A stretch of 39,823 nt of DNA from Acidimicrobiaceae bacterium. Its GTDB lineage: Bacteria; Actinomycetota; Acidimicrobiia; Acidimicrobiales; Aldehydirespiratoraceae. A program made the position numbers and the translations under genes. Position 1 is the first letter of the stretch. Each line of letters starts with the position of its first letter. The notes under the pieces were generated by a model. That model was not told where the DNA came from. It worked only from the letters and a program-made list of their open reading frames with translations, and searched no databases. This document shows, piece by piece, positions 1 to 39,823 of the stretch. Where the stretch lies: assembly GCA_009843915.1 (NCBI GenBank), contig VYCM01000016.1, forward strand, positions 1 through 39,823. The letters are read 5' to 3'.

Positions 1-191
1 CCCAGCCGCAGGGAGGGCGCCCACACCGACGCGAGGGTGAGGGTGGTGAGGCCGTCGAAGCCGTCGGCCTCCGCTGACCAGACATCGGTGTAGCCGAGGT
101 CGACCAGCTGCTCAAAGCGCTCCCGCTGCGTGTGCAGGGGGCCGACGAAGGGCACGGTGATGCCGTGTCTTTGGGCAGAAGTCTGAGTCAC
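1..191 (-). CDS. LLM-class F420-dependent oxidoreductase, N-terminal fragment
   Basis: This is the N-terminal 63 residues of a protein that runs off the left edge of the window. The translation starts VTQTSAQRHGITVPFVGPL and continues with a stretch containing LGYTDVWSAEADGFDG and ASVWAPSLRLG. This matches the first beta-alpha units of the luciferase-like monooxygenase TIM barrel, in the actinobacterial F420-dependent branch. Such enzymes transfer hydride between F420 and an organic substrate in the cytoplasm; the substrate cannot be told from this fragment. The start is the GTG at 191; no clear ribosome binding site precedes it. It is divergent from the small gene at 230, with only 38 bp between them. 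The family is fairly sure, the exact role unknown. Confidence 0.8.
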   Translation of the reverse strand, partial: MTQTSAQRHGITVPFVGPLHTQRERFEQLVDLGYTDVWSAEADGFDGLTTLTLASVWAPSLRL

Positions 192-229
192 GGCGAAAGG
201 ATGTCACACCCCCTCGCCAATATGTCTAC

Positions 230-424
230 ATGACCGATCAACTGGTTCTAATCGACATCGTTCCCGCAGAGAAGGCGGACTCGAGAAACAACTGGCAGCT
301 CGACCCCGCCACCTGCGCCATCGGCCGGCGCGGCGTGGCCCGCGCCCGCCAGGCCCTGCAGGCAGCCCGCAATCAGGCGAAGACCGCTACCGTCCCCAGT
401 CCCAACCTGCCCGCCGCGGCCTGA
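230..424 (+). CDS. small conserved-type hypothetical protein (64 aa)
   Basis: A 64-residue protein beginning MTDQLVLIDIVPAEK, with a central charged segment (DPATCAIGRRGVARARQAL) predicted to be helical and a Pro/Ala-rich tail. There is no signal peptide or membrane segment. The pattern of a short hydrophobic strand, then Trp-x-Leu-Asp, then GRRGVAxAR resembles small uncharacterised proteins I recall from many actinobacteria; no function is known to me. Codon third positions are GC-rich like neighbouring genes, which supports a real gene. It is divergent from the LLM oxidoreductase and is followed by a short hairpin at 480-495 before the nuclease gene. Confidence 0.6.
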   Translation: MTDQLVLIDIVPAEKADSRNNWQLDPATCAIGRRGVARARQALQAARNQAKTATVPSPNLPAAA

Positions 425-479
425 GCGCAGCGGACGCGGCCCTATCGCCCCTTGGTCAGCTGCCGACCGCCGGGCCTCG

Positions 480-495
480 GATGGCAACAGCCATC
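480..495 (+). terminator. short stem-loop, possible weak terminator
   Basis: GATGGC and GCCATC pair around an AACA loop (6-bp stem) in the gap between the 64-aa gene and the nuclease gene. It is followed by only two T residues, so it is at best a weak Rho-independent terminator. Confidence 0.25.
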
Positions 496-529
496 TTGCG
501 GAAGCACCCATTGAAGAGAGGCAGGCGCG

Positions 530-1078
530 ATGTCGTGTCGAGCACTTCGAGCGCTGGCAGCGGTCGCACCCTTGCTGATTGCGAGCGGTTGCGGAACCGA
601 CGCCGGCAGTCCCGCCGACACCTCCACAAGCACACGGGACCACCACGCGGCAAACGCTGTCGTGGAGCGCGTCGTCGACGGGGACACGATCGTCGCGAGG
701 ATCGGGGGCCGTTCCGAGACGGTCCGCCTCATCGGTGTCGACGCTCCCGAGTCGGTGGCTCCCACCCGGCCGGTGCAGTGCTACGGCAAGGAGGCTTCGC
801 TCTTCCTGGCGGCCATGCTCCCCGCAGGAACCGAGATCGCGCTGGTGCGTGACGCGGAGGCCCGCGACGTCTACGACCGGTTGCTGGGCTATGTCGTGCG
901 ATCCAATGACGGCCTCTTCGTCAACCTGGAGCTGGTCGCGGCCGGCTACGCCGCGGTGCTGAGCTACCCGCCCAACGACCACTACGCCGACGTATTGGAC
1001 CGGGCGCAGGCAGAGGCTGTCGTCTCCGGCCGAGGGCTGTGGAGTGCCTGTGGAGGTCCCGACGTGCCGTTGGACTGA
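530..1078 (+). CDS. secreted or lipid-anchored thermonuclease (SNase-like)
   Basis: A 182-residue staphylococcal-nuclease-fold protein. The N-terminus has a signal peptide (hydrophobic stretch at about residues 7-20) ending in SGC with Cys21, a possible though imperfect lipobox, followed by a Thr/Ser/Asp-rich linker. The SNase domain starts near residue 44 with VVERVVDGDTIVARI. VRLIGVDAPES (residues 65-75) carries the expected Arg, Asp and Glu of the calcium and active site, and RDVYDRLLGYV follows. The family hydrolyses DNA and RNA with Ca2+; here it would act outside the cytoplasmic membrane. A GAGAGG sequence about 8 nt upstream supports the ATG at 530. Roles in nutrient scavenging or DNA turnover are inference. 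Confidence 0.88.
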   Translation: MSCRALRALAAVAPLLIASGCGTDAGSPADTSTSTRDHHAANAVVERVVDGDTIVARIGGRSETVRLIGVDAPESVAPTRPVQCYGKEASLFLAAMLPAGTEIALVRDAEARDVYDRLLGYVVRSNDGLFVNLELVAAGYAAVLSYPPNDHYADVLDRAQAEAVVSGRGLWSACGGPDVPLD

Positions 1079-1107
1079 CTCGGACGCTGCCAGCTCGCAG
1101 GCGCCTG

Positions 1108-1124
1108 ACCGGCACCGTGCCGGT
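1108..1124. repeat. 17-bp palindrome (8-bp arms) before the deacetylase-like gene
   Basis: ACCGGCAC and GTGCCGGT are perfect inverted repeats around a single C. The palindrome lies 29 bp after the nuclease stop codon. It sits where the -35 region of the next gene's promoter would be (the -10-like TACCGT is at 1131-1136). It could be a repressor operator or part of the upstream gene's 3' end structure. The one-base centre makes an RNA hairpin less likely than a protein-binding site. Confidence 0.4.
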
Positions 1125-1143
1125 GTGAGGTACCGTCAGGGCT

Positions 1144-1983
1144 GTGGAATCGCTGGTAGAGCGACTCGGGCACCCAGCCGACGCGAGGCTCGTGATCGTC
1201 AGCGCGGACCGGATCGGCACCACCCACTCCTCCACTGCCGGGGGCTACCAAGCACTACGCGACGGCGTAGCCACGGCCGGAACGATCGTGATGCCGGGCG
1301 CGTGGGCCCGCCATGCCGCCGAGCTGTACCGGGGCGAGGACCTGGGCGTCCACCTCACGCTCAATTCCGAACTCGACTGCTTCCGCTGGGCGCCCATCAC
1401 CAACGCTCCGAGCCTGCTCGACGGCGACGGCGGCTTCCCACGCACGGTGCAGGACTTGTGGGACCACGCGGACCTCGACGAGGTCCGCCGCGAGTGCCGG
1501 GCCCAGGTCGAGCGAGCCGTGCTGTGGGGATTCGACGTGACCCACCTCACCACCCACATGTCTGCCCTTCAGCAGCGCCCGGAGTTCTTCGACGTACTGC
1601 TGGACCTAGCCGTGTCGTTCGACCTGCCCGTGCGGCTCGAGGGTGGTGACGCCGAAGCCAAGGCTGGATTCCCGTTCCGGTCGCTGGCGACGGACGAGGG
1701 CATCGTCTTCCCGGACCACTTCCGGCTCGTCCGGGGCGACGCTCGCCGTCATGTGGTCGAGCAGTTGGGCGATCTGAGTCCGGGGGTCACCGAGTTGTCA
1801 CTGCACCCGGCCCTGGACGAGCCCGAGATTCACGCCATCGATCCAGCGGCGGCCGGCCGGGTTGACGACCTCGCGCTCGCCCTGTCTGCCGAAGTGACCG
1901 AGATGCTCCAGAAATCCGGAGCCGTGCTGGTCGGTTACCGCGCGCTGCGCAGCGCCCAGAGGAGGGCCAGGCACCGCATCTGA
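1144..1983 (+). CDS. ChbG/YdjC-like carbohydrate deacetylase family protein
   Basis: A 279-residue protein resembling the YdjC/ChbG/HpnK family, metal-dependent deacetylases with a TIM-barrel-like fold. Recognisable blocks are VIVSADRIG near residues 18-25, DLGVHLTLNSELD near 70, THLTTHM near 137 and a late ELSLHPA. Family members normally have ADD (two aspartates) in the first block; here it is Ala-Asp-Arg, so one acidic residue is lost, while the later histidines remain. The GTG start at 1144 is preceded by TACCGT at 1131-1136 with 7 nt between, and no ribosome binding site, so it is probably leaderless. It is convergent with the SCP2 gene, 11 bp away. The substrate is unknown, and loss of the Asp could mean altered or lost catalysis. 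Confidence 0.75.
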   Translation: MESLVERLGHPADARLVIVSADRIGTTHSSTAGGYQALRDGVATAGTIVMPGAWARHAAELYRGEDLGVHLTLNSELDCFRWAPITNAPSLLDGDGGFPRTVQDLWDHADLDEVRRECRAQVERAVLWGFDVTHLTTHMSALQQRPEFFDVLLDLAVSFDLPVRLEGGDAEAKAGFPFRSLATDEGIVFPDHFRLVRGDARRHVVEQLGDLSPGVTELSLHPALDEPEIHAIDPAAAGRVDDLALALSAEVTEMLQKSGAVLVGYRALRSAQRRARHRI

Positions 1984-1994
1984 ATGTGCGGGCC

Positions 1995-2369
1995 TCAGCG
2001 CAGAGGTGCGAGGGCCGCCCGGAGCTGGGACGACCGTAGAAGGGGGCGCCAGCCGTCGAACAGCAGGACCTGGTCCCCCTCGAGCTTCATCCGGCCCGAC
2101 ATGTAGGCCGCCTCCACAGACAGCTCGCCCTCCCAGGCCCGCAAGAAGTCGGGGTACGAACCGGACAGCACTATGTCGGGCTCCGGGTGGCGCCCGGCCA
2201 CCACTCCCACGCGGCCGTCAGCCACCACCACATGAAAGGGAGCTGTGCCGGCAGGCGAGCCGCTCACGACGACTTGGGCCACGCCGTCGGCTGAGCCGGG
2301 TTCGTCGACCGCCTCCAACTCGGCCGCTACGGCCGCCAGCCACCCCTCGCTGAGAGGCTCGAGGGCCAT
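1995..2369 (-). CDS. SCP2 sterol-binding domain protein
   Basis: A 124-residue protein starting MALEPLSEGWLAAVAAEL. It consists of a single SCP2-like domain: an amphipathic N-terminal helix, a beta sheet (VVVSGSPAGTAPFHVVVAD), then DIVLSGSYPDFLRAWEGEL and the final MSGRMKLEGD helix region. SCP2 domains bind sterols or acyl chains in a hydrophobic tunnel. In actinobacteria some stand-alone copies sit beside thiol or detoxification genes. The ATG at 2369 lies 1 bp after the mca stop codon, so the two are translationally coupled. An in-frame GTG 15 bp upstream, overlapping mca, is an alternative start. The ligand is unknown. Confidence 0.75.
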   Translation of the reverse strand: MALEPLSEGWLAAVAAELEAVDEPGSADGVAQVVVSGSPAGTAPFHVVVADGRVGVVAGRHPEPDIVLSGSYPDFLRAWEGELSVEAAYMSGRMKLEGDQVLLFDGWRPLLRSSQLRAALAPLR

Positions 2370-2370
2370 G

Positions 2371-3258
2371 TCAACCGGACTCACCGGCCGCCTCGGCCCG
2401 CAGACCCTCAAACAGGTCGCGCTCGGGCAGCTCTGCCGGGCGGGGGCCGCGGGCCAGCACATAGTCGTCGTAGGGGTGAATGGAACGCTCAACCTCCGGG
2501 GGCAACCCGAACCAGAAGGTCGACTCGGGATCGATCTGGGTGGCGTGGGCCAGCAGCCCCTCTATGCGCGCGTCGATGAACCCGTCCACGGGCACCTGAG
2601 TCGTGATCTGGTCATCGGTGGACGGGCGCTTGAACCACCAGTCGTTGTAGGGCGACTTCAGGCCGAGGTCCTGGAATGCCTGGTGTCGCTCCTCGATGCG
2701 CTTGCGGGACCAGAGCGTGTAGTAGAGCTTGGCCGGCGACCAGGGCTCGCCGAGGTCGGGACGGTAATGGGCATCGCCGGCGCGCTCGAAGGCAGGGATT
2801 GAGATGTCGTGGACCCGCACATGGTCCGGGTGCATGTAACCGCCCTGATCCTCGGGATAGGTCACGATCACCTGGGGCCGGTGTCGGCGGATCACCGACA
2901 CCAGGCGGCTCACCGCCTCGTCCAGGTCGGCGTTGGCGAAGCAGTCGGGATGGGTGTTGGCCTCCGACCCTTCCATTCCGGAGTCGCGATATCCGAGCAT
3001 CACCACTTCGTCGTAGCCGATCACGGCTGCCGCCCGGGCCAGTTCCTCGGCCCGTATCTCGGCCAGCTTCTCGGCCATAGAGGGCTTGTCCAGCGCCGGG
3101 TTGAGGATCTCGCCCTCCTCGCCTCCGGTACAGCACACCAGCACGGTGCGCACGCCCTCGGCGTGGTAGCGGGCCACCGTGGGCGCGCCCTTGGACGCCT
3201 CGTCGTCGGGATGGGCGTGAACGGTGAGCAGGCAGAGCCGGCCGGCGGAGGGCACCAT
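2371..3258 (-). CDS. mca: mycothiol S-conjugate amidase
   Basis: A 295-residue LmbE-fold zinc amidase, close to the usual length of Mca (about 290). It cleaves mycothiol S-conjugates of toxins and drugs, releasing a mercapturic acid for export and GlcN-Ins for recycling. The zinc site is HAHPDDE at residues 14-20 (ligands His16 and Asp19) and HPDH at 143-146 (His146). CTGGEEGEILNPA and the Mca-style C-terminal half (KLYYTLWSRKRI, YNDWWFKRP) separate it from the shorter-range MshB deacetylase. The ATG at 3258 is supported by TAGCTT at 3267-3272 (reverse strand), 8 nt upstream, with no ribosome binding site, suggesting a leaderless transcript. It forms an operon with the SCP2 gene behind it. 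Mycothiol is specific to Actinobacteria. Confidence 0.92.
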   Translation of the reverse strand: MVPSAGRLCLLTVHAHPDDEASKGAPTVARYHAEGVRTVLVCCTGGEEGEILNPALDKPSMAEKLAEIRAEELARAAAVIGYDEVVMLGYRDSGMEGSEANTHPDCFANADLDEAVSRLVSVIRRHRPQVIVTYPEDQGGYMHPDHVRVHDISIPAFERAGDAHYRPDLGEPWSPAKLYYTLWSRKRIEERHQAFQDLGLKSPYNDWWFKRPSTDDQITTQVPVDGFIDARIEGLLAHATQIDPESTFWFGLPPEVERSIHPYDDYVLARGPRPAELPERDLFEGLRAEAAGESG

Positions 3259-3326
3259 GGCCGGTGAAGCTAGCGCCGAGGCGCGCTGCATCGCACCGCG
3301 CCGGTTCGGCGTCGCCGCGCTCGCCG

Positions 3327-4568
3327 CTACCCAGTCGGCAGGCTCGACTCCAACGGCTCGAAGACCATCGCCGTGTCGTCGTCCCTGTTGATGAGCCGCC
3401 AACCGCACATCTCGGCCAGGCGATCTCGCCCCTCGTCGGGGCCGCTGGCGATGAGAGAATCACCGGGCGCAAGCCGTACCTCGCCGCGCGGCCGGTAGCG
3501 GTACTGGCCCCCGCGGCGGATGGCCAACACAGTGAAGCCCGGCTCGATGTTCAGCCTCAGGTCGGCCAGCGTCCTGCCTTCGACCGCGCAATCCTCCGCC
3601 ACCGGGATGTGCACCACCACCTCGTCGCTGTCGCCGAGCGCGACAGCCAATATCGGGTGGATGTCTTCCTGGCGCTCGATGATCCACACCATCTGCTGGG
3701 CCTGGTCTCCCAGATCCTCCGCCGCCTGCGACAGCTGCAGCAGCCCCCTCAGACCCGAGTGGTCCACATGTTCCCTGGCGGCGCGCAGCACCCACTCCTC
3801 CAGGCGGTCCTTCATCTCGTCGAGGCGATCCTCGAGGTGGCGCACCTCAGCGGCAAGGCTCTCGTCCCGAAGCACCAGCGACGAGTAGGCCAAGCCGACG
3901 GCCACCTCCGAGAGGTCCTTCATCTCCACCAGCACGTCCACCGCACGGTCGAGATCCGTGGCGACCGGACCGTCGGGGACTTCCGGCGGCGTCCAGTCCG
4001 GAGACCCGGCCAGGCTGCGCAACTCGTCGATGCCGTCGGGCGATCCCCGCAGAAACAGCACGTCATCGGGGACGAGGACCGTGTCGCCTCCCACATCGGT
4101 AATCCACTCGCGCTCCCGACGCACCGCCATCACCCGCATGCCCATCTTGGCCGGCATCTCGTGGTCGGCCAAGTGGCGGTGGGCGAGAAGCGAGCCGTCC
4201 GAGACCAGCACCCGGTGCGACACCTCCTCGGCTGCACTCAGGTCGGCCACAAGCTCCGCCGGTATGCCGACCCGGTGGGTGACGATGCGGGCAATGTCGA
4301 CGGCGTCGTTGGCGATGCGCTCGATGGCCGAGATCACCTGTAGCACCGACGACATGCCGTCGGCGTCGCGGGGGTGGCGCACGGCCAGGATGCACACCGC
4401 CCTCATGTCCTGCACCAGATGGCTCATCCGCTCCTCGAGCGCGCCCACCTCGTCGGCCATGTCGGGATCGCCGAAGTAGAGCGCGGCGTAGGCGAGGTCC
4501 ACCATCAACTCGGAGGTGTCCTTGGCCTCGGCCAGCATCTCGCGCAGATTGCGAGGTCTGTCTTCCAT
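3327..4568 (-). CDS. tandem PhoU-like / TrkA-C (RCK_C) domain protein
   Basis: A 413-residue soluble protein made of two copies of the same two-domain unit. A PhoU-like helical region (about 5-105 and 207-302) is followed each time by a TrkA C-terminal ligand-binding domain (about 115-188 and 316-390). The internal repeat is visible: AKDTSELMVDLAYAAL in copy 1 aligns with MKDLSEVAVGLAYSSL in copy 2. RCK_C domains gate ion channels and transporters by binding small ligands. There is no membrane segment. It is followed 49 bp upstream by the MgtE-like transporter on the same strand, so it is likely the cytoplasmic regulatory subunit of that transporter (inference). A strong AGGAGGG ribosome binding site precedes the ATG. 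Similar proteins are commonest in archaea. Confidence 0.8.
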   Translation of the reverse strand: MEDRPRNLREMLAEAKDTSELMVDLAYAALYFGDPDMADEVGALEERMSHLVQDMRAVCILAVRHPRDADGMSSVLQVISAIERIANDAVDIARIVTHRVGIPAELVADLSAAEEVSHRVLVSDGSLLAHRHLADHEMPAKMGMRVMAVRREREWITDVGGDTVLVPDDVLFLRGSPDGIDELRSLAGSPDWTPPEVPDGPVATDLDRAVDVLVEMKDLSEVAVGLAYSSLVLRDESLAAEVRHLEDRLDEMKDRLEEWVLRAAREHVDHSGLRGLLQLSQAAEDLGDQAQQMVWIIERQEDIHPILAVALGDSDEVVVHIPVAEDCAVEGRTLADLRLNIEPGFTVLAIRRGGQYRYRPRGEVRLAPGDSLIASGPDEGRDRLAEMCGWRLINRDDDTAMVFEPLESSLPTG

Positions 4569-4617
4569 CAGGTCCCTCCTGGAATCATCGTAGGGCTCAA
4601 GCGCGACGCCGTGCCCA

Positions 4618-5859
4618 TCAGACCACGCCCACCAAGACCACCGAGACGATCAGGGTGAACGCCCCGGCCAGGTCCAGAGACGAGGTGACCATGGGAATGC
4701 CGTAGGTGTCGGGGTCGACTCCGAACCGCACGGCCGCGAGCGTCCCGTAGTAGGCCACCACCACGATCAGCACAGTGGCCAGAAGGCCGCCGAGCACAGC
4801 CACCGCGACCAGGTCGGCCAGCGGAGGGCCGGCATGGCCCGTCAGACCGGCCGCCATCGACGACACCAGGCCGAGCAGTGCGAACACCGGGAGTGACAGC
4901 GCGAAAGTGGTGGCGAGATCGACTCTCGCCTCCCCCGAGGGCACGACGGAGGGCCTGGCCAGGCCCAGATGCAGCTTGGTGGACAGGCGGCTCGACAGCA
5001 CCCCCCCGAGCGCTCCGGCCGTGGCCAGGTAGCCCGGCAGCAGAACGAGCAGAACCGGGAAAGTGACGAAGTCCTCGATGCGCTTCTCCACCGTGATCCC
5101 GGCCACCAGATCGAGCATTCCCGCCGCGACCAGCACGGGCATCGACTCACGCATGATCGTGCGCAACTCCAGCAGCCTGCTCCGCAGCCCCCACGCCACC
5201 GACAACGCGGCCAGGACCCCCAGGGCCCACGCCATCGACGGCGTGAGGATGTCGAACCCTGCGAGTTCGGCCGCCACCACCAGCGAGGGCAGGGTCACCA
5301 CATCGCCTGCGACCGTCACCATTGGTGCGACCACGTTGTCGAGATCCCAACCGAACCGCACCGCGCCGGCTGTGGTCGCCAGAGTGATCGCCAGCACGAC
5401 GAAGGCGGCGATCAGACATCCGAGCGCCGAGATCACCACGAAGTCCGAGAGGCTCATCGTCGGCGAGACGTTGAAGGCCAGTGCGATGCCTTTAGCCATG
5501 ATGGCCAGCACCACACCCAGCGCCAGGCTCAACGCCACAGACGCGACCGCGTTCTGCGCCATCACCGAGTCCCGCCGGCCCGACAGCCGGAATGTGCCAG
5601 CGTGGATGGCGGTGCCGAGCCGGCTGCCCAGCGCCCCGAAGATGTTGCCCTTCACCGCGATGGCCGCCGGTACCAGAAGCAGCAAGCCCGGCAATTCCTC
5701 AAGCGTGTCGGTGATGGACGCCAGGATCAGACCGGCGACCAGGCTGGCGAGGGCAGCCATCACCAGCGCAGCGAACGCGCTGCGCACCGCCAGCAGGTCG
5801 CGCACCCAGCGCGTGGCCGCCCGCGTCAGCGCGTGAGGAATGCGACCACGTGCAGCCAT
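4618..5859 (-). CDS. MgtE-family divalent cation transporter, membrane domains only
   Basis: A 413-residue membrane protein with about ten hydrophobic segments, arranged as two MgtE transmembrane domains in tandem (about 25-230 and 240-410). Each copy has the family's paired signatures: PAAIAVKGNIFGALGSRLGT and DLDNVVAPMVTVAGD in the first, PGYLATAGALGGVLSSRLST and DPDTYGIPMVTSSLDL in the second. Classical bacterial MgtE carries an N domain and CBS domains that sense Mg2+, and works as a dimer of one membrane domain. Here these are absent and the duplication would make a one-chain pseudo-dimer, as in SLC41 proteins. The next gene on the strand encodes the PhoU/TrkA_C protein that probably replaces the missing sensor. 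Substrate Mg2+ or another divalent metal is inferred. Confidence 0.85.
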   Translation of the reverse strand: MAARGRIPHALTRAATRWVRDLLAVRSAFAALVMAALASLVAGLILASITDTLEELPGLLLLVPAAIAVKGNIFGALGSRLGTAIHAGTFRLSGRRDSVMAQNAVASVALSLALGVVLAIMAKGIALAFNVSPTMSLSDFVVISALGCLIAAFVVLAITLATTAGAVRFGWDLDNVVAPMVTVAGDVVTLPSLVVAAELAGFDILTPSMAWALGVLAALSVAWGLRSRLLELRTIMRESMPVLVAAGMLDLVAGITVEKRIEDFVTFPVLLVLLPGYLATAGALGGVLSSRLSTKLHLGLARPSVVPSGEARVDLATTFALSLPVFALLGLVSSMAAGLTGHAGPPLADLVAVAVLGGLLATVLIVVVAYYGTLAAVRFGVDPDTYGIPMVTSSLDLAGAFTLIVSVVLVGVV

Positions 5860-5925
5860 TCAGCAAGTGTGCTCCGTCAGGCGGAGCTTCGGCGCGATCT
5901 TGCGCGTGTCATCATCTCGCTTGGC

Positions 5926-5931
5926 TACCGT
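5926..5931 (+). promoter_or_regulatory. -10-like TACCGT of a probable leaderless parA transcript
   Basis: TACCGT ends 6 nt before the GTG start at 5938 and there is no ribosome binding site. The same hexamer and spacing occur before several other genes in this window. Confidence 0.45.
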
Positions 5932-5937
5932 GCAGGC

Positions 5938-6732
5938 GTGACAGTGATCGCTCTGGTCAACCAGAAGGGCGGTGTCGGCAAGACGACCACGGCGCTCGGG
6001 CTGGCGTCGGCTGCTTGGACACGACGGACCCCGAGCCTTGTGATCGACCTCGATCCTCAGGGCAACGCAACCACCGGACTCGGGCTATGGGCACCCGATA
6101 CCAACGTGGACGAAGCCCTGGCGTCCGACCGGCCGGGAGTCGTCGCGAGCCTGGCCGTTCCATCGGGATGGCCCGACGACAAGGGTCTGCCTCCGAAGGT
6201 TGTGGCATCCACTCCAGCGCTGGCGGGCCGGGAGCGGCAGCTGCTCTCCGACCCTGTCGGCGCCCAGGACCGCCTCCGGCTGGCTCTGTCGGGTTACCAG
6301 GGCCTCGTGCTGATCGACTGTCCCCCGTCGCTCGGACTCTTGACCATCAACGCCCTGTTCGCCGCAGACGCGGCCCTGGTAGTCACCGAGCCCAGCGCGT
6401 GGGCCTCCGACGGGGTCAGCGAGATCATGCGGACCATCGGACGCGTCGCGGCGAGGAAACCGTCGGGCCTCCGAGTTGCGGGGGTAGCCGTTAACCGGCT
6501 CGCTCGCACCCGGGATTCCCGCTACTGGAACGAGCAGCTCATCGCCGACCACGGGAATCTGGTGATGCCCCCGGTCCGCTTGCGGGCTGCCGTGACCGAG
6601 GCCGCCGCTCGCTCACGTCCCATACACGCCCTGCCGCCCCGTCGAGGCGCAGCCGAGGCGTGCGCCGAGTTCGATCTCCTCTACGATCTAGTCGTCGGCA
6701 CACCAACACCGGAGGATCGCAATGGTCTATGA
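5938..6732 (+). CDS. ParA/MinD-family ATPase
   Basis: A 264-residue ParA-type ATPase. The deviant Walker A KGGVGKTTT is at residues 10-18. A Walker B-type strand, GLVLIDCPPSLG, lies near 123, and DLDPQGNATTGLG near 40 is typical of ParA proteins that bind DNA as ATP dimers. No parB is seen next to it, so this is either an orphan ParA or partitions another cargo. The open frame extends far upstream, antisense to the transporter gene, but the homology begins at VTVIALVNQKGG, so the GTG at 5938 is chosen. It overlaps the next small membrane protein gene by 11 bp, suggesting that the two work together. Confidence 0.85.
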   Translation: MTVIALVNQKGGVGKTTTALGLASAAWTRRTPSLVIDLDPQGNATTGLGLWAPDTNVDEALASDRPGVVASLAVPSGWPDDKGLPPKVVASTPALAGRERQLLSDPVGAQDRLRLALSGYQGLVLIDCPPSLGLLTINALFAADAALVVTEPSAWASDGVSEIMRTIGRVAARKPSGLRVAGVAVNRLARTRDSRYWNEQLIADHGNLVMPPVRLRAAVTEAAARSRPIHALPPRRGAAEACAEFDLLYDLVVGTPTPEDRNGL

Positions 6733-6997
6733 CCCCCAGCGCGACCAGCCCCGCTACCGGCCCAGCGGGAACGGGTCCTCGGTCGTCGACACCCTCCTCG
6801 ACCCCGTGACCGCCCCGCCCCAAGCCGGCCAGAGTGAGCCCCCTCCGGCACCGGGTCCCGAAATGGCCCCCGAACCACCCAACGCCTGGAGCGAGAGGCT
6901 GCTGTACTCGGTGGGGATCTCAACGGTGCTGGGCGTAGCGGTAGGACTGGTGGTCCTCCGGTTGCTCTGGAAGGCCTGGAGGCGCCGGTCCCGCTAG
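6722..6997 (+). CDS. small tail-anchored membrane protein (91 aa)
   Basis: A 91-residue protein with a Pro/Gln-rich, disordered N-terminal two thirds and one C-terminal membrane helix (about residues 64-83, SVGISTVLGVAVGLVVLRLL), closed by a basic WRRRSR tail. I do not recognise a family. Its start lies inside the 3' end of the parA-like gene (11-bp overlap), so the two are co-translated. It may tether or receive the ATPase at the membrane (inference). Its stop codon shares the palindrome CTAG with the stop of the convergent nuclease gene. Confidence 0.65.
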   Translation: MVYDPQRDQPRYRPSGNGSSVVDTLLDPVTAPPQAGQSEPPPAPGPEMAPEPPNAWSERLLYSVGISTVLGVAVGLVVLRLLWKAWRRRSR

Positions 6998-7884
6998 CCG
7001 GCCAGCTTCAAGAGGCTCTCCTCCTCGGCCGCACGCATCTCTGACCGCCGGCGATTCTCGGCCTGACCCTCGGGGCAGCGTTCGACGTACGGGCAGTAGC
7101 CGCACAGCGGCCCGGGCTGGGCCGAGAAGTCATCGGCGTGGCAGGCGTCGCCGATAGCGCCCCAGGTGGACTTCAACTGCTCGACAGTGCCCTCAAGTTC
7201 AACGGGGGTCACGGCTGTAGCCACGATCTTCTGGCCCAGATACAGCAACTGCGCCCTCACCGGCTGCTCGCCCGTCTCCGCAGCGACGGCGGCCGCGTAG
7301 AGCAACACCTGCTGGAGTCGACTGGGCGCGTATCGCGGTGTGGGGGCCCGGCCCGACTTGTAGTCGCTGATCACGAGACCGTCCGGCTCCGATTCGACTC
7401 GGTCCACGACGCCCCGGAAGGGCACTCCGTCCAGCGTCACGGACAGTTGCTGCTCCGTGGCTTGCACATCCACGCCGGACGGGTCCTCAAGCTCCCACAG
7501 CCCCTCAATCGCCCGCCAGGCCTTCCAGCGGAAGTCCAGTGCCTGCTCGTCGTCGAGTTCCAGGTCGCGGTAGTCGTCGCTGCCCGACATCTCGGGCCAG
7601 GATTCACGCGCAATCCGGCGAGCGTCGTCCTTTGTCCGCCGGCCCGGGTGCCGCTGCATGAGGTGCTCGAGCACCCGATGGGCGAACGTGCCGACCAGGG
7701 CGTCCTCGCCCGGCGGATCGGGCAGTCGGTCCACGTAGCGGAATCGCCAGCGGCGGGGGCACTGCTCGAACGTCGCCGCACCCGACGGTGAGAGCCTCTC
7801 GGGCGGGCTCGGCCGACCGTCATCGCCGACCGCTCCGACGCCCGCCGGGTCGAGCATGTCGGCCGGATCGAATTCGAGCTGCAT
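6994..7884 (-). CDS. RecB-family PD-(D/E)XK nuclease with Fe-S cluster motif
   Basis: A 296-residue stand-alone nuclease domain of the RecB/AddB/Cas4 type. The order is LSPSGAATFEQCPRRW (Cys42), a conserved helix with His70 in GTFAHRVLEH, the catalytic strand pair RGVVDRVE (Asp161) and VISDYKSG (Asp174, Lys176), QQVLLYAAAV (Gln192), and a C-terminal cluster Cys261-x2-Cys264-x5-Cys270. With Cys42 these four cysteines match the 4Fe-4S arrangement of AddB and Cas4 nucleases. No helicase or cas genes are nearby, so this belongs to the frequent actinobacterial solitary RecB-like exonucleases, whose substrate is presumably DNA ends. The ATG at 7884 starts MQLEFDPADML. Confidence 0.85.
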   Translation of the reverse strand: MQLEFDPADMLDPAGVGAVGDDGRPSPPERLSPSGAATFEQCPRRWRFRYVDRLPDPPGEDALVGTFAHRVLEHLMQRHPGRRTKDDARRIARESWPEMSGSDDYRDLELDDEQALDFRWKAWRAIEGLWELEDPSGVDVQATEQQLSVTLDGVPFRGVVDRVESEPDGLVISDYKSGRAPTPRYAPSRLQQVLLYAAAVAAETGEQPVRAQLLYLGQKIVATAVTPVELEGTVEQLKSTWGAIGDACHADDFSAQPGPLCGYCPYVERCPEGQAENRRRSEMRAAEEESLLKLAG

Positions 7885-7957
7885 GCCGCCGTTCTAGTTG
7901 ATGGGTGAGACAGCAGCACGGATGCGCAAGCCACAGACCGGAGCGGGCGCGCCGCTC

Positions 7958-10159
7958 CTAGATGTCGAGGGTCGCCTCGTCCACCAGGGAGGAGTTCTCG
8001 ACCAGGTAGTCGCGTCGCACCGCCACGTCGCTGCCCATCAGAACGTCGAACATCTCGGCCGCGGCGTCGGCCTGCTGGGCATCGGCCATGGTGAGGCGGC
8101 GCAGGGTACGGGTGTCGGGATCGAGCGCGCAGTGCCGGAGCTCGTCGGTGTTCATCTCCCCCAACCCCTTGAAGCGCTGCCATTTCACGTTCTCGGGCCT
8201 GCGCTTGCCCCGGCAGAGGTCGCCGGTGATGCGGTCGCGCTCCTCGTCGGAATAGGCCCGGTAGGTCCGGTCCCCGACCCTTGCGGTGTACAGCGGCGGC
8301 TGGGCCGAGAAGACGCGGCCCTGAACGAGCATCTCCCGCATGTACCCGTGGATGAGGGTCAGCAGCAGGCAGCGGATATGGCTGCCGTCGACGTCGGCGT
8401 CGCACAGGATGACGATCCGGCCGTAGCGAGCGGCCTCGATGTCGAAGGCGTCGCCCGCGCCGGCGCCCATGGCAGTGAAGATCGCCTGCGCCTCGGCATT
8501 GTCGAGCACCTGCTTGGGGCTTGCCTTGGCCGCGTTCACGATCTTGCCCCGCAGTGGAAGGATCGCCATGAATTCCGAATCGCGGCCCCGCTTGGCCGGG
8601 CCCGCCGCCGAGTCGCCCTCCACCAGGATCAACTCGGCCTCCGGGCCGTGGACACGGCAGTCGGCCAGCTTGTCGGGCATGTTCGTGGAGCCGAGGCTCG
8701 CAGCCTTACGCCGGTTGTCGAGCATCTGCTTGGATGCAACCCGGTTGGCGACGGCGGTCGCAAGCTTGTCACCGAGCGCCTTGACCTGCGACCGGGGGCC
8801 GCCACCGGGCTCGAACCACTCTTTGAGCTGCTCATAGGTGATCCGAGCCACGATTCCCTCGATCGCGGGTGTGCCCAGCTCCTGCTTGGTCTGGCCCCGG
8901 AATTGCGGCTCACTGAAGCGGACCTTTACTGCGGCAACCAGCCCCTCCTGAACGTCGTCCTTGGTAGCACTGGTCTTGCCGTTCTTGTCCTGGCGGGCCA
9001 ACCGGGCCAACTTGCGGTTGTCTTTGAGCAGGACACTGTTGATTACTCGGGTTAGCGCCTTGTCGAACCCCGCAAGGTGGGTACCTCCCGCGGGCGTGGG
9101 GATGGTATTCACGAAAGACACGACTTGGGGGTCGTAGCCGGACACCCACCGCATCGCTATGTCGACTCTGCACTCCCGTTCGACTTCGGTGATCTTTCCC
9201 TCAACCGGAACCTTCTCCGTGAAAGTCTCGATCCCGTTCAGAGTGATTATGCCGGTCACCGGACCGCCCGGTGACCGCTCCTTAACGAAGTCCGAGAGCC
9301 CACCCCGACTCACGAAGTCGAACGGCTCGCTGTCGGAGTCGGCGCGGTTGTCTTGCAGCGTCATTCTCAGGCCGGGAACGAGGAAGCAGATCTGGCGGAA
9401 TCGCCTGCGGACCTCATTGGCGTCGATGCGGGCGTCGGGGTGAAAGAGCTCATAGTCAGGAAGGAACCTCACGCGTGTACCTGTGGCCTTGGAGCGCTTT
9501 CTCGTAGTTCGCAGCTCGCTTCCCTTGACGAAGCGCTTGCCATCAAAGAGGCCGGGCTTCTGGTTGTTGAAGCTCAACTCGTAGAGCATCCCGTCACGTT
9601 GCACGCTGACGTCAAGCCTGGTGGAGAGAGCATTGACTACGGCTGCTCCCACGCCGTGGAGCCCACCCGAAGCCTTGTAGACGCCTTCACTGAACTTCCC
9701 GCCCGCGTGCAGTTCGGAGAACACAACCTCCAATGCAGAAACGTCGCGCTTGGAGTGGGTGTCGACCGGTATGCCGCGACCGTTGTCGACCACCTCGACA
9801 AAATCGTTGCGATGCAGCGTCACGTCAACTCTGGTGGCACATTCAGCGGCAGCCTCGTCGACGGCGTTGTCCACGATCTCCCAGACCAGATGCATGAGTC
9901 CGTCAGAGCCGTTCCCGCCGATGTACATGGCTGGCCGCTTGCGAACCGCCTCCAAGCCTTCAAGCGTCTCGATGGAGTCGGCGTCGTAAGAGCCGTTAGA
10001 CACGGCGTCGGCAGCCGCCGTGTCCTGTCTTATCTGATCAGTGGCTGCCTCAGCATCGGTCGCCTCACTCGTGTAGTGATCGTCGCTTGGAGCGAGCGGC
10101 AGCTCATAGGCCTGGGGTGGAGCGGCACGAGAACCAGTGGGAGTCACGGTCGTCACCAC
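7958..10159 (-). CDS. parE: type IIA DNA topoisomerase subunit B (ParE/GyrB-like)
   Basis: A 733-residue ATPase subunit. The GHKL motifs are EIVDNAVDEA (94-103), DNGRGIP (125-131) and GGLHGVG (165-171). The TOPRIM domain has EGDSA (514-518) and DADVDGSH (587-594), and the C-terminus has QRFKGLGEMN. The sequence EGDSAAGPAKRGRDSEF, with Ala in place of the gyrase Gly-Ser run, is closer to actinobacterial ParE than to gyrase. An acidic, low-complexity extension of about 60 residues precedes the ATPase domain. It follows the A subunit with a 7-bp overlap; a second GTG 3 bp later would give the usual GTGA overlap. With subunit A it forms an A2B2 enzyme that passes duplex DNA through a double-strand break. 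A gyrase role cannot be fully excluded. Confidence 0.88.
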   Translation of the reverse strand: MVTTVTPTGSRAAPPQAYELPLAPSDDHYTSEATDAEAATDQIRQDTAAADAVSNGSYDADSIETLEGLEAVRKRPAMYIGGNGSDGLMHLVWEIVDNAVDEAAAECATRVDVTLHRNDFVEVVDNGRGIPVDTHSKRDVSALEVVFSELHAGGKFSEGVYKASGGLHGVGAAVVNALSTRLDVSVQRDGMLYELSFNNQKPGLFDGKRFVKGSELRTTRKRSKATGTRVRFLPDYELFHPDARIDANEVRRRFRQICFLVPGLRMTLQDNRADSDSEPFDFVSRGGLSDFVKERSPGGPVTGIITLNGIETFTEKVPVEGKITEVERECRVDIAMRWVSGYDPQVVSFVNTIPTPAGGTHLAGFDKALTRVINSVLLKDNRKLARLARQDKNGKTSATKDDVQEGLVAAVKVRFSEPQFRGQTKQELGTPAIEGIVARITYEQLKEWFEPGGGPRSQVKALGDKLATAVANRVASKQMLDNRRKAASLGSTNMPDKLADCRVHGPEAELILVEGDSAAGPAKRGRDSEFMAILPLRGKIVNAAKASPKQVLDNAEAQAIFTAMGAGAGDAFDIEAARYGRIVILCDADVDGSHIRCLLLTLIHGYMREMLVQGRVFSAQPPLYTARVGDRTYRAYSDEERDRITGDLCRGKRRPENVKWQRFKGLGEMNTDELRHCALDPDTRTLRRLTMADAQQADAAAEMFDVLMGSDVAVRRDYLVENSSLVDEATLDI

Positions 10160-12738
10160 CTTCCCGGAGCTATTGCATGCACTCGACGCTCTCCCCTAGT
10201 TGCCACTCGGTAGCGGGGCGTGGGCTGCTCCCGAAACGGCACGGGGACTGGATCTAGGCGGCGGGGATTGTCGTCTCGACCCATCAGCGCAAGCATTCCC
10301 GTGTCTGCTCCTACGGCCGCGAAGGTCACTGCCTCTCCTGTTGCGAGCTTTATGGCGAACACACCCTGGCTCCCCCGACCCTGTGTCGGTAGTTCGGCGC
10401 AGTAGGTGGACTTCGCCCCGCCCGAGGAGGTGGCCTGAACCAGTACGGCATCGCCCAACACAGCCCCGGCGCCGACTGCGACAGCCTTGTCCACGAGCTT
10501 CATGCCAGCCACGCCCGGTCCTCCTGGTCTCCGGATTCGCACTGAAGACGACGACATGCGGAGCGCCCTTCCGTCGTCCGCCGCGATCACGATGTCAACC
10601 TCCTCTGGCGCCATGAAGGCGGCGATCACACGGTCGTCAGGCTCTACCGTGACCAACTGCGAGCCGGGACTCACCCGCAGTACTTCGTCGGTCGAGAGCC
10701 TTCCGACGGCACCGCGCGACGTGACAAGAACCAACATGTCGTCGGAAGCAGCGACGAGAGACAGGATCCGCTCGTTGGGACGAAGCCCGAGGGCCGCGCT
10801 TGCATCGGATCCACGTCTGCGGTTGCTAGCTTCTGCAACTGCTCCGCCGAGCATCGCGAATGCCCGACCCTCTGAGGTGACTGCCGAGAAATGCGAAGCT
10901 GTGGAGGCGGTGACGCGGGATGAGATCAGGTCATGGCGACCGGGCACTCCGCGGCGACTGCCGGTCAGGGGCATCCGTCCCAGGTTGCCGCTTGTCGACA
11001 AGGTCACCACACAGGGAACATCACGCCCTACAGGAGCACCCGTGACCGCCGCTGCAACCGCGCCAACAGCTGCGTCACCCTCAGCCGCGAACTCGTCGTT
11101 AACCAAAGCTGCATCAATCACTTGAGCCCGTCTCGAACGACCGTGATCTTCAACGATGCGACGAAGCTCCCGGCGCACGATGTTGCGCCTTCTGCGATCG
11201 CTGCCGAGTATCCCCCGGTAGTCGTCGATGTCAGAGCGAAGGCCGGCTTCTTCCTCCTCCAGCTTGCGCTGCTCAAGTGCAGTTAGCCGCCGCAGCTCCA
11301 TGTTGAGTATGTGAGAAGCCTGGACGTCGGTGAGACCGAAGCGGGCCTTCAGTTGCGAGTGGGCCTCGGCGGCATCGCTGCACCGGCGTATCAAGGCCAC
11401 AACCTCGTCGATGTCGTTGAGGGCGACAAGGAGTCCGATAACGATTTCCAGTCGATGCTCAGCCCGCTGCAAGCGGTGACGAGTGCGCCGCGCGATCACT
11501 CCGAGACGATGAACGACGTAGTGCTCGCAAAGCTCACGAAGCCCGACGGTGGTGGGGACGCCGTCAACCAGCACCACGTTGTTGACGCTGAGGGTCTCTT
11601 CCAGAGGCGTGAGCCGATAGAGCTCGGACAACACGGCCGAGGGCTCGGCGTCTGGCTTGAGGTCGACTTGGAGACGCAGCCCCGCCAAGTCGGTCAGGTC
11701 GGTGACACCGGCCACTCCGGGTAGGCGATCAGCGTTGACAAGCTCGGCGATCTTGGATACGACGCGCTCGGGACCCACGAGATGCGGCAGCTCGGTGACG
11801 ATGATCGCCTTCCGGCGCCGCGTCACCTGCTCAATCCCAGTTCGGGCCCGCACCCGGACTGAGCCGCGACCTGTTTCGTATGCCCGCCGGAGGCCGTCAT
11901 CAGCCAATACGATCCCGCCGCCTGGGAAGTCGGGCCCTGGCACGACTGCCAACAACTCGTCCGTGGTAGGTCGGGGATTCCTGCGGCTCTTGCGCCTTCC
12001 GCTCACAGCTGACCCTGGGCCAGACGTCCGTTCGTCACTGCCCGCCACCAGCGAGGGCTGCTTGCTCATCACCAGCTCAATGGCCTCGCCTATCTCGGTT
12101 AGGTTGTGGGGCAGCATGTTGGTGGCCATTCCGACGGCTATGCCAGCGGTGCCGTTGATCAGCAGATTCGGCAGGGCAGCGGGCATTACGACGGGCTCGG
12201 TGTCTTCTCCGTCGTAAGTCGGTCGGAAGTCGACAGTGTCCTCGTCAAGTTCGCCAACCGTGTCCATCGCCGCATCGGTGAGGCGGCACTCGGTGTACCG
12301 GGCCGCAGCGGGTGGGTCGTCAAGGCTCCCGAAGTTCCCTTGTGGATCCACCAGCGTGACCATGCGGCTGAAGTCCTGGCCCATTCGCACGAGCGTGTCG
12401 TAGATCGCGGCGTCGCCATGGGGGTGGTAGCGGCCCATCGTGTCGCCCACGACACGGGCTGCTTTGCGGTAGGGCGTGCCTGGACGCAGGCCCATCTGAA
12501 GCATCGAGTAGAGAACGCGGCGCTGAACTGGCTTGAGGCCATCACGTACGTCTGGAATGGCCCTGGAGGTAATCACCGACAGCGCATACGCGAGGAACGA
12601 GTCGCTCATCTCCTCGGCTACCGGAATGTCCTCCACATGGTGGGCCGGTACAGGGTCAAGCGTTGCGGTAGTCAGTTGCTGTTGAGGTGACACAGTCGTC
12701 TCCAGGCTCTGCTTCTCTTGAGGCTTCTTGTGCTCCAT
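10153..12738 (-). CDS. parC: type IIA DNA topoisomerase subunit A (ParC/GyrA-like)
   Basis: An 861-residue breakage-reunion subunit. The N-terminal block runs from SFLAYALSVITSRAIPDVRD (48-67) through YHPHGDAAIYDTLVRM (104-119) to RYTECRLT with catalytic Tyr148. The C-terminal half has repeated beta-pinwheel blades. The GyrA box (Q-R-R-G-G-R-G) needed for supercoiling is not found; the nearest match is SRRGVPGRH. This favours topoisomerase IV over gyrase. Ala110 occupies the position of E. coli GyrA Ser83 in the quinolone-binding region, while Asp114 matches Asp87. A Ser/Arg/Pro-rich insertion (about 232-259) looks like a disordered loop. It lies upstream of parE in one operon, the reverse of the common B-then-A order. 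Confidence 0.88.
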   Translation of the reverse strand: MEHKKPQEKQSLETTVSPQQQLTTATLDPVPAHHVEDIPVAEEMSDSFLAYALSVITSRAIPDVRDGLKPVQRRVLYSMLQMGLRPGTPYRKAARVVGDTMGRYHPHGDAAIYDTLVRMGQDFSRMVTLVDPQGNFGSLDDPPAAARYTECRLTDAAMDTVGELDEDTVDFRPTYDGEDTEPVVMPAALPNLLINGTAGIAVGMATNMLPHNLTEIGEAIELVMSKQPSLVAGSDERTSGPGSAVSGRRKSRRNPRPTTDELLAVVPGPDFPGGGIVLADDGLRRAYETGRGSVRVRARTGIEQVTRRRKAIIVTELPHLVGPERVVSKIAELVNADRLPGVAGVTDLTDLAGLRLQVDLKPDAEPSAVLSELYRLTPLEETLSVNNVVLVDGVPTTVGLRELCEHYVVHRLGVIARRTRHRLQRAEHRLEIVIGLLVALNDIDEVVALIRRCSDAAEAHSQLKARFGLTDVQASHILNMELRRLTALEQRKLEEEEAGLRSDIDDYRGILGSDRRRRNIVRRELRRIVEDHGRSRRAQVIDAALVNDEFAAEGDAAVGAVAAAVTGAPVGRDVPCVVTLSTSGNLGRMPLTGSRRGVPGRHDLISSRVTASTASHFSAVTSEGRAFAMLGGAVAEASNRRRGSDASAALGLRPNERILSLVAASDDMLVLVTSRGAVGRLSTDEVLRVSPGSQLVTVEPDDRVIAAFMAPEEVDIVIAADDGRALRMSSSSVRIRRPGGPGVAGMKLVDKAVAVGAGAVLGDAVLVQATSSGGAKSTYCAELPTQGRGSQGVFAIKLATGEAVTFAAVGADTGMLALMGRDDNPRRLDPVPVPFREQPTPRYRVATRGERRVHAIAPGRW

Positions 12739-12818
12739 ACGCCGCCGCGGGCTATATCCGACCGGGATCTCGCTGCGGCTTACTGATGGGATCGAAGGTA
12801 GCGGCTGACGTGCCGCGA

Positions 12819-14267
12819 CTAGGTGATCCCAGGGCCGCTGGCCGGCGTATATCTGGTGCTCGGCGAAGGCGGGGCACGCCCGACCGCGGCACCGTTGAGA
12901 TCCGCAGTCGCGATCGGCGGATCACAGCTGGCCAGGTCGCCTGTGCTCGCGCCGCCGGGCAGACTTCGAAGCCGCGTGGCCCAAGTGATGACCCCATAGG
13001 AGTCGACCTTACGTACGAGCCGACGGTGAGTCCTGTGAAGCCACAGGTGGCAGCTGCTGCAGAGGGCGACCAGATTCTCGACGTCGGTCGGTCCCCAATC
13101 CTCGTCCCACTCATCTGCATGATGGAGCCGGCAGCGATGCATCGGAGCCCGGCACAGCACGCAACCGCGGTCCCGCAGAGCGACCGCTACATACTGGGCA
13201 GTATTGGCCAAACGCTTCATGCGCCCCAGCCACAAGGGTTGGCCGTCCCCGCCAAAGATGGCGCTGACTAGCCGGTCATCGGGCGAGATGCTGTCGAGCA
13301 CCGTTGGGGGAACCGGACCCACGCCGATGATCTCGCAGGATCCGTCACGGTCCGTGCCGTCTACAAGCCCCACAGTCACCGCGATGATCCGCCCCGTCGG
13401 CAAGCGCCGCGAGCCCCGCGGGCCGTCGTCAGCCGGGAGGGGCTCGTGTGTCAGAGCGTCCAACCCGGTACACAGTTCGAAGATGGCGTCCATCGTCCGC
13501 TGGCCGTTGTTGCGCACCGCATCGGGGGTCCCGTCTCGGCCGCCGTCCTTGCGCCACAGGTAGTCCTTGCGCTCGTCCACCGCCTGCTCCAGCACGCCGA
13601 AACTGGCCGGGTCCATCTCGCCCTTGAGCACTCCCATGCCGTCGCTGCCTACAAACACGTCAGCCTTGCGGCTGTTCCGCTGAGCCTTGAGCAAGTCGCC
13701 GCCCGCTGACGGGTCGTGGCGTTGCGCAAACCTCTTGGCCACCCGGCCGAATGTCCCAGAGTCTCGGGTAGCAGCCTGGTGCAGCAACTCATCCGAGCCG
13801 TCCACGACGGATGCCCCGCACTGCTTGGCCGCAGACCCCAGAGAGAACACGCTCGCTAGAGACAGCTCGCCACAATCCACCAGCCGGCCAACATTGGGCA
13901 TCTCCTCAATCTGGCGCGCCGCCTGGGTCACACGCTTGGCCGAACTCCCCGACAGCTTCGCTCCACCGACTAGAGCCTCACGCGCCGAGCCAGCCCGCAG
14001 CGCCTCCAGCCCGCTCACAGCTCGCAGTGTCAGCGCATCCGCCAGAGCCTTCAGCCGCCCGGCTCCGCACACGACCTGGCTCAACTCGTCCTCGGCCAAA
14101 CCCTCCAACGACACCGACCGCAGCGCAGACTCGGCCAGTGCGAGCAGGTCCGAGACAGACGGTTCGCAGGTGGTTCCGCTTCCGTTGCTCGGACCGTGGG
14201 TTTGAAGAGTGCCCTGTCCAGTCCCGCGGAACTCCGCTTCCACATCAAGAACGCTTGTTCGTTTCAT
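12819..14267 (-). CDS. DUF222 / HNH endonuclease domain protein
   Basis: A 482-residue protein of the DUF222 (13E12-type) family that is multiplied in actinobacterial genomes. A long helical DUF222 region (about 60-330) is followed by an HNH nuclease fold. The zinc-binding pair is Cys369-x2-Cys372 and Cys403-x2-Cys406, with His383, Asn398 and His411 as the HNH core (LHHADEW, ENLVALCSSCH). The remaining C-terminal tail is Pro/Ser-rich. The ATG at 14267 begins MKRTSVLDVEAEF and is preceded by TAATGT 7 nt upstream without a ribosome binding site. The cellular role is unknown; mobile-element or DNA-processing functions have been proposed for the family. It is co-directional with parC, 80 bp ahead. 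Confidence 0.85.
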   Translation of the reverse strand: MKRTSVLDVEAEFRGTGQGTLQTHGPSNGSGTTCEPSVSDLLALAESALRSVSLEGLAEDELSQVVCGAGRLKALADALTLRAVSGLEALRAGSAREALVGGAKLSGSSAKRVTQAARQIEEMPNVGRLVDCGELSLASVFSLGSAAKQCGASVVDGSDELLHQAATRDSGTFGRVAKRFAQRHDPSAGGDLLKAQRNSRKADVFVGSDGMGVLKGEMDPASFGVLEQAVDERKDYLWRKDGGRDGTPDAVRNNGQRTMDAIFELCTGLDALTHEPLPADDGPRGSRRLPTGRIIAVTVGLVDGTDRDGSCEIIGVGPVPPTVLDSISPDDRLVSAIFGGDGQPLWLGRMKRLANTAQYVAVALRDRGCVLCRAPMHRCRLHHADEWDEDWGPTDVENLVALCSSCHLWLHRTHRRLVRKVDSYGVITWATRLRSLPGGASTGDLASCDPPIATADLNGAAVGRAPPSPSTRYTPASGPGIT

Positions 14268-14625
14268 GCTCACTACATTACGCACCCCCTGTGACAACAC
14301 TTCTTGAAAATGCATAAAATATGGATGAAGGGGCCAATGCTTGCAGTCATCCCGCAGCGCGCGTGGGCCGGATGTGCTGGCGCGGTGACCGGCAGAGGTC
14401 AAACGCATGCGTCGGTTCAGGCGACTCAACCCCCGACGCGCCACCCGGACCGGCACTTTCGACCACCTCTTCGGCCGCTCGCTTGCGACTTGGATGAGCG
14501 GGCCGCACCCATCGACCGCGACGCCTGCAACTCCGACGATGCCGCGCAACTGCTTCCCCAGTGCTTCGAGAGTGCTGCGCCTGTTGCTTCCCGTTCAGCT
14601 ATTGCAATCGCTATTCTGGGTGATC
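14268..14625. other. 358-bp divergent intergenic region
   Basis: This stretch separates the HNH gene (reverse) from the GHKL ATPase gene (forward). Its left end is AT-rich compared with the rest of the window and carries the HNH promoter hexamer TAATGT (14275-14280, reverse strand). Its right end carries TATTCT (14612-14617), 8 nt before the GTG at 14626. I see no convincing gene or RNA in the middle; the short open frames there have no ribosome binding site or recognisable sequence. Confidence 0.5.
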
Positions 14626-15471
14626 GTGCGCGGTGACAAGCCATATGGGGAGATGCAGCTGGAGTTCCCGCACAACAACGGAGGCGAGGCGGGCTTTGCG
14701 TCACCTCATGTGAACCGCGAGTCGGTCACGGAAGAAGTCGTTGTCCGGGAGTTGTTGCAGAACGCCCTAGACGCCTCGCCGGGCGCTGGGCCAGTGAGAG
14801 TCGAGTTCTCTCATCAGAGCATCCCTACGCAGCAACTGCCCCTCATCAAAGACTACACGGCCGCCTTCAATGCGGCCCGGAAGCACAGGCTCCACAAGGT
14901 GGATAGCCCTGCGGAGCGGCAGGCGATCGACCGAATCCGGAGCTGCCTGCAATCTGCTAGCCGCACGACTTCGGTGCTGGCCTGCATCGACCGAGGACGG
15001 GGCATCGACTCAACGGCATTGAAGCACCTGTACAACACGGGCGATACGACAAAGCGCTCAGGCCGAGGATCCGTTGGTCTTGGACACCTCACGGCCTTCG
15101 CGGCGAGTGATCTTCGTTATGTCCTGTACGCGGGTCGAAACACGTCGGGCAGTGAGACTTTTGGAGGGCACGCGATATTGGCGACAAGCAGCAACCAAGG
15201 AATGCAGCGCGACGCCCATGGCTATATCCGAGGTGCCCAAGAGATGCAGGGCAGCCCAGCATCGCAGGCTCTTGGATCCTCAGAAGTCCCTGACCTCGTA
15301 CGGTCATGGCTGCCGAACCATGGCGCTGCGGGGTCCGTAGTCGCCATATTGGGATATGGACCAACCGCACGCGCTGTGCGCGGCAGCTTCGAAGACAGAG
15401 TGCTGGCCGCCGCAGCCAAGAGCTTCGTGGTGGCTGTTCATCAGGGCCAACTCACCGTTGGGGAGTTATAG
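14626..15471 (+). pseudogene. GHKL (MORC/HSP90-like) ATPase, 3'-truncated by the transposon
   Basis: An open frame of 281 residues containing a complete Bergerat ATP-binding fold but little else. The N box is ELLQNALDAS, the G1 box is CIDRGRGID and the G2 box is GSVGLGHLTAF. The protein continues to FVVAVHQGQLTV and then runs into the terminal repeat of the inserted element, which supplies the last codons and a stop. Full-length relatives have a second domain and more, so at least half of the gene is missing, and no continuation is found on the far side of the element. GTG 14626 is chosen because TATTCT lies 8 nt before it; ATG 14653 (after GGGGAG) is the alternative. Some MORC/MutL-like bacterial ATPases belong to restriction-type defence islands, but that role here is only a possibility. 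Confidence 0.7.
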
Positions 15472-15482
15472 ACTTGACTTGA
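15459..15482 (+). repeat. left terminal inverted repeat of the transposon
   Basis: 24 bp identical to the reverse complement of 18050-18073. It begins TGGGGAGTTATAG and ends with two overlapping TTGAC units; the second becomes the -35 box of the transposase promoter. Confidence 0.92.
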
Positions 15483-15507
15483 CAATCGGGGTGGGCTACG
15501 GTACACT
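15479..15507 (+). promoter_or_regulatory. transposase promoter TTGACA-N17-TACACT
   Basis: A consensus -35 box TTGACA (15479-15484), exactly 17 bp of spacer and TACACT (15502-15507). The start codon follows 7 nt later, so transcription should begin at or next to the A of the ATG and give a leaderless mRNA. The -35 box overlaps the inner end of the left terminal repeat, so transposase binding there could repress its own gene (inference). Confidence 0.75.
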
Positions 15508-15514
15508 GGTGGAC

Positions 15515-16474
15515 ATGAACACCGAGGTAGAGACGCACAAAGCACCCGGTCGGCACTGGAGGCAGGGCATCACCCTGATCGAACTGGCCGAGATGTTCCC
15601 CACCGAGGAAGCGGCAGAGCAGTGGTTCGAGTCGGTCGTGTGGGCCAACGGCCGGGTCTGTGGCCATTGCGGAGCCGATGACACCTACGCCGTGAAGTCC
15701 GGCAAGCCGATGCCGTACCGGTGCCGGACCTGCAAGCGGTACTTCGGGATCAAGACCGGCACGGTCATGGCGCAGTCGCCTCTGCCGTTGAAGGTGTGGG
15801 TCTATGCGATCTACCTGGACATCACGAACCTGCGGGGCATCTCCGCGATGGCGCTGCACCGTTCGGTCGGGGTGTGCTACAAGACGGCGTGGTTCGTTCA
15901 GCAGCGCATTCGCGAGGCGTTCACCGCTGAGGGTCCACCGGTGCCGTTCACCGGTCCGGTAGAGGTCGATGAGACCTATGTCGGTGGACGTGCCAAGAAC
16001 ATGCACGCCCGAGTTCGCCGGGAGAAGATCACCGGCCGCGGCGGCGTGGACAAGACCGCTGTCGTCGGTGCTCGGGACCGGGCCACCGGCAAGGTCACCG
16101 CCCAGGTCATCGAGAACGTGGACGGCCCGACGCTGCGAGGGTTCGTGGAGGACCACGCGGCTGCGGAGTCGATGGTCTACACCGACGGCGCGACCGCCTA
16201 CCGCGGCCGCGCCAACCACGAGGCCGTCAACCACACGGTCGGCGAGTACGTGCGGGGCAAGGCCCACACCAACGGCGTCGAGAGCTTCTGGGCGACGCTG
16301 AAGCGTGGGATCGAGGCGTCGTTCTTCCACATCTCCCCCAAGCACGCCCAGCGCTATGTGGACGAGTTCTGCTGGCGGCACAACGTCCGGGACCTGGACA
16401 CGATCCGCCAGATGCAGGACTTGGTGGCCCGCATGGTCGGCAAGCGCATCATGTACCGCGAACTGGTGTCCTGA
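15515..16474 (+). CDS. IS1595-family transposase
   Basis: A 319-residue transposase with the typical two-part layout. An N-terminal zinc ribbon, Cys49-x2-Cys52 ... Cys70-x2-Cys73 (CGHCGADD, CRTCKRYF), is followed by a DDE/ISXO2-like catalytic domain with Asp152 (VDETYVGGR), Asp224 (VYTDGATAY) and Glu256 (HTNGVESFW). The length and motif spacing are full, so the enzyme looks intact. It cuts and rejoins the element's ends. The ATG at 15515 (MNTEVETHKAPG) directly follows a strong promoter. The open frame continues upstream, but that part is terminal repeat and the end of the ATPase gene. The methyltransferase gene starts 17 bp after its stop. Confidence 0.93.
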   Translation: MNTEVETHKAPGRHWRQGITLIELAEMFPTEEAAEQWFESVVWANGRVCGHCGADDTYAVKSGKPMPYRCRTCKRYFGIKTGTVMAQSPLPLKVWVYAIYLDITNLRGISAMALHRSVGVCYKTAWFVQQRIREAFTAEGPPVPFTGPVEVDETYVGGRAKNMHARVRREKITGRGGVDKTAVVGARDRATGKVTAQVIENVDGPTLRGFVEDHAAAESMVYTDGATAYRGRANHEAVNHTVGEYVRGKAHTNGVESFWATLKRGIEASFFHISPKHAQRYVDEFCWRHNVRDLDTIRQMQDLVARMVGKRIMYRELVS

Positions 16475-16491
16475 CCCGCTGGCTGCTGGTT

Positions 16492-16974
16492 GTGAGTGGA
16501 CAACCGAACTTCACCAACCGGACGTTGTTCCATCACGACAACTTGGCTGTGATGCGCGGCATGAACACTGCGACGATTGATCTGATAGCGACTGATCCGC
16601 CATTCAACAAAGGCAAAGACTTTCACGCCACTCCCGACTCGCTCGCCAAGGGCGGCAAGTTCCAAGATCGGTGGCGCTGGGACGACGACGTAGAAGGCGA
16701 ATGGATCGACCAACTCCAAGACGACTGGCCGAACGTTTGGAGGATCATCGCCGCAGCGCGTGGATCGTGGGGCGACGATCTGGGCGCGTTCCTGTGCTTC
16801 ATGGCCGTCCGGCTGCTGGAAATGCATCGTGTCCTCAAATCGACTGGCACGCTGTATCTGCATTGCGACCCGACCGCCGGCCATTACTTGAAGTCGCTGT
16901 TGGATGCGATCTTCGGACGTAAGCAGTTTCGCAATGAGATCATCTGGTGCTATATGGGGGGGGGCATTCAGTGA
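16492..16974 (+). CDS. DNA methyltransferase-HNH, N-terminal part (frameshifted)
   Basis: The first 160 residues of a beta-class DNA methyltransferase: the catalytic motif IV comes first (TDPPFNKGKDF, residues 34-44) and the AdoMet-binding motif I lies in the later part, read in another frame. HHDNLAVMRGM and GTLYLHCDPTAGHYLK are typical of type III/T4-like N6-adenine or N4-cytosine methyltransferases. This frame ends 10 nt after a run of nine G residues (16956-16964). The protein continues in the -1 frame from 16965. With seven or ten G residues the two halves would form one protein of about 460 residues. GTG 16492 is the start, just after the transposase gene. Confidence 0.8.
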   Translation: MSGQPNFTNRTLFHHDNLAVMRGMNTATIDLIATDPPFNKGKDFHATPDSLAKGGKFQDRWRWDDDVEGEWIDQLQDDWPNVWRIIAAARGSWGDDLGAFLCFMAVRLLEMHRVLKSTGTLYLHCDPTAGHYLKSLLDAIFGRKQFRNEIIWCYMGGGIQ

Positions 16975-17876
16975 GGGACTTCCCTCGCAAGCACGATCTG
17001 ATCCTGCGCTATGCGAAGACCAAGCAATGGACATTCAATCCCGATGCGGTGCGAGTGCCCTATGACAGTGACTACAAAGCGACCGTCTTCAGGTCCGAAG
17101 GTTCCCGCGCCCCCGGCAAGACCTACACCCGCCACCCCGACGGCAAGGTTGTTGAGGACTGGTGGCGCGACATGCCGCGGCCCTACACCAACCGCAAGAA
17201 AGGCGACGATGCTACGAAGCGGCGCAAGGCGAAGCAGCGCCGCAAGACTCAATACCGCTACGGAGGCGCGACCGAGAAGCCCCTCGCGCTGTATAAGCGC
17301 ATGATCGAGGCTTCGTCGAATCCCGGTGATGTTGTGTTGGATCCGTTCTGCGGCTGCGCCACCACACCCGTCGCGGCCGAACTGCTAGATCGTCAGTGGG
17401 TCGGCATCGACATATGGGACGGCGCTCACGAGGCGGTCCTGACTCGCTTCGCTGACGAGCTGCTGGTTTCGCCCGGCGAGGACCGCAACGTCATGTTCAC
17501 CTTCGGCGAAGTGACCTACCTCACCGGTCCACCAACTCGAACAGACGAAGGAGAGACTGCCGCGCCGTTCCTGCAAGTCACCGAACGCTACGCCGAACCC
17601 TCAGGCCCGAAGATGACCCGCGCCGAGATGGTCGAACATCTGCTCGCCCAGAACGGCTGTGTCTGCCAAGGATGCGACCGACGCTTCGACGACGTTCGCT
17701 ACCTCCAACTCGATCACAACCGGCCACGTTCAGACGGCGGCTGGAACCACATCACCAACAGGGTGCTGCTGTGCGGACCCTGCAACCAACTCAAGTCCAA
17801 CATCTACACTCTCAGCGGCCTACGACGCCAGAACCACAAACTGGGCTACATGGCCCGGACCGGAGGCAAACCATGA
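16947..17876 (+). CDS. DNA methyltransferase-HNH, C-terminal part
   Basis: The continuation of the methyltransferase in the shifted frame. The coordinates begin at an in-frame GTG, but the part that matters starts at HSVRDFPRKHDLILRYAKT, a block that directly follows the EIIWCY strand in intact relatives. Motif I is VLDPFCGCATT (about residues 130-140) with GID downstream. A linker then leads to an HNH nuclease domain: Cys240-x2-Cys243, LQLDHNRPRSDGG with Asp256-His257, Asn271 and Cys276-x2-Cys279. A methyltransferase and a nuclease in one chain suggests a compact restriction-modification enzyme or a self-guarding nuclease cargo (inference). The stop codon overlaps the next start as ATGA. Confidence 0.82.
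   Translation: MLYGGGHSVRDFPRKHDLILRYAKTKQWTFNPDAVRVPYDSDYKATVFRSEGSRAPGKTYTRHPDGKVVEDWWRDMPRPYTNRKKGDDATKRRKAKQRRKTQYRYGGATEKPLALYKRMIEASSNPGDVVLDPFCGCATTPVAAELLDRQWVGIDIWDGAHEAVLTRFADELLVSPGEDRNVMFTFGEVTYLTGPPTRTDEGETAAPFLQVTERYAEPSGPKMTRAEMVEHLLAQNGCVCQGCDRRFDDVRYLQLDHNRPRSDGGWNHITNRVLLCGPCNQLKSNIYTLSGLRRQNHKLGYMARTGGKP
16956..16964 (+). repeat. nine-G homopolymer at the methyltransferase frameshift
   Basis: Nine consecutive G residues lie in the coding region exactly where the reading frame is lost. Nine keeps the gene off; seven or ten restore the frame. Explanations are slipped-strand phase variation, programmed -1 ribosomal or transcriptional slippage, or a sequencing error. Confidence 0.85.
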
Positions 17877-18004
17877 CCACCGCCAAGCGCCGGCGCCGCA
17901 AAGGCCTCAAAGCCAACTACGGCAACGCCACCCCCGAAGACGTAGCCCGAGCGCTCCACGCCTACCGGCCAGACCGCAAACCGGCTGTCAAGCAGCCGAA
18001 GTAG
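17873..18004 (+). CDS. small basic transposon-encoded protein (43 aa)
   Basis: A 43-residue protein that starts MTTAKRRRRKGLKANYGNAT and ends in KPAVKQPK, very rich in Lys and Arg (about a third of residues). It has no known domain and no membrane segment. Its ATG overlaps the methyltransferase-HNH stop codon (ATGA), so it is translated with that gene. It lies 46 bp from the right terminal repeat. The charge suggests nucleic acid binding; it could help the nuclease/methyltransferase or the transposase. This is inference, and the gene has no recognised family. Confidence 0.55.
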   Translation: MTTAKRRRRKGLKANYGNATPEDVARALHAYRPDRKPAVKQPK

Positions 18005-18049
18005 GACGGCGGATCACGGCAACAGCACACCCGCCAACCCTACCCGCCA

Positions 18050-18073
18050 TCAAGTCAAGTCTATAACTCCCCA
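18050..18073 (-). repeat. right terminal inverted repeat of the transposon
   Basis: A perfect inverted copy of 15459-15482. Just outside it the sequence CCACC-TTAAT-GGTGG (18071-18085) forms a small inverted repeat that begins within the outer C run. Confidence 0.92.
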
Positions 18074-18107
18074 CCTTAATGGTGGCGGCCAGCCCTATCG
18101 TGGGGCG

Positions 18108-18557
18108 GTGGACCTGCAGACCCTCATCGACCGGGCCGAGATCACCGATCTCCTGACCCGCTACGCCCGAGCCGTCGACCGGAAGGACTGGGACCTGTTC
18201 CGCAGCGTCTTCACCCCAGACGCCCGCATCGACTACACCCAGGTGGGCGGGATCGCAGGGAGCCTGGATGAGGTTGTGGGCTTCCTCTCTCAGGTCATGC
18301 CGATGTTCGAGACGATGCAGCACTTGATCTCCAACATCGACAGCGCCATCGACGGCGACGAGGCCAAGGTCACCGCCATGGTCTACAACCCGCTGAAGCT
18401 GCCCGACAGCCCGATGTGGGCCACCGGAGGGTGGTACCACCACGAGCTGGTGCGCACCCCGGAGGGCTGGCGGAGCCGGTCCCTGGTGGAGGAGGCCAGC
18501 TGGTTCGACGGCGTCCCCGAGCCCGAGAAGCCGGCCGGCGCCGACTCCGCCGGCTAG
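18108..18557 (+). CDS. SnoaL-like / NTF2-fold protein
   Basis: A 149-residue single-domain protein of the nuclear transport factor 2 superfamily. The start, LIDRAEITDLLTRYARAVDR, then WDLFRSVFTPDARIDY and the late GGWYHHELVRTPEGWR are the classic pattern of SnoaL_4-type proteins, cone-shaped alpha+beta barrels that bind small hydrophobic molecules or catalyse isomerisation and dehydration. The substrate is unknown. The GTG at 18108 follows TATCGT (18096-18101) by 6 nt, which suggests a leaderless transcript that starts just outside the transposon. It is followed after 45 bp by a family III CoA transferase, its probable pathway partner. Confidence 0.85.
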   Translation: MDLQTLIDRAEITDLLTRYARAVDRKDWDLFRSVFTPDARIDYTQVGGIAGSLDEVVGFLSQVMPMFETMQHLISNIDSAIDGDEAKVTAMVYNPLKLPDSPMWATGGWYHHELVRTPEGWRSRSLVEEASWFDGVPEPEKPAGADSAG

Positions 18558-18602
18558 GACGAGCCGAGGCCCCACCGCCCCCCGAGACGAGCACGAGACG
18601 CC

Positions 18603-19793
18603 ATGCCCGGACCCCTCGACGGCATACGCATCGTGGAGATGTGCGTGGCCGTCACCGGCCCCCTGGCGGTGACCCTCCTGGTCGACCAGGGCGCCGAGGC
18701 CATCAAGGTGGAGGAGCCCGGCTTCGGGGACCAGGGCCGCTATGTGGGCGTGGCGTCGGGCGGGATCTCGGCCCTGTTCCAGATGTGCAACCGAGGCAAG
18801 CGTTCCATCGCGGTGGACTGCACCCACCCTCAGGGTCGCGACATCGTGCTCGACCTCGCCGCAGACGCCGACGTGTTCGTGCAGAACATGCGGCCGGGGG
18901 TGGTCGAACGACTCGGTCTCGGCCACGACGACGTCTCGGCTCGCAACCCCGACATCGTCTACGCCTCGCTCTCGGGATTCGGCCCCGACGGCCCCTACGC
19001 CCATCGGAGGGTGTACGACTCGGTGATACAGGCCCATTCGGGGCTCGTCGGCAACCAGACGGGCATCAACGACGCGTCCCCCCGGTTCCTGCGCCAAGCC
19101 GCGGCCGACAAGGTCACCGCCTACACCGCCGCACAGGCCATCACCGCTGCGCTTCTCGCCCGGGAGCGGGGCGCCAGCGGTCAGCACGTCCAGCTGGCGA
19201 TGCTGGACGCCTCGGTGGCGTTCCTGTTCGCCGACGCGGCCGCCCACGAGGTCGCCCTGGACAACGACCAGCGTCACCTCGCCCAGTCGTTCTCGGCCTA
19301 CCAGCGGGCCATCGCCCTCGCCGACGGGCACATGGTGGTGGCCGCGGTGACCGACGGCGAGTTCCACGGCATGGCCAAGGCGTTCGGCGTGGACTCCACC
19401 GACCCCCGCGTGGCCGGCATGAGTGACCGCCAGCGCCACAAGGAGCAGACCAGCATGGTGTTCAGGGCCGTGCATGCCGCGGCGGCCGCCATGCCCCTGG
19501 CGGATGCGGTGGAAGCACTGGATCGCCATCAGGTGCCGTTCGGGGTCGTGCTCGACGTCGAGGATGTAGCCGGCGACGCCCAAGCCGTTCACAACCAGCT
19601 GTTCACCGAACACGACCATCCCGCGATGGGCCGGGTGCGCCAGCCCCGGCCCGCGGCTCGCTTCTCGACAACGCCGGCCGCGTTGCGCCAGCCGTCATCT
19701 CCTGTCCACGGCCAGCACACCGACGAGGTACTGAGGGAGCTTGGCCTATCGAACGGCATCGAGCGGCTCCGAGCCGACGGCGTGATCAGGTGA
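18603..19793 (+). CDS. family III CoA transferase (CaiB/BaiF type)
   Basis: A 396-residue member of the CaiB/BaiF family, which moves CoA between carboxylic acids through a mixed anhydride on a conserved aspartate. Asp139 in RRVYDSVIQAHSGL is that residue. Other family blocks are LDGIRIVEM at the N-terminus, GAEAIKVEEPGFGD, NRGKRSIAVD, VFVQNMRPGV and DGHMVVAAV. The length is normal. The nearby SnoaL-like, NUDIX, P450 and SDR genes suggest a catabolic pathway using CoA thioesters; the acid substrate cannot be read from sequence. The stop overlaps the NUDIX start (GTGA). Confidence 0.9.
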   Translation: MPGPLDGIRIVEMCVAVTGPLAVTLLVDQGAEAIKVEEPGFGDQGRYVGVASGGISALFQMCNRGKRSIAVDCTHPQGRDIVLDLAADADVFVQNMRPGVVERLGLGHDDVSARNPDIVYASLSGFGPDGPYAHRRVYDSVIQAHSGLVGNQTGINDASPRFLRQAAADKVTAYTAAQAITAALLARERGASGQHVQLAMLDASVAFLFADAAAHEVALDNDQRHLAQSFSAYQRAIALADGHMVVAAVTDGEFHGMAKAFGVDSTDPRVAGMSDRQRHKEQTSMVFRAVHAAAAAMPLADAVEALDRHQVPFGVVLDVEDVAGDAQAVHNQLFTEHDHPAMGRVRQPRPAARFSTTPAALRQPSSPVHGQHTDEVLRELGLSNGIERLRADGVIR

Positions 19794-20569
19794 GCGGCCC
19801 CCAAACGAACTCGACCGGCGGGGGCGCCAAGAAGGCGTTCGATCGCGAGATGCTTCTCTTCGAGGAGTGGCGCGAGCAGTTCGAGCGAGACGGCGAGGCG
19901 CCCGCCATCCCGGCGGCCACCGTGGTCGTGCTGCGGGACGGCCCCGAGGGCGTGGAGTCGCTGATGCTGCGCAAGAACTCCCGCATCGCCTTCGGCGGCA
20001 TGTGGGTGTTCCCCGGCGGCCGGATCGACGACGACGACTACGACAGCTCCCGCAACATGATCACGGCCGCCCGCAACGCCGCGGCCCGGGAGGCCTGCGA
20101 GGAGGCTGCGATCTCACTCGACGCTGCCAGCCTGGTGCACTTCTCCTACTGGATGCCCCCGCCGATCGCGCCAAAGCGCTTCGCGACGTGGTTCTTCGCG
20201 GCAGAGGCACCCGCTGAGGAAGTCCGCATCGACGACGGCGAGATAACCCACCACGAGTGGATGACTCCGGCCGGGGCCATGCGACGCCGCGACGCCGGGG
20301 AGATCGAGCTGATCGCCCCGACGTGGGTGACGCTGCACACCCTCGGCGACTACTCCACGGTGGCCGGCGCGCTGGACGGTCTGGGCCGTCGCCGCCCCCG
20401 CCGCTACGAGCCTCGGCTCGGCACCGGGGAGCACGGACCGGTGTCGATGTGGTACGGCGACGCCGGCTACGCGACCGGCGACGCCTCCGTGCCCGGTCCC
20501 CGCCACCGGCTCGAGATGACCCCCGACGGCTACCTGTTCGACGAGTCCGGCTACACGGATCCCGACTAG
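19790..20569 (+). CDS. NUDIX hydrolase (NUDT7/NUDT19-like)
   Basis: A 259-residue NUDIX-fold protein. The Nudix box is present but stretched: the PGG of WVFPGGRID is followed by about 22 residues, against the usual 13, before REACEEA, and the box ends EEAAI rather than EExGU. Such longer boxes are found in the NUDT19/NUDT7-like branch, which hydrolyses CoA and acyl-CoA to phosphopantetheine products. The neighbouring CoA transferase would fit that substrate, but this is inference. The C-terminal 60 residues (GPVSMWYGDAGYATGD) form an extra segment. The GTG start overlaps the previous stop codon by 4 bp, so the two genes form an operon. Confidence 0.82.
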   Translation: MSGPQTNSTGGGAKKAFDREMLLFEEWREQFERDGEAPAIPAATVVVLRDGPEGVESLMLRKNSRIAFGGMWVFPGGRIDDDDYDSSRNMITAARNAAAREACEEAAISLDAASLVHFSYWMPPPIAPKRFATWFFAAEAPAEEVRIDDGEITHHEWMTPAGAMRRRDAGEIELIAPTWVTLHTLGDYSTVAGALDGLGRRRPRRYEPRLGTGEHGPVSMWYGDAGYATGDASVPGPRHRLEMTPDGYLFDESGYTDPD

Positions 20570-20571
20570 GG

Positions 20572-21480
20572 CTAGCCGGGGGCGGCCGGCCGGGCCAGGA
20601 GCTCCTCGATCAAGTCAACGAGCTCCAGGGGGCGGTCGCCCTGGATCGAGTGGCCCGCGCCGTCTACCACCTCGTGGACCGTTCCCGGCAGCCGTCGCAT
20701 CCACTCGGCCACGTCGGCATCGTCGATCACGCTCCAGGCGCCGCCCTGCCACAGCGCGGTCGGAGCTGCGATGGCAGACACCTTCTCCCACAAACCCTCG
20801 AAGTCCAGCTCGGCCCCGCCGCCCGACTGCCAGTCCCGCGTCCGGTCGTAATTCCACGTCCAGCGGCCGTCGTCCATCTCGTGGGCGTTGTGCAGCACGC
20901 CCCGGCGCAGCGACACCTCGCTGCGGGTGGGATTGTGCTCGATGGTGCGCTCCAGGATCGTCTCGAAGCTGTCGAAGTACTCGGGGCCGTCGATGAAGGC
21001 GATGATCGGCTCAGCCTTGGCGTGATCGGTGCCCGGTGTCACATCCACGATCCCAAGGCGCCGCACGAGACGGGGCTGGTCGGCGGCCAGGCAGATGGCG
21101 GTGAGACCGCCGAGCGACATGCCCACCACCGCCTCAGCCCGGGGCGCGAGCGCCTCGACCGCCACGGCCACGTCATCGGCCATGGAGGACGGCCCGTAGT
21201 TGTGGGCCGGCCGGTGGTCGGAGTGCCCGTGGCCGGGCAGGTCCACCGCTACCAGCGGCCGACCAAGAGCCAGCGCCACCGTGTCCCAGGTGTGAGCGTT
21301 CTGGGCGCCGCCATGGATCAGCACCAACTCCGGCTCGGCGGTGCCCCACACCAGGGCCGACAATCGCAGCCCCGACGGCAGCGCCACTGATTCCCGGCGG
21401 ACCGCGGGCGGGCCCGCATATTCGATGCCGTACTCGGAGGCGTTCTCACCGAACAGCCCGAACTCGTCGTAGGCGACCAT
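20572..21480 (-). CDS. alpha/beta hydrolase
   Basis: A 302-residue alpha/beta-fold hydrolase. The oxyanion loop is LVLIHGGAQNAHTW (near 53-65), the nucleophile elbow is VVGMSLGG with Ser122, and the catalytic His lies in DGAGHSIQGDRP near residue 274. AVDLPGHGHSD (78-88) is typical of the branch that contains esterases, haloperoxidase-like and C-C bond hydrolases. The substrate is unknown. The ATG at 21480 is preceded 6 nt upstream by TAGCAT (21487-21492, reverse strand). It is convergent with the NUDIX gene, only 2 bp separating the stop codons. Confidence 0.88.
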   Translation of the reverse strand: MVAYDEFGLFGENASEYGIEYAGPPAVRRESVALPSGLRLSALVWGTAEPELVLIHGGAQNAHTWDTVALALGRPLVAVDLPGHGHSDHRPAHNYGPSSMADDVAVAVEALAPRAEAVVGMSLGGLTAICLAADQPRLVRRLGIVDVTPGTDHAKAEPIIAFIDGPEYFDSFETILERTIEHNPTRSEVSLRRGVLHNAHEMDDGRWTWNYDRTRDWQSGGGAELDFEGLWEKVSAIAAPTALWQGGAWSVIDDADVAEWMRRLPGTVHEVVDGAGHSIQGDRPLELVDLIEELLARPAAPG

Positions 21481-21489
21481 CCGGCGATG

Positions 21490-22305
21490 CTACGCAGGGG
21501 CAGGCTGGGTGCGGCGGCGGCGGGACGACCGGCCCGATATCACGGGCGGCTCCCAGCTGAACTTCCAAGCGGCCACGGCGGCCCCGACGGCCAGCCAGAT
21601 CAACAGCACACCGAGCCGGTGCCACTCGAACGCCGGGGCGTCGGACAACGGGTTCATGGCCTCTCCGAAGGCCAGACCGAAGTGCTTCAGGGGGAAGATG
21701 TTCCCAAGGAGATCCAGCCAGGCGGGGGTCTCGCTGCCGAACGGGACGAAGATGTTGGAGATGAAGGCCAACGGCAACAGGGTGGCGTTGGCGGTGGGCA
21801 CCGCCATGGCCACCGACCGAGCCACAGAGGCGAGCGCCAAGCCGAGAGCGGCGAAAGACGCCGAACCGACCACGAAGGTGACGACCATGGCCGGCACCTT
21901 GGCCGCCTCGACGTTGACGCCGTAGGCCGCCACCCCCAGAACGACCATCGCGACCACTCCCAGCGCCGCGACCCAGACCGCCGACAGCACCACGCCACCG
22001 AGGTAGATCCAGGGCGGAATGGGCGTGCCCCGCACCCGCTTGAGGATGCCCAACTCGCGGCGGCTGGCCAGGTTGATGCCGATGCCGGTGTAGGTGGACG
22101 ACGCGGCCGCGAACACGGCCAGGCCGGGCGTGTAGAACTGGCTGCTGTTGACCCGTCCGTAGACGGTGTCGAAGGCGTCGTTGCCGAAGATGGCGGTGAA
22201 CAGCACCAGCATCAGGATGGGGAAGACCAGCGTGAAGAAGGCCGCGACCGGCGTCCGCCAGAAGATCCGGTTCTGCATGCGGACGCACCGCCACAGCGTC
22301 CTCAT
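21490..22305 (-). CDS. ABC-2 type transporter permease
   Basis: A 271-residue membrane protein with six hydrophobic segments, of the ABC-2 family. It has RIFWRTPVAAFFTLVFPILM near the N-terminus, then an extracellular loop, RRELGILKRVRGTPI (the family's cytosolic coupling helix region), and later FISNIFVPFGSETP. The start ATG at 22305 overlaps the stop of the ATPase gene as ATGA, so the two subunits are co-translated; the longer open frame upstream is not used. Such pairs export lipids, drugs or polysaccharide precursors; the substrate is not deducible. Confidence 0.88.
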   Translation of the reverse strand: MRTLWRCVRMQNRIFWRTPVAAFFTLVFPILMLVLFTAIFGNDAFDTVYGRVNSSQFYTPGLAVFAAASSTYTGIGINLASRRELGILKRVRGTPIPPWIYLGGVVLSAVWVAALGVVAMVVLGVAAYGVNVEAAKVPAMVVTFVVGSASFAALGLALASVARSVAMAVPTANATLLPLAFISNIFVPFGSETPAWLDLLGNIFPLKHFGLAFGEAMNPLSDAPAFEWHRLGVLLIWLAVGAAVAAWKFSWEPPVISGRSSRRRRTQPAPA

Positions 22306-23249
22306 GTCTGCGAGTCCCCGCCATCGAGTGATGCGGCGTCGTTGACGTCGTCGGCGACGAGGCTCAGGTAGACGTCCTCGAGACTCGGAGTCGTGACGGT
22401 CAGTCCTTCGAGTTCGAACCCCCGCTCGGCCGCCCATCCCGTGACCTGAGCCAGGTCGGCTGTGGGCGTATCGGTGGTGATCTCCACGTGCCGTCCCCGC
22501 CCGACGATGTCGCCCGAGACCGGTGCGAGCAGGTCCGATACCGGCTCGACCCTGTCGGGCACCGCGAAGCGGATCAGGGCCGATCCTGCCCTGGCCCTCA
22601 ACTCGGCCGGGGTGCCCTCGGCCACGATCCGGCCCTGGGCCAGCACCGCCACCCGGTCGGCAAGGTGCTCGGCTTCGTCGAGGTAGTGCGTGGTGAGCAG
22701 CACGGCCCGCTGCTGCGAGGCGAGCCGCTCGACCAACTCCCAGCCCCTCCGGCGGGCCGCGGGGTCGAAGCCGGTGGTCGGCTCGTCCAGGAACACCACC
22801 TCGGGGTCGCCCACCAGCCCCAGCGCCATGTCTATGCGCCGTTGCTGCCCTCCCGACAGGGTGGAGATGCGAGCGTCAGCCTTCTCGTCCAGCTCCACCA
22901 ACTCGATCAGCTCACCCGTAGGCACGCGACGCGAGTAGGCGGCTCCGTAGTAGTCGATCGCCTCGCGGACTGTCAGCTCGGGGTCGATGCCCGAGGACTG
23001 CAGCACGATGCCGATCCGGTCGCGGAAGGAGGCGCCCGCCGACGACGGGTCGGTGTCGAGAACCAGCGCAGTGCCCGCCGTGCGGGTGCGATGCCCCTCC
23101 AGGATCTCCACGATGGTCGACTTGCCCGCGCCGTTGGGTCCGAGCAGGGCGAACACCTCGCCCCGCTCGACCTCGAACGACACGCCGTCGACAGCCCGAA
23201 CCGCGCCGTAGTCCTTGACGAGCTCGCTGACGGCTACGGCCGGACCCAC
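22302..23249 (-). CDS. ABC-2 type transporter ATP-binding protein
   Basis: A 315-residue ATP-binding subunit. Walker A is GPNGAGKST, the Q loop lies in IGIVLQSSGIDPELT, the signature is STLSGGQQRRIDMA, Walker B is VVFLDEPTTGFDP and the H loop is TTHYLDEAEH. A C-terminal region of about 90 residues (DIVGRGRHVEITTDTP, TTPSLEDVYLSL) is typical of drug/lipid exporter ATPases of the DrrA/CcmA group. The start is set at GTG 23249, because TAGCGT lies 7 nt upstream (23257-23262, reverse strand), the same layout as the MFS gene. GTG 23258 and 23282 are alternatives. It is divergent from the small membrane protein gene. Confidence 0.88.
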   Translation of the reverse strand: MGPAVAVSELVKDYGAVRAVDGVSFEVERGEVFALLGPNGAGKSTIVEILEGHRTRTAGTALVLDTDPSSAGASFRDRIGIVLQSSGIDPELTVREAIDYYGAAYSRRVPTGELIELVELDEKADARISTLSGGQQRRIDMALGLVGDPEVVFLDEPTTGFDPAARRRGWELVERLASQQRAVLLTTHYLDEAEHLADRVAVLAQGRIVAEGTPAELRARAGSALIRFAVPDRVEPVSDLLAPVSGDIVGRGRHVEITTDTPTADLAQVTGWAAERGFELEGLTVTTPSLEDVYLSLVADDVNDAASLDGGDSQT

Positions 23250-23309
23250 CCGCGGCACGCTATCCGCGGCTGGAGCGGGCACGATAGGGGGGTGAAACCG
23301 CTCCCGGGC

Positions 23310-23681
23310 ATGGTGCCCATCGCCGAGTACCCCAGCCGCTGGGAGGCCAATGTGGCCGCAGCCCGGCTCAAGGAGGCCGGCTACGAGGCCACGGTGCTGG
23401 TCGATCCCGCCACCGAGGTCGCCCCCCACCACGTGACCGAGCGCCTCGCCGTGCTGGTCGTGCGCACCGAGGTCGCCGACCCGGCCGCCGAGCTGCTCGG
23501 ACTGGAGCGACCCGATCTCGAGGCGGAGCGCCTGGACGCAGCCTTCCACCAGAGACGGTTCGCCGACCGGCCCGCCTGGGTGCGGTACCTGACCTGGACG
23601 CTGGTCATCGCCATCCCCGGCCCGATCGCCATCGCGGGCCTGCTGTTGCTGTGGACGACCCTTGGGAGCCTGTTCCCGTAG
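23310..23681 (+). CDS. small membrane protein with DUF2007-like N-terminus
   Basis: A 123-residue protein. The first 60 residues (MVPIAEYPSRWEANVAAARL, then KEAGYEATVLVDPATEV) form a small alpha/beta unit like the DUF2007 'putative signal transducing protein' group. The C-terminus has one membrane segment (about 92-115, LVIAIPGPIAIAGLLLLW). The ATG at 23310 fits this family's start; the GTG at 23292 is possible and follows a GGGGGG run directly. The function is unknown. It lies between the exporter ATPase gene (divergent) and the P450 gene (28 bp downstream). Confidence 0.6.
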   Translation: MVPIAEYPSRWEANVAAARLKEAGYEATVLVDPATEVAPHHVTERLAVLVVRTEVADPAAELLGLERPDLEAERLDAAFHQRRFADRPAWVRYLTWTLVIAIPGPIAIAGLLLLWTTLGSLFP

Positions 23682-23694
23682 GCAGTCCCCCACC

Positions 23695-23700
23695 TAGGAT
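23695..23700 (+). promoter_or_regulatory. -10-like TAGGAT before the P450 gene
   Basis: TAGGAT ends 9 nt before the ATG at 23710 with no ribosome binding site between, so transcription probably starts at or within two bases of the start codon. Confidence 0.4.
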
Positions 23701-23709
23701 GACCCTGCC

Positions 23710-24924
23710 ATGGCCATAACGCCCGTCGATCCCCGGCCCCTCGACATCCTCGACGGCGGCTTCTATGTGAACGACCCCTACTCCCGATACGCCTGGCTGC
23801 GGGAGAACTCGCCGTGCCACTGGGACGGCATCAACGAGCTATGGGTGCTTACCCGCTACGACGACATCGTCGCGGTGGAGACGGACAAGCAACTGTTCGT
23901 CAGCTCCGACCGGGAGAAGGGCGGCTACCGACCCAACCTCCCCGCCGACCAGTCGATCATCGGCACCGACGACCCTCTGCACCAGGCCCGGCGCTCGCTG
24001 GTTTCTCGCAGGTTCACCCCCCGGGCCGTACAGCGGTGGCGCGGCCACATCACCGCCACCGTCGACGGGCTGCTCGACCCGGTTATCGACCGGGGCACCG
24101 CCGAGATCGTGGACGATCTGGCCGCCCCCCTGCCTGCCAAGATGATCGGCTTGGTGCTGGGTTTCGACGACGACCTCTGGCCCAAGCTCAAGCACTGGTC
24201 GGAGGCCTCGATCGCCACCGGCGGAGGTCCCCGGTACCGCAGCCAGGAGGGCGTCGAGGCGGTGCTGGAGTTCGCAATGGCCGCTACCGAGTTGTACACC
24301 GACAAGCAGGGATGCCCGGCTGGTGACTTGATGTCGCGCTGGATCGAGGTCGAGTCCGACGGCGGCGGGATGGTGGGCGGCTCGCCGTTCGGGCTGGACC
24401 AGATCGTCTCGGACTCGCTGCTGCTGCTCGACGGCGGGGCTGAGACGACCCGCACCGTGATCGCCCGCACGCTGCTGGACCTGGCCGACCGGCCCGACGC
24501 CTGGGCCGCGCTGAAGGCCGGGGCCGACATCGAGACCGCGGTGGAGGAGTTCATCCGCTGGGTCACCCCCATCCACAACATGTGCCGGACGGCCACCGCC
24601 GACACCGAGTTGGGGGATCAGACCGTCCGCAAGGGCCAGCAGCTGGTCATGATGTACCCGTCGGCCAACCGGGATCCGGCCCACTTCCGCGATCCGGAGA
24701 CCTACGACGTCACCCGCAGTCCCAACCACCACATCGCCTTCGGCTTCGGCACCCACTTCTGCCTGGGCGCGGCGCTGGCCCGCCTGGAGATACAGGTCTT
24801 CTTCGAGCGCCTGCTCCAGCGGGTGGAGCGCATCGAGCGCATCGAGGGAACCCCGCAGGTGGAGATGCCCAACGCCTTTGTCCACGGCCTGCTCGAAGCC
24901 CACCTAGCCTTCACCCCGGCCTGA
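23710..24924 (+). CDS. cytochrome P450
   Basis: A 404-residue soluble bacterial P450. The I-helix oxygen-activation motif is LLDGGAETTRT and the heme loop is FGFGTHFCLGAALAR, with Cys351 as thiolate ligand. ASANRDPAHF-like text (here SANRDPAHFRDPETYDV) and NHHIAFG are also present; the ExxR of the K helix falls in VEEFIRW. The size and the AETT rather than AGxDT pattern resemble the CYP125/CYP142-type and related actinobacterial groups that hydroxylate sterols or terpenoids. The exact family cannot be assigned by eye. An SDR gene follows 42 bp downstream, so an alcohol-forming then alcohol-oxidising pair is likely (inference). Confidence 0.92.
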   Translation: MAITPVDPRPLDILDGGFYVNDPYSRYAWLRENSPCHWDGINELWVLTRYDDIVAVETDKQLFVSSDREKGGYRPNLPADQSIIGTDDPLHQARRSLVSRRFTPRAVQRWRGHITATVDGLLDPVIDRGTAEIVDDLAAPLPAKMIGLVLGFDDDLWPKLKHWSEASIATGGGPRYRSQEGVEAVLEFAMAATELYTDKQGCPAGDLMSRWIEVESDGGGMVGGSPFGLDQIVSDSLLLLDGGAETTRTVIARTLLDLADRPDAWAALKAGADIETAVEEFIRWVTPIHNMCRTATADTELGDQTVRKGQQLVMMYPSANRDPAHFRDPETYDVTRSPNHHIAFGFGTHFCLGAALARLEIQVFFERLLQRVERIERIEGTPQVEMPNAFVHGLLEAHLAFTPA

Positions 24925-24966
24925 CCGGACCGCTCCAGCCACCCGAGACCACAAGGAGTCGCCACC

Positions 24967-25794
24967 GTGCCCGCTTCCTCATCGGATCTATTCAGCTACC
25001 AAGGCAAGAAGGTGGTGCTCACGGGCGGCGCCAGCGGTGTGGGCGCGGCCGCGATAGAGCTGCTGGCGGAGGCGGGATGCACCGACCTAACCGTCCTCGA
25101 CCGCAACGAGCCCACCGGTCCGGCCACCGCCTACGTGGCCGCCGACCTGAGCGACCCCGACTCGATCGACGCGGCCTGCGAAGCCATAGGCCCCGGCGTG
25201 GACGTGCTGTTCAACAACGCCGGCGTGGCCGGCGTGCACTCATCGGACTTCGTGCTGCGGGTCAACTACCTAGGGCTGCGCCGGCTCAGCGAGGGTCTGC
25301 TGCCCACCATGACCAGGGGCGGCGCCATCGTCAACACGGCCTCGGTAGCCGGGCAGCGCTGGCCCCAGCACCTGGCCGAGATCCTGGAGCTGATCGCCAT
25401 TGACGGCTGGGACGACGCCCTGGCCTGGATCGCCGAGCACGGCGAGCTGATCGACCCGGCCCCCTACGAGTTCTCCAAGGAGATGGCCCAGGTCTGGACC
25501 ATGCACGGCTCGCGCCGCAGCTACCTCGACTACGGAGTGCGCACCAACAGCGTGTGCCCGGGCGTGATCGACACTCCCCTGCTGCACGACTTCCGCCGCC
25601 ACATGACCGAGAAGGTCATCGACTGGATGGTGGACCAATCAGCCGGGATCCTCACTCCGGCCGACATCGCCCGCACGCTGGTCATGCTGGGCTCCAACGC
25701 CAGCGCCGCCATGAACGGCCACAACATGGTCGCCGACCACGGGTTCATGGCCTGGTTCACCACCAACCAGGTCGACTTCGCCGGCCTCGCCTGA
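24967..25794 (+). CDS. SDR-family oxidoreductase (3-alpha-HSD-like)
   Basis: A 275-residue short-chain dehydrogenase. The NAD-binding glycine motif is LTGGASGVGAA, DLSDPDSID binds the cofactor adenine, VLFNNAGVAG is the NNAG motif, the serine lies in NTASVAG and the catalytic YxxxK is YEFSK. The sequence style, with an insertion of about 30 residues between Ser and Tyr and the ADHGFMAW end, resembles 3-alpha-hydroxysteroid dehydrogenase/carbonyl reductase proteins. AAGGAG lies 8 nt before the GTG start, one of the few canonical ribosome binding sites here. It is likely co-transcribed with the P450 gene, and a terminator-like hairpin follows 17 bp after its stop. Confidence 0.9.
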   Translation: MPASSSDLFSYQGKKVVLTGGASGVGAAAIELLAEAGCTDLTVLDRNEPTGPATAYVAADLSDPDSIDAACEAIGPGVDVLFNNAGVAGVHSSDFVLRVNYLGLRRLSEGLLPTMTRGGAIVNTASVAGQRWPQHLAEILELIAIDGWDDALAWIAEHGELIDPAPYEFSKEMAQVWTMHGSRRSYLDYGVRTNSVCPGVIDTPLLHDFRRHMTEKVIDWMVDQSAGILTPADIARTLVMLGSNASAAMNGHNMVADHGFMAWFTTNQVDFAGLA

Positions 25795-25810
25795 CGCCGC
25801 CACCCGCAGC

Positions 25811-25846
25811 CGCGGGTCCCGCACGTTCCGCGGGTCCCGCACGTTC
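25811..25846. terminator. bidirectional hairpin made of an 18-bp tandem repeat
   Basis: CGCGGGTCCCGCACGTTC occurs twice head to tail (25811-25828 and 25829-25846). Each copy contains the near-palindrome GCGGGTCCCGC, so the two copies pair over 11 positions with one T-T mismatch around a 7-nt loop (ACGTTCC). It lies between the convergent SDR and MFS genes and touches the MFS stop codon, so it can end transcription from both sides. No T tract follows, so the mechanism may be Rho-dependent or I-shaped. Confidence 0.65.
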
Positions 25847-27126
25847 TAGGCGTCGGGACGGACTTCGGAGAAGTGGTCGATACGGCGCAATTCCGGGAAC
25901 ACCAACCACCAGACGGCGACTACCGCCAGAGTGCCCACCCCACCGAACACCACTGCGCCGGCCACACCGAGCAGCGCCGCGGTCACGCCCGATCTGAACC
26001 CGCCCAGCTCGTTCGAGCCGCCGATGAAGACGTACTCCACGGCCAGGACCCGTCCCCGCATCTCCTCGGGCGTGGCCAGCGGGACGATCGTGCCGCGGAC
26101 GAAGATGCTCACGGCGTCCGCCCCGCCCAACACCAGCAGCGCCACGAAGGCGACGATGTAGGAACGGGTCACGCCCAGCACGATTATCCCCACACCGAAC
26201 AAGGCCACCGAGCCCAGCAACGACGGGCCCACTCGCCGCTGAAACGGCCTCACCGACAGGGCCAGCATCACTGCCCCGGCCCCGATGCCCACCGCGGCCG
26301 CCAGCCAACCGAGACGTACCGCGCCCACTCCCAGGCGCTCGTCGGCGATGGCAGGCAGCAGCAGCTGCACGCCGCCCAGGAACACCGCGAAAAGGTCGAG
26401 GGAGATCGCCCCGAGCACCACCCGGTTGCGACGCACGTACCGCAGACCCTCGAGGGCTTGGGAGATCACGGCCCGCGCTCCGGCTCCAGCCGCGAACGCA
26501 GCCCGCCGCACGTCGCTCGGCGGCACGATCATGAGCAAGCTGATCCCGGCTGCCGCGCACCCGGCAGCCAGCAGGTACGGCAGAGCCGGATCGATGTCGA
26601 AGGCGAGCCCGAACACCACCGGGCCGACGATGTAGCCCCCCTGCCAACCGGCGACGTTCAAGGCCACCATTCGCTCGCGGGCCCCTTCCGGTGCCAAGTC
26701 CACCGGCATGGCCCGGCTCACCGCCATGAGGAAGGCCCGGGCGGTGCCGAACGCTACGACCAGACCGTAGATCGGAAGTACCGATGTGGGATCCGACGCC
26801 ACATAGAAGAACAGGCTGAGCGAGGCGACGGCCTCTCCGCCGAGACCCCAGGCGAACACCAATCGGCGCTCGAAGCGGTCCGCGACCATGCCGGTGATGG
26901 GCGCCAGCAGGAAGGCGGGCACGAATTCGGCCAACCCCAGCAGCCCCAGGAAGATCGGCTCGCCGGTCATGTCGAAGACCTGCTTGCCTAGGAACGTGAT
27001 CTGCCCCATGGTCAACGCCATCGAGAAGAAGGTCGCACCGAAGAGCGCCCAGAGCCGCGGCTCTATCCGCCCCGGCGGGCCGGTCCGCTCCCCGGCGCCG
27101 GGTCCGCTCGGCTCCTGGCTAGGCAT
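25846..27126 (-). CDS. MFS transporter (MFS_3/EntS-like)
   Basis: A 426-residue major facilitator with 12 predicted membrane helices. The first half has GLAEFVPAFLLAPITGMVADRFERRL, where the GxxADRFERR loop is the MFS signature A, and AFGTARAFLMAVSRAMPVDL. The second half starts with RNRVVLGAISLDLFAVFLGG. This pattern fits the MFS_3 (enterobactin exporter-like) branch of exporters. The substrate is unknown. The ATG at 27126 follows TAGCGT (27134-27139, reverse strand) by 7 nt. It is divergent from the helicase gene with only 37 bp between the two start codons. Confidence 0.88.
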   Translation of the reverse strand: MPSQEPSGPGAGERTGPPGRIEPRLWALFGATFFSMALTMGQITFLGKQVFDMTGEPIFLGLLGLAEFVPAFLLAPITGMVADRFERRLVFAWGLGGEAVASLSLFFYVASDPTSVLPIYGLVVAFGTARAFLMAVSRAMPVDLAPEGARERMVALNVAGWQGGYIVGPVVFGLAFDIDPALPYLLAAGCAAAGISLLMIVPPSDVRRAAFAAGAGARAVISQALEGLRYVRRNRVVLGAISLDLFAVFLGGVQLLLPAIADERLGVGAVRLGWLAAAVGIGAGAVMLALSVRPFQRRVGPSLLGSVALFGVGIIVLGVTRSYIVAFVALLVLGGADAVSIFVRGTIVPLATPEEMRGRVLAVEYVFIGGSNELGGFRSGVTAALLGVAGAVVFGGVGTLAVVAVWWLVFPELRRIDHFSEVRPDA

Positions 27127-27163
27127 CCGCGGAACGCTAATGCTCTCCTAGCCTCGGGACCGC
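27127..27163. promoter_or_regulatory. 37-bp divergent promoter region (MFS / helicase)
   Basis: The whole gap between two divergent start codons. It contains TAGCGT 7 nt before the MFS ATG (reverse strand, 27134-27139) and TAGCCT 9 nt before the helicase ATG (27149-27154). Both -35 regions would fall inside the opposite transcription unit, so the two promoters probably exclude each other. Confidence 0.5.
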
Positions 27164-29266
27164 ATGGCCCTGCCCGCACTCGGCGACTTCCTGCCGGAGA
27201 CACCCGGCGCCGACGAGCTGCTGGATGCCTTCATCGAGTGGTCTCTCGCAGCCAGGCTCGAGCTGTACCCGCATCAGGAAGAGGCGGTATTACGGCTGCT
27301 GGCCGACGAGAACGTGGTGCTGTCCACGCCCACAGGATCGGGCAAGTCGCTGGTGGCCCTGGCCGGGGCGTTCGCCATGCTGGCCCAGGGACACCGCGCC
27401 GTCTACACCGCCCCGATCAAGGCCCTGGTGAGCGAGAAGTTCTTCGAGCTGACAGCGGCTTTCGGACCGTCGGAGGTGGGCATGGTCACCGGGGACGCCT
27501 CGGTCAACGCCGATGCCCCCGTGATCGCATGCACAGCGGAGATCCTGGCTCAGCGGGCCCTGCGGGCGGGCTCCGACACCACGGCCGACCTCGTGGTGAT
27601 GGACGAGTTCCACTACTACGGCGACCGCGACCGCGGCTGGGCCTGGCAGGTTCCCCTGCTGGAGTTGCCGAAGTCCCGGTTCCTGCTCATGTCGGCCACC
27701 CTCGGCGACACGACCGGGCTGCGCCGCGATCTCACCGCGCGCACCGGGCGCGACACCGCCCTGGTGGCCTCGGCCGAGCGGCCAGTCCCCCTCGACGTTG
27801 AGTACCGGGAGACCCCGCTGCACGTCTCCATCGAGCAGCTGCTCTCCGCGGGCCAAACCCCCGTCTACATCGTGCACTTCACCCAGCGGCAGGCCACGGC
27901 CCGGGCCCAGAGCCTCACCAGCCTCAAGGTGCTCAGCGCCGACGAGAAGGCAGCCGTGAAGGAAGCGGTGGGCGGGTTCCGCTTCGACACGCCCATCGGC
28001 AAGGACCTGCGCCGCTTCGTGCTGGCCGGCATCGGCGTGCACCACGCCGGGATGCTGCCCAAGTACCGGCTGCTGGTGGAGAAGCTGGCCCAGCAGGGTC
28101 ACCTGAAGCTGATCTGCGGCACCGACACCCTCGGGGTGGGCGTCAACGTTCCCATCCGCACCGTGCTGTTCACCCAGCTCTACAAGTACGACGGACGCCG
28201 GACTCGGGTGCTGTCGGTGCGCGACTTCCAGCAGATCGCAGGCCGGGCCGGCCGGCGCGGCTTCGACACGGTAGGCAGCGTGTGGGTGCAGGCCCCCGAG
28301 CACGCGGTGGAGAACAAGCGGGCCGAGATGCGGGCCGCGGGCGACCCCAAGAAGCTCCGCAAGCTGGTGCGCAAGAAGCCTCCGGACAGGGGCTACGCCC
28401 ACTACGACGACAAGACCCTGACCCGGCTGTGGGATGGCACACCCGAGACGCTGGAATCCAGCTTCGACGTGACCCACGCCATGATGCTCAACGTCCTGGA
28501 CCGGCCCGGCGACGGCTGCGCGGCCATGAAGCGCCTGCTGGTCGACAACCATGAGCCCCGCTCCCGCCAGCGGCGGCACATCCGCAAGGCGGTCGGGGTG
28601 TTCCGCTCGCTGATCGACGCCGAGATCGTGGAGGTGCTGCCCGAGCCCGACGGGTCGGGCCGGCCGGTGCGGGTCAACATCGACCTTCAGGACGAGTTCC
28701 GGCTCAACCAGCCGCTGGGGCTGTTCGCGGTGGAGGCGATCTCGGTTCTCGACCCGGAGGCTCCCGACTACCACCTGCAGGCGCTGAGCGTGGCCGAGTC
28801 GGTGCTGGAGGATCCCCTGGCGGTGCTGCTGGCCCAGAGGGATGCGGCCCGGGACGAGTTGATGACCCGCATGAAGGAGGAGGGCGTGGAGTACGAGGAG
28901 CGGATGGCCCGGCTGGCCGAGGTGACCTGGCCGAAGCCGGAGGCCGAGTTCATCGAGCCCGCCTTCGACACCTTCGCCCGCCATCACCCGTGGGTCGGGC
29001 ATCTGCGGCCCAGCCCCAAGTCGGTGGTGCGCGACATGGTCGAGCACGCCGACACCTTCAACCAGTACGTGAGCCGCTACGGGCTCAAGCGCTCCGAGGG
29101 ACTGGTGCTGCGCTACCTGACCGACTGCTACAAGGCGCTGGTGCAGACCGTGCCGGCGGCCGCGGTCGACGACCGTCTGGCCGAGGTGATCGAGTGGCTG
29201 GGGGAACTGGTGCGCGAGGTCGACAGCAGCCTGCTGGACGAATGGGAGCGCCTGCGAGCCGTTTAA
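27164..29266 (+). CDS. DEAD/DEAH (Ski2-like) RNA helicase with DUF3516 domain
   Basis: A 700-residue superfamily 2 helicase. Q motif-like YPHQEEAV is followed by Walker A STPTGSGKS (about 54-62), motif II DEFH (147-150), motif III SATL, TDTLGVGVNVP (motif V) and QIAGRAGRRG (motif VI). The C-terminal third (from about 520) is the DUF3516 region, with RDELMTRMKEEG and HHPWVGHLRPSPKSVVRDM. The family unwinds RNA and is widespread in actinobacteria. Relatives I know are often over 800 residues, so this copy is on the short side, but it reads cleanly to its stop. It shares the TTAA palindrome at its stop with the convergent SDR gene. Confidence 0.88.
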   Translation: MALPALGDFLPETPGADELLDAFIEWSLAARLELYPHQEEAVLRLLADENVVLSTPTGSGKSLVALAGAFAMLAQGHRAVYTAPIKALVSEKFFELTAAFGPSEVGMVTGDASVNADAPVIACTAEILAQRALRAGSDTTADLVVMDEFHYYGDRDRGWAWQVPLLELPKSRFLLMSATLGDTTGLRRDLTARTGRDTALVASAERPVPLDVEYRETPLHVSIEQLLSAGQTPVYIVHFTQRQATARAQSLTSLKVLSADEKAAVKEAVGGFRFDTPIGKDLRRFVLAGIGVHHAGMLPKYRLLVEKLAQQGHLKLICGTDTLGVGVNVPIRTVLFTQLYKYDGRRTRVLSVRDFQQIAGRAGRRGFDTVGSVWVQAPEHAVENKRAEMRAAGDPKKLRKLVRKKPPDRGYAHYDDKTLTRLWDGTPETLESSFDVTHAMMLNVLDRPGDGCAAMKRLLVDNHEPRSRQRRHIRKAVGVFRSLIDAEIVEVLPEPDGSGRPVRVNIDLQDEFRLNQPLGLFAVEAISVLDPEAPDYHLQALSVAESVLEDPLAVLLAQRDAARDELMTRMKEEGVEYEERMARLAEVTWPKPEAEFIEPAFDTFARHHPWVGHLRPSPKSVVRDMVEHADTFNQYVSRYGLKRSEGLVLRYLTDCYKALVQTVPAAAVDDRLAEVIEWLGELVREVDSSLLDEWERLRAV

Positions 29267-30117
29267 GGCTTGTCGGGGCGGGCCTGGCCTGACTTGACGT
29301 CGTCGCCGTAGGGCAGGAACGACCCGAAGTCGGGCCCGCGGCGCAGGCTGTGCCCCCCGTCGACGTTGATGGCGGTGCCGGTGATCCAGCGGGACTCGTC
29401 GGAGATCAGGAACGCCACCAGGGCGGCCACGTCGGAGGGCTGCCCGACCCCGCCCAGCGGCGTGTTCTCCACGTAGCTGGAGTACACCGCGGAGTCCCGG
29501 GGTATGGCCTCCATGATCTCGGTGGCGATGAAACCGGGCCTGACCGCGTTGAAGCGCACCCCCGCCGGTCCGAACTCGTCGGCCGCGTTGCGGATCATGG
29601 CCTCGATGCCGGCCTTGCCCGCGGTGTAGGCCCCGAAGTACGGATGGGTCACGTTCCCGGCCAGCGACGACATGGCCACGAACGACCCGCCCCCGGCCGC
29701 AGCCAGACTCTCCACCGTGTGCTTGATGGTGAGCATTGTTCCGACCACGTTGAGGGTGAGGACACGCTTGAACTCGTCGGTGTCGAGCAGGTGGTACGGG
29801 CCCATTCCCCCGCCCCCGCCGGCGTTGGCGACCACGCCGTGCAGGCAGCCGTCCGCATCGGCCGCAGCCTGAGACGCCCGGACCACGTCGTCCTCGGAGG
29901 TCACGTCGGCCACCACGTAGGACACCGATCCCCCGTTGTCGCGCTCGACGGCAGCCGCGGCCGTCGCCAGCGTCTCCTCGGTCCGTCCACAGATCGTGAC
30001 GGTTGCGCCCTCCGCCGCCAGCCGGGCTGCGCAGGCCCGTCCGATGCCGGTGCCGCCTCCGGTGACGAGCACCGACCTGCCCCCCAGTCGGCCTGATGCC
30101 CGGGTATCGGCGGTCAC
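29263..30117 (-). CDS. SDR-family oxidoreductase
   Basis: A 284-residue short-chain dehydrogenase with a complete set of motifs: VTGGGTGIGRA, ADVTSEDDVV, VVANAGGGGG (NAG motif), AMSSLAGNV (catalytic Ser) and YTAGK (YxxxK), ending with the common INVDGGHSLRRGPDFG. The C-terminal segment ends KSGQARPDKP. Its GTG start at 30117 overlaps the stop of the membrane protein gene (GTGA), making a three-gene operon with that gene and the isomerase-like gene. The substrate is unknown; ring or alkyl alcohol oxidation is the family's usual chemistry. Confidence 0.9.
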   Translation of the reverse strand: MTADTRASGRLGGRSVLVTGGGTGIGRACAARLAAEGATVTICGRTEETLATAAAAVERDNGGSVSYVVADVTSEDDVVRASQAAADADGCLHGVVANAGGGGGMGPYHLLDTDEFKRVLTLNVVGTMLTIKHTVESLAAAGGGSFVAMSSLAGNVTHPYFGAYTAGKAGIEAMIRNAADEFGPAGVRFNAVRPGFIATEIMEAIPRDSAVYSSYVENTPLGGVGQPSDVAALVAFLISDESRWITGTAINVDGGHSLRRGPDFGSFLPYGDDVKSGQARPDKP

Positions 30118-30938
30118 GAATCGGATGCTGGCGCGCGGCGGGTGGCCCCGCTCACAAGATCGACGAGGCTGGGGCATCCGTCGATCTTCGAGAAGCGGCG
30201 ATCGACGTAGACAAGGGTGGCGAAGATCAGAACGAAGGCTGCGAAGAAGTTCACGAACTGGCGGGTGACCAGGAACAGGTTGACCCCGGCGTTGTTGTAG
30301 AGCCAGACGTCCCAGACGGCCGAGCCGACCTCGTAGAAGGTGACCACCCAGGTGACGTTGCGCATGGTGGACACGAAGCGTGGGTCGCGGTGCACCGCCT
30401 CGGGCAGGGGCACGAATCGGCGGGCCGCCCACAGCATGAAGGGCTTGCCGATGAGGATCGTGACCGCGGCAGCCACTCCGACCAGCATCTTGGTGCCGAT
30501 CCCGATGCCGAAGTACACCGCCTCCGTGCTCACTCCGAAGTCGATCAGGTCGCGCTCCACGGAGATGGCGATGGCGGCACGAACCAGCAGGTAGCCGGTG
30601 ATGACCGGCAGCCAGGCGCCGATCGGCAGACCCCGGCGGCGCCGGCTGAAGGCCGCCTTCACGGACCATGCCGTGGCCGCGAAGATGGCGATCTCGATGT
30701 TGTTCAGCCAAGCGAGTCGCAGCGCGTCGAGGTTGAAGAACAACAGGAACAGCACCACCGGCATGAGTTGATCGAGGTTGCTGCGCCAGCCCCACACCGC
30801 CTGGCGGGAAGTCCTGGCCAGGTCTCGGGGATCGGTGACCGCACCCTCGCCGCCCGCGGCTTCGACTGCTCCGGTCACCTCGGGCGAGGTGCCAGCCTCA
30901 GCCGTCTCGGCCCGCGCCGGTTCGGCTCTCTCGCTCAC
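30114..30938 (-). CDS. integral membrane protein (VC0807-like)
   Basis: A 274-residue protein with a charged, Glu/Ala-rich N-terminal 50 residues and five hydrophobic segments from about residue 55 on (LMPVVLFLLFFNLDALRLAW, VITGYLLVRAAIAI, FGIGIGTKMLVGVAAAVTIL, VTFYEVGSAVWDVWLY, FFAAFVLIFATLVYV). The overall pattern, with repeated W and the NLFLVTRQFVNFF motif, recalls VC0807/septation-protein-like membrane proteins, but no function is assigned. Starts and stops overlap with both neighbours (GTGA on each side), so it is translated as part of an SDR/isomerase operon. The GTG at 30938 is chosen for this overlap. Confidence 0.7.
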   Translation of the reverse strand: MSERAEPARAETAEAGTSPEVTGAVEAAGGEGAVTDPRDLARTSRQAVWGWRSNLDQLMPVVLFLLFFNLDALRLAWLNNIEIAIFAATAWSVKAAFSRRRRGLPIGAWLPVITGYLLVRAAIAISVERDLIDFGVSTEAVYFGIGIGTKMLVGVAAAVTILIGKPFMLWAARRFVPLPEAVHRDPRFVSTMRNVTWVVTFYEVGSAVWDVWLYNNAGVNLFLVTRQFVNFFAAFVLIFATLVYVDRRFSKIDGCPSLVDLVSGATRRAPASDS

Positions 30939-31666
30939 GGGGCGAGCGCGGCCCAGGCCTGGGCAGTGGCCTCGTCGCCCACTACCGACAATGAGGGGTC
31001 GTCGAGCGGCAGCCGGTTCCACATGGCCAGGAACAACGCCCCTCCCGGCCCGCGCACGGCGGCGTCGCCCTTGACGTGGGCACGCTCCATGACGACTTCG
31101 TCGCCGTCGGCGTGCACGATCCACTCACCCACGCCGTCGGTGCGGTGCAGGTGCACGCTGCCCTCCGGAAGGTCCCGGCGCTTGCGCTTCTGGGCGTTGG
31201 GCAGCACGAACTCGAAGAACTCGTCGACCCCGTCGCGGCCCTGCTCGCCGTCCACCGGGCCGGTCTCCCCCACCGAATTCTCGGCGTCCCAGCGATGGAC
31301 GCTGGTCTCATGCAGCATCCGGCGGAAGTAGAAGCCGGCGTCGGGTCGGGGCGACCAGTTCCACACCGGCGTGTCGGGGTCGATGCCGGCCAGAGCATCG
31401 ACGAGCCGGTCGAGCGCATCGGCCGCGAAGTCGACCGCCGAGTCGTCGTCGGGCACCTGCGGCATCTGCTCCCGGCCCAGGGGCTCGGTGGCTCGGCCGG
31501 CCACGTAGCTCCCCACCAGCCCGTGCACCCATCCCATGTGACCGGCCAGGTCGCGCAGCGTCCAGTCGCCGCAGGTGGGTACGGCCGCTCCCAGGTCGGA
31601 TCGGGCCACCTCGATCAGGCGTCGCCCGTCGATCTCGATCTGGTTGACGATTGCCTCGGAGTCCAT
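30935..31666 (-). CDS. maleylpyruvate isomerase-like (DinB_2/TIGR03083) protein
   Basis: A 243-residue protein of the mycothiol-dependent maleylpyruvate isomerase family. The N-terminal DinB-like four-helix bundle has CGDWTLRDLAGHMGWVHGLV and MLHETSVHRWDAEN, whose histidines form the usual metal site. The C-terminal domain is a small alpha/beta unit (VMERAHVKGDAAVRG). Family members use mycothiol or other low-molecular-weight thiols to isomerise or detoxify substrates; the true substrate is unknown. The start at ATG 31666 (MDSEAIVNQIEIDG) matches the family better than an upstream ATG. It begins the three-gene operon. Confidence 0.83.
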   Translation of the reverse strand: MDSEAIVNQIEIDGRRLIEVARSDLGAAVPTCGDWTLRDLAGHMGWVHGLVGSYVAGRATEPLGREQMPQVPDDDSAVDFAADALDRLVDALAGIDPDTPVWNWSPRPDAGFYFRRMLHETSVHRWDAENSVGETGPVDGEQGRDGVDEFFEFVLPNAQKRKRRDLPEGSVHLHRTDGVGEWIVHADGDEVVMERAHVKGDAAVRGPGGALFLAMWNRLPLDDPSLSVVGDEATAQAWAALAP

Positions 31667-31733
31667 GGGCCACAGTCTGGCCCTCAGATCGGCCAGTCGC
31701 GCCACTGCTGGTTGGGTAGGGCAGGATAGGCGG

Positions 31734-32531
31734 ATGGGCATCTACGCGATCAGTGGCTCCGCCTCGGGAATGGGGGCCGCCACCCGATCCCGGCTCGAGG
31801 CCGCGGGAAACCGGGTGATCGGCATCGACCGGCGCGACGCAGAGGTGTGCGCCGACCTGGGAACGGCCGAGGGTCGGGCTGAAGCGGTCGACGCCGCCGT
31901 CGACGCGGCCGGCGGGGTTCTCGACGGCGCGGTCTCGGCCGCGGGCCTCGGCCCGCCGACGGCGGGGGCGCTCATAGCTCGGGTCAACTACTTCGGATCG
32001 GTGGCACTGCTGGAGGGCCTGCGGCCAGCGCTGGCCGCTTCGGGGGCAGCCCAGGTGGTGCAGTTCGGGTCCAACTCGTCGACCATCACGCCGAACCTGC
32101 CGGACGAGTTGGTGGCCGCCTACCTCGAAGGCCGCGAGGAGGACGCGGTGGCCATCGTGGGCGAAGCCGATCCGGCGTTCGCTCCGGCCGTGGCCTACGC
32201 GGGTGCCAAACTCGCCGTCACCCGCTGGTGCCGGCGCGCCGCGGTCACGGAGCCATGGGTGGGTGAGGGCGTCCGGCTGAATGTGATCGCGCCGGGGCCC
32301 GTCGACACACCGCTGCTGCGCCAGGGCCAGGCCGACGAGGTGTACGGCCCGCTCATGGAGGCACTCCCGGTACCGGTCACCGAGACGCCCGACGCCGACG
32401 CTCTGGCTCAGTGGGTGGAGTTCCTGCTGTCACCGGTGGCGAGATTCGCCTGCGGATCCGTGTTCTACGTCGACGGCGGCACCGACGCCCTCATCCGATC
32501 CGACGACTGGCCCCGCTCCTTCATCGTGTGA
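31734..32531 (+). CDS. SDR-family oxidoreductase (3-alpha-HSD-like, divergent)
   Basis: A 265-residue short-chain dehydrogenase. The glycine motif is ISGSASGMGAA, ADLGTAEGR is the adenine-binding site, and the NNAG motif is changed to VSAAGLG. GSNSSTIT carries the Ser and YAGAK the catalytic YxxxK. VIAPGPVDTPLLR and FYVDGGTDALIRSDDWP close the fold. The unusual N-terminus and the PFG of the middle part relate it to the 3-alpha-hydroxysteroid dehydrogenase-like group, as does the SDR at 24967. It is divergent from the isomerase operon (67 bp) and convergent with the phosphatase gene. Confidence 0.87.
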   Translation: MGIYAISGSASGMGAATRSRLEAAGNRVIGIDRRDAEVCADLGTAEGRAEAVDAAVDAAGGVLDGAVSAAGLGPPTAGALIARVNYFGSVALLEGLRPALAASGAAQVVQFGSNSSTITPNLPDELVAAYLEGREEDAVAIVGEADPAFAPAVAYAGAKLAVTRWCRRAAVTEPWVGEGVRLNVIAPGPVDTPLLRQGQADEVYGPLMEALPVPVTETPDADALAQWVEFLLSPVARFACGSVFYVDGGTDALIRSDDWPRSFIV

Positions 32532-32560
32532 CCGGCGCCGTCGCCGCCGCTTCCGGCCCG

Positions 32561-33103
32561 TCACACCAAGCGGCGGTGCAGCTCGGCCACTAGCAGGCGC
32601 AACTCGTCGGAACAGCGGTCGAAGTCGTCCTGCTCTCCGGCACCGGGATCGACGATCTCCTCCCATGGCTCCGGCTCCAGCGTGTCCAGTTCCAAAGCCC
32701 TCACCCTCTGGCCGACGTCGCCGGCGTCAGCCCCGCCCTCCGGCGGGTTCAGATCCCGGGCCAGCCGCCGTAGAGACCCGGTGATCGGGGCTGCCTCGGG
32801 CAGATTGCGGCGGACCCAGCGAAGGTGCAGCGGCTCCATCACCACCACCAAATCGGCTTCCGCCGCGTCGTCTCCGCGGAACTGCCGCGACCGGTGGGCG
32901 TGCTCCACGAGCCCGTGGCGGGCCAGCGCCGACCGGGTGCGGGTTCCGATCGGGTGGCCCTCCAGCGTGAGGATGCCCGCGCTGCGCACGTCGATCCGGC
33001 CATCGGCGTCGAGGTCCCGCAGCATGGCTGCGGCCATGGGCGATCGGGCCGCGTTGCCGGTGCACACCATGTACACCACCGGCCGCTCCCCCATCGTCGT
33101 CAC
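32561..33103 (-). CDS. low-molecular-weight protein tyrosine phosphatase
   Basis: A 180-residue LMW-PTP-type phosphatase. The phosphate loop is VCTGNAARSPM (Cys14 ... Arg20, the CX5R signature), followed by VRSAGILT, and the general acid Asp lies in EEIVDPGAGE near residue 152. The catalytic loop reads CTGNAARS where most members have CTGNICRS. It would remove phosphate from tyrosine in proteins, or act on other phosphorylated substrates or, in some relatives, on arsenate. It lies 13 bp behind ipdB on the same strand, so it may be transcribed with that operon. Confidence 0.88.
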   Translation of the reverse strand: MTTMGERPVVYMVCTGNAARSPMAAAMLRDLDADGRIDVRSAGILTLEGHPIGTRTRSALARHGLVEHAHRSRQFRGDDAAEADLVVVMEPLHLRWVRRNLPEAAPITGSLRRLARDLNPPEGGADAGDVGQRVRALELDTLEPEPWEEIVDPGAGEQDDFDRCSDELRLLVAELHRRLV

Positions 33104-33116
33104 CCGTCTCCCGCCG

Positions 33117-33893
33117 CTAGCGGAACTCGTGCTTGCGGATGCCTATGGGGTCGATGACATCGCGGATGAGGTGGAGTTCTTCGGCTGTCGGGAGCCGGCT
33201 GGCCGGAACATCTTCGGGCACGGCGAGCTCGAAGGGAGTGGCCGCCAGCACGGCGTCGAGCGACACCCCCGGATGGACGGACCTGAGGCGAATGGTGCGG
33301 TCGGGCGTCTCGAAGTCGTAGGCGGCCAGTTCCGTGACGACCCTGCGAATTTCGTGGAATCGGCCGCTGCCCTCGGGCAGTGCGGCCACCCGGTCATATC
33401 CGGGCCCAGACACCACGTCGACGCTCTCGACGAAGGCTCGGGCCTGGTTGGGGATCCAGTAGCTCGTGGTGTGGTTGATGACGTTGCCGGGCGCGCCTCG
33501 CAGCCCGAGGAGCTGGGCCTTGGGCTTCCGGTAGTCGCCGATGGCAGCGAAGTTCTGGTTGCCGTGCCGGTCGATCTGGCTGGCACCCATCACCACATGG
33601 CGGTGACCCGACCACGCCTGGTCGAAGACGGTCCGGAACGGCAGGTAGCCCTCGACCACGATGCCTTCGTCCGCCGCGCCAGGATGACAAACCGTCGCGC
33701 CTAGCGGCAGCGTGCCGACAACCGCGTAGGCGATCGTGTCGGTGAGCATGAGGTCGGGCTCGAAGCTGGCCCTCGCCAGCCTCCCAGCCGCCACCGGGAA
33801 CGGACCCATCGGATGGCACAGCAGCTCCCCGTCCCCCCGGAAGGCCTCGGCCAGGGCAACCAGGCAGATCTCGTCGATCGTCGCGTCGCTCAT
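33117..33893 (-). CDS. ipdB: IpdB-like CoA-transferase-fold subunit beta
   Basis: A 258-residue beta subunit of the class I CoA transferase fold. TATVCHPGAADEG-like text (ATVCHPGAADEGIVVEGY), DRHGNQNFAAIGDYRK and the end region VIDPIGIRKHEF match the actinobacterial IpdB group. IpdAB cleaves a ring of the steroid C/D intermediate COCHEA-CoA, a hydrolase reaction rather than CoA transfer, in mycobacterial cholesterol degradation; no SENG-type catalytic Glu motif is seen here, consistent with that. The start overlaps the ipdA stop as ATGA. The pathway assignment rests on similarity to the mycobacterial genes as I remember them. Confidence 0.78.
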   Translation of the reverse strand: MSDATIDEICLVALAEAFRGDGELLCHPMGPFPVAAGRLARASFEPDLMLTDTIAYAVVGTLPLGATVCHPGAADEGIVVEGYLPFRTVFDQAWSGHRHVVMGASQIDRHGNQNFAAIGDYRKPKAQLLGLRGAPGNVINHTTSYWIPNQARAFVESVDVVSGPGYDRVAALPEGSGRFHEIRRVVTELAAYDFETPDRTIRLRSVHPGVSLDAVLAATPFELAVPEDVPASRLPTAEELHLIRDVIDPIGIRKHEFR

Positions 33894-34768
33894 CGATCCG
33901 CTTCAGCGGTCTTGTGCTCGCGCTCGGCTAGGCGGGCCCGGTAGGCGTCGTGGGACGCCAGGTCAAGCCAGTCGGTACGGAACCGGGTCCACGCGTCGGG
34001 GTCGCGGGCCGTAGCCGCGTACTCCCTCTGGAAGGTTTCGTCGCGGCTGTAGTCGGGTGGACACTCGGTGAAGTGGGCGCCGCCGGGCGCCTCCACGACG
34101 CCGTCGGTGTGCAGGCGCGGGATCTTCAGCGTGTGGACCGAGCCCTCCTTGAGGAGGTCCTCGGTGGCCACCACCCGCTCGCACGACATGAACGTGCGCT
34201 TGGCCGCCATGGCGAACAGGTCGTCGAAGTACAGGTCCGGCCCCAGGAACTGACCGTTGCCGACCGCGTCGGCCCGGTTCATGTGCACCAGCGACACATC
34301 GATGTCGAAGGCGGGCACCGCCACCAGTTCGGTGCCGTCGCCGTAGGGGCTGGTCACCGTCTTGAGTTCAGGGTTGTAGGTGAGCATGTCCGATCCCAGC
34401 CCTGCTCTACTGGGGTAGAAGGGCACCCGGTGCACGGCCGCCAGGAGACCCAGGTAGAAGGCGCCCTCGTCGAACTCGCGGGCCTCCACCGAGCCCGCCT
34501 GGCGGGCGATCCGGAAGTGCGGCTCGAGCGGTATGGAGTCGAGCGACACGAAGCCGTAGGTGATCTTGCGGACCCGGCCTGCGGCGCACAGCAAGCCGAC
34601 GTCCGGTCCGCCGTAGCTCACGACGTGAAGATCCTGGAGTCCGCTGCGCAGGATGGCCCGCACCAGTGACATCGGCTTGCGGCGCGACCCCCAGCCGCCG
34701 ATGCCAATGGTCATGCCGCTGCTCAGCTCGGCGACCACCTCGTCTTCCGTCATGCGTTTGTCGGGCAC
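33890..34768 (-). CDS. ipdA: IpdA-like CoA-transferase-fold subunit alpha
   Basis: A 292-residue alpha subunit. It begins VPDKRMTEDEVVAELSSGMT and has IGIGGWGSRRKPMSLVRAIL, YGGPDVGLLCAAGRVRK, FVSLDSIP, GLGSDM, FDDLFAMAAKRTF and VEAPGGAHFTECPPDY. These blocks line up with mycobacterial IpdA almost one for one. Together with IpdB it would open the last ring of the steroid nucleus. The GTG at 34768 fits the family start (VPDKR) and follows TACCGT (34775-34780, reverse strand) by 6 nt. The open frame continues upstream to 34825, but that part lacks homology. A divergent SDR gene starts at 34925, probably from the same regulatory gap. Confidence 0.82.
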   Translation of the reverse strand: MPDKRMTEDEVVAELSSGMTIGIGGWGSRRKPMSLVRAILRSGLQDLHVVSYGGPDVGLLCAAGRVRKITYGFVSLDSIPLEPHFRIARQAGSVEAREFDEGAFYLGLLAAVHRVPFYPSRAGLGSDMLTYNPELKTVTSPYGDGTELVAVPAFDIDVSLVHMNRADAVGNGQFLGPDLYFDDLFAMAAKRTFMSCERVVATEDLLKEGSVHTLKIPRLHTDGVVEAPGGAHFTECPPDYSRDETFQREYAATARDPDAWTRFRTDWLDLASHDAYRARLAEREHKTAEADR

Positions 34769-34860
34769 CGCCCGACGGTAGAGCGTTCGGGCCAGTAGCG
34801 CTACCACCGGACGAACTGGCAGCACAGAACGCCCAAATGGGAACCCTCCGCTGCCAATTC

Positions 34861-34882
34861 CCTTGGGGCGATAGCTTCAAGG
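34861..34882. repeat. CCTTG-N12-CAAGG inverted repeat between ipdA and the SDR gene
   Basis: Five-base arms CCTTG (34861-34865) and CAAGG (34878-34882) lie 43 bp before the SDR start in the divergent gap. They could be an operator half-site pair, but the arms are short and their order is the reverse of the AnCAAGnnCTTGnT type of steroid-regulator box. Confidence 0.2.
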
Positions 34883-34924
34883 CAGCGCAGGGCCTGGTGG
34901 GCCCGCCGATTCGGGGAGCGCCGC

Positions 34925-35731
34925 GTGCCCGACAATCCTCTCGACATGACCGGCCAGACCGTGATCGTGACCGGCGCCACGATGGGCCTCGGCAGGGTGA
35001 TCGCCACCAGGTTCCTGGAGCACCGCGCCGACGTGATCGCGTGCGCCCGCCGCGAGCCGGAGGAGCCCATAGCGGCCGACGGGAGGGAAGCAGCCTTTGT
35101 GGCGGCCGATGTTCGCGATCCTGACCAGATCGGGGCTGTGGTTGCCGAGGCGGTCCGGCTGACAGGGCGCATCGACGTGCTGGTCAACAATGCGGGCGGC
35201 GCTCCTCCCGCCGAGACGGCCACCGTGTCGCCCCGCTTCAACGAGAAGGTGATCGCCCTAAACCTGGTCGCCCCGCTGACTTTCGCCCAGGCCGTGTATC
35301 CAGTGATGAGCGCTCAGGATGGTGGCGGCGTCATCATCAACATCTCGTCGGTGTCGAGCATCCGCCCCACTCCTGCCGGGGCGGCCTACGGGGCGGCTAA
35401 GGCGGGGCTCGACAGCCTCACCCAGACACTCGCCCACGAATGGGGGCCATCAATCCGGGTGCTGAGCGTCATGGTCGGGCTGCTCCGCACCGAACAGGCC
35501 CACCTCTACTACGGGGACGAGGCTGGCATAGAAGCCGTCGGCCGGACCCTCGCCCTCGGCCGGCTCGGGAACCCAGACGAGATCGCCGATGTCGTGCTGT
35601 TCTGCGCCTCGCCCCTGGCGTCGTTCATGTCCGGCGCGTCGGTGCCGGTGCACGGTGGCGGCGAGGTGCCCTCATATCTGCTCGCCACCACCGGCGAAGT
35701 GGCCCAGTACCGGCCGGGGCCGGAGTCGTGA
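34925..35731 (+). CDS. SDR-family oxidoreductase next to ipdA
   Basis: A 268-residue short-chain dehydrogenase. VTGATMGLGRV is the glycine motif, ADVRDPDQIGAVV the cofactor site, VNNAGGAPP the NNAG motif, NISSVSS the Ser and YGAAK the YxxxK. The last 20 residues (LLATTGEVAQYRPGPES) are an extra tail. It is divergent from ipdA, an arrangement also seen around mycobacterial steroid-ring genes, so a role in oxidising steroid C/D-ring hydroxy-CoA intermediates is plausible (inference). GGGGAG lies about 10 nt before the GTG start. The stop overlaps the next start (GTGA). Confidence 0.88.
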   Translation: MPDNPLDMTGQTVIVTGATMGLGRVIATRFLEHRADVIACARREPEEPIAADGREAAFVAADVRDPDQIGAVVAEAVRLTGRIDVLVNNAGGAPPAETATVSPRFNEKVIALNLVAPLTFAQAVYPVMSAQDGGGVIINISSVSSIRPTPAGAAYGAAKAGLDSLTQTLAHEWGPSIRVLSVMVGLLRTEQAHLYYGDEAGIEAVGRTLALGRLGNPDEIADVVLFCASPLASFMSGASVPVHGGGEVPSYLLATTGEVAQYRPGPES

Positions 35732-36081
35732 AGGTCGCAATACGCAGCGCTGCAAGCCGGGTCGTGCTGTTGGTGATCGCCGCCGCCGCGCTGCTGCTCG
35801 GTGCACCGGCCGGCGTCTGGGCCCATGAGGGCGACGATGAGCCCCTCCCGGCCGATACGGGCGGCGACTTGAGACCCGTGTACGAGGTGCCGGAGGGCGC
35901 CGACCGGATCATCGGCTCGCCTGATCCCGGACCCGATCCCCAGCACTCCGGCGACCGGGGCGGGAGCCTCCAGTTCGTCACCCTGGGCGCAGTTGCCGTC
36001 GCGGTCGCCTTCATTATGTGGCGCGTCGCCCGAGCCACCCGCCGAGCATTGCATCAGGTGCCGGCTGACAGCCGCGGCTGA
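35728..36081 (+). CDS. small exported, membrane-anchored protein
   Basis: A 117-residue protein with a signal peptide at residues 1-33 (RVVLLVIAAAALLLGAPAGVWA, probable cleavage after AWA or before HEGDDE). A hydrophilic acidic stretch (HEGDDEPLPADTGGDLRPVYEV) and a second hydrophobic segment near the C-terminus (about 82-100, FVTLGAVAVAVAFIMWRV) follow, with a basic ATRRALHQ tail inside the cell. I do not recognise a family. The GTG start overlaps the stop of the SDR gene, so it is co-translated with it. The function is unknown. Confidence 0.6.
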   Translation: MKVAIRSAASRVVLLVIAAAALLLGAPAGVWAHEGDDEPLPADTGGDLRPVYEVPEGADRIIGSPDPGPDPQHSGDRGGSLQFVTLGAVAVAVAFIMWRVARATRRALHQVPADSRG

Positions 36082-36130
36082 CGACCTTCTAGCTCCGCCG
36101 CACAAATACGACAAATCTGATCGGCTTTGA

Positions 36131-36175
36131 GGCCCCGCGGATAGGCGGGCGACCCGGCCCATACGGGGCGGGGCC
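36131..36175. repeat. 8-bp inverted repeat in the gap before the siroheme operon
   Basis: GGCCCCGC (36131-36138) and GCGGGGCC (36168-36175) can pair across 29 nt. It lies about 50 bp after the small membrane-protein gene and could be a terminator for it, though the loop is long and no T run follows. The rest of the 258-bp gap holds only the promoter of the siroheme operon. Confidence 0.3.
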
Positions 36176-36270
36176 GTGGCCCGAGCGGCCCGTGAGCGAA
36201 GCGAACAAGAGCGGAAATGACCACCCTGCGACGCGATTGGCCGCCGATCAATCCGCGCTCGCTCTTTGTG

Positions 36271-36299
36271 TTGTATCGCGCCTGCCGGTGGGCTACCCT
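36271..36299 (+). promoter_or_regulatory. promoter of the siroheme/reductase operon
   Basis: TTGTAT (36271-36276), 17 bp of spacer and TACCCT (36294-36299) form a sigma-70-like promoter. The predicted 5' leader of about 35 nt before the ATG at 36340 is AT-rich and contains the repeat CTAATC-N4-CTAATC, followed by TTATCG twice and GAAT-N6-ATTC, candidate operators for a nitrogen or sulfur regulator. Confidence 0.5.
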
Positions 36300-36339
36300 C
36301 GCTAATCCCGACTAATCTTATCGGAATTATCGTATTCGG

Positions 36340-37005
36340 ATGTCCAGCACTCCAGTCCCCTATCCGGTGAACCTCTGCCTCTCGGGACAGCGCGTCCTAG
36401 TGGTCGGCGGCGGTCCGGTCGCGGCCCGCAAGGTTGAGGCCCTGCTTCGAGCCGGCGCCGCCGTGACCGTGGTCGCGCCTGCCGCGGTCGACGCCATCGC
36501 CCAGCACCCCGAGGTCACCTGGCAACCGCGCGGATACCTCCGTGGAGAGGCGGGCTCGTACCGTCTCGTCGTCACCGCTACGGACAATCCCGCGGTGAAC
36601 TCGGGGGTTGCCCGCGACTGCGAGGCCGCCAACGTCTTCGTCAACTCAGCCGACGACCCGGCCAACTGCACGTTCACGCTGCCGTCGGTGGCCCGGCGCG
36701 GCGACCTGCAGGTGGCGGTCTCCAGCGGCGGACGCAGTCCTGCCCTGGCCCGCTGGCTCCGGCAGCGGATCGAGCGTGAGATCGACTCCGGCTACGCGGC
36801 CCTGCTCGAACTGCTGTCCGAGGCCCGAGCCGAAGCCAAGGCCCGATTCGGCACCTCCGAGGTGACGGGCTGGGATACAGCCCTCGACGACGGACTGCTC
36901 GAACTCGTCAGGGTTGGGCGCACCGACGAGGCCCGTTCCCTCCTTCGCCGCCACCTCGCCCTCGACACACCCGAAGCCGCACGGGCAGAGGCGATGGCAT
37001 CGTGA
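36340..37005 (+). CDS. precorrin-2 dehydrogenase / sirohydrochlorin ferrochelatase
   Basis: A 221-residue protein equal to the N-terminal (Met8p/CysG-A) half of siroheme synthase. The NAD-binding motif is VLVVGGGPVAARK (19-31) and the catalytic Asp lies in NSADDPANCTF (residues 102-112, Asp105 as in Met8p). SSGGRSPALARWLRQRIE is the family's C-terminal start. It oxidises precorrin-2 to sirohydrochlorin and inserts Fe2+ to make siroheme. Here the methyltransferase domain of CysG is a separate gene that follows directly (GTGA overlap). The siroheme is for the reductase two genes on. Confidence 0.92.
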   Translation: MSSTPVPYPVNLCLSGQRVLVVGGGPVAARKVEALLRAGAAVTVVAPAAVDAIAQHPEVTWQPRGYLRGEAGSYRLVVTATDNPAVNSGVARDCEAANVFVNSADDPANCTFTLPSVARRGDLQVAVSSGGRSPALARWLRQRIEREIDSGYAALLELLSEARAEAKARFGTSEVTGWDTALDDGLLELVRVGRTDEARSLLRRHLALDTPEAARAEAMAS

Positions 37006-37763
37006 CCGTGCACCTCGTCGGGGCAGGGCCCGGCGACCCGGACCTGCTGACCGTCCGGGCCGCCAACCTAGTGCGCCAGGCTGACGCGGTTGTCTACGAC
37101 CGGCTCGTGGATCAGGCCGTGATTGAACTCGCTCCGCCGTGGGCCGAGCTCATCTGCGTGGGAAAGACGCCTGGCGCGCCCAGTCCCTCCCAGGACGAGA
37201 TCAACGCCATCCTCATCGACCGCGGCCGCCGCTTCGATCACGTCGTACGACTAAAGGGCGGGGACCCGTTCGTCTTCGGCCGGGGGGGCGAGGAAGCCTC
37301 GGCGCTGCGGGCCGCCGGCGTCGACACCGAGGTTGTGCCCGGTGTGACCTCAGCGGTGGCCGCCCCGGCCGCGGCCGGCATTCCCGTCACTCTCCGGGGG
37401 GTCTCCAGCGGGTTCACCGTGGTCACGGCCCACCAGGACCCGACGTCTTCACAGTGGCTCAACTGGGACGCCCTGGCCCAGGCCGGCACGACGCTCGTGA
37501 TCCTGATGGGAGCGGCCCGCACCGAGCAGATCGCCGACCGCTTGCGGGCCGGCGGCATGTCCGACGACACCCCGGTGGCGGTCATCAGCGCCGCCACGAC
37601 GGCGCGCCAGCAAGTCGACCGCACCGATCTGGCCGGCCTGCGGCACCTCCGGGTGGCCAGCCCGGCCACCATCGTCGTGGGAGCGGTCGCAGCCGCCGAC
37701 GTTCTCGCCCTCTCCGAACTGAGCGCCTCCGGCGCTCTGACATCTCTAGGAGCCGCGCCATGA
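37002..37763 (+). CDS. cobA: uroporphyrinogen-III C-methyltransferase
   Basis: A 253-residue SUMT of the tetrapyrrole methylase family. Motifs are VGAGPGDPDLLT (6-17), VRLKGGDPFVFGRGGEE (about 80-96), the loop VPGVTSAVAAPA and the late VVILMGAARTEQ-like strand (LVILMGAARTEQI). It adds two methyl groups from AdoMet to uroporphyrinogen III, giving precorrin-2. The start overlaps the stop of the dehydrogenase gene as GTGA and its stop overlaps the next gene as ATGA, so the three are one translationally coupled operon that makes siroheme. Confidence 0.93.
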   Translation: MTVHLVGAGPGDPDLLTVRAANLVRQADAVVYDRLVDQAVIELAPPWAELICVGKTPGAPSPSQDEINAILIDRGRRFDHVVRLKGGDPFVFGRGGEEASALRAAGVDTEVVPGVTSAVAAPAAAGIPVTLRGVSSGFTVVTAHQDPTSSQWLNWDALAQAGTTLVILMGAARTEQIADRLRAGGMSDDTPVAVISAATTARQQVDRTDLAGLRHLRVASPATIVVGAVAAADVLALSELSASGALTSLGAAP

Positions 37764-39589
37764 CCCTGCTCGAGTCCCGCATCGCCCCGCTGGGAACTCC
37801 CACAGTGCCGGGGCCGCCCCCCGCCGGCGGCCCCATCGATCCCGCCATACGGGCCGACGTCGACAAGTACAGACAGCAGTACGCGCGCTTCCTGGCCGGG
37901 GAGCTGAGCGACGAGGTGTTCCGGGTCTACCGGCTCACCAACGGCATCTACGGGCAGCGCCAGGGCGGCACCAACCAGATGGTCCGGGTGAAGGTGCCCT
38001 ACGGGTCCATCCAGCCCGAGCAGCTCGAGATGATCGGCTGGCTGGTCGACACCTACAGCCGGGGCTGGGGCCACATCACCACCCGCCAGAACATCCAGTT
38101 CCACTTCGTGCAGCTCGACCAGATCCCCGAGGTGCTCGAGCATCTTGCCGCGGTCGGGCTGACCACCCGGGAGGCCTGCGGCGACACCGTCCGCAACGTC
38201 CAGGGATGCCACCTGGCCGGCGCCTGCCCCCACGAGGAGCTCGACGTGACCCCCTGGGCTGAGGCCACGTACCGGCACTTCGTCCGCAACCCGATCAGCC
38301 AGCGGCTGCCCCGCAAGTTCAAGATCAACTTCTCGGGCTGTGAGACGGACTGCGGCCAGGCCATGTTCAACGACGTGGGCGTGATCGGCGTGACCCGCCC
38401 CGCCGACGACGGCACGGTCGAACGCGGCTTCCGGGTGTTCATCGCCGGCGGCCTGGGCACGACACCGCATCCGGCTCTGGCCCTCGAGGACTTCACCCCT
38501 CGCGAGGAGCTGCTGCCCACCATCGAGGCCTGCTTGAGGGTGTTCGACCAGGCCGGCAACCGCGACAACAAGCTGCGAGCCCGCATGAAGTGGCTGGTGG
38601 ACACGCTCGGCTTCGAGGAGGTCCAGCGCCGGGTATTGACCCAGCGCAAGTTCCTGGTGGCGTCGACCTCCTGGCCGGGCGGGATCCCCGCCGAGGTGCA
38701 GATCGACGGCGACGATCCGGCCGGTGCGGGAGATCCCGCCACCGTCACCGCCGTGGGCCACGGCACGCCGGTCACCATAGGCACGGGCTCCGCCTACGAA
38801 CGGTGGGAACGGATCAACGTGGTTCGGGGTGTGCGCGACGGCACGGTCTCCGTCTACGCGCAGGCTCACCTGGGTGACATCACCGGCGACCAGTTCCGCG
38901 CCCTGGCCGCGTTGCAGCGCGAACTCGACGCCGACGTGCGGCTGACCAACCGCCAGAACGTGGTGTTCCGGGGCCTGCACCCCGACGACCTGGCCACTGT
39001 CTACGACCGCCTGGACGCCATCGGCATGGCCCGCCCGGGTGCGGAGCTGGCCCGGGACGTGGTGGCCTGCCCCGGGTCGGACACCTGCAACCTGGCCGTC
39101 ACCCAGAGTCGCGGCCTGGGCGGCGCCATCGGCGAGCGCCTCGAAGAGGAGGGGCTGGCGGAGGTGGGCGGCATCCGCATCAACATCTCCGGGTGCCCCA
39201 ACTCCTGCGGGCAGCACCACGCGTCGGACATCGGCTTCTTCGGGGCGGAGAGACGGGCCCACGGCCGCAGCGCCCCCGGCTACCAGATGCTGCTCGGGGG
39301 CTACATCGGCCAGCAGCAGATGCATTTCGGCGACAAGGCCCTGCGCCTCCCCGCCCGCAACGCCCCCGAAGCCACCGCCCGGGTGATCCGGCGCTTCGTC
39401 GACGAGCGCCAGGCCTCGGAGGGCTTCCGGGACTGGATGGAGCGCGCCGGGGGCGCCCGCGCCGTAGCCGAGGGCCTCAAGGACCTCGACGAGTTCCCTG
39501 CCTACGAGGACGACCCGTCGTTCTACGTCGACTTCGACGAGACCGGCCCGTACACCGTGGAGACCGGCGCCTCGGAGTGCGCCACATAG
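37760..39589 (+). CDS. siroheme-dependent nitrite/sulfite reductase
   Basis: A 609-residue reductase with two NirA/SiR-type halves (ferredoxin-like lobe plus siroheme lobe, twice). The siroheme/4Fe-4S ligands are in the second half: Cys437-x5-Cys443 (ACPGSDTCNL) and Cys479-x3-Cys483 (SGCPNSCGQHH). Unusually, the first half has a matching set, Cys150-x5-Cys156 (QGCHLAGACPHE) and Cys194-x3-Cys198 (SGCETDCGQAM). It would reduce nitrite to ammonia or sulfite to sulfide, six electrons each, with ferredoxin as likely donor; sequence alone does not settle which. The ATG at 37760 overlaps the cobA stop, and the siroheme genes feed it directly. Confidence 0.88.
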   Translation: MTLLESRIAPLGTPTVPGPPPAGGPIDPAIRADVDKYRQQYARFLAGELSDEVFRVYRLTNGIYGQRQGGTNQMVRVKVPYGSIQPEQLEMIGWLVDTYSRGWGHITTRQNIQFHFVQLDQIPEVLEHLAAVGLTTREACGDTVRNVQGCHLAGACPHEELDVTPWAEATYRHFVRNPISQRLPRKFKINFSGCETDCGQAMFNDVGVIGVTRPADDGTVERGFRVFIAGGLGTTPHPALALEDFTPREELLPTIEACLRVFDQAGNRDNKLRARMKWLVDTLGFEEVQRRVLTQRKFLVASTSWPGGIPAEVQIDGDDPAGAGDPATVTAVGHGTPVTIGTGSAYERWERINVVRGVRDGTVSVYAQAHLGDITGDQFRALAALQRELDADVRLTNRQNVVFRGLHPDDLATVYDRLDAIGMARPGAELARDVVACPGSDTCNLAVTQSRGLGGAIGERLEEEGLAEVGGIRINISGCPNSCGQHHASDIGFFGAERRAHGRSAPGYQMLLGGYIGQQQMHFGDKALRLPARNAPEATARVIRRFVDERQASEGFRDWMERAGGARAVAEGLKDLDEFPAYEDDPSFYVDFDETGPYTVETGASECAT

Positions 39590-39593
39590 ACGG

Positions 39594-39823
39594 TCAGCGG
39601 GCGGTGATCTCTACCGCGACGGGATGGTGGCAGGCGACGTAGTGGTCCGCGTCGCCGATCTGCTCGCTGACCGGCTCAACCTCGCCGCAGACGTCGGTCG
39701 CCCGCGGGCACCGCGTATGGAACCGGCAGCCGCTGGGAGGATCGGTCGCTGACGGCAGTTCGTCGCCGATGTCCCCCTCGCTCACATCCACGGTCGGGGC
39801 AGGCTCGGGAATGGAGGCCAGCA
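39594..39823 (-). CDS. peptide ABC transporter ATP-binding protein, C-terminal fragment
   Basis: The C-terminal 76 residues of a protein that runs off the right edge of the window. The sequence LASIPEPAPTVDVSEGD, then DPPSGCRFHTRCPRATDVC and HYVACHHPVAVE, is the oligo_HPY tail found in ATPases of the Dpp/Opp family, with the conserved Cys residues of the CRFHxRCPxA motif. The NTPase core is outside the window. It is convergent with the reductase operon; the stop codons are 4 bp apart. Confidence 0.82.
   Translation of the reverse strand, partial: LASIPEPAPTVDVSEGDIGDELPSATDPPSGCRFHTRCPRATDVCGEVEPVSEQIGDADHYVACHHPVAVEITAR

Follow-up and report, generated by a model that had tools for sequence, protein, structure and literature searches.

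Introduction

The IS1595 family includes transporter ISs (tISs), e.g. ISNha5, tISCpe8 and MTnSag1, in which a transposase gene and passenger genes are enclosed by short terminal repeats (PMC11891212, PMC5704250). In the sections of these two sources used here, the passengers named for IS1595 tISs are regulators, lincomycin resistance and mobilisation genes, no restriction-modification (RM) cargo is named for the family, and the element cited there as carrying a methyltransferase, IS220, is assigned to the IS1380 family. RM units with inverted repeats and a short target duplication were reported by Furuta, Abe and Kobayashi in 2010 (summarised in a section of PMC3874152). Excerpts of other articles describe a translocating variable restriction locus in pneumococcus (PMC6265443), toxin-antitoxin (TA) modules as integral, exchanged parts of Tn3-family transposons (PMC7157771), and Tn7-like transposons rich in defence cargo (PMC8649781). 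The stretch of DNA analysed in this study (the window; 39,823 nucleotides) contains an element with the anatomy of a tIS, i.e. with a passenger gene between the transposase gene and a terminal repeat.

Structure of the element

The features of the element and of its left flank are as follows.

14407..15471, + strand: flank ORF, weakly and partially similar to HATPase_c (PF02518, E=6e-5, under the cut-off of the profile)
15459..15482, + strand: left terminal inverted repeat, TGGGGAGTTATAGACTTGACTTGA, 24/24 complementary to 18050-18073
15479..15507, + strand: sigma-70-like promoter match, TTGACA-17 nt-TACACT, overlapping the inner edge of the left repeat (consensus match only)
15515..16474, + strand: IS1595-family transposase, 319 aa, open frame (PF12762, PF12760, NF033547)
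16492..16974, + strand: ORF A, beta-class N6/N4 DNA methyltransferase, N-terminal portion with motif IV DPPF (PF01555, E=7e-12, profile positions 1-83)
16947..17876, + strand: ORF B, in another frame, remainder of the methyltransferase with its target-recognition region and motif I, followed by HNH (PF01555, profile positions 92-217, E=7.3e-27)
16956..16964, + strand: run of nine G, meeting point of the two frames and candidate phase-variation tract
17664..17801, + strand: HNH nuclease domain in ORF B, residues 240-285 (LDHNRPRSDGG...N...LLCGPCNQLK; PF01844, E=4.1e-9)
17873..18004, + strand: small basic ORF, 43 aa, motif YGNATPEDVARAL, no Pfam match
18050..18073, + strand: right terminal inverted repeat, pairing with 15459-15482 (24/24)

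An earlier note on this DNA had described perfect 24-bp terminal repeats, an apparently intact IS1595-type transposase and a 43-aa protein, with all genes tightly spaced on one strand, and each of these points was borne out. The transposase matches DDE_Tnp_IS1595 (PF12762; E=1.1e-38) and Zn_ribbon_IS1595 (PF12760; E=4.7e-9) and scores 184 bits with the NCBIfam model NF033547 (cut-off 75). Two features of the IS1595 family, a DDE transposase with an N-terminal zinc ribbon and terminal inverted repeats, are thereby present. The promoter match at the left repeat (one such match, against 0.3 expected by shuffling) may serve the transposase gene and the cargo as a single operon.

The flank ORF ends at a stop codon within the left repeat and therefore appears to be truncated by the element. 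The window copy has no 8-bp target duplication, and a decayed one was rejected, as its 5/8 matches are reached by 88% of random placements. Because a later rearrangement can remove a duplication, the copy was assigned to the IS1595 family on its transposase and repeats. No second copy was found in its own genome (the assembly is incomplete) and the exact 24-bp repeat has no match in the viral contigs; all evidence that the unit moves together with its cargo comes from its relatives.

The same note had read the cargo as a one-chain methyltransferase-HNH protein, which does not hold for the window. The frame is broken at the G run, the ORF A stop comes just past the break, and the layout of a single-chain type II RM enzyme (methyltransferase motifs, target-recognition region and nuclease on one chain) is not found there. 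The methyltransferase is beta-class and probably adenine-specific, and the cargo is predicted to be a single-chain RM enzyme (type IIC/IIG-like) whose gene is apparently switched off at the G run. Taken alone, this run is unsurprising (1.4 G or C runs of at least nine are expected in the window), and it is absent from six relatives.

Probable exchange of cargo among related elements

Among the collected loci, 14 IS1595 elements bounded by repeats have RM-type cargo, and exact 8-bp target duplications flank 10 of these; such duplications occur in 27 of all 38 repeat-bounded elements, compared with 0.5% for random right ends. The cargo has the orientation of the transposase gene in 12 of the 14, and the opposite one in L104 and L127. 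The claim that an IS1595 element carries an RM unit is supported for the class, and more broadly than the earlier note proposed. For the window copy, with its broken enzyme frame and lack of a target duplication, the description as a self-contained mobile RM unit is weak.

The nucleases following the transposase gene are of the BglII, NotI, TdeIII, MvaI/BcnI, GmrSD_N, Mrr and HNH types, and the methylases of the N6_N4, D12, C5, MT-A70 and EcoRI types (Pfam), in combinations that include EcoRI-methylase with GmrSD, C5-methylase with HNH, and MT-A70. REase_II models of PADLOC were also matched among the cargo. An exchange is suggested by L070 and L071, which share 88.5% DNA identity from the repeat to the transposase stop codon and carry BglII- and NotI-type cargo, respectively; no homology was found between them past this stop codon. 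Between L070 and L072, homology returns at the tail ORF and the right repeat. No right repeat was found in L056, L071, L077 and L082. The candidate nucleases of L072, L081 and L111 were named by position only, and the 207-aa candidate of L072 has no match in a PDB sequence search.

RM cargo is not universal in the lineage. Close relatives without it are L069, with an SLH protein, and L075, a bare IS of 1238 bp with a target duplication. The latter, a cargo-less relative, bears on the question raised in the earlier note of whether other copies of the element end right after the transposase gene; in the incomplete assembly from which the window comes, no second copy was found. In the phylum sample of G660, RM cargo accompanies 3/17 transposases, and in a sister clade the same position also holds PemK-, Fic-, SocA-, IrrE- or PIN-type proteins. 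When cargo labels, assigned by the analyst, were placed on the transposase tree, RM cargo occupied 17/44 rows in the half containing the window and 2/22 in the other; this clustering is modest, as 17/500 shuffles were as low. The truncated L054 and L088 were left out of both trees, and the second tree also excluded L093 for its long branch, L115 because it coincides with L009, and the partial L120 and L121.

The homology searches were read for 23/24, 19/20, 18/19 and 17/17 matches. L096, whose right repeat is at the edge of the fetched DNA, was left out of the 14 and kept its RM label in the trees, while L120 (methyltransferase and nuclease recognised by eye, without a Pfam match) and L088 (an HNH gene alone) were excluded from the counts. 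The window transposase had L009 as its sole match in the genome contigs. Misbinning is possible for L073, whose contig is 3.8 kb long. None of the six plasmid records (L089-L094) has an RM gene beside its IS1595 transposase gene; L091 has a DNA methyltransferase gene approximately 4 kb from it, and L094 has a PIN-domain gene and a small ORF.

Small ORFs similar to that of the window adjoin the right end in relatives whose cargo is unrelated. A motif pattern, drawn up after the sequences had been seen, matched five right ends and one site elsewhere in 327 kb read in six frames, with further members assigned by eye; no tail ORF was seen in L081, L111, L127 and L075.

Methyltransferase-HNH genes and their repeat tracts

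The three-gene order of the window recurs in L015 (G263), at 53% identity for the transposase and 40% identity to ORF B. Given this locus, the three-gene arrangement, judged from the sequences, is beyond chance. An exact duplication, AAAGGTTG, borders L015, and its flanking sequence also occurs uninterrupted about 300 bp away. The methyltransferase-HNH frame of L127 (phylum sample of G660), which shares 65% identity with ORF A and 52% with ORF B, is likewise located inside IS1595 repeats with an exact duplication.

Neighbourhoods were read for 13 methyltransferase-HNH genes, including that of the window. The earlier note had asked whether such genes are common outside IS1595 elements, and the picture is mixed: six (window, L015, L054, L055, L056 and L127) lie in or beside IS1595 genes, one (L060) is inside an IS5-type element, and the DNA fetched around the other six (L049, L053, L057, L058, L059 and L062) contains no IS1595 transposase gene. 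That of L049 could be cut off, since only 742 bp of its contig lies upstream. Both domains occupy one open frame in L049, L053, L054, L056, L057, L058, L059, L060, L127 and L015, although an in-frame start codon before the methylase is absent in L015, L058 and L060. L054 and L056, from one genome, have genes that are alike at their ends (92% and 86% DNA identity) and not in the middle, a pattern suggestive of target-recognition exchange. The transposase of L054 is deleted; L056 has the nearest transposase, and in its HNH motif Gln replaces His.

A PDB sequence search matched the methyltransferases MboIIA, CcrM and RsrI. The window transposase and ORF B have no matches in the viral contigs, in which the G263 enzyme identified three loci: L046, without an HNH match by tblastn, and L047 and L048, at 21% identity. 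The plasmid loci L012 and L013 were rejected as candidates, being methyltransferases without an HNH match and outside IS1595.

Phase-variable type IIG and type III methyltransferases with simple repeats are known. Frame-changing simple repeats are present in 6 of the 13 methyltransferase-HNH genes, that of the window included, where 0.33 would be expected (P ~1e-6), and among control methyltransferase loci only 1/26 has any such tract. The six tracts are G9, G10, C10, two GA10 and a heptamer array, the repeat type not being conserved between copies. Three of them (window, L015 and L127) were known in advance of the scan; the remaining ten genes have 3 tracts compared with about 0.25 expected (~0.002, worked out by hand). 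The start codon preceding the tract does not share the frame of the methylase in L015, L055, L058 and L060. Every tract with a readable frame is off, as would also be expected from decay or assembly error. Judged by sharing of the G run among relatives alone, phase variation seemed unlikely; the other repeats in the same genes make it more probable, and with the tracts and frames observed, the single-chain enzyme looks phase-variable, its switching being what these would predict.

Discussion

The reading that we consider likely is that the element is a transporter IS1595 with an exchangeable slot for RM genes, filled here by a switched-off, phase-variable single-chain enzyme of predicted RM function. 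Such a unit would consist, in order, of a terminal repeat, transposase gene, cargo, small ORF and terminal repeat, the slot extending from the transposase stop codon to the small ORF and often holding a type II-like RM system. The transposase would act on the repeats to move the entire unit, generating an 8-bp target duplication, as suggested by the exact duplications in relatives and the uninterrupted flank copy for L015. Transposase gene and cargo would be co-transcribed from the putative left-repeat promoter. Once expressed, the methyltransferase would mark the host and the nuclease attack unmarked DNA; judging from the protein families, the outcome may be defence and possibly a penalty for loss of the element. 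Simple repeats would shift the frame of the one-chain enzyme, the window copy being off at G9, and because the gene is a single chain switched by frame, modification and restriction would be turned on or off together.

A rather unlikely alternative is that the enzyme gene of the window has no switch and is just a pseudogene in decay, or that its G run is misassembled, such cargo often being lost. Homopolymers are error-prone in assemblies, and the broken frame, absent duplication and truncated flank of the window, the transposase deletion of L054 and the altered HNH motif of L056 all fit decay. However, the tracts in 6/13 genes, against 0.33 expected, comprise homopolymer, dinucleotide and heptamer units, and neither decay nor assembly error would favour a GA10 tract or heptamer array just after a start codon. 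Dam control of IS10 is a precedent for methylation acting on transposition, and the methyltransferase might serve transposition through marks on, or control of, the element ends or the promoter of the transposase gene, the nuclease domain being incidental. The co-orientation in 12/14 RM elements, as if for co-expression, and the methyltransferase frame retained in L056 despite its HNH motif without His agree with this. It is nevertheless improbable, since a fixed role at the ends needs no restriction enzyme and would not tolerate changing specificity, while five Pfam families of methylases and seven of nucleases are represented, and the cargo of L104 and L127 is oppositely oriented.

RM systems cluster in defence islands, according to part of PMC3874152, and a bare IS1595 might have landed beside RM genes there, the outer repeats and the association reflecting chance or selection bias; the elements without a detected right repeat would be compatible with this. 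Such an origin is very improbable, given the exact 8-bp duplications enclosing unit and cargo in 10/14 RM elements and the homology that ends at the transposase stop codon in L070/L071 and resumes at the tail ORF and right repeat in L070/L072. For elements whose duplication encloses the cargo it is refuted.

The exchangeable-slot reading can be extended, more tentatively, into one that we find plausible without favouring it: that IS1595 is a cross-phylum vehicle for addiction or defence modules, in which the transposase and small tail protein are fixed and the slot is refilled with complete, unrelated RM systems. One-chain enzymes would repeatedly gain their own phase-variation tract, transposase-less inverted-repeat RM units would be non-autonomous derivatives, and the tail protein would be a new accessory factor. 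If so, the tract would allow the transposon to arrive in a host while restriction is off and to activate it afterwards. How type II RM systems spread between genomes, and how a restriction enzyme enters a host without killing it, are long-standing questions, for both of which an RM-carrying IS lineage with its own transposase, clean swaps, exact duplications and frame-shifting repeats would be a concrete vehicle. Such a lineage also suggests a compact transposon that has a defined slot for cargo, as well as new specificities of restriction.

Among the systems cited in the Introduction, as described in the sections used, the Tn7-like elements share defence cargo, while here a single compact cargo operon is carried by an IS-like unit of 2.4-4 kb. 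The Tn3 family resembles the present elements in having addiction-type modules as exchanged transposon parts, with a Tn3 transposase and TA modules there, and IS1595 and RM here. As in the type IIG/III enzymes and the pneumococcal locus, the frame or specificity of an RM gene would be switched by repeats or recombination; unlike there, the putatively switched gene is carried by an IS1595 (or IS5-type) transposon, and copies differ in their kind of repeat. The units of Furuta and co-workers are similar in that RM genes are bounded by inverted repeats with a short target duplication, but they are said to move unlinked to known mobile elements, whereas each unit here has its own IS1595 transposase. 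In its IS1595 transposase, short terminal repeats and internal passengers, the window element is like ISNha5, tISCpe8 and MTnSag1.

The IS1595-type transposon of the window

The outline of the transposon described in the earlier note was confirmed: its terminal repeats enclose three coding regions, all located on the + strand at the following positions.

15459-18073 (2615 bp), + strand: transposon bounded by perfect 24-bp inverted repeats
15515-16474, + strand: IS1595 transposase
16492-17876, + strand: methyltransferase/HNH gene, frame broken
17873-18004, + strand: 43-aa ORF

At its inner edge, the left repeat overlaps a match to a sigma-70-like promoter, and the transposase and its cargo would be co-transcribed. 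The methyltransferase-HNH gene, previously taken to be open, is in fact divided into two ORFs placed in different frames: motif IV falls in ORF A, motif I and HNH fall in ORF B, and the frames meet at a run of nine G. The left repeat interrupts an ORF lying upstream, and no 8-bp target duplication was found around this copy. A search for further copies, suggested in the earlier note, revealed no second one in the assembly of the same genome, G000 (3.24 Mb, 151 contigs, completeness 87.79%).

Directly upstream of the truncated ORF lies a gene for a DUF222-HNH protein (12819-14549, - strand). An HNH protein, similar by eye, also adjoins the solo methyltransferase-HNH gene of locus L058 (loci, numbered with L, are fetched neighbourhoods).

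Restriction-modification genes behind IS1595 transposases

The segment between the transposase stop and the small tail ORF was surveyed using the transposase, not the cargo, as the query. Matches were obtained in 13 of 51 genomes of the family (1e-40), 14 of 298 of the order (1e-70), 10 of 346 of the phylum (1e-70) and, in the phylum to which G660 belongs, 9 of 297 (1e-100). G660, which carries L009, is labelled Acidobacteria; this label and the new genomes among the listed matches of its sample place it putatively in another phylum than that of the window. Sixty transposase neighbourhoods were retrieved (L115 duplicates L009). Restriction-modification (RM) genes follow 10 of the 23 transposases examined from the family search (1e-40) and 3 of the 17 from the G660 phylum search. 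Fourteen RM elements are bounded by repeats, including those of the window, L015 and L055; the others, and loci in which no right repeat was found, are listed below.

RM genes behind IS1595 transposases

Repeat-bounded
L070: N6_N4 methylase and BglII
L072 (G000, the window's own genome): N6_N4 methylase and nuclease candidate
L074 (G000): N6_N4 methylase and nuclease candidate matching the PADLOC REase_II model (2.4e-8)
L073: methylase and TdeIII
L081: C5 methylase and unnamed 247-aa protein
L084: methylase and REase_II match (4.9e-69)
L104: methylase-Mrr fusion
L111: MT-A70 and unnamed 235-aa protein
L122: C5 methylase and HNH
L127: methyltransferase-HNH
L133: methylase and nuclease with 52% identity to that of L074
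No right repeat found
L071: D12 methylase and NotI
L077: methylase and MvaI/BcnI
L082: split EcoRI methylase and GmrSD_N
L056: methyltransferase-HNH

An exact 8-bp duplication flanks 10 of the 14 repeat-bounded RM elements and, with any cargo, 27 of 38 repeat-bounded elements, compared with 0.5% when right ends were random. These duplications demonstrate that cargo-bearing units inserted as wholes. The RM cargo would supply modification plus restriction, and would give defence together with a penalty for loss.

The non-RM cases include an S-layer-homology protein (L069), bare ISs (L075, L076) and others. The S-layer-homology protein, an odd passenger, occurs in elements with exact 8-bp duplications in both L069 (Pfam SLH) and L080 (by eye). 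Cargo of the sister clade includes PemK, Fic, SocA-Panacea and IrrE with NYN proteins and, on a Roseomonas plasmid, a PIN protein. The IS1595 transposases of L095, L099, L100 and L113 are followed by a PemK/MazF-type toxin, Fic, SocA-Panacea and IrrE with NYN, and those of L094 and L125 by PIN and ApeA_NTD1 proteins.

Exchange of cargo

Two elements of one genome, L070 and L071, share 88.5% DNA identity from the repeat through the transposase stop, past which no likeness was found. L070 and L072 have the transposase in common, carry unrelated cargo, and are alike again over the last 120-130 bp (small ORF and right repeat). In L073 and L055, the likeness covers the transposase and part of the tail ORF. 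These alignments demonstrate that exchange of cargo happens at the transposase stop.

A short ORF with the motif (YGN)ATPEDVARAL, or a variant, adjoins the right end in the window, L015, L069, L070, L072, L074, L082, L084, L122 and L133; a divergent form is present in L055 and L073, and none was seen in L081, L111, L127 and L075. Since this ORF is kept while the cargo changes, it is probably part of the transposon. A Pfam scan of four tail ORFs gave no match.

On a tree of 66 transposases, 13 changes were counted for RM, against a shuffled mean of 16.6 (17 of 500 shuffles as low), with RM in 17 of 44 rows of the window's half and 2 of 22 of the other. An earlier tree of 50 transposases gave 9 changes against 13.2 (4 of 500 as low). 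Cargo thus changes more rapidly than the transposase does, and tends modestly towards clustering on the tree.

Relatives of the methyltransferase-HNH gene

At 1e-20, ORF B matched 2 of 296 phylum genomes, G000 itself and G263, a member of the same family but a different genus. In the latter (L015), an IS1595 transposase with 53% identity to that of the window accompanies a methyltransferase-HNH frame open across 415 codons and a 35-aa ORF, within 22-bp repeats and an exact target duplication, AAAGGTTG. About 300 bp downstream, the flank occurs again without interruption and represents a natural empty site. The flank (G263:C7) is a tandem duplicate, with the insertion in one copy and absent from the other. 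The L015 protein matched 41 of 298 order genomes at 1e-25, many of these matches being other methyltransferases.

The closest relative found of the window enzyme, with 65% identity to ORF A and 52% to ORF B, is that of L127, a locus in the G660 phylum sample; it lies within IS1595 repeats and an exact duplication, oriented opposite to the transposase. Among 20 neighbourhoods retrieved, L054, L055 and L056 likewise pair this gene with IS1595 genes; they show (i) an internal deletion in the transposase (L054), (ii) a methyltransferase frame that breaks ahead of HNH (L055) and (iii) LDQ instead of LDH, i.e. Gln for His, in the HNH motif (L056). The ends of the paralogous genes of L054 and L056 (both in G453) share 92% and 86% DNA identity, and no similarity was found in the target-recognition region between them, which fits specificity exchange.

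The gene is associated with IS1595 genes in L015, L054-L056 and L127, but not in L049, L053, L057-L059 and L062, whose fetched neighbourhoods contain no IS1595 transposase. L060 (G438:C84:1600-11000) carries cargo of this kind on an IS family unrelated to IS1595: at 2726-6084, methyltransferase-HNH and a split IS5-type transposase lie within repeats matching at 19 of 20 bp, with a C10 tract.

Frame-changing repeats

When 630 kb were scanned, 18 tracts of frame-changing simple repeats were found, or 17 arrays if the two halves of the L127 repeat are counted together. Tracts occur in 6 of 13 methyltransferase-HNH genes (18 kb in total), against 0.33 expected from the remaining 11 arrays (P ~ 1e-6): G9 in the window, GA10 in L015 and L058, G10 in L055, C10 in L060 and a heptamer in L127. 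Among control methyltransferase loci, 1 of 26 (L066) has a tract. The scan demonstrates enrichment of these putative switches in the one-chain gene.

In L015, L055, L058 and L060, the start codon preceding the tract does not share the reading frame of the methylase; in L015, this ATG overlaps the transposase stop and is followed by (GA)10. The L127 array (about 18 units, behind the ATG) reads partly as N, which leaves the frame of this gene unreadable. In L049, L053, L054, L056, L057 and L059, the start is in frame and the gene is tract-free. The tracts would switch the one-chain enzyme, which may suit such control because a single frame shift stops modification and restriction together. L082 adds another type of RM gene that may be switched: a GT repeat of 10.5 units (4200-4220) lies at the frame break of its EcoRI-type methylase, behind the IS1595 transposase.

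Comparison with known systems

No description of IS1595 elements with RM cargo was found in the titles and abstract openings of the literature matches listed. IS1595 elements with passengers (PMC11891212, PMC5704250), RM on transposons in general and mobile RM units carrying repeats and short duplications (both PMC3874152) are already known, and in Acidithiobacillus caldus a type I RM cluster is reported near an IS1595 element (PMC10214660). The nearest systems in concept are Tn3 elements with TA modules (PMC7157771) and Tn7-like elements with defence cargo (PMC8649781).
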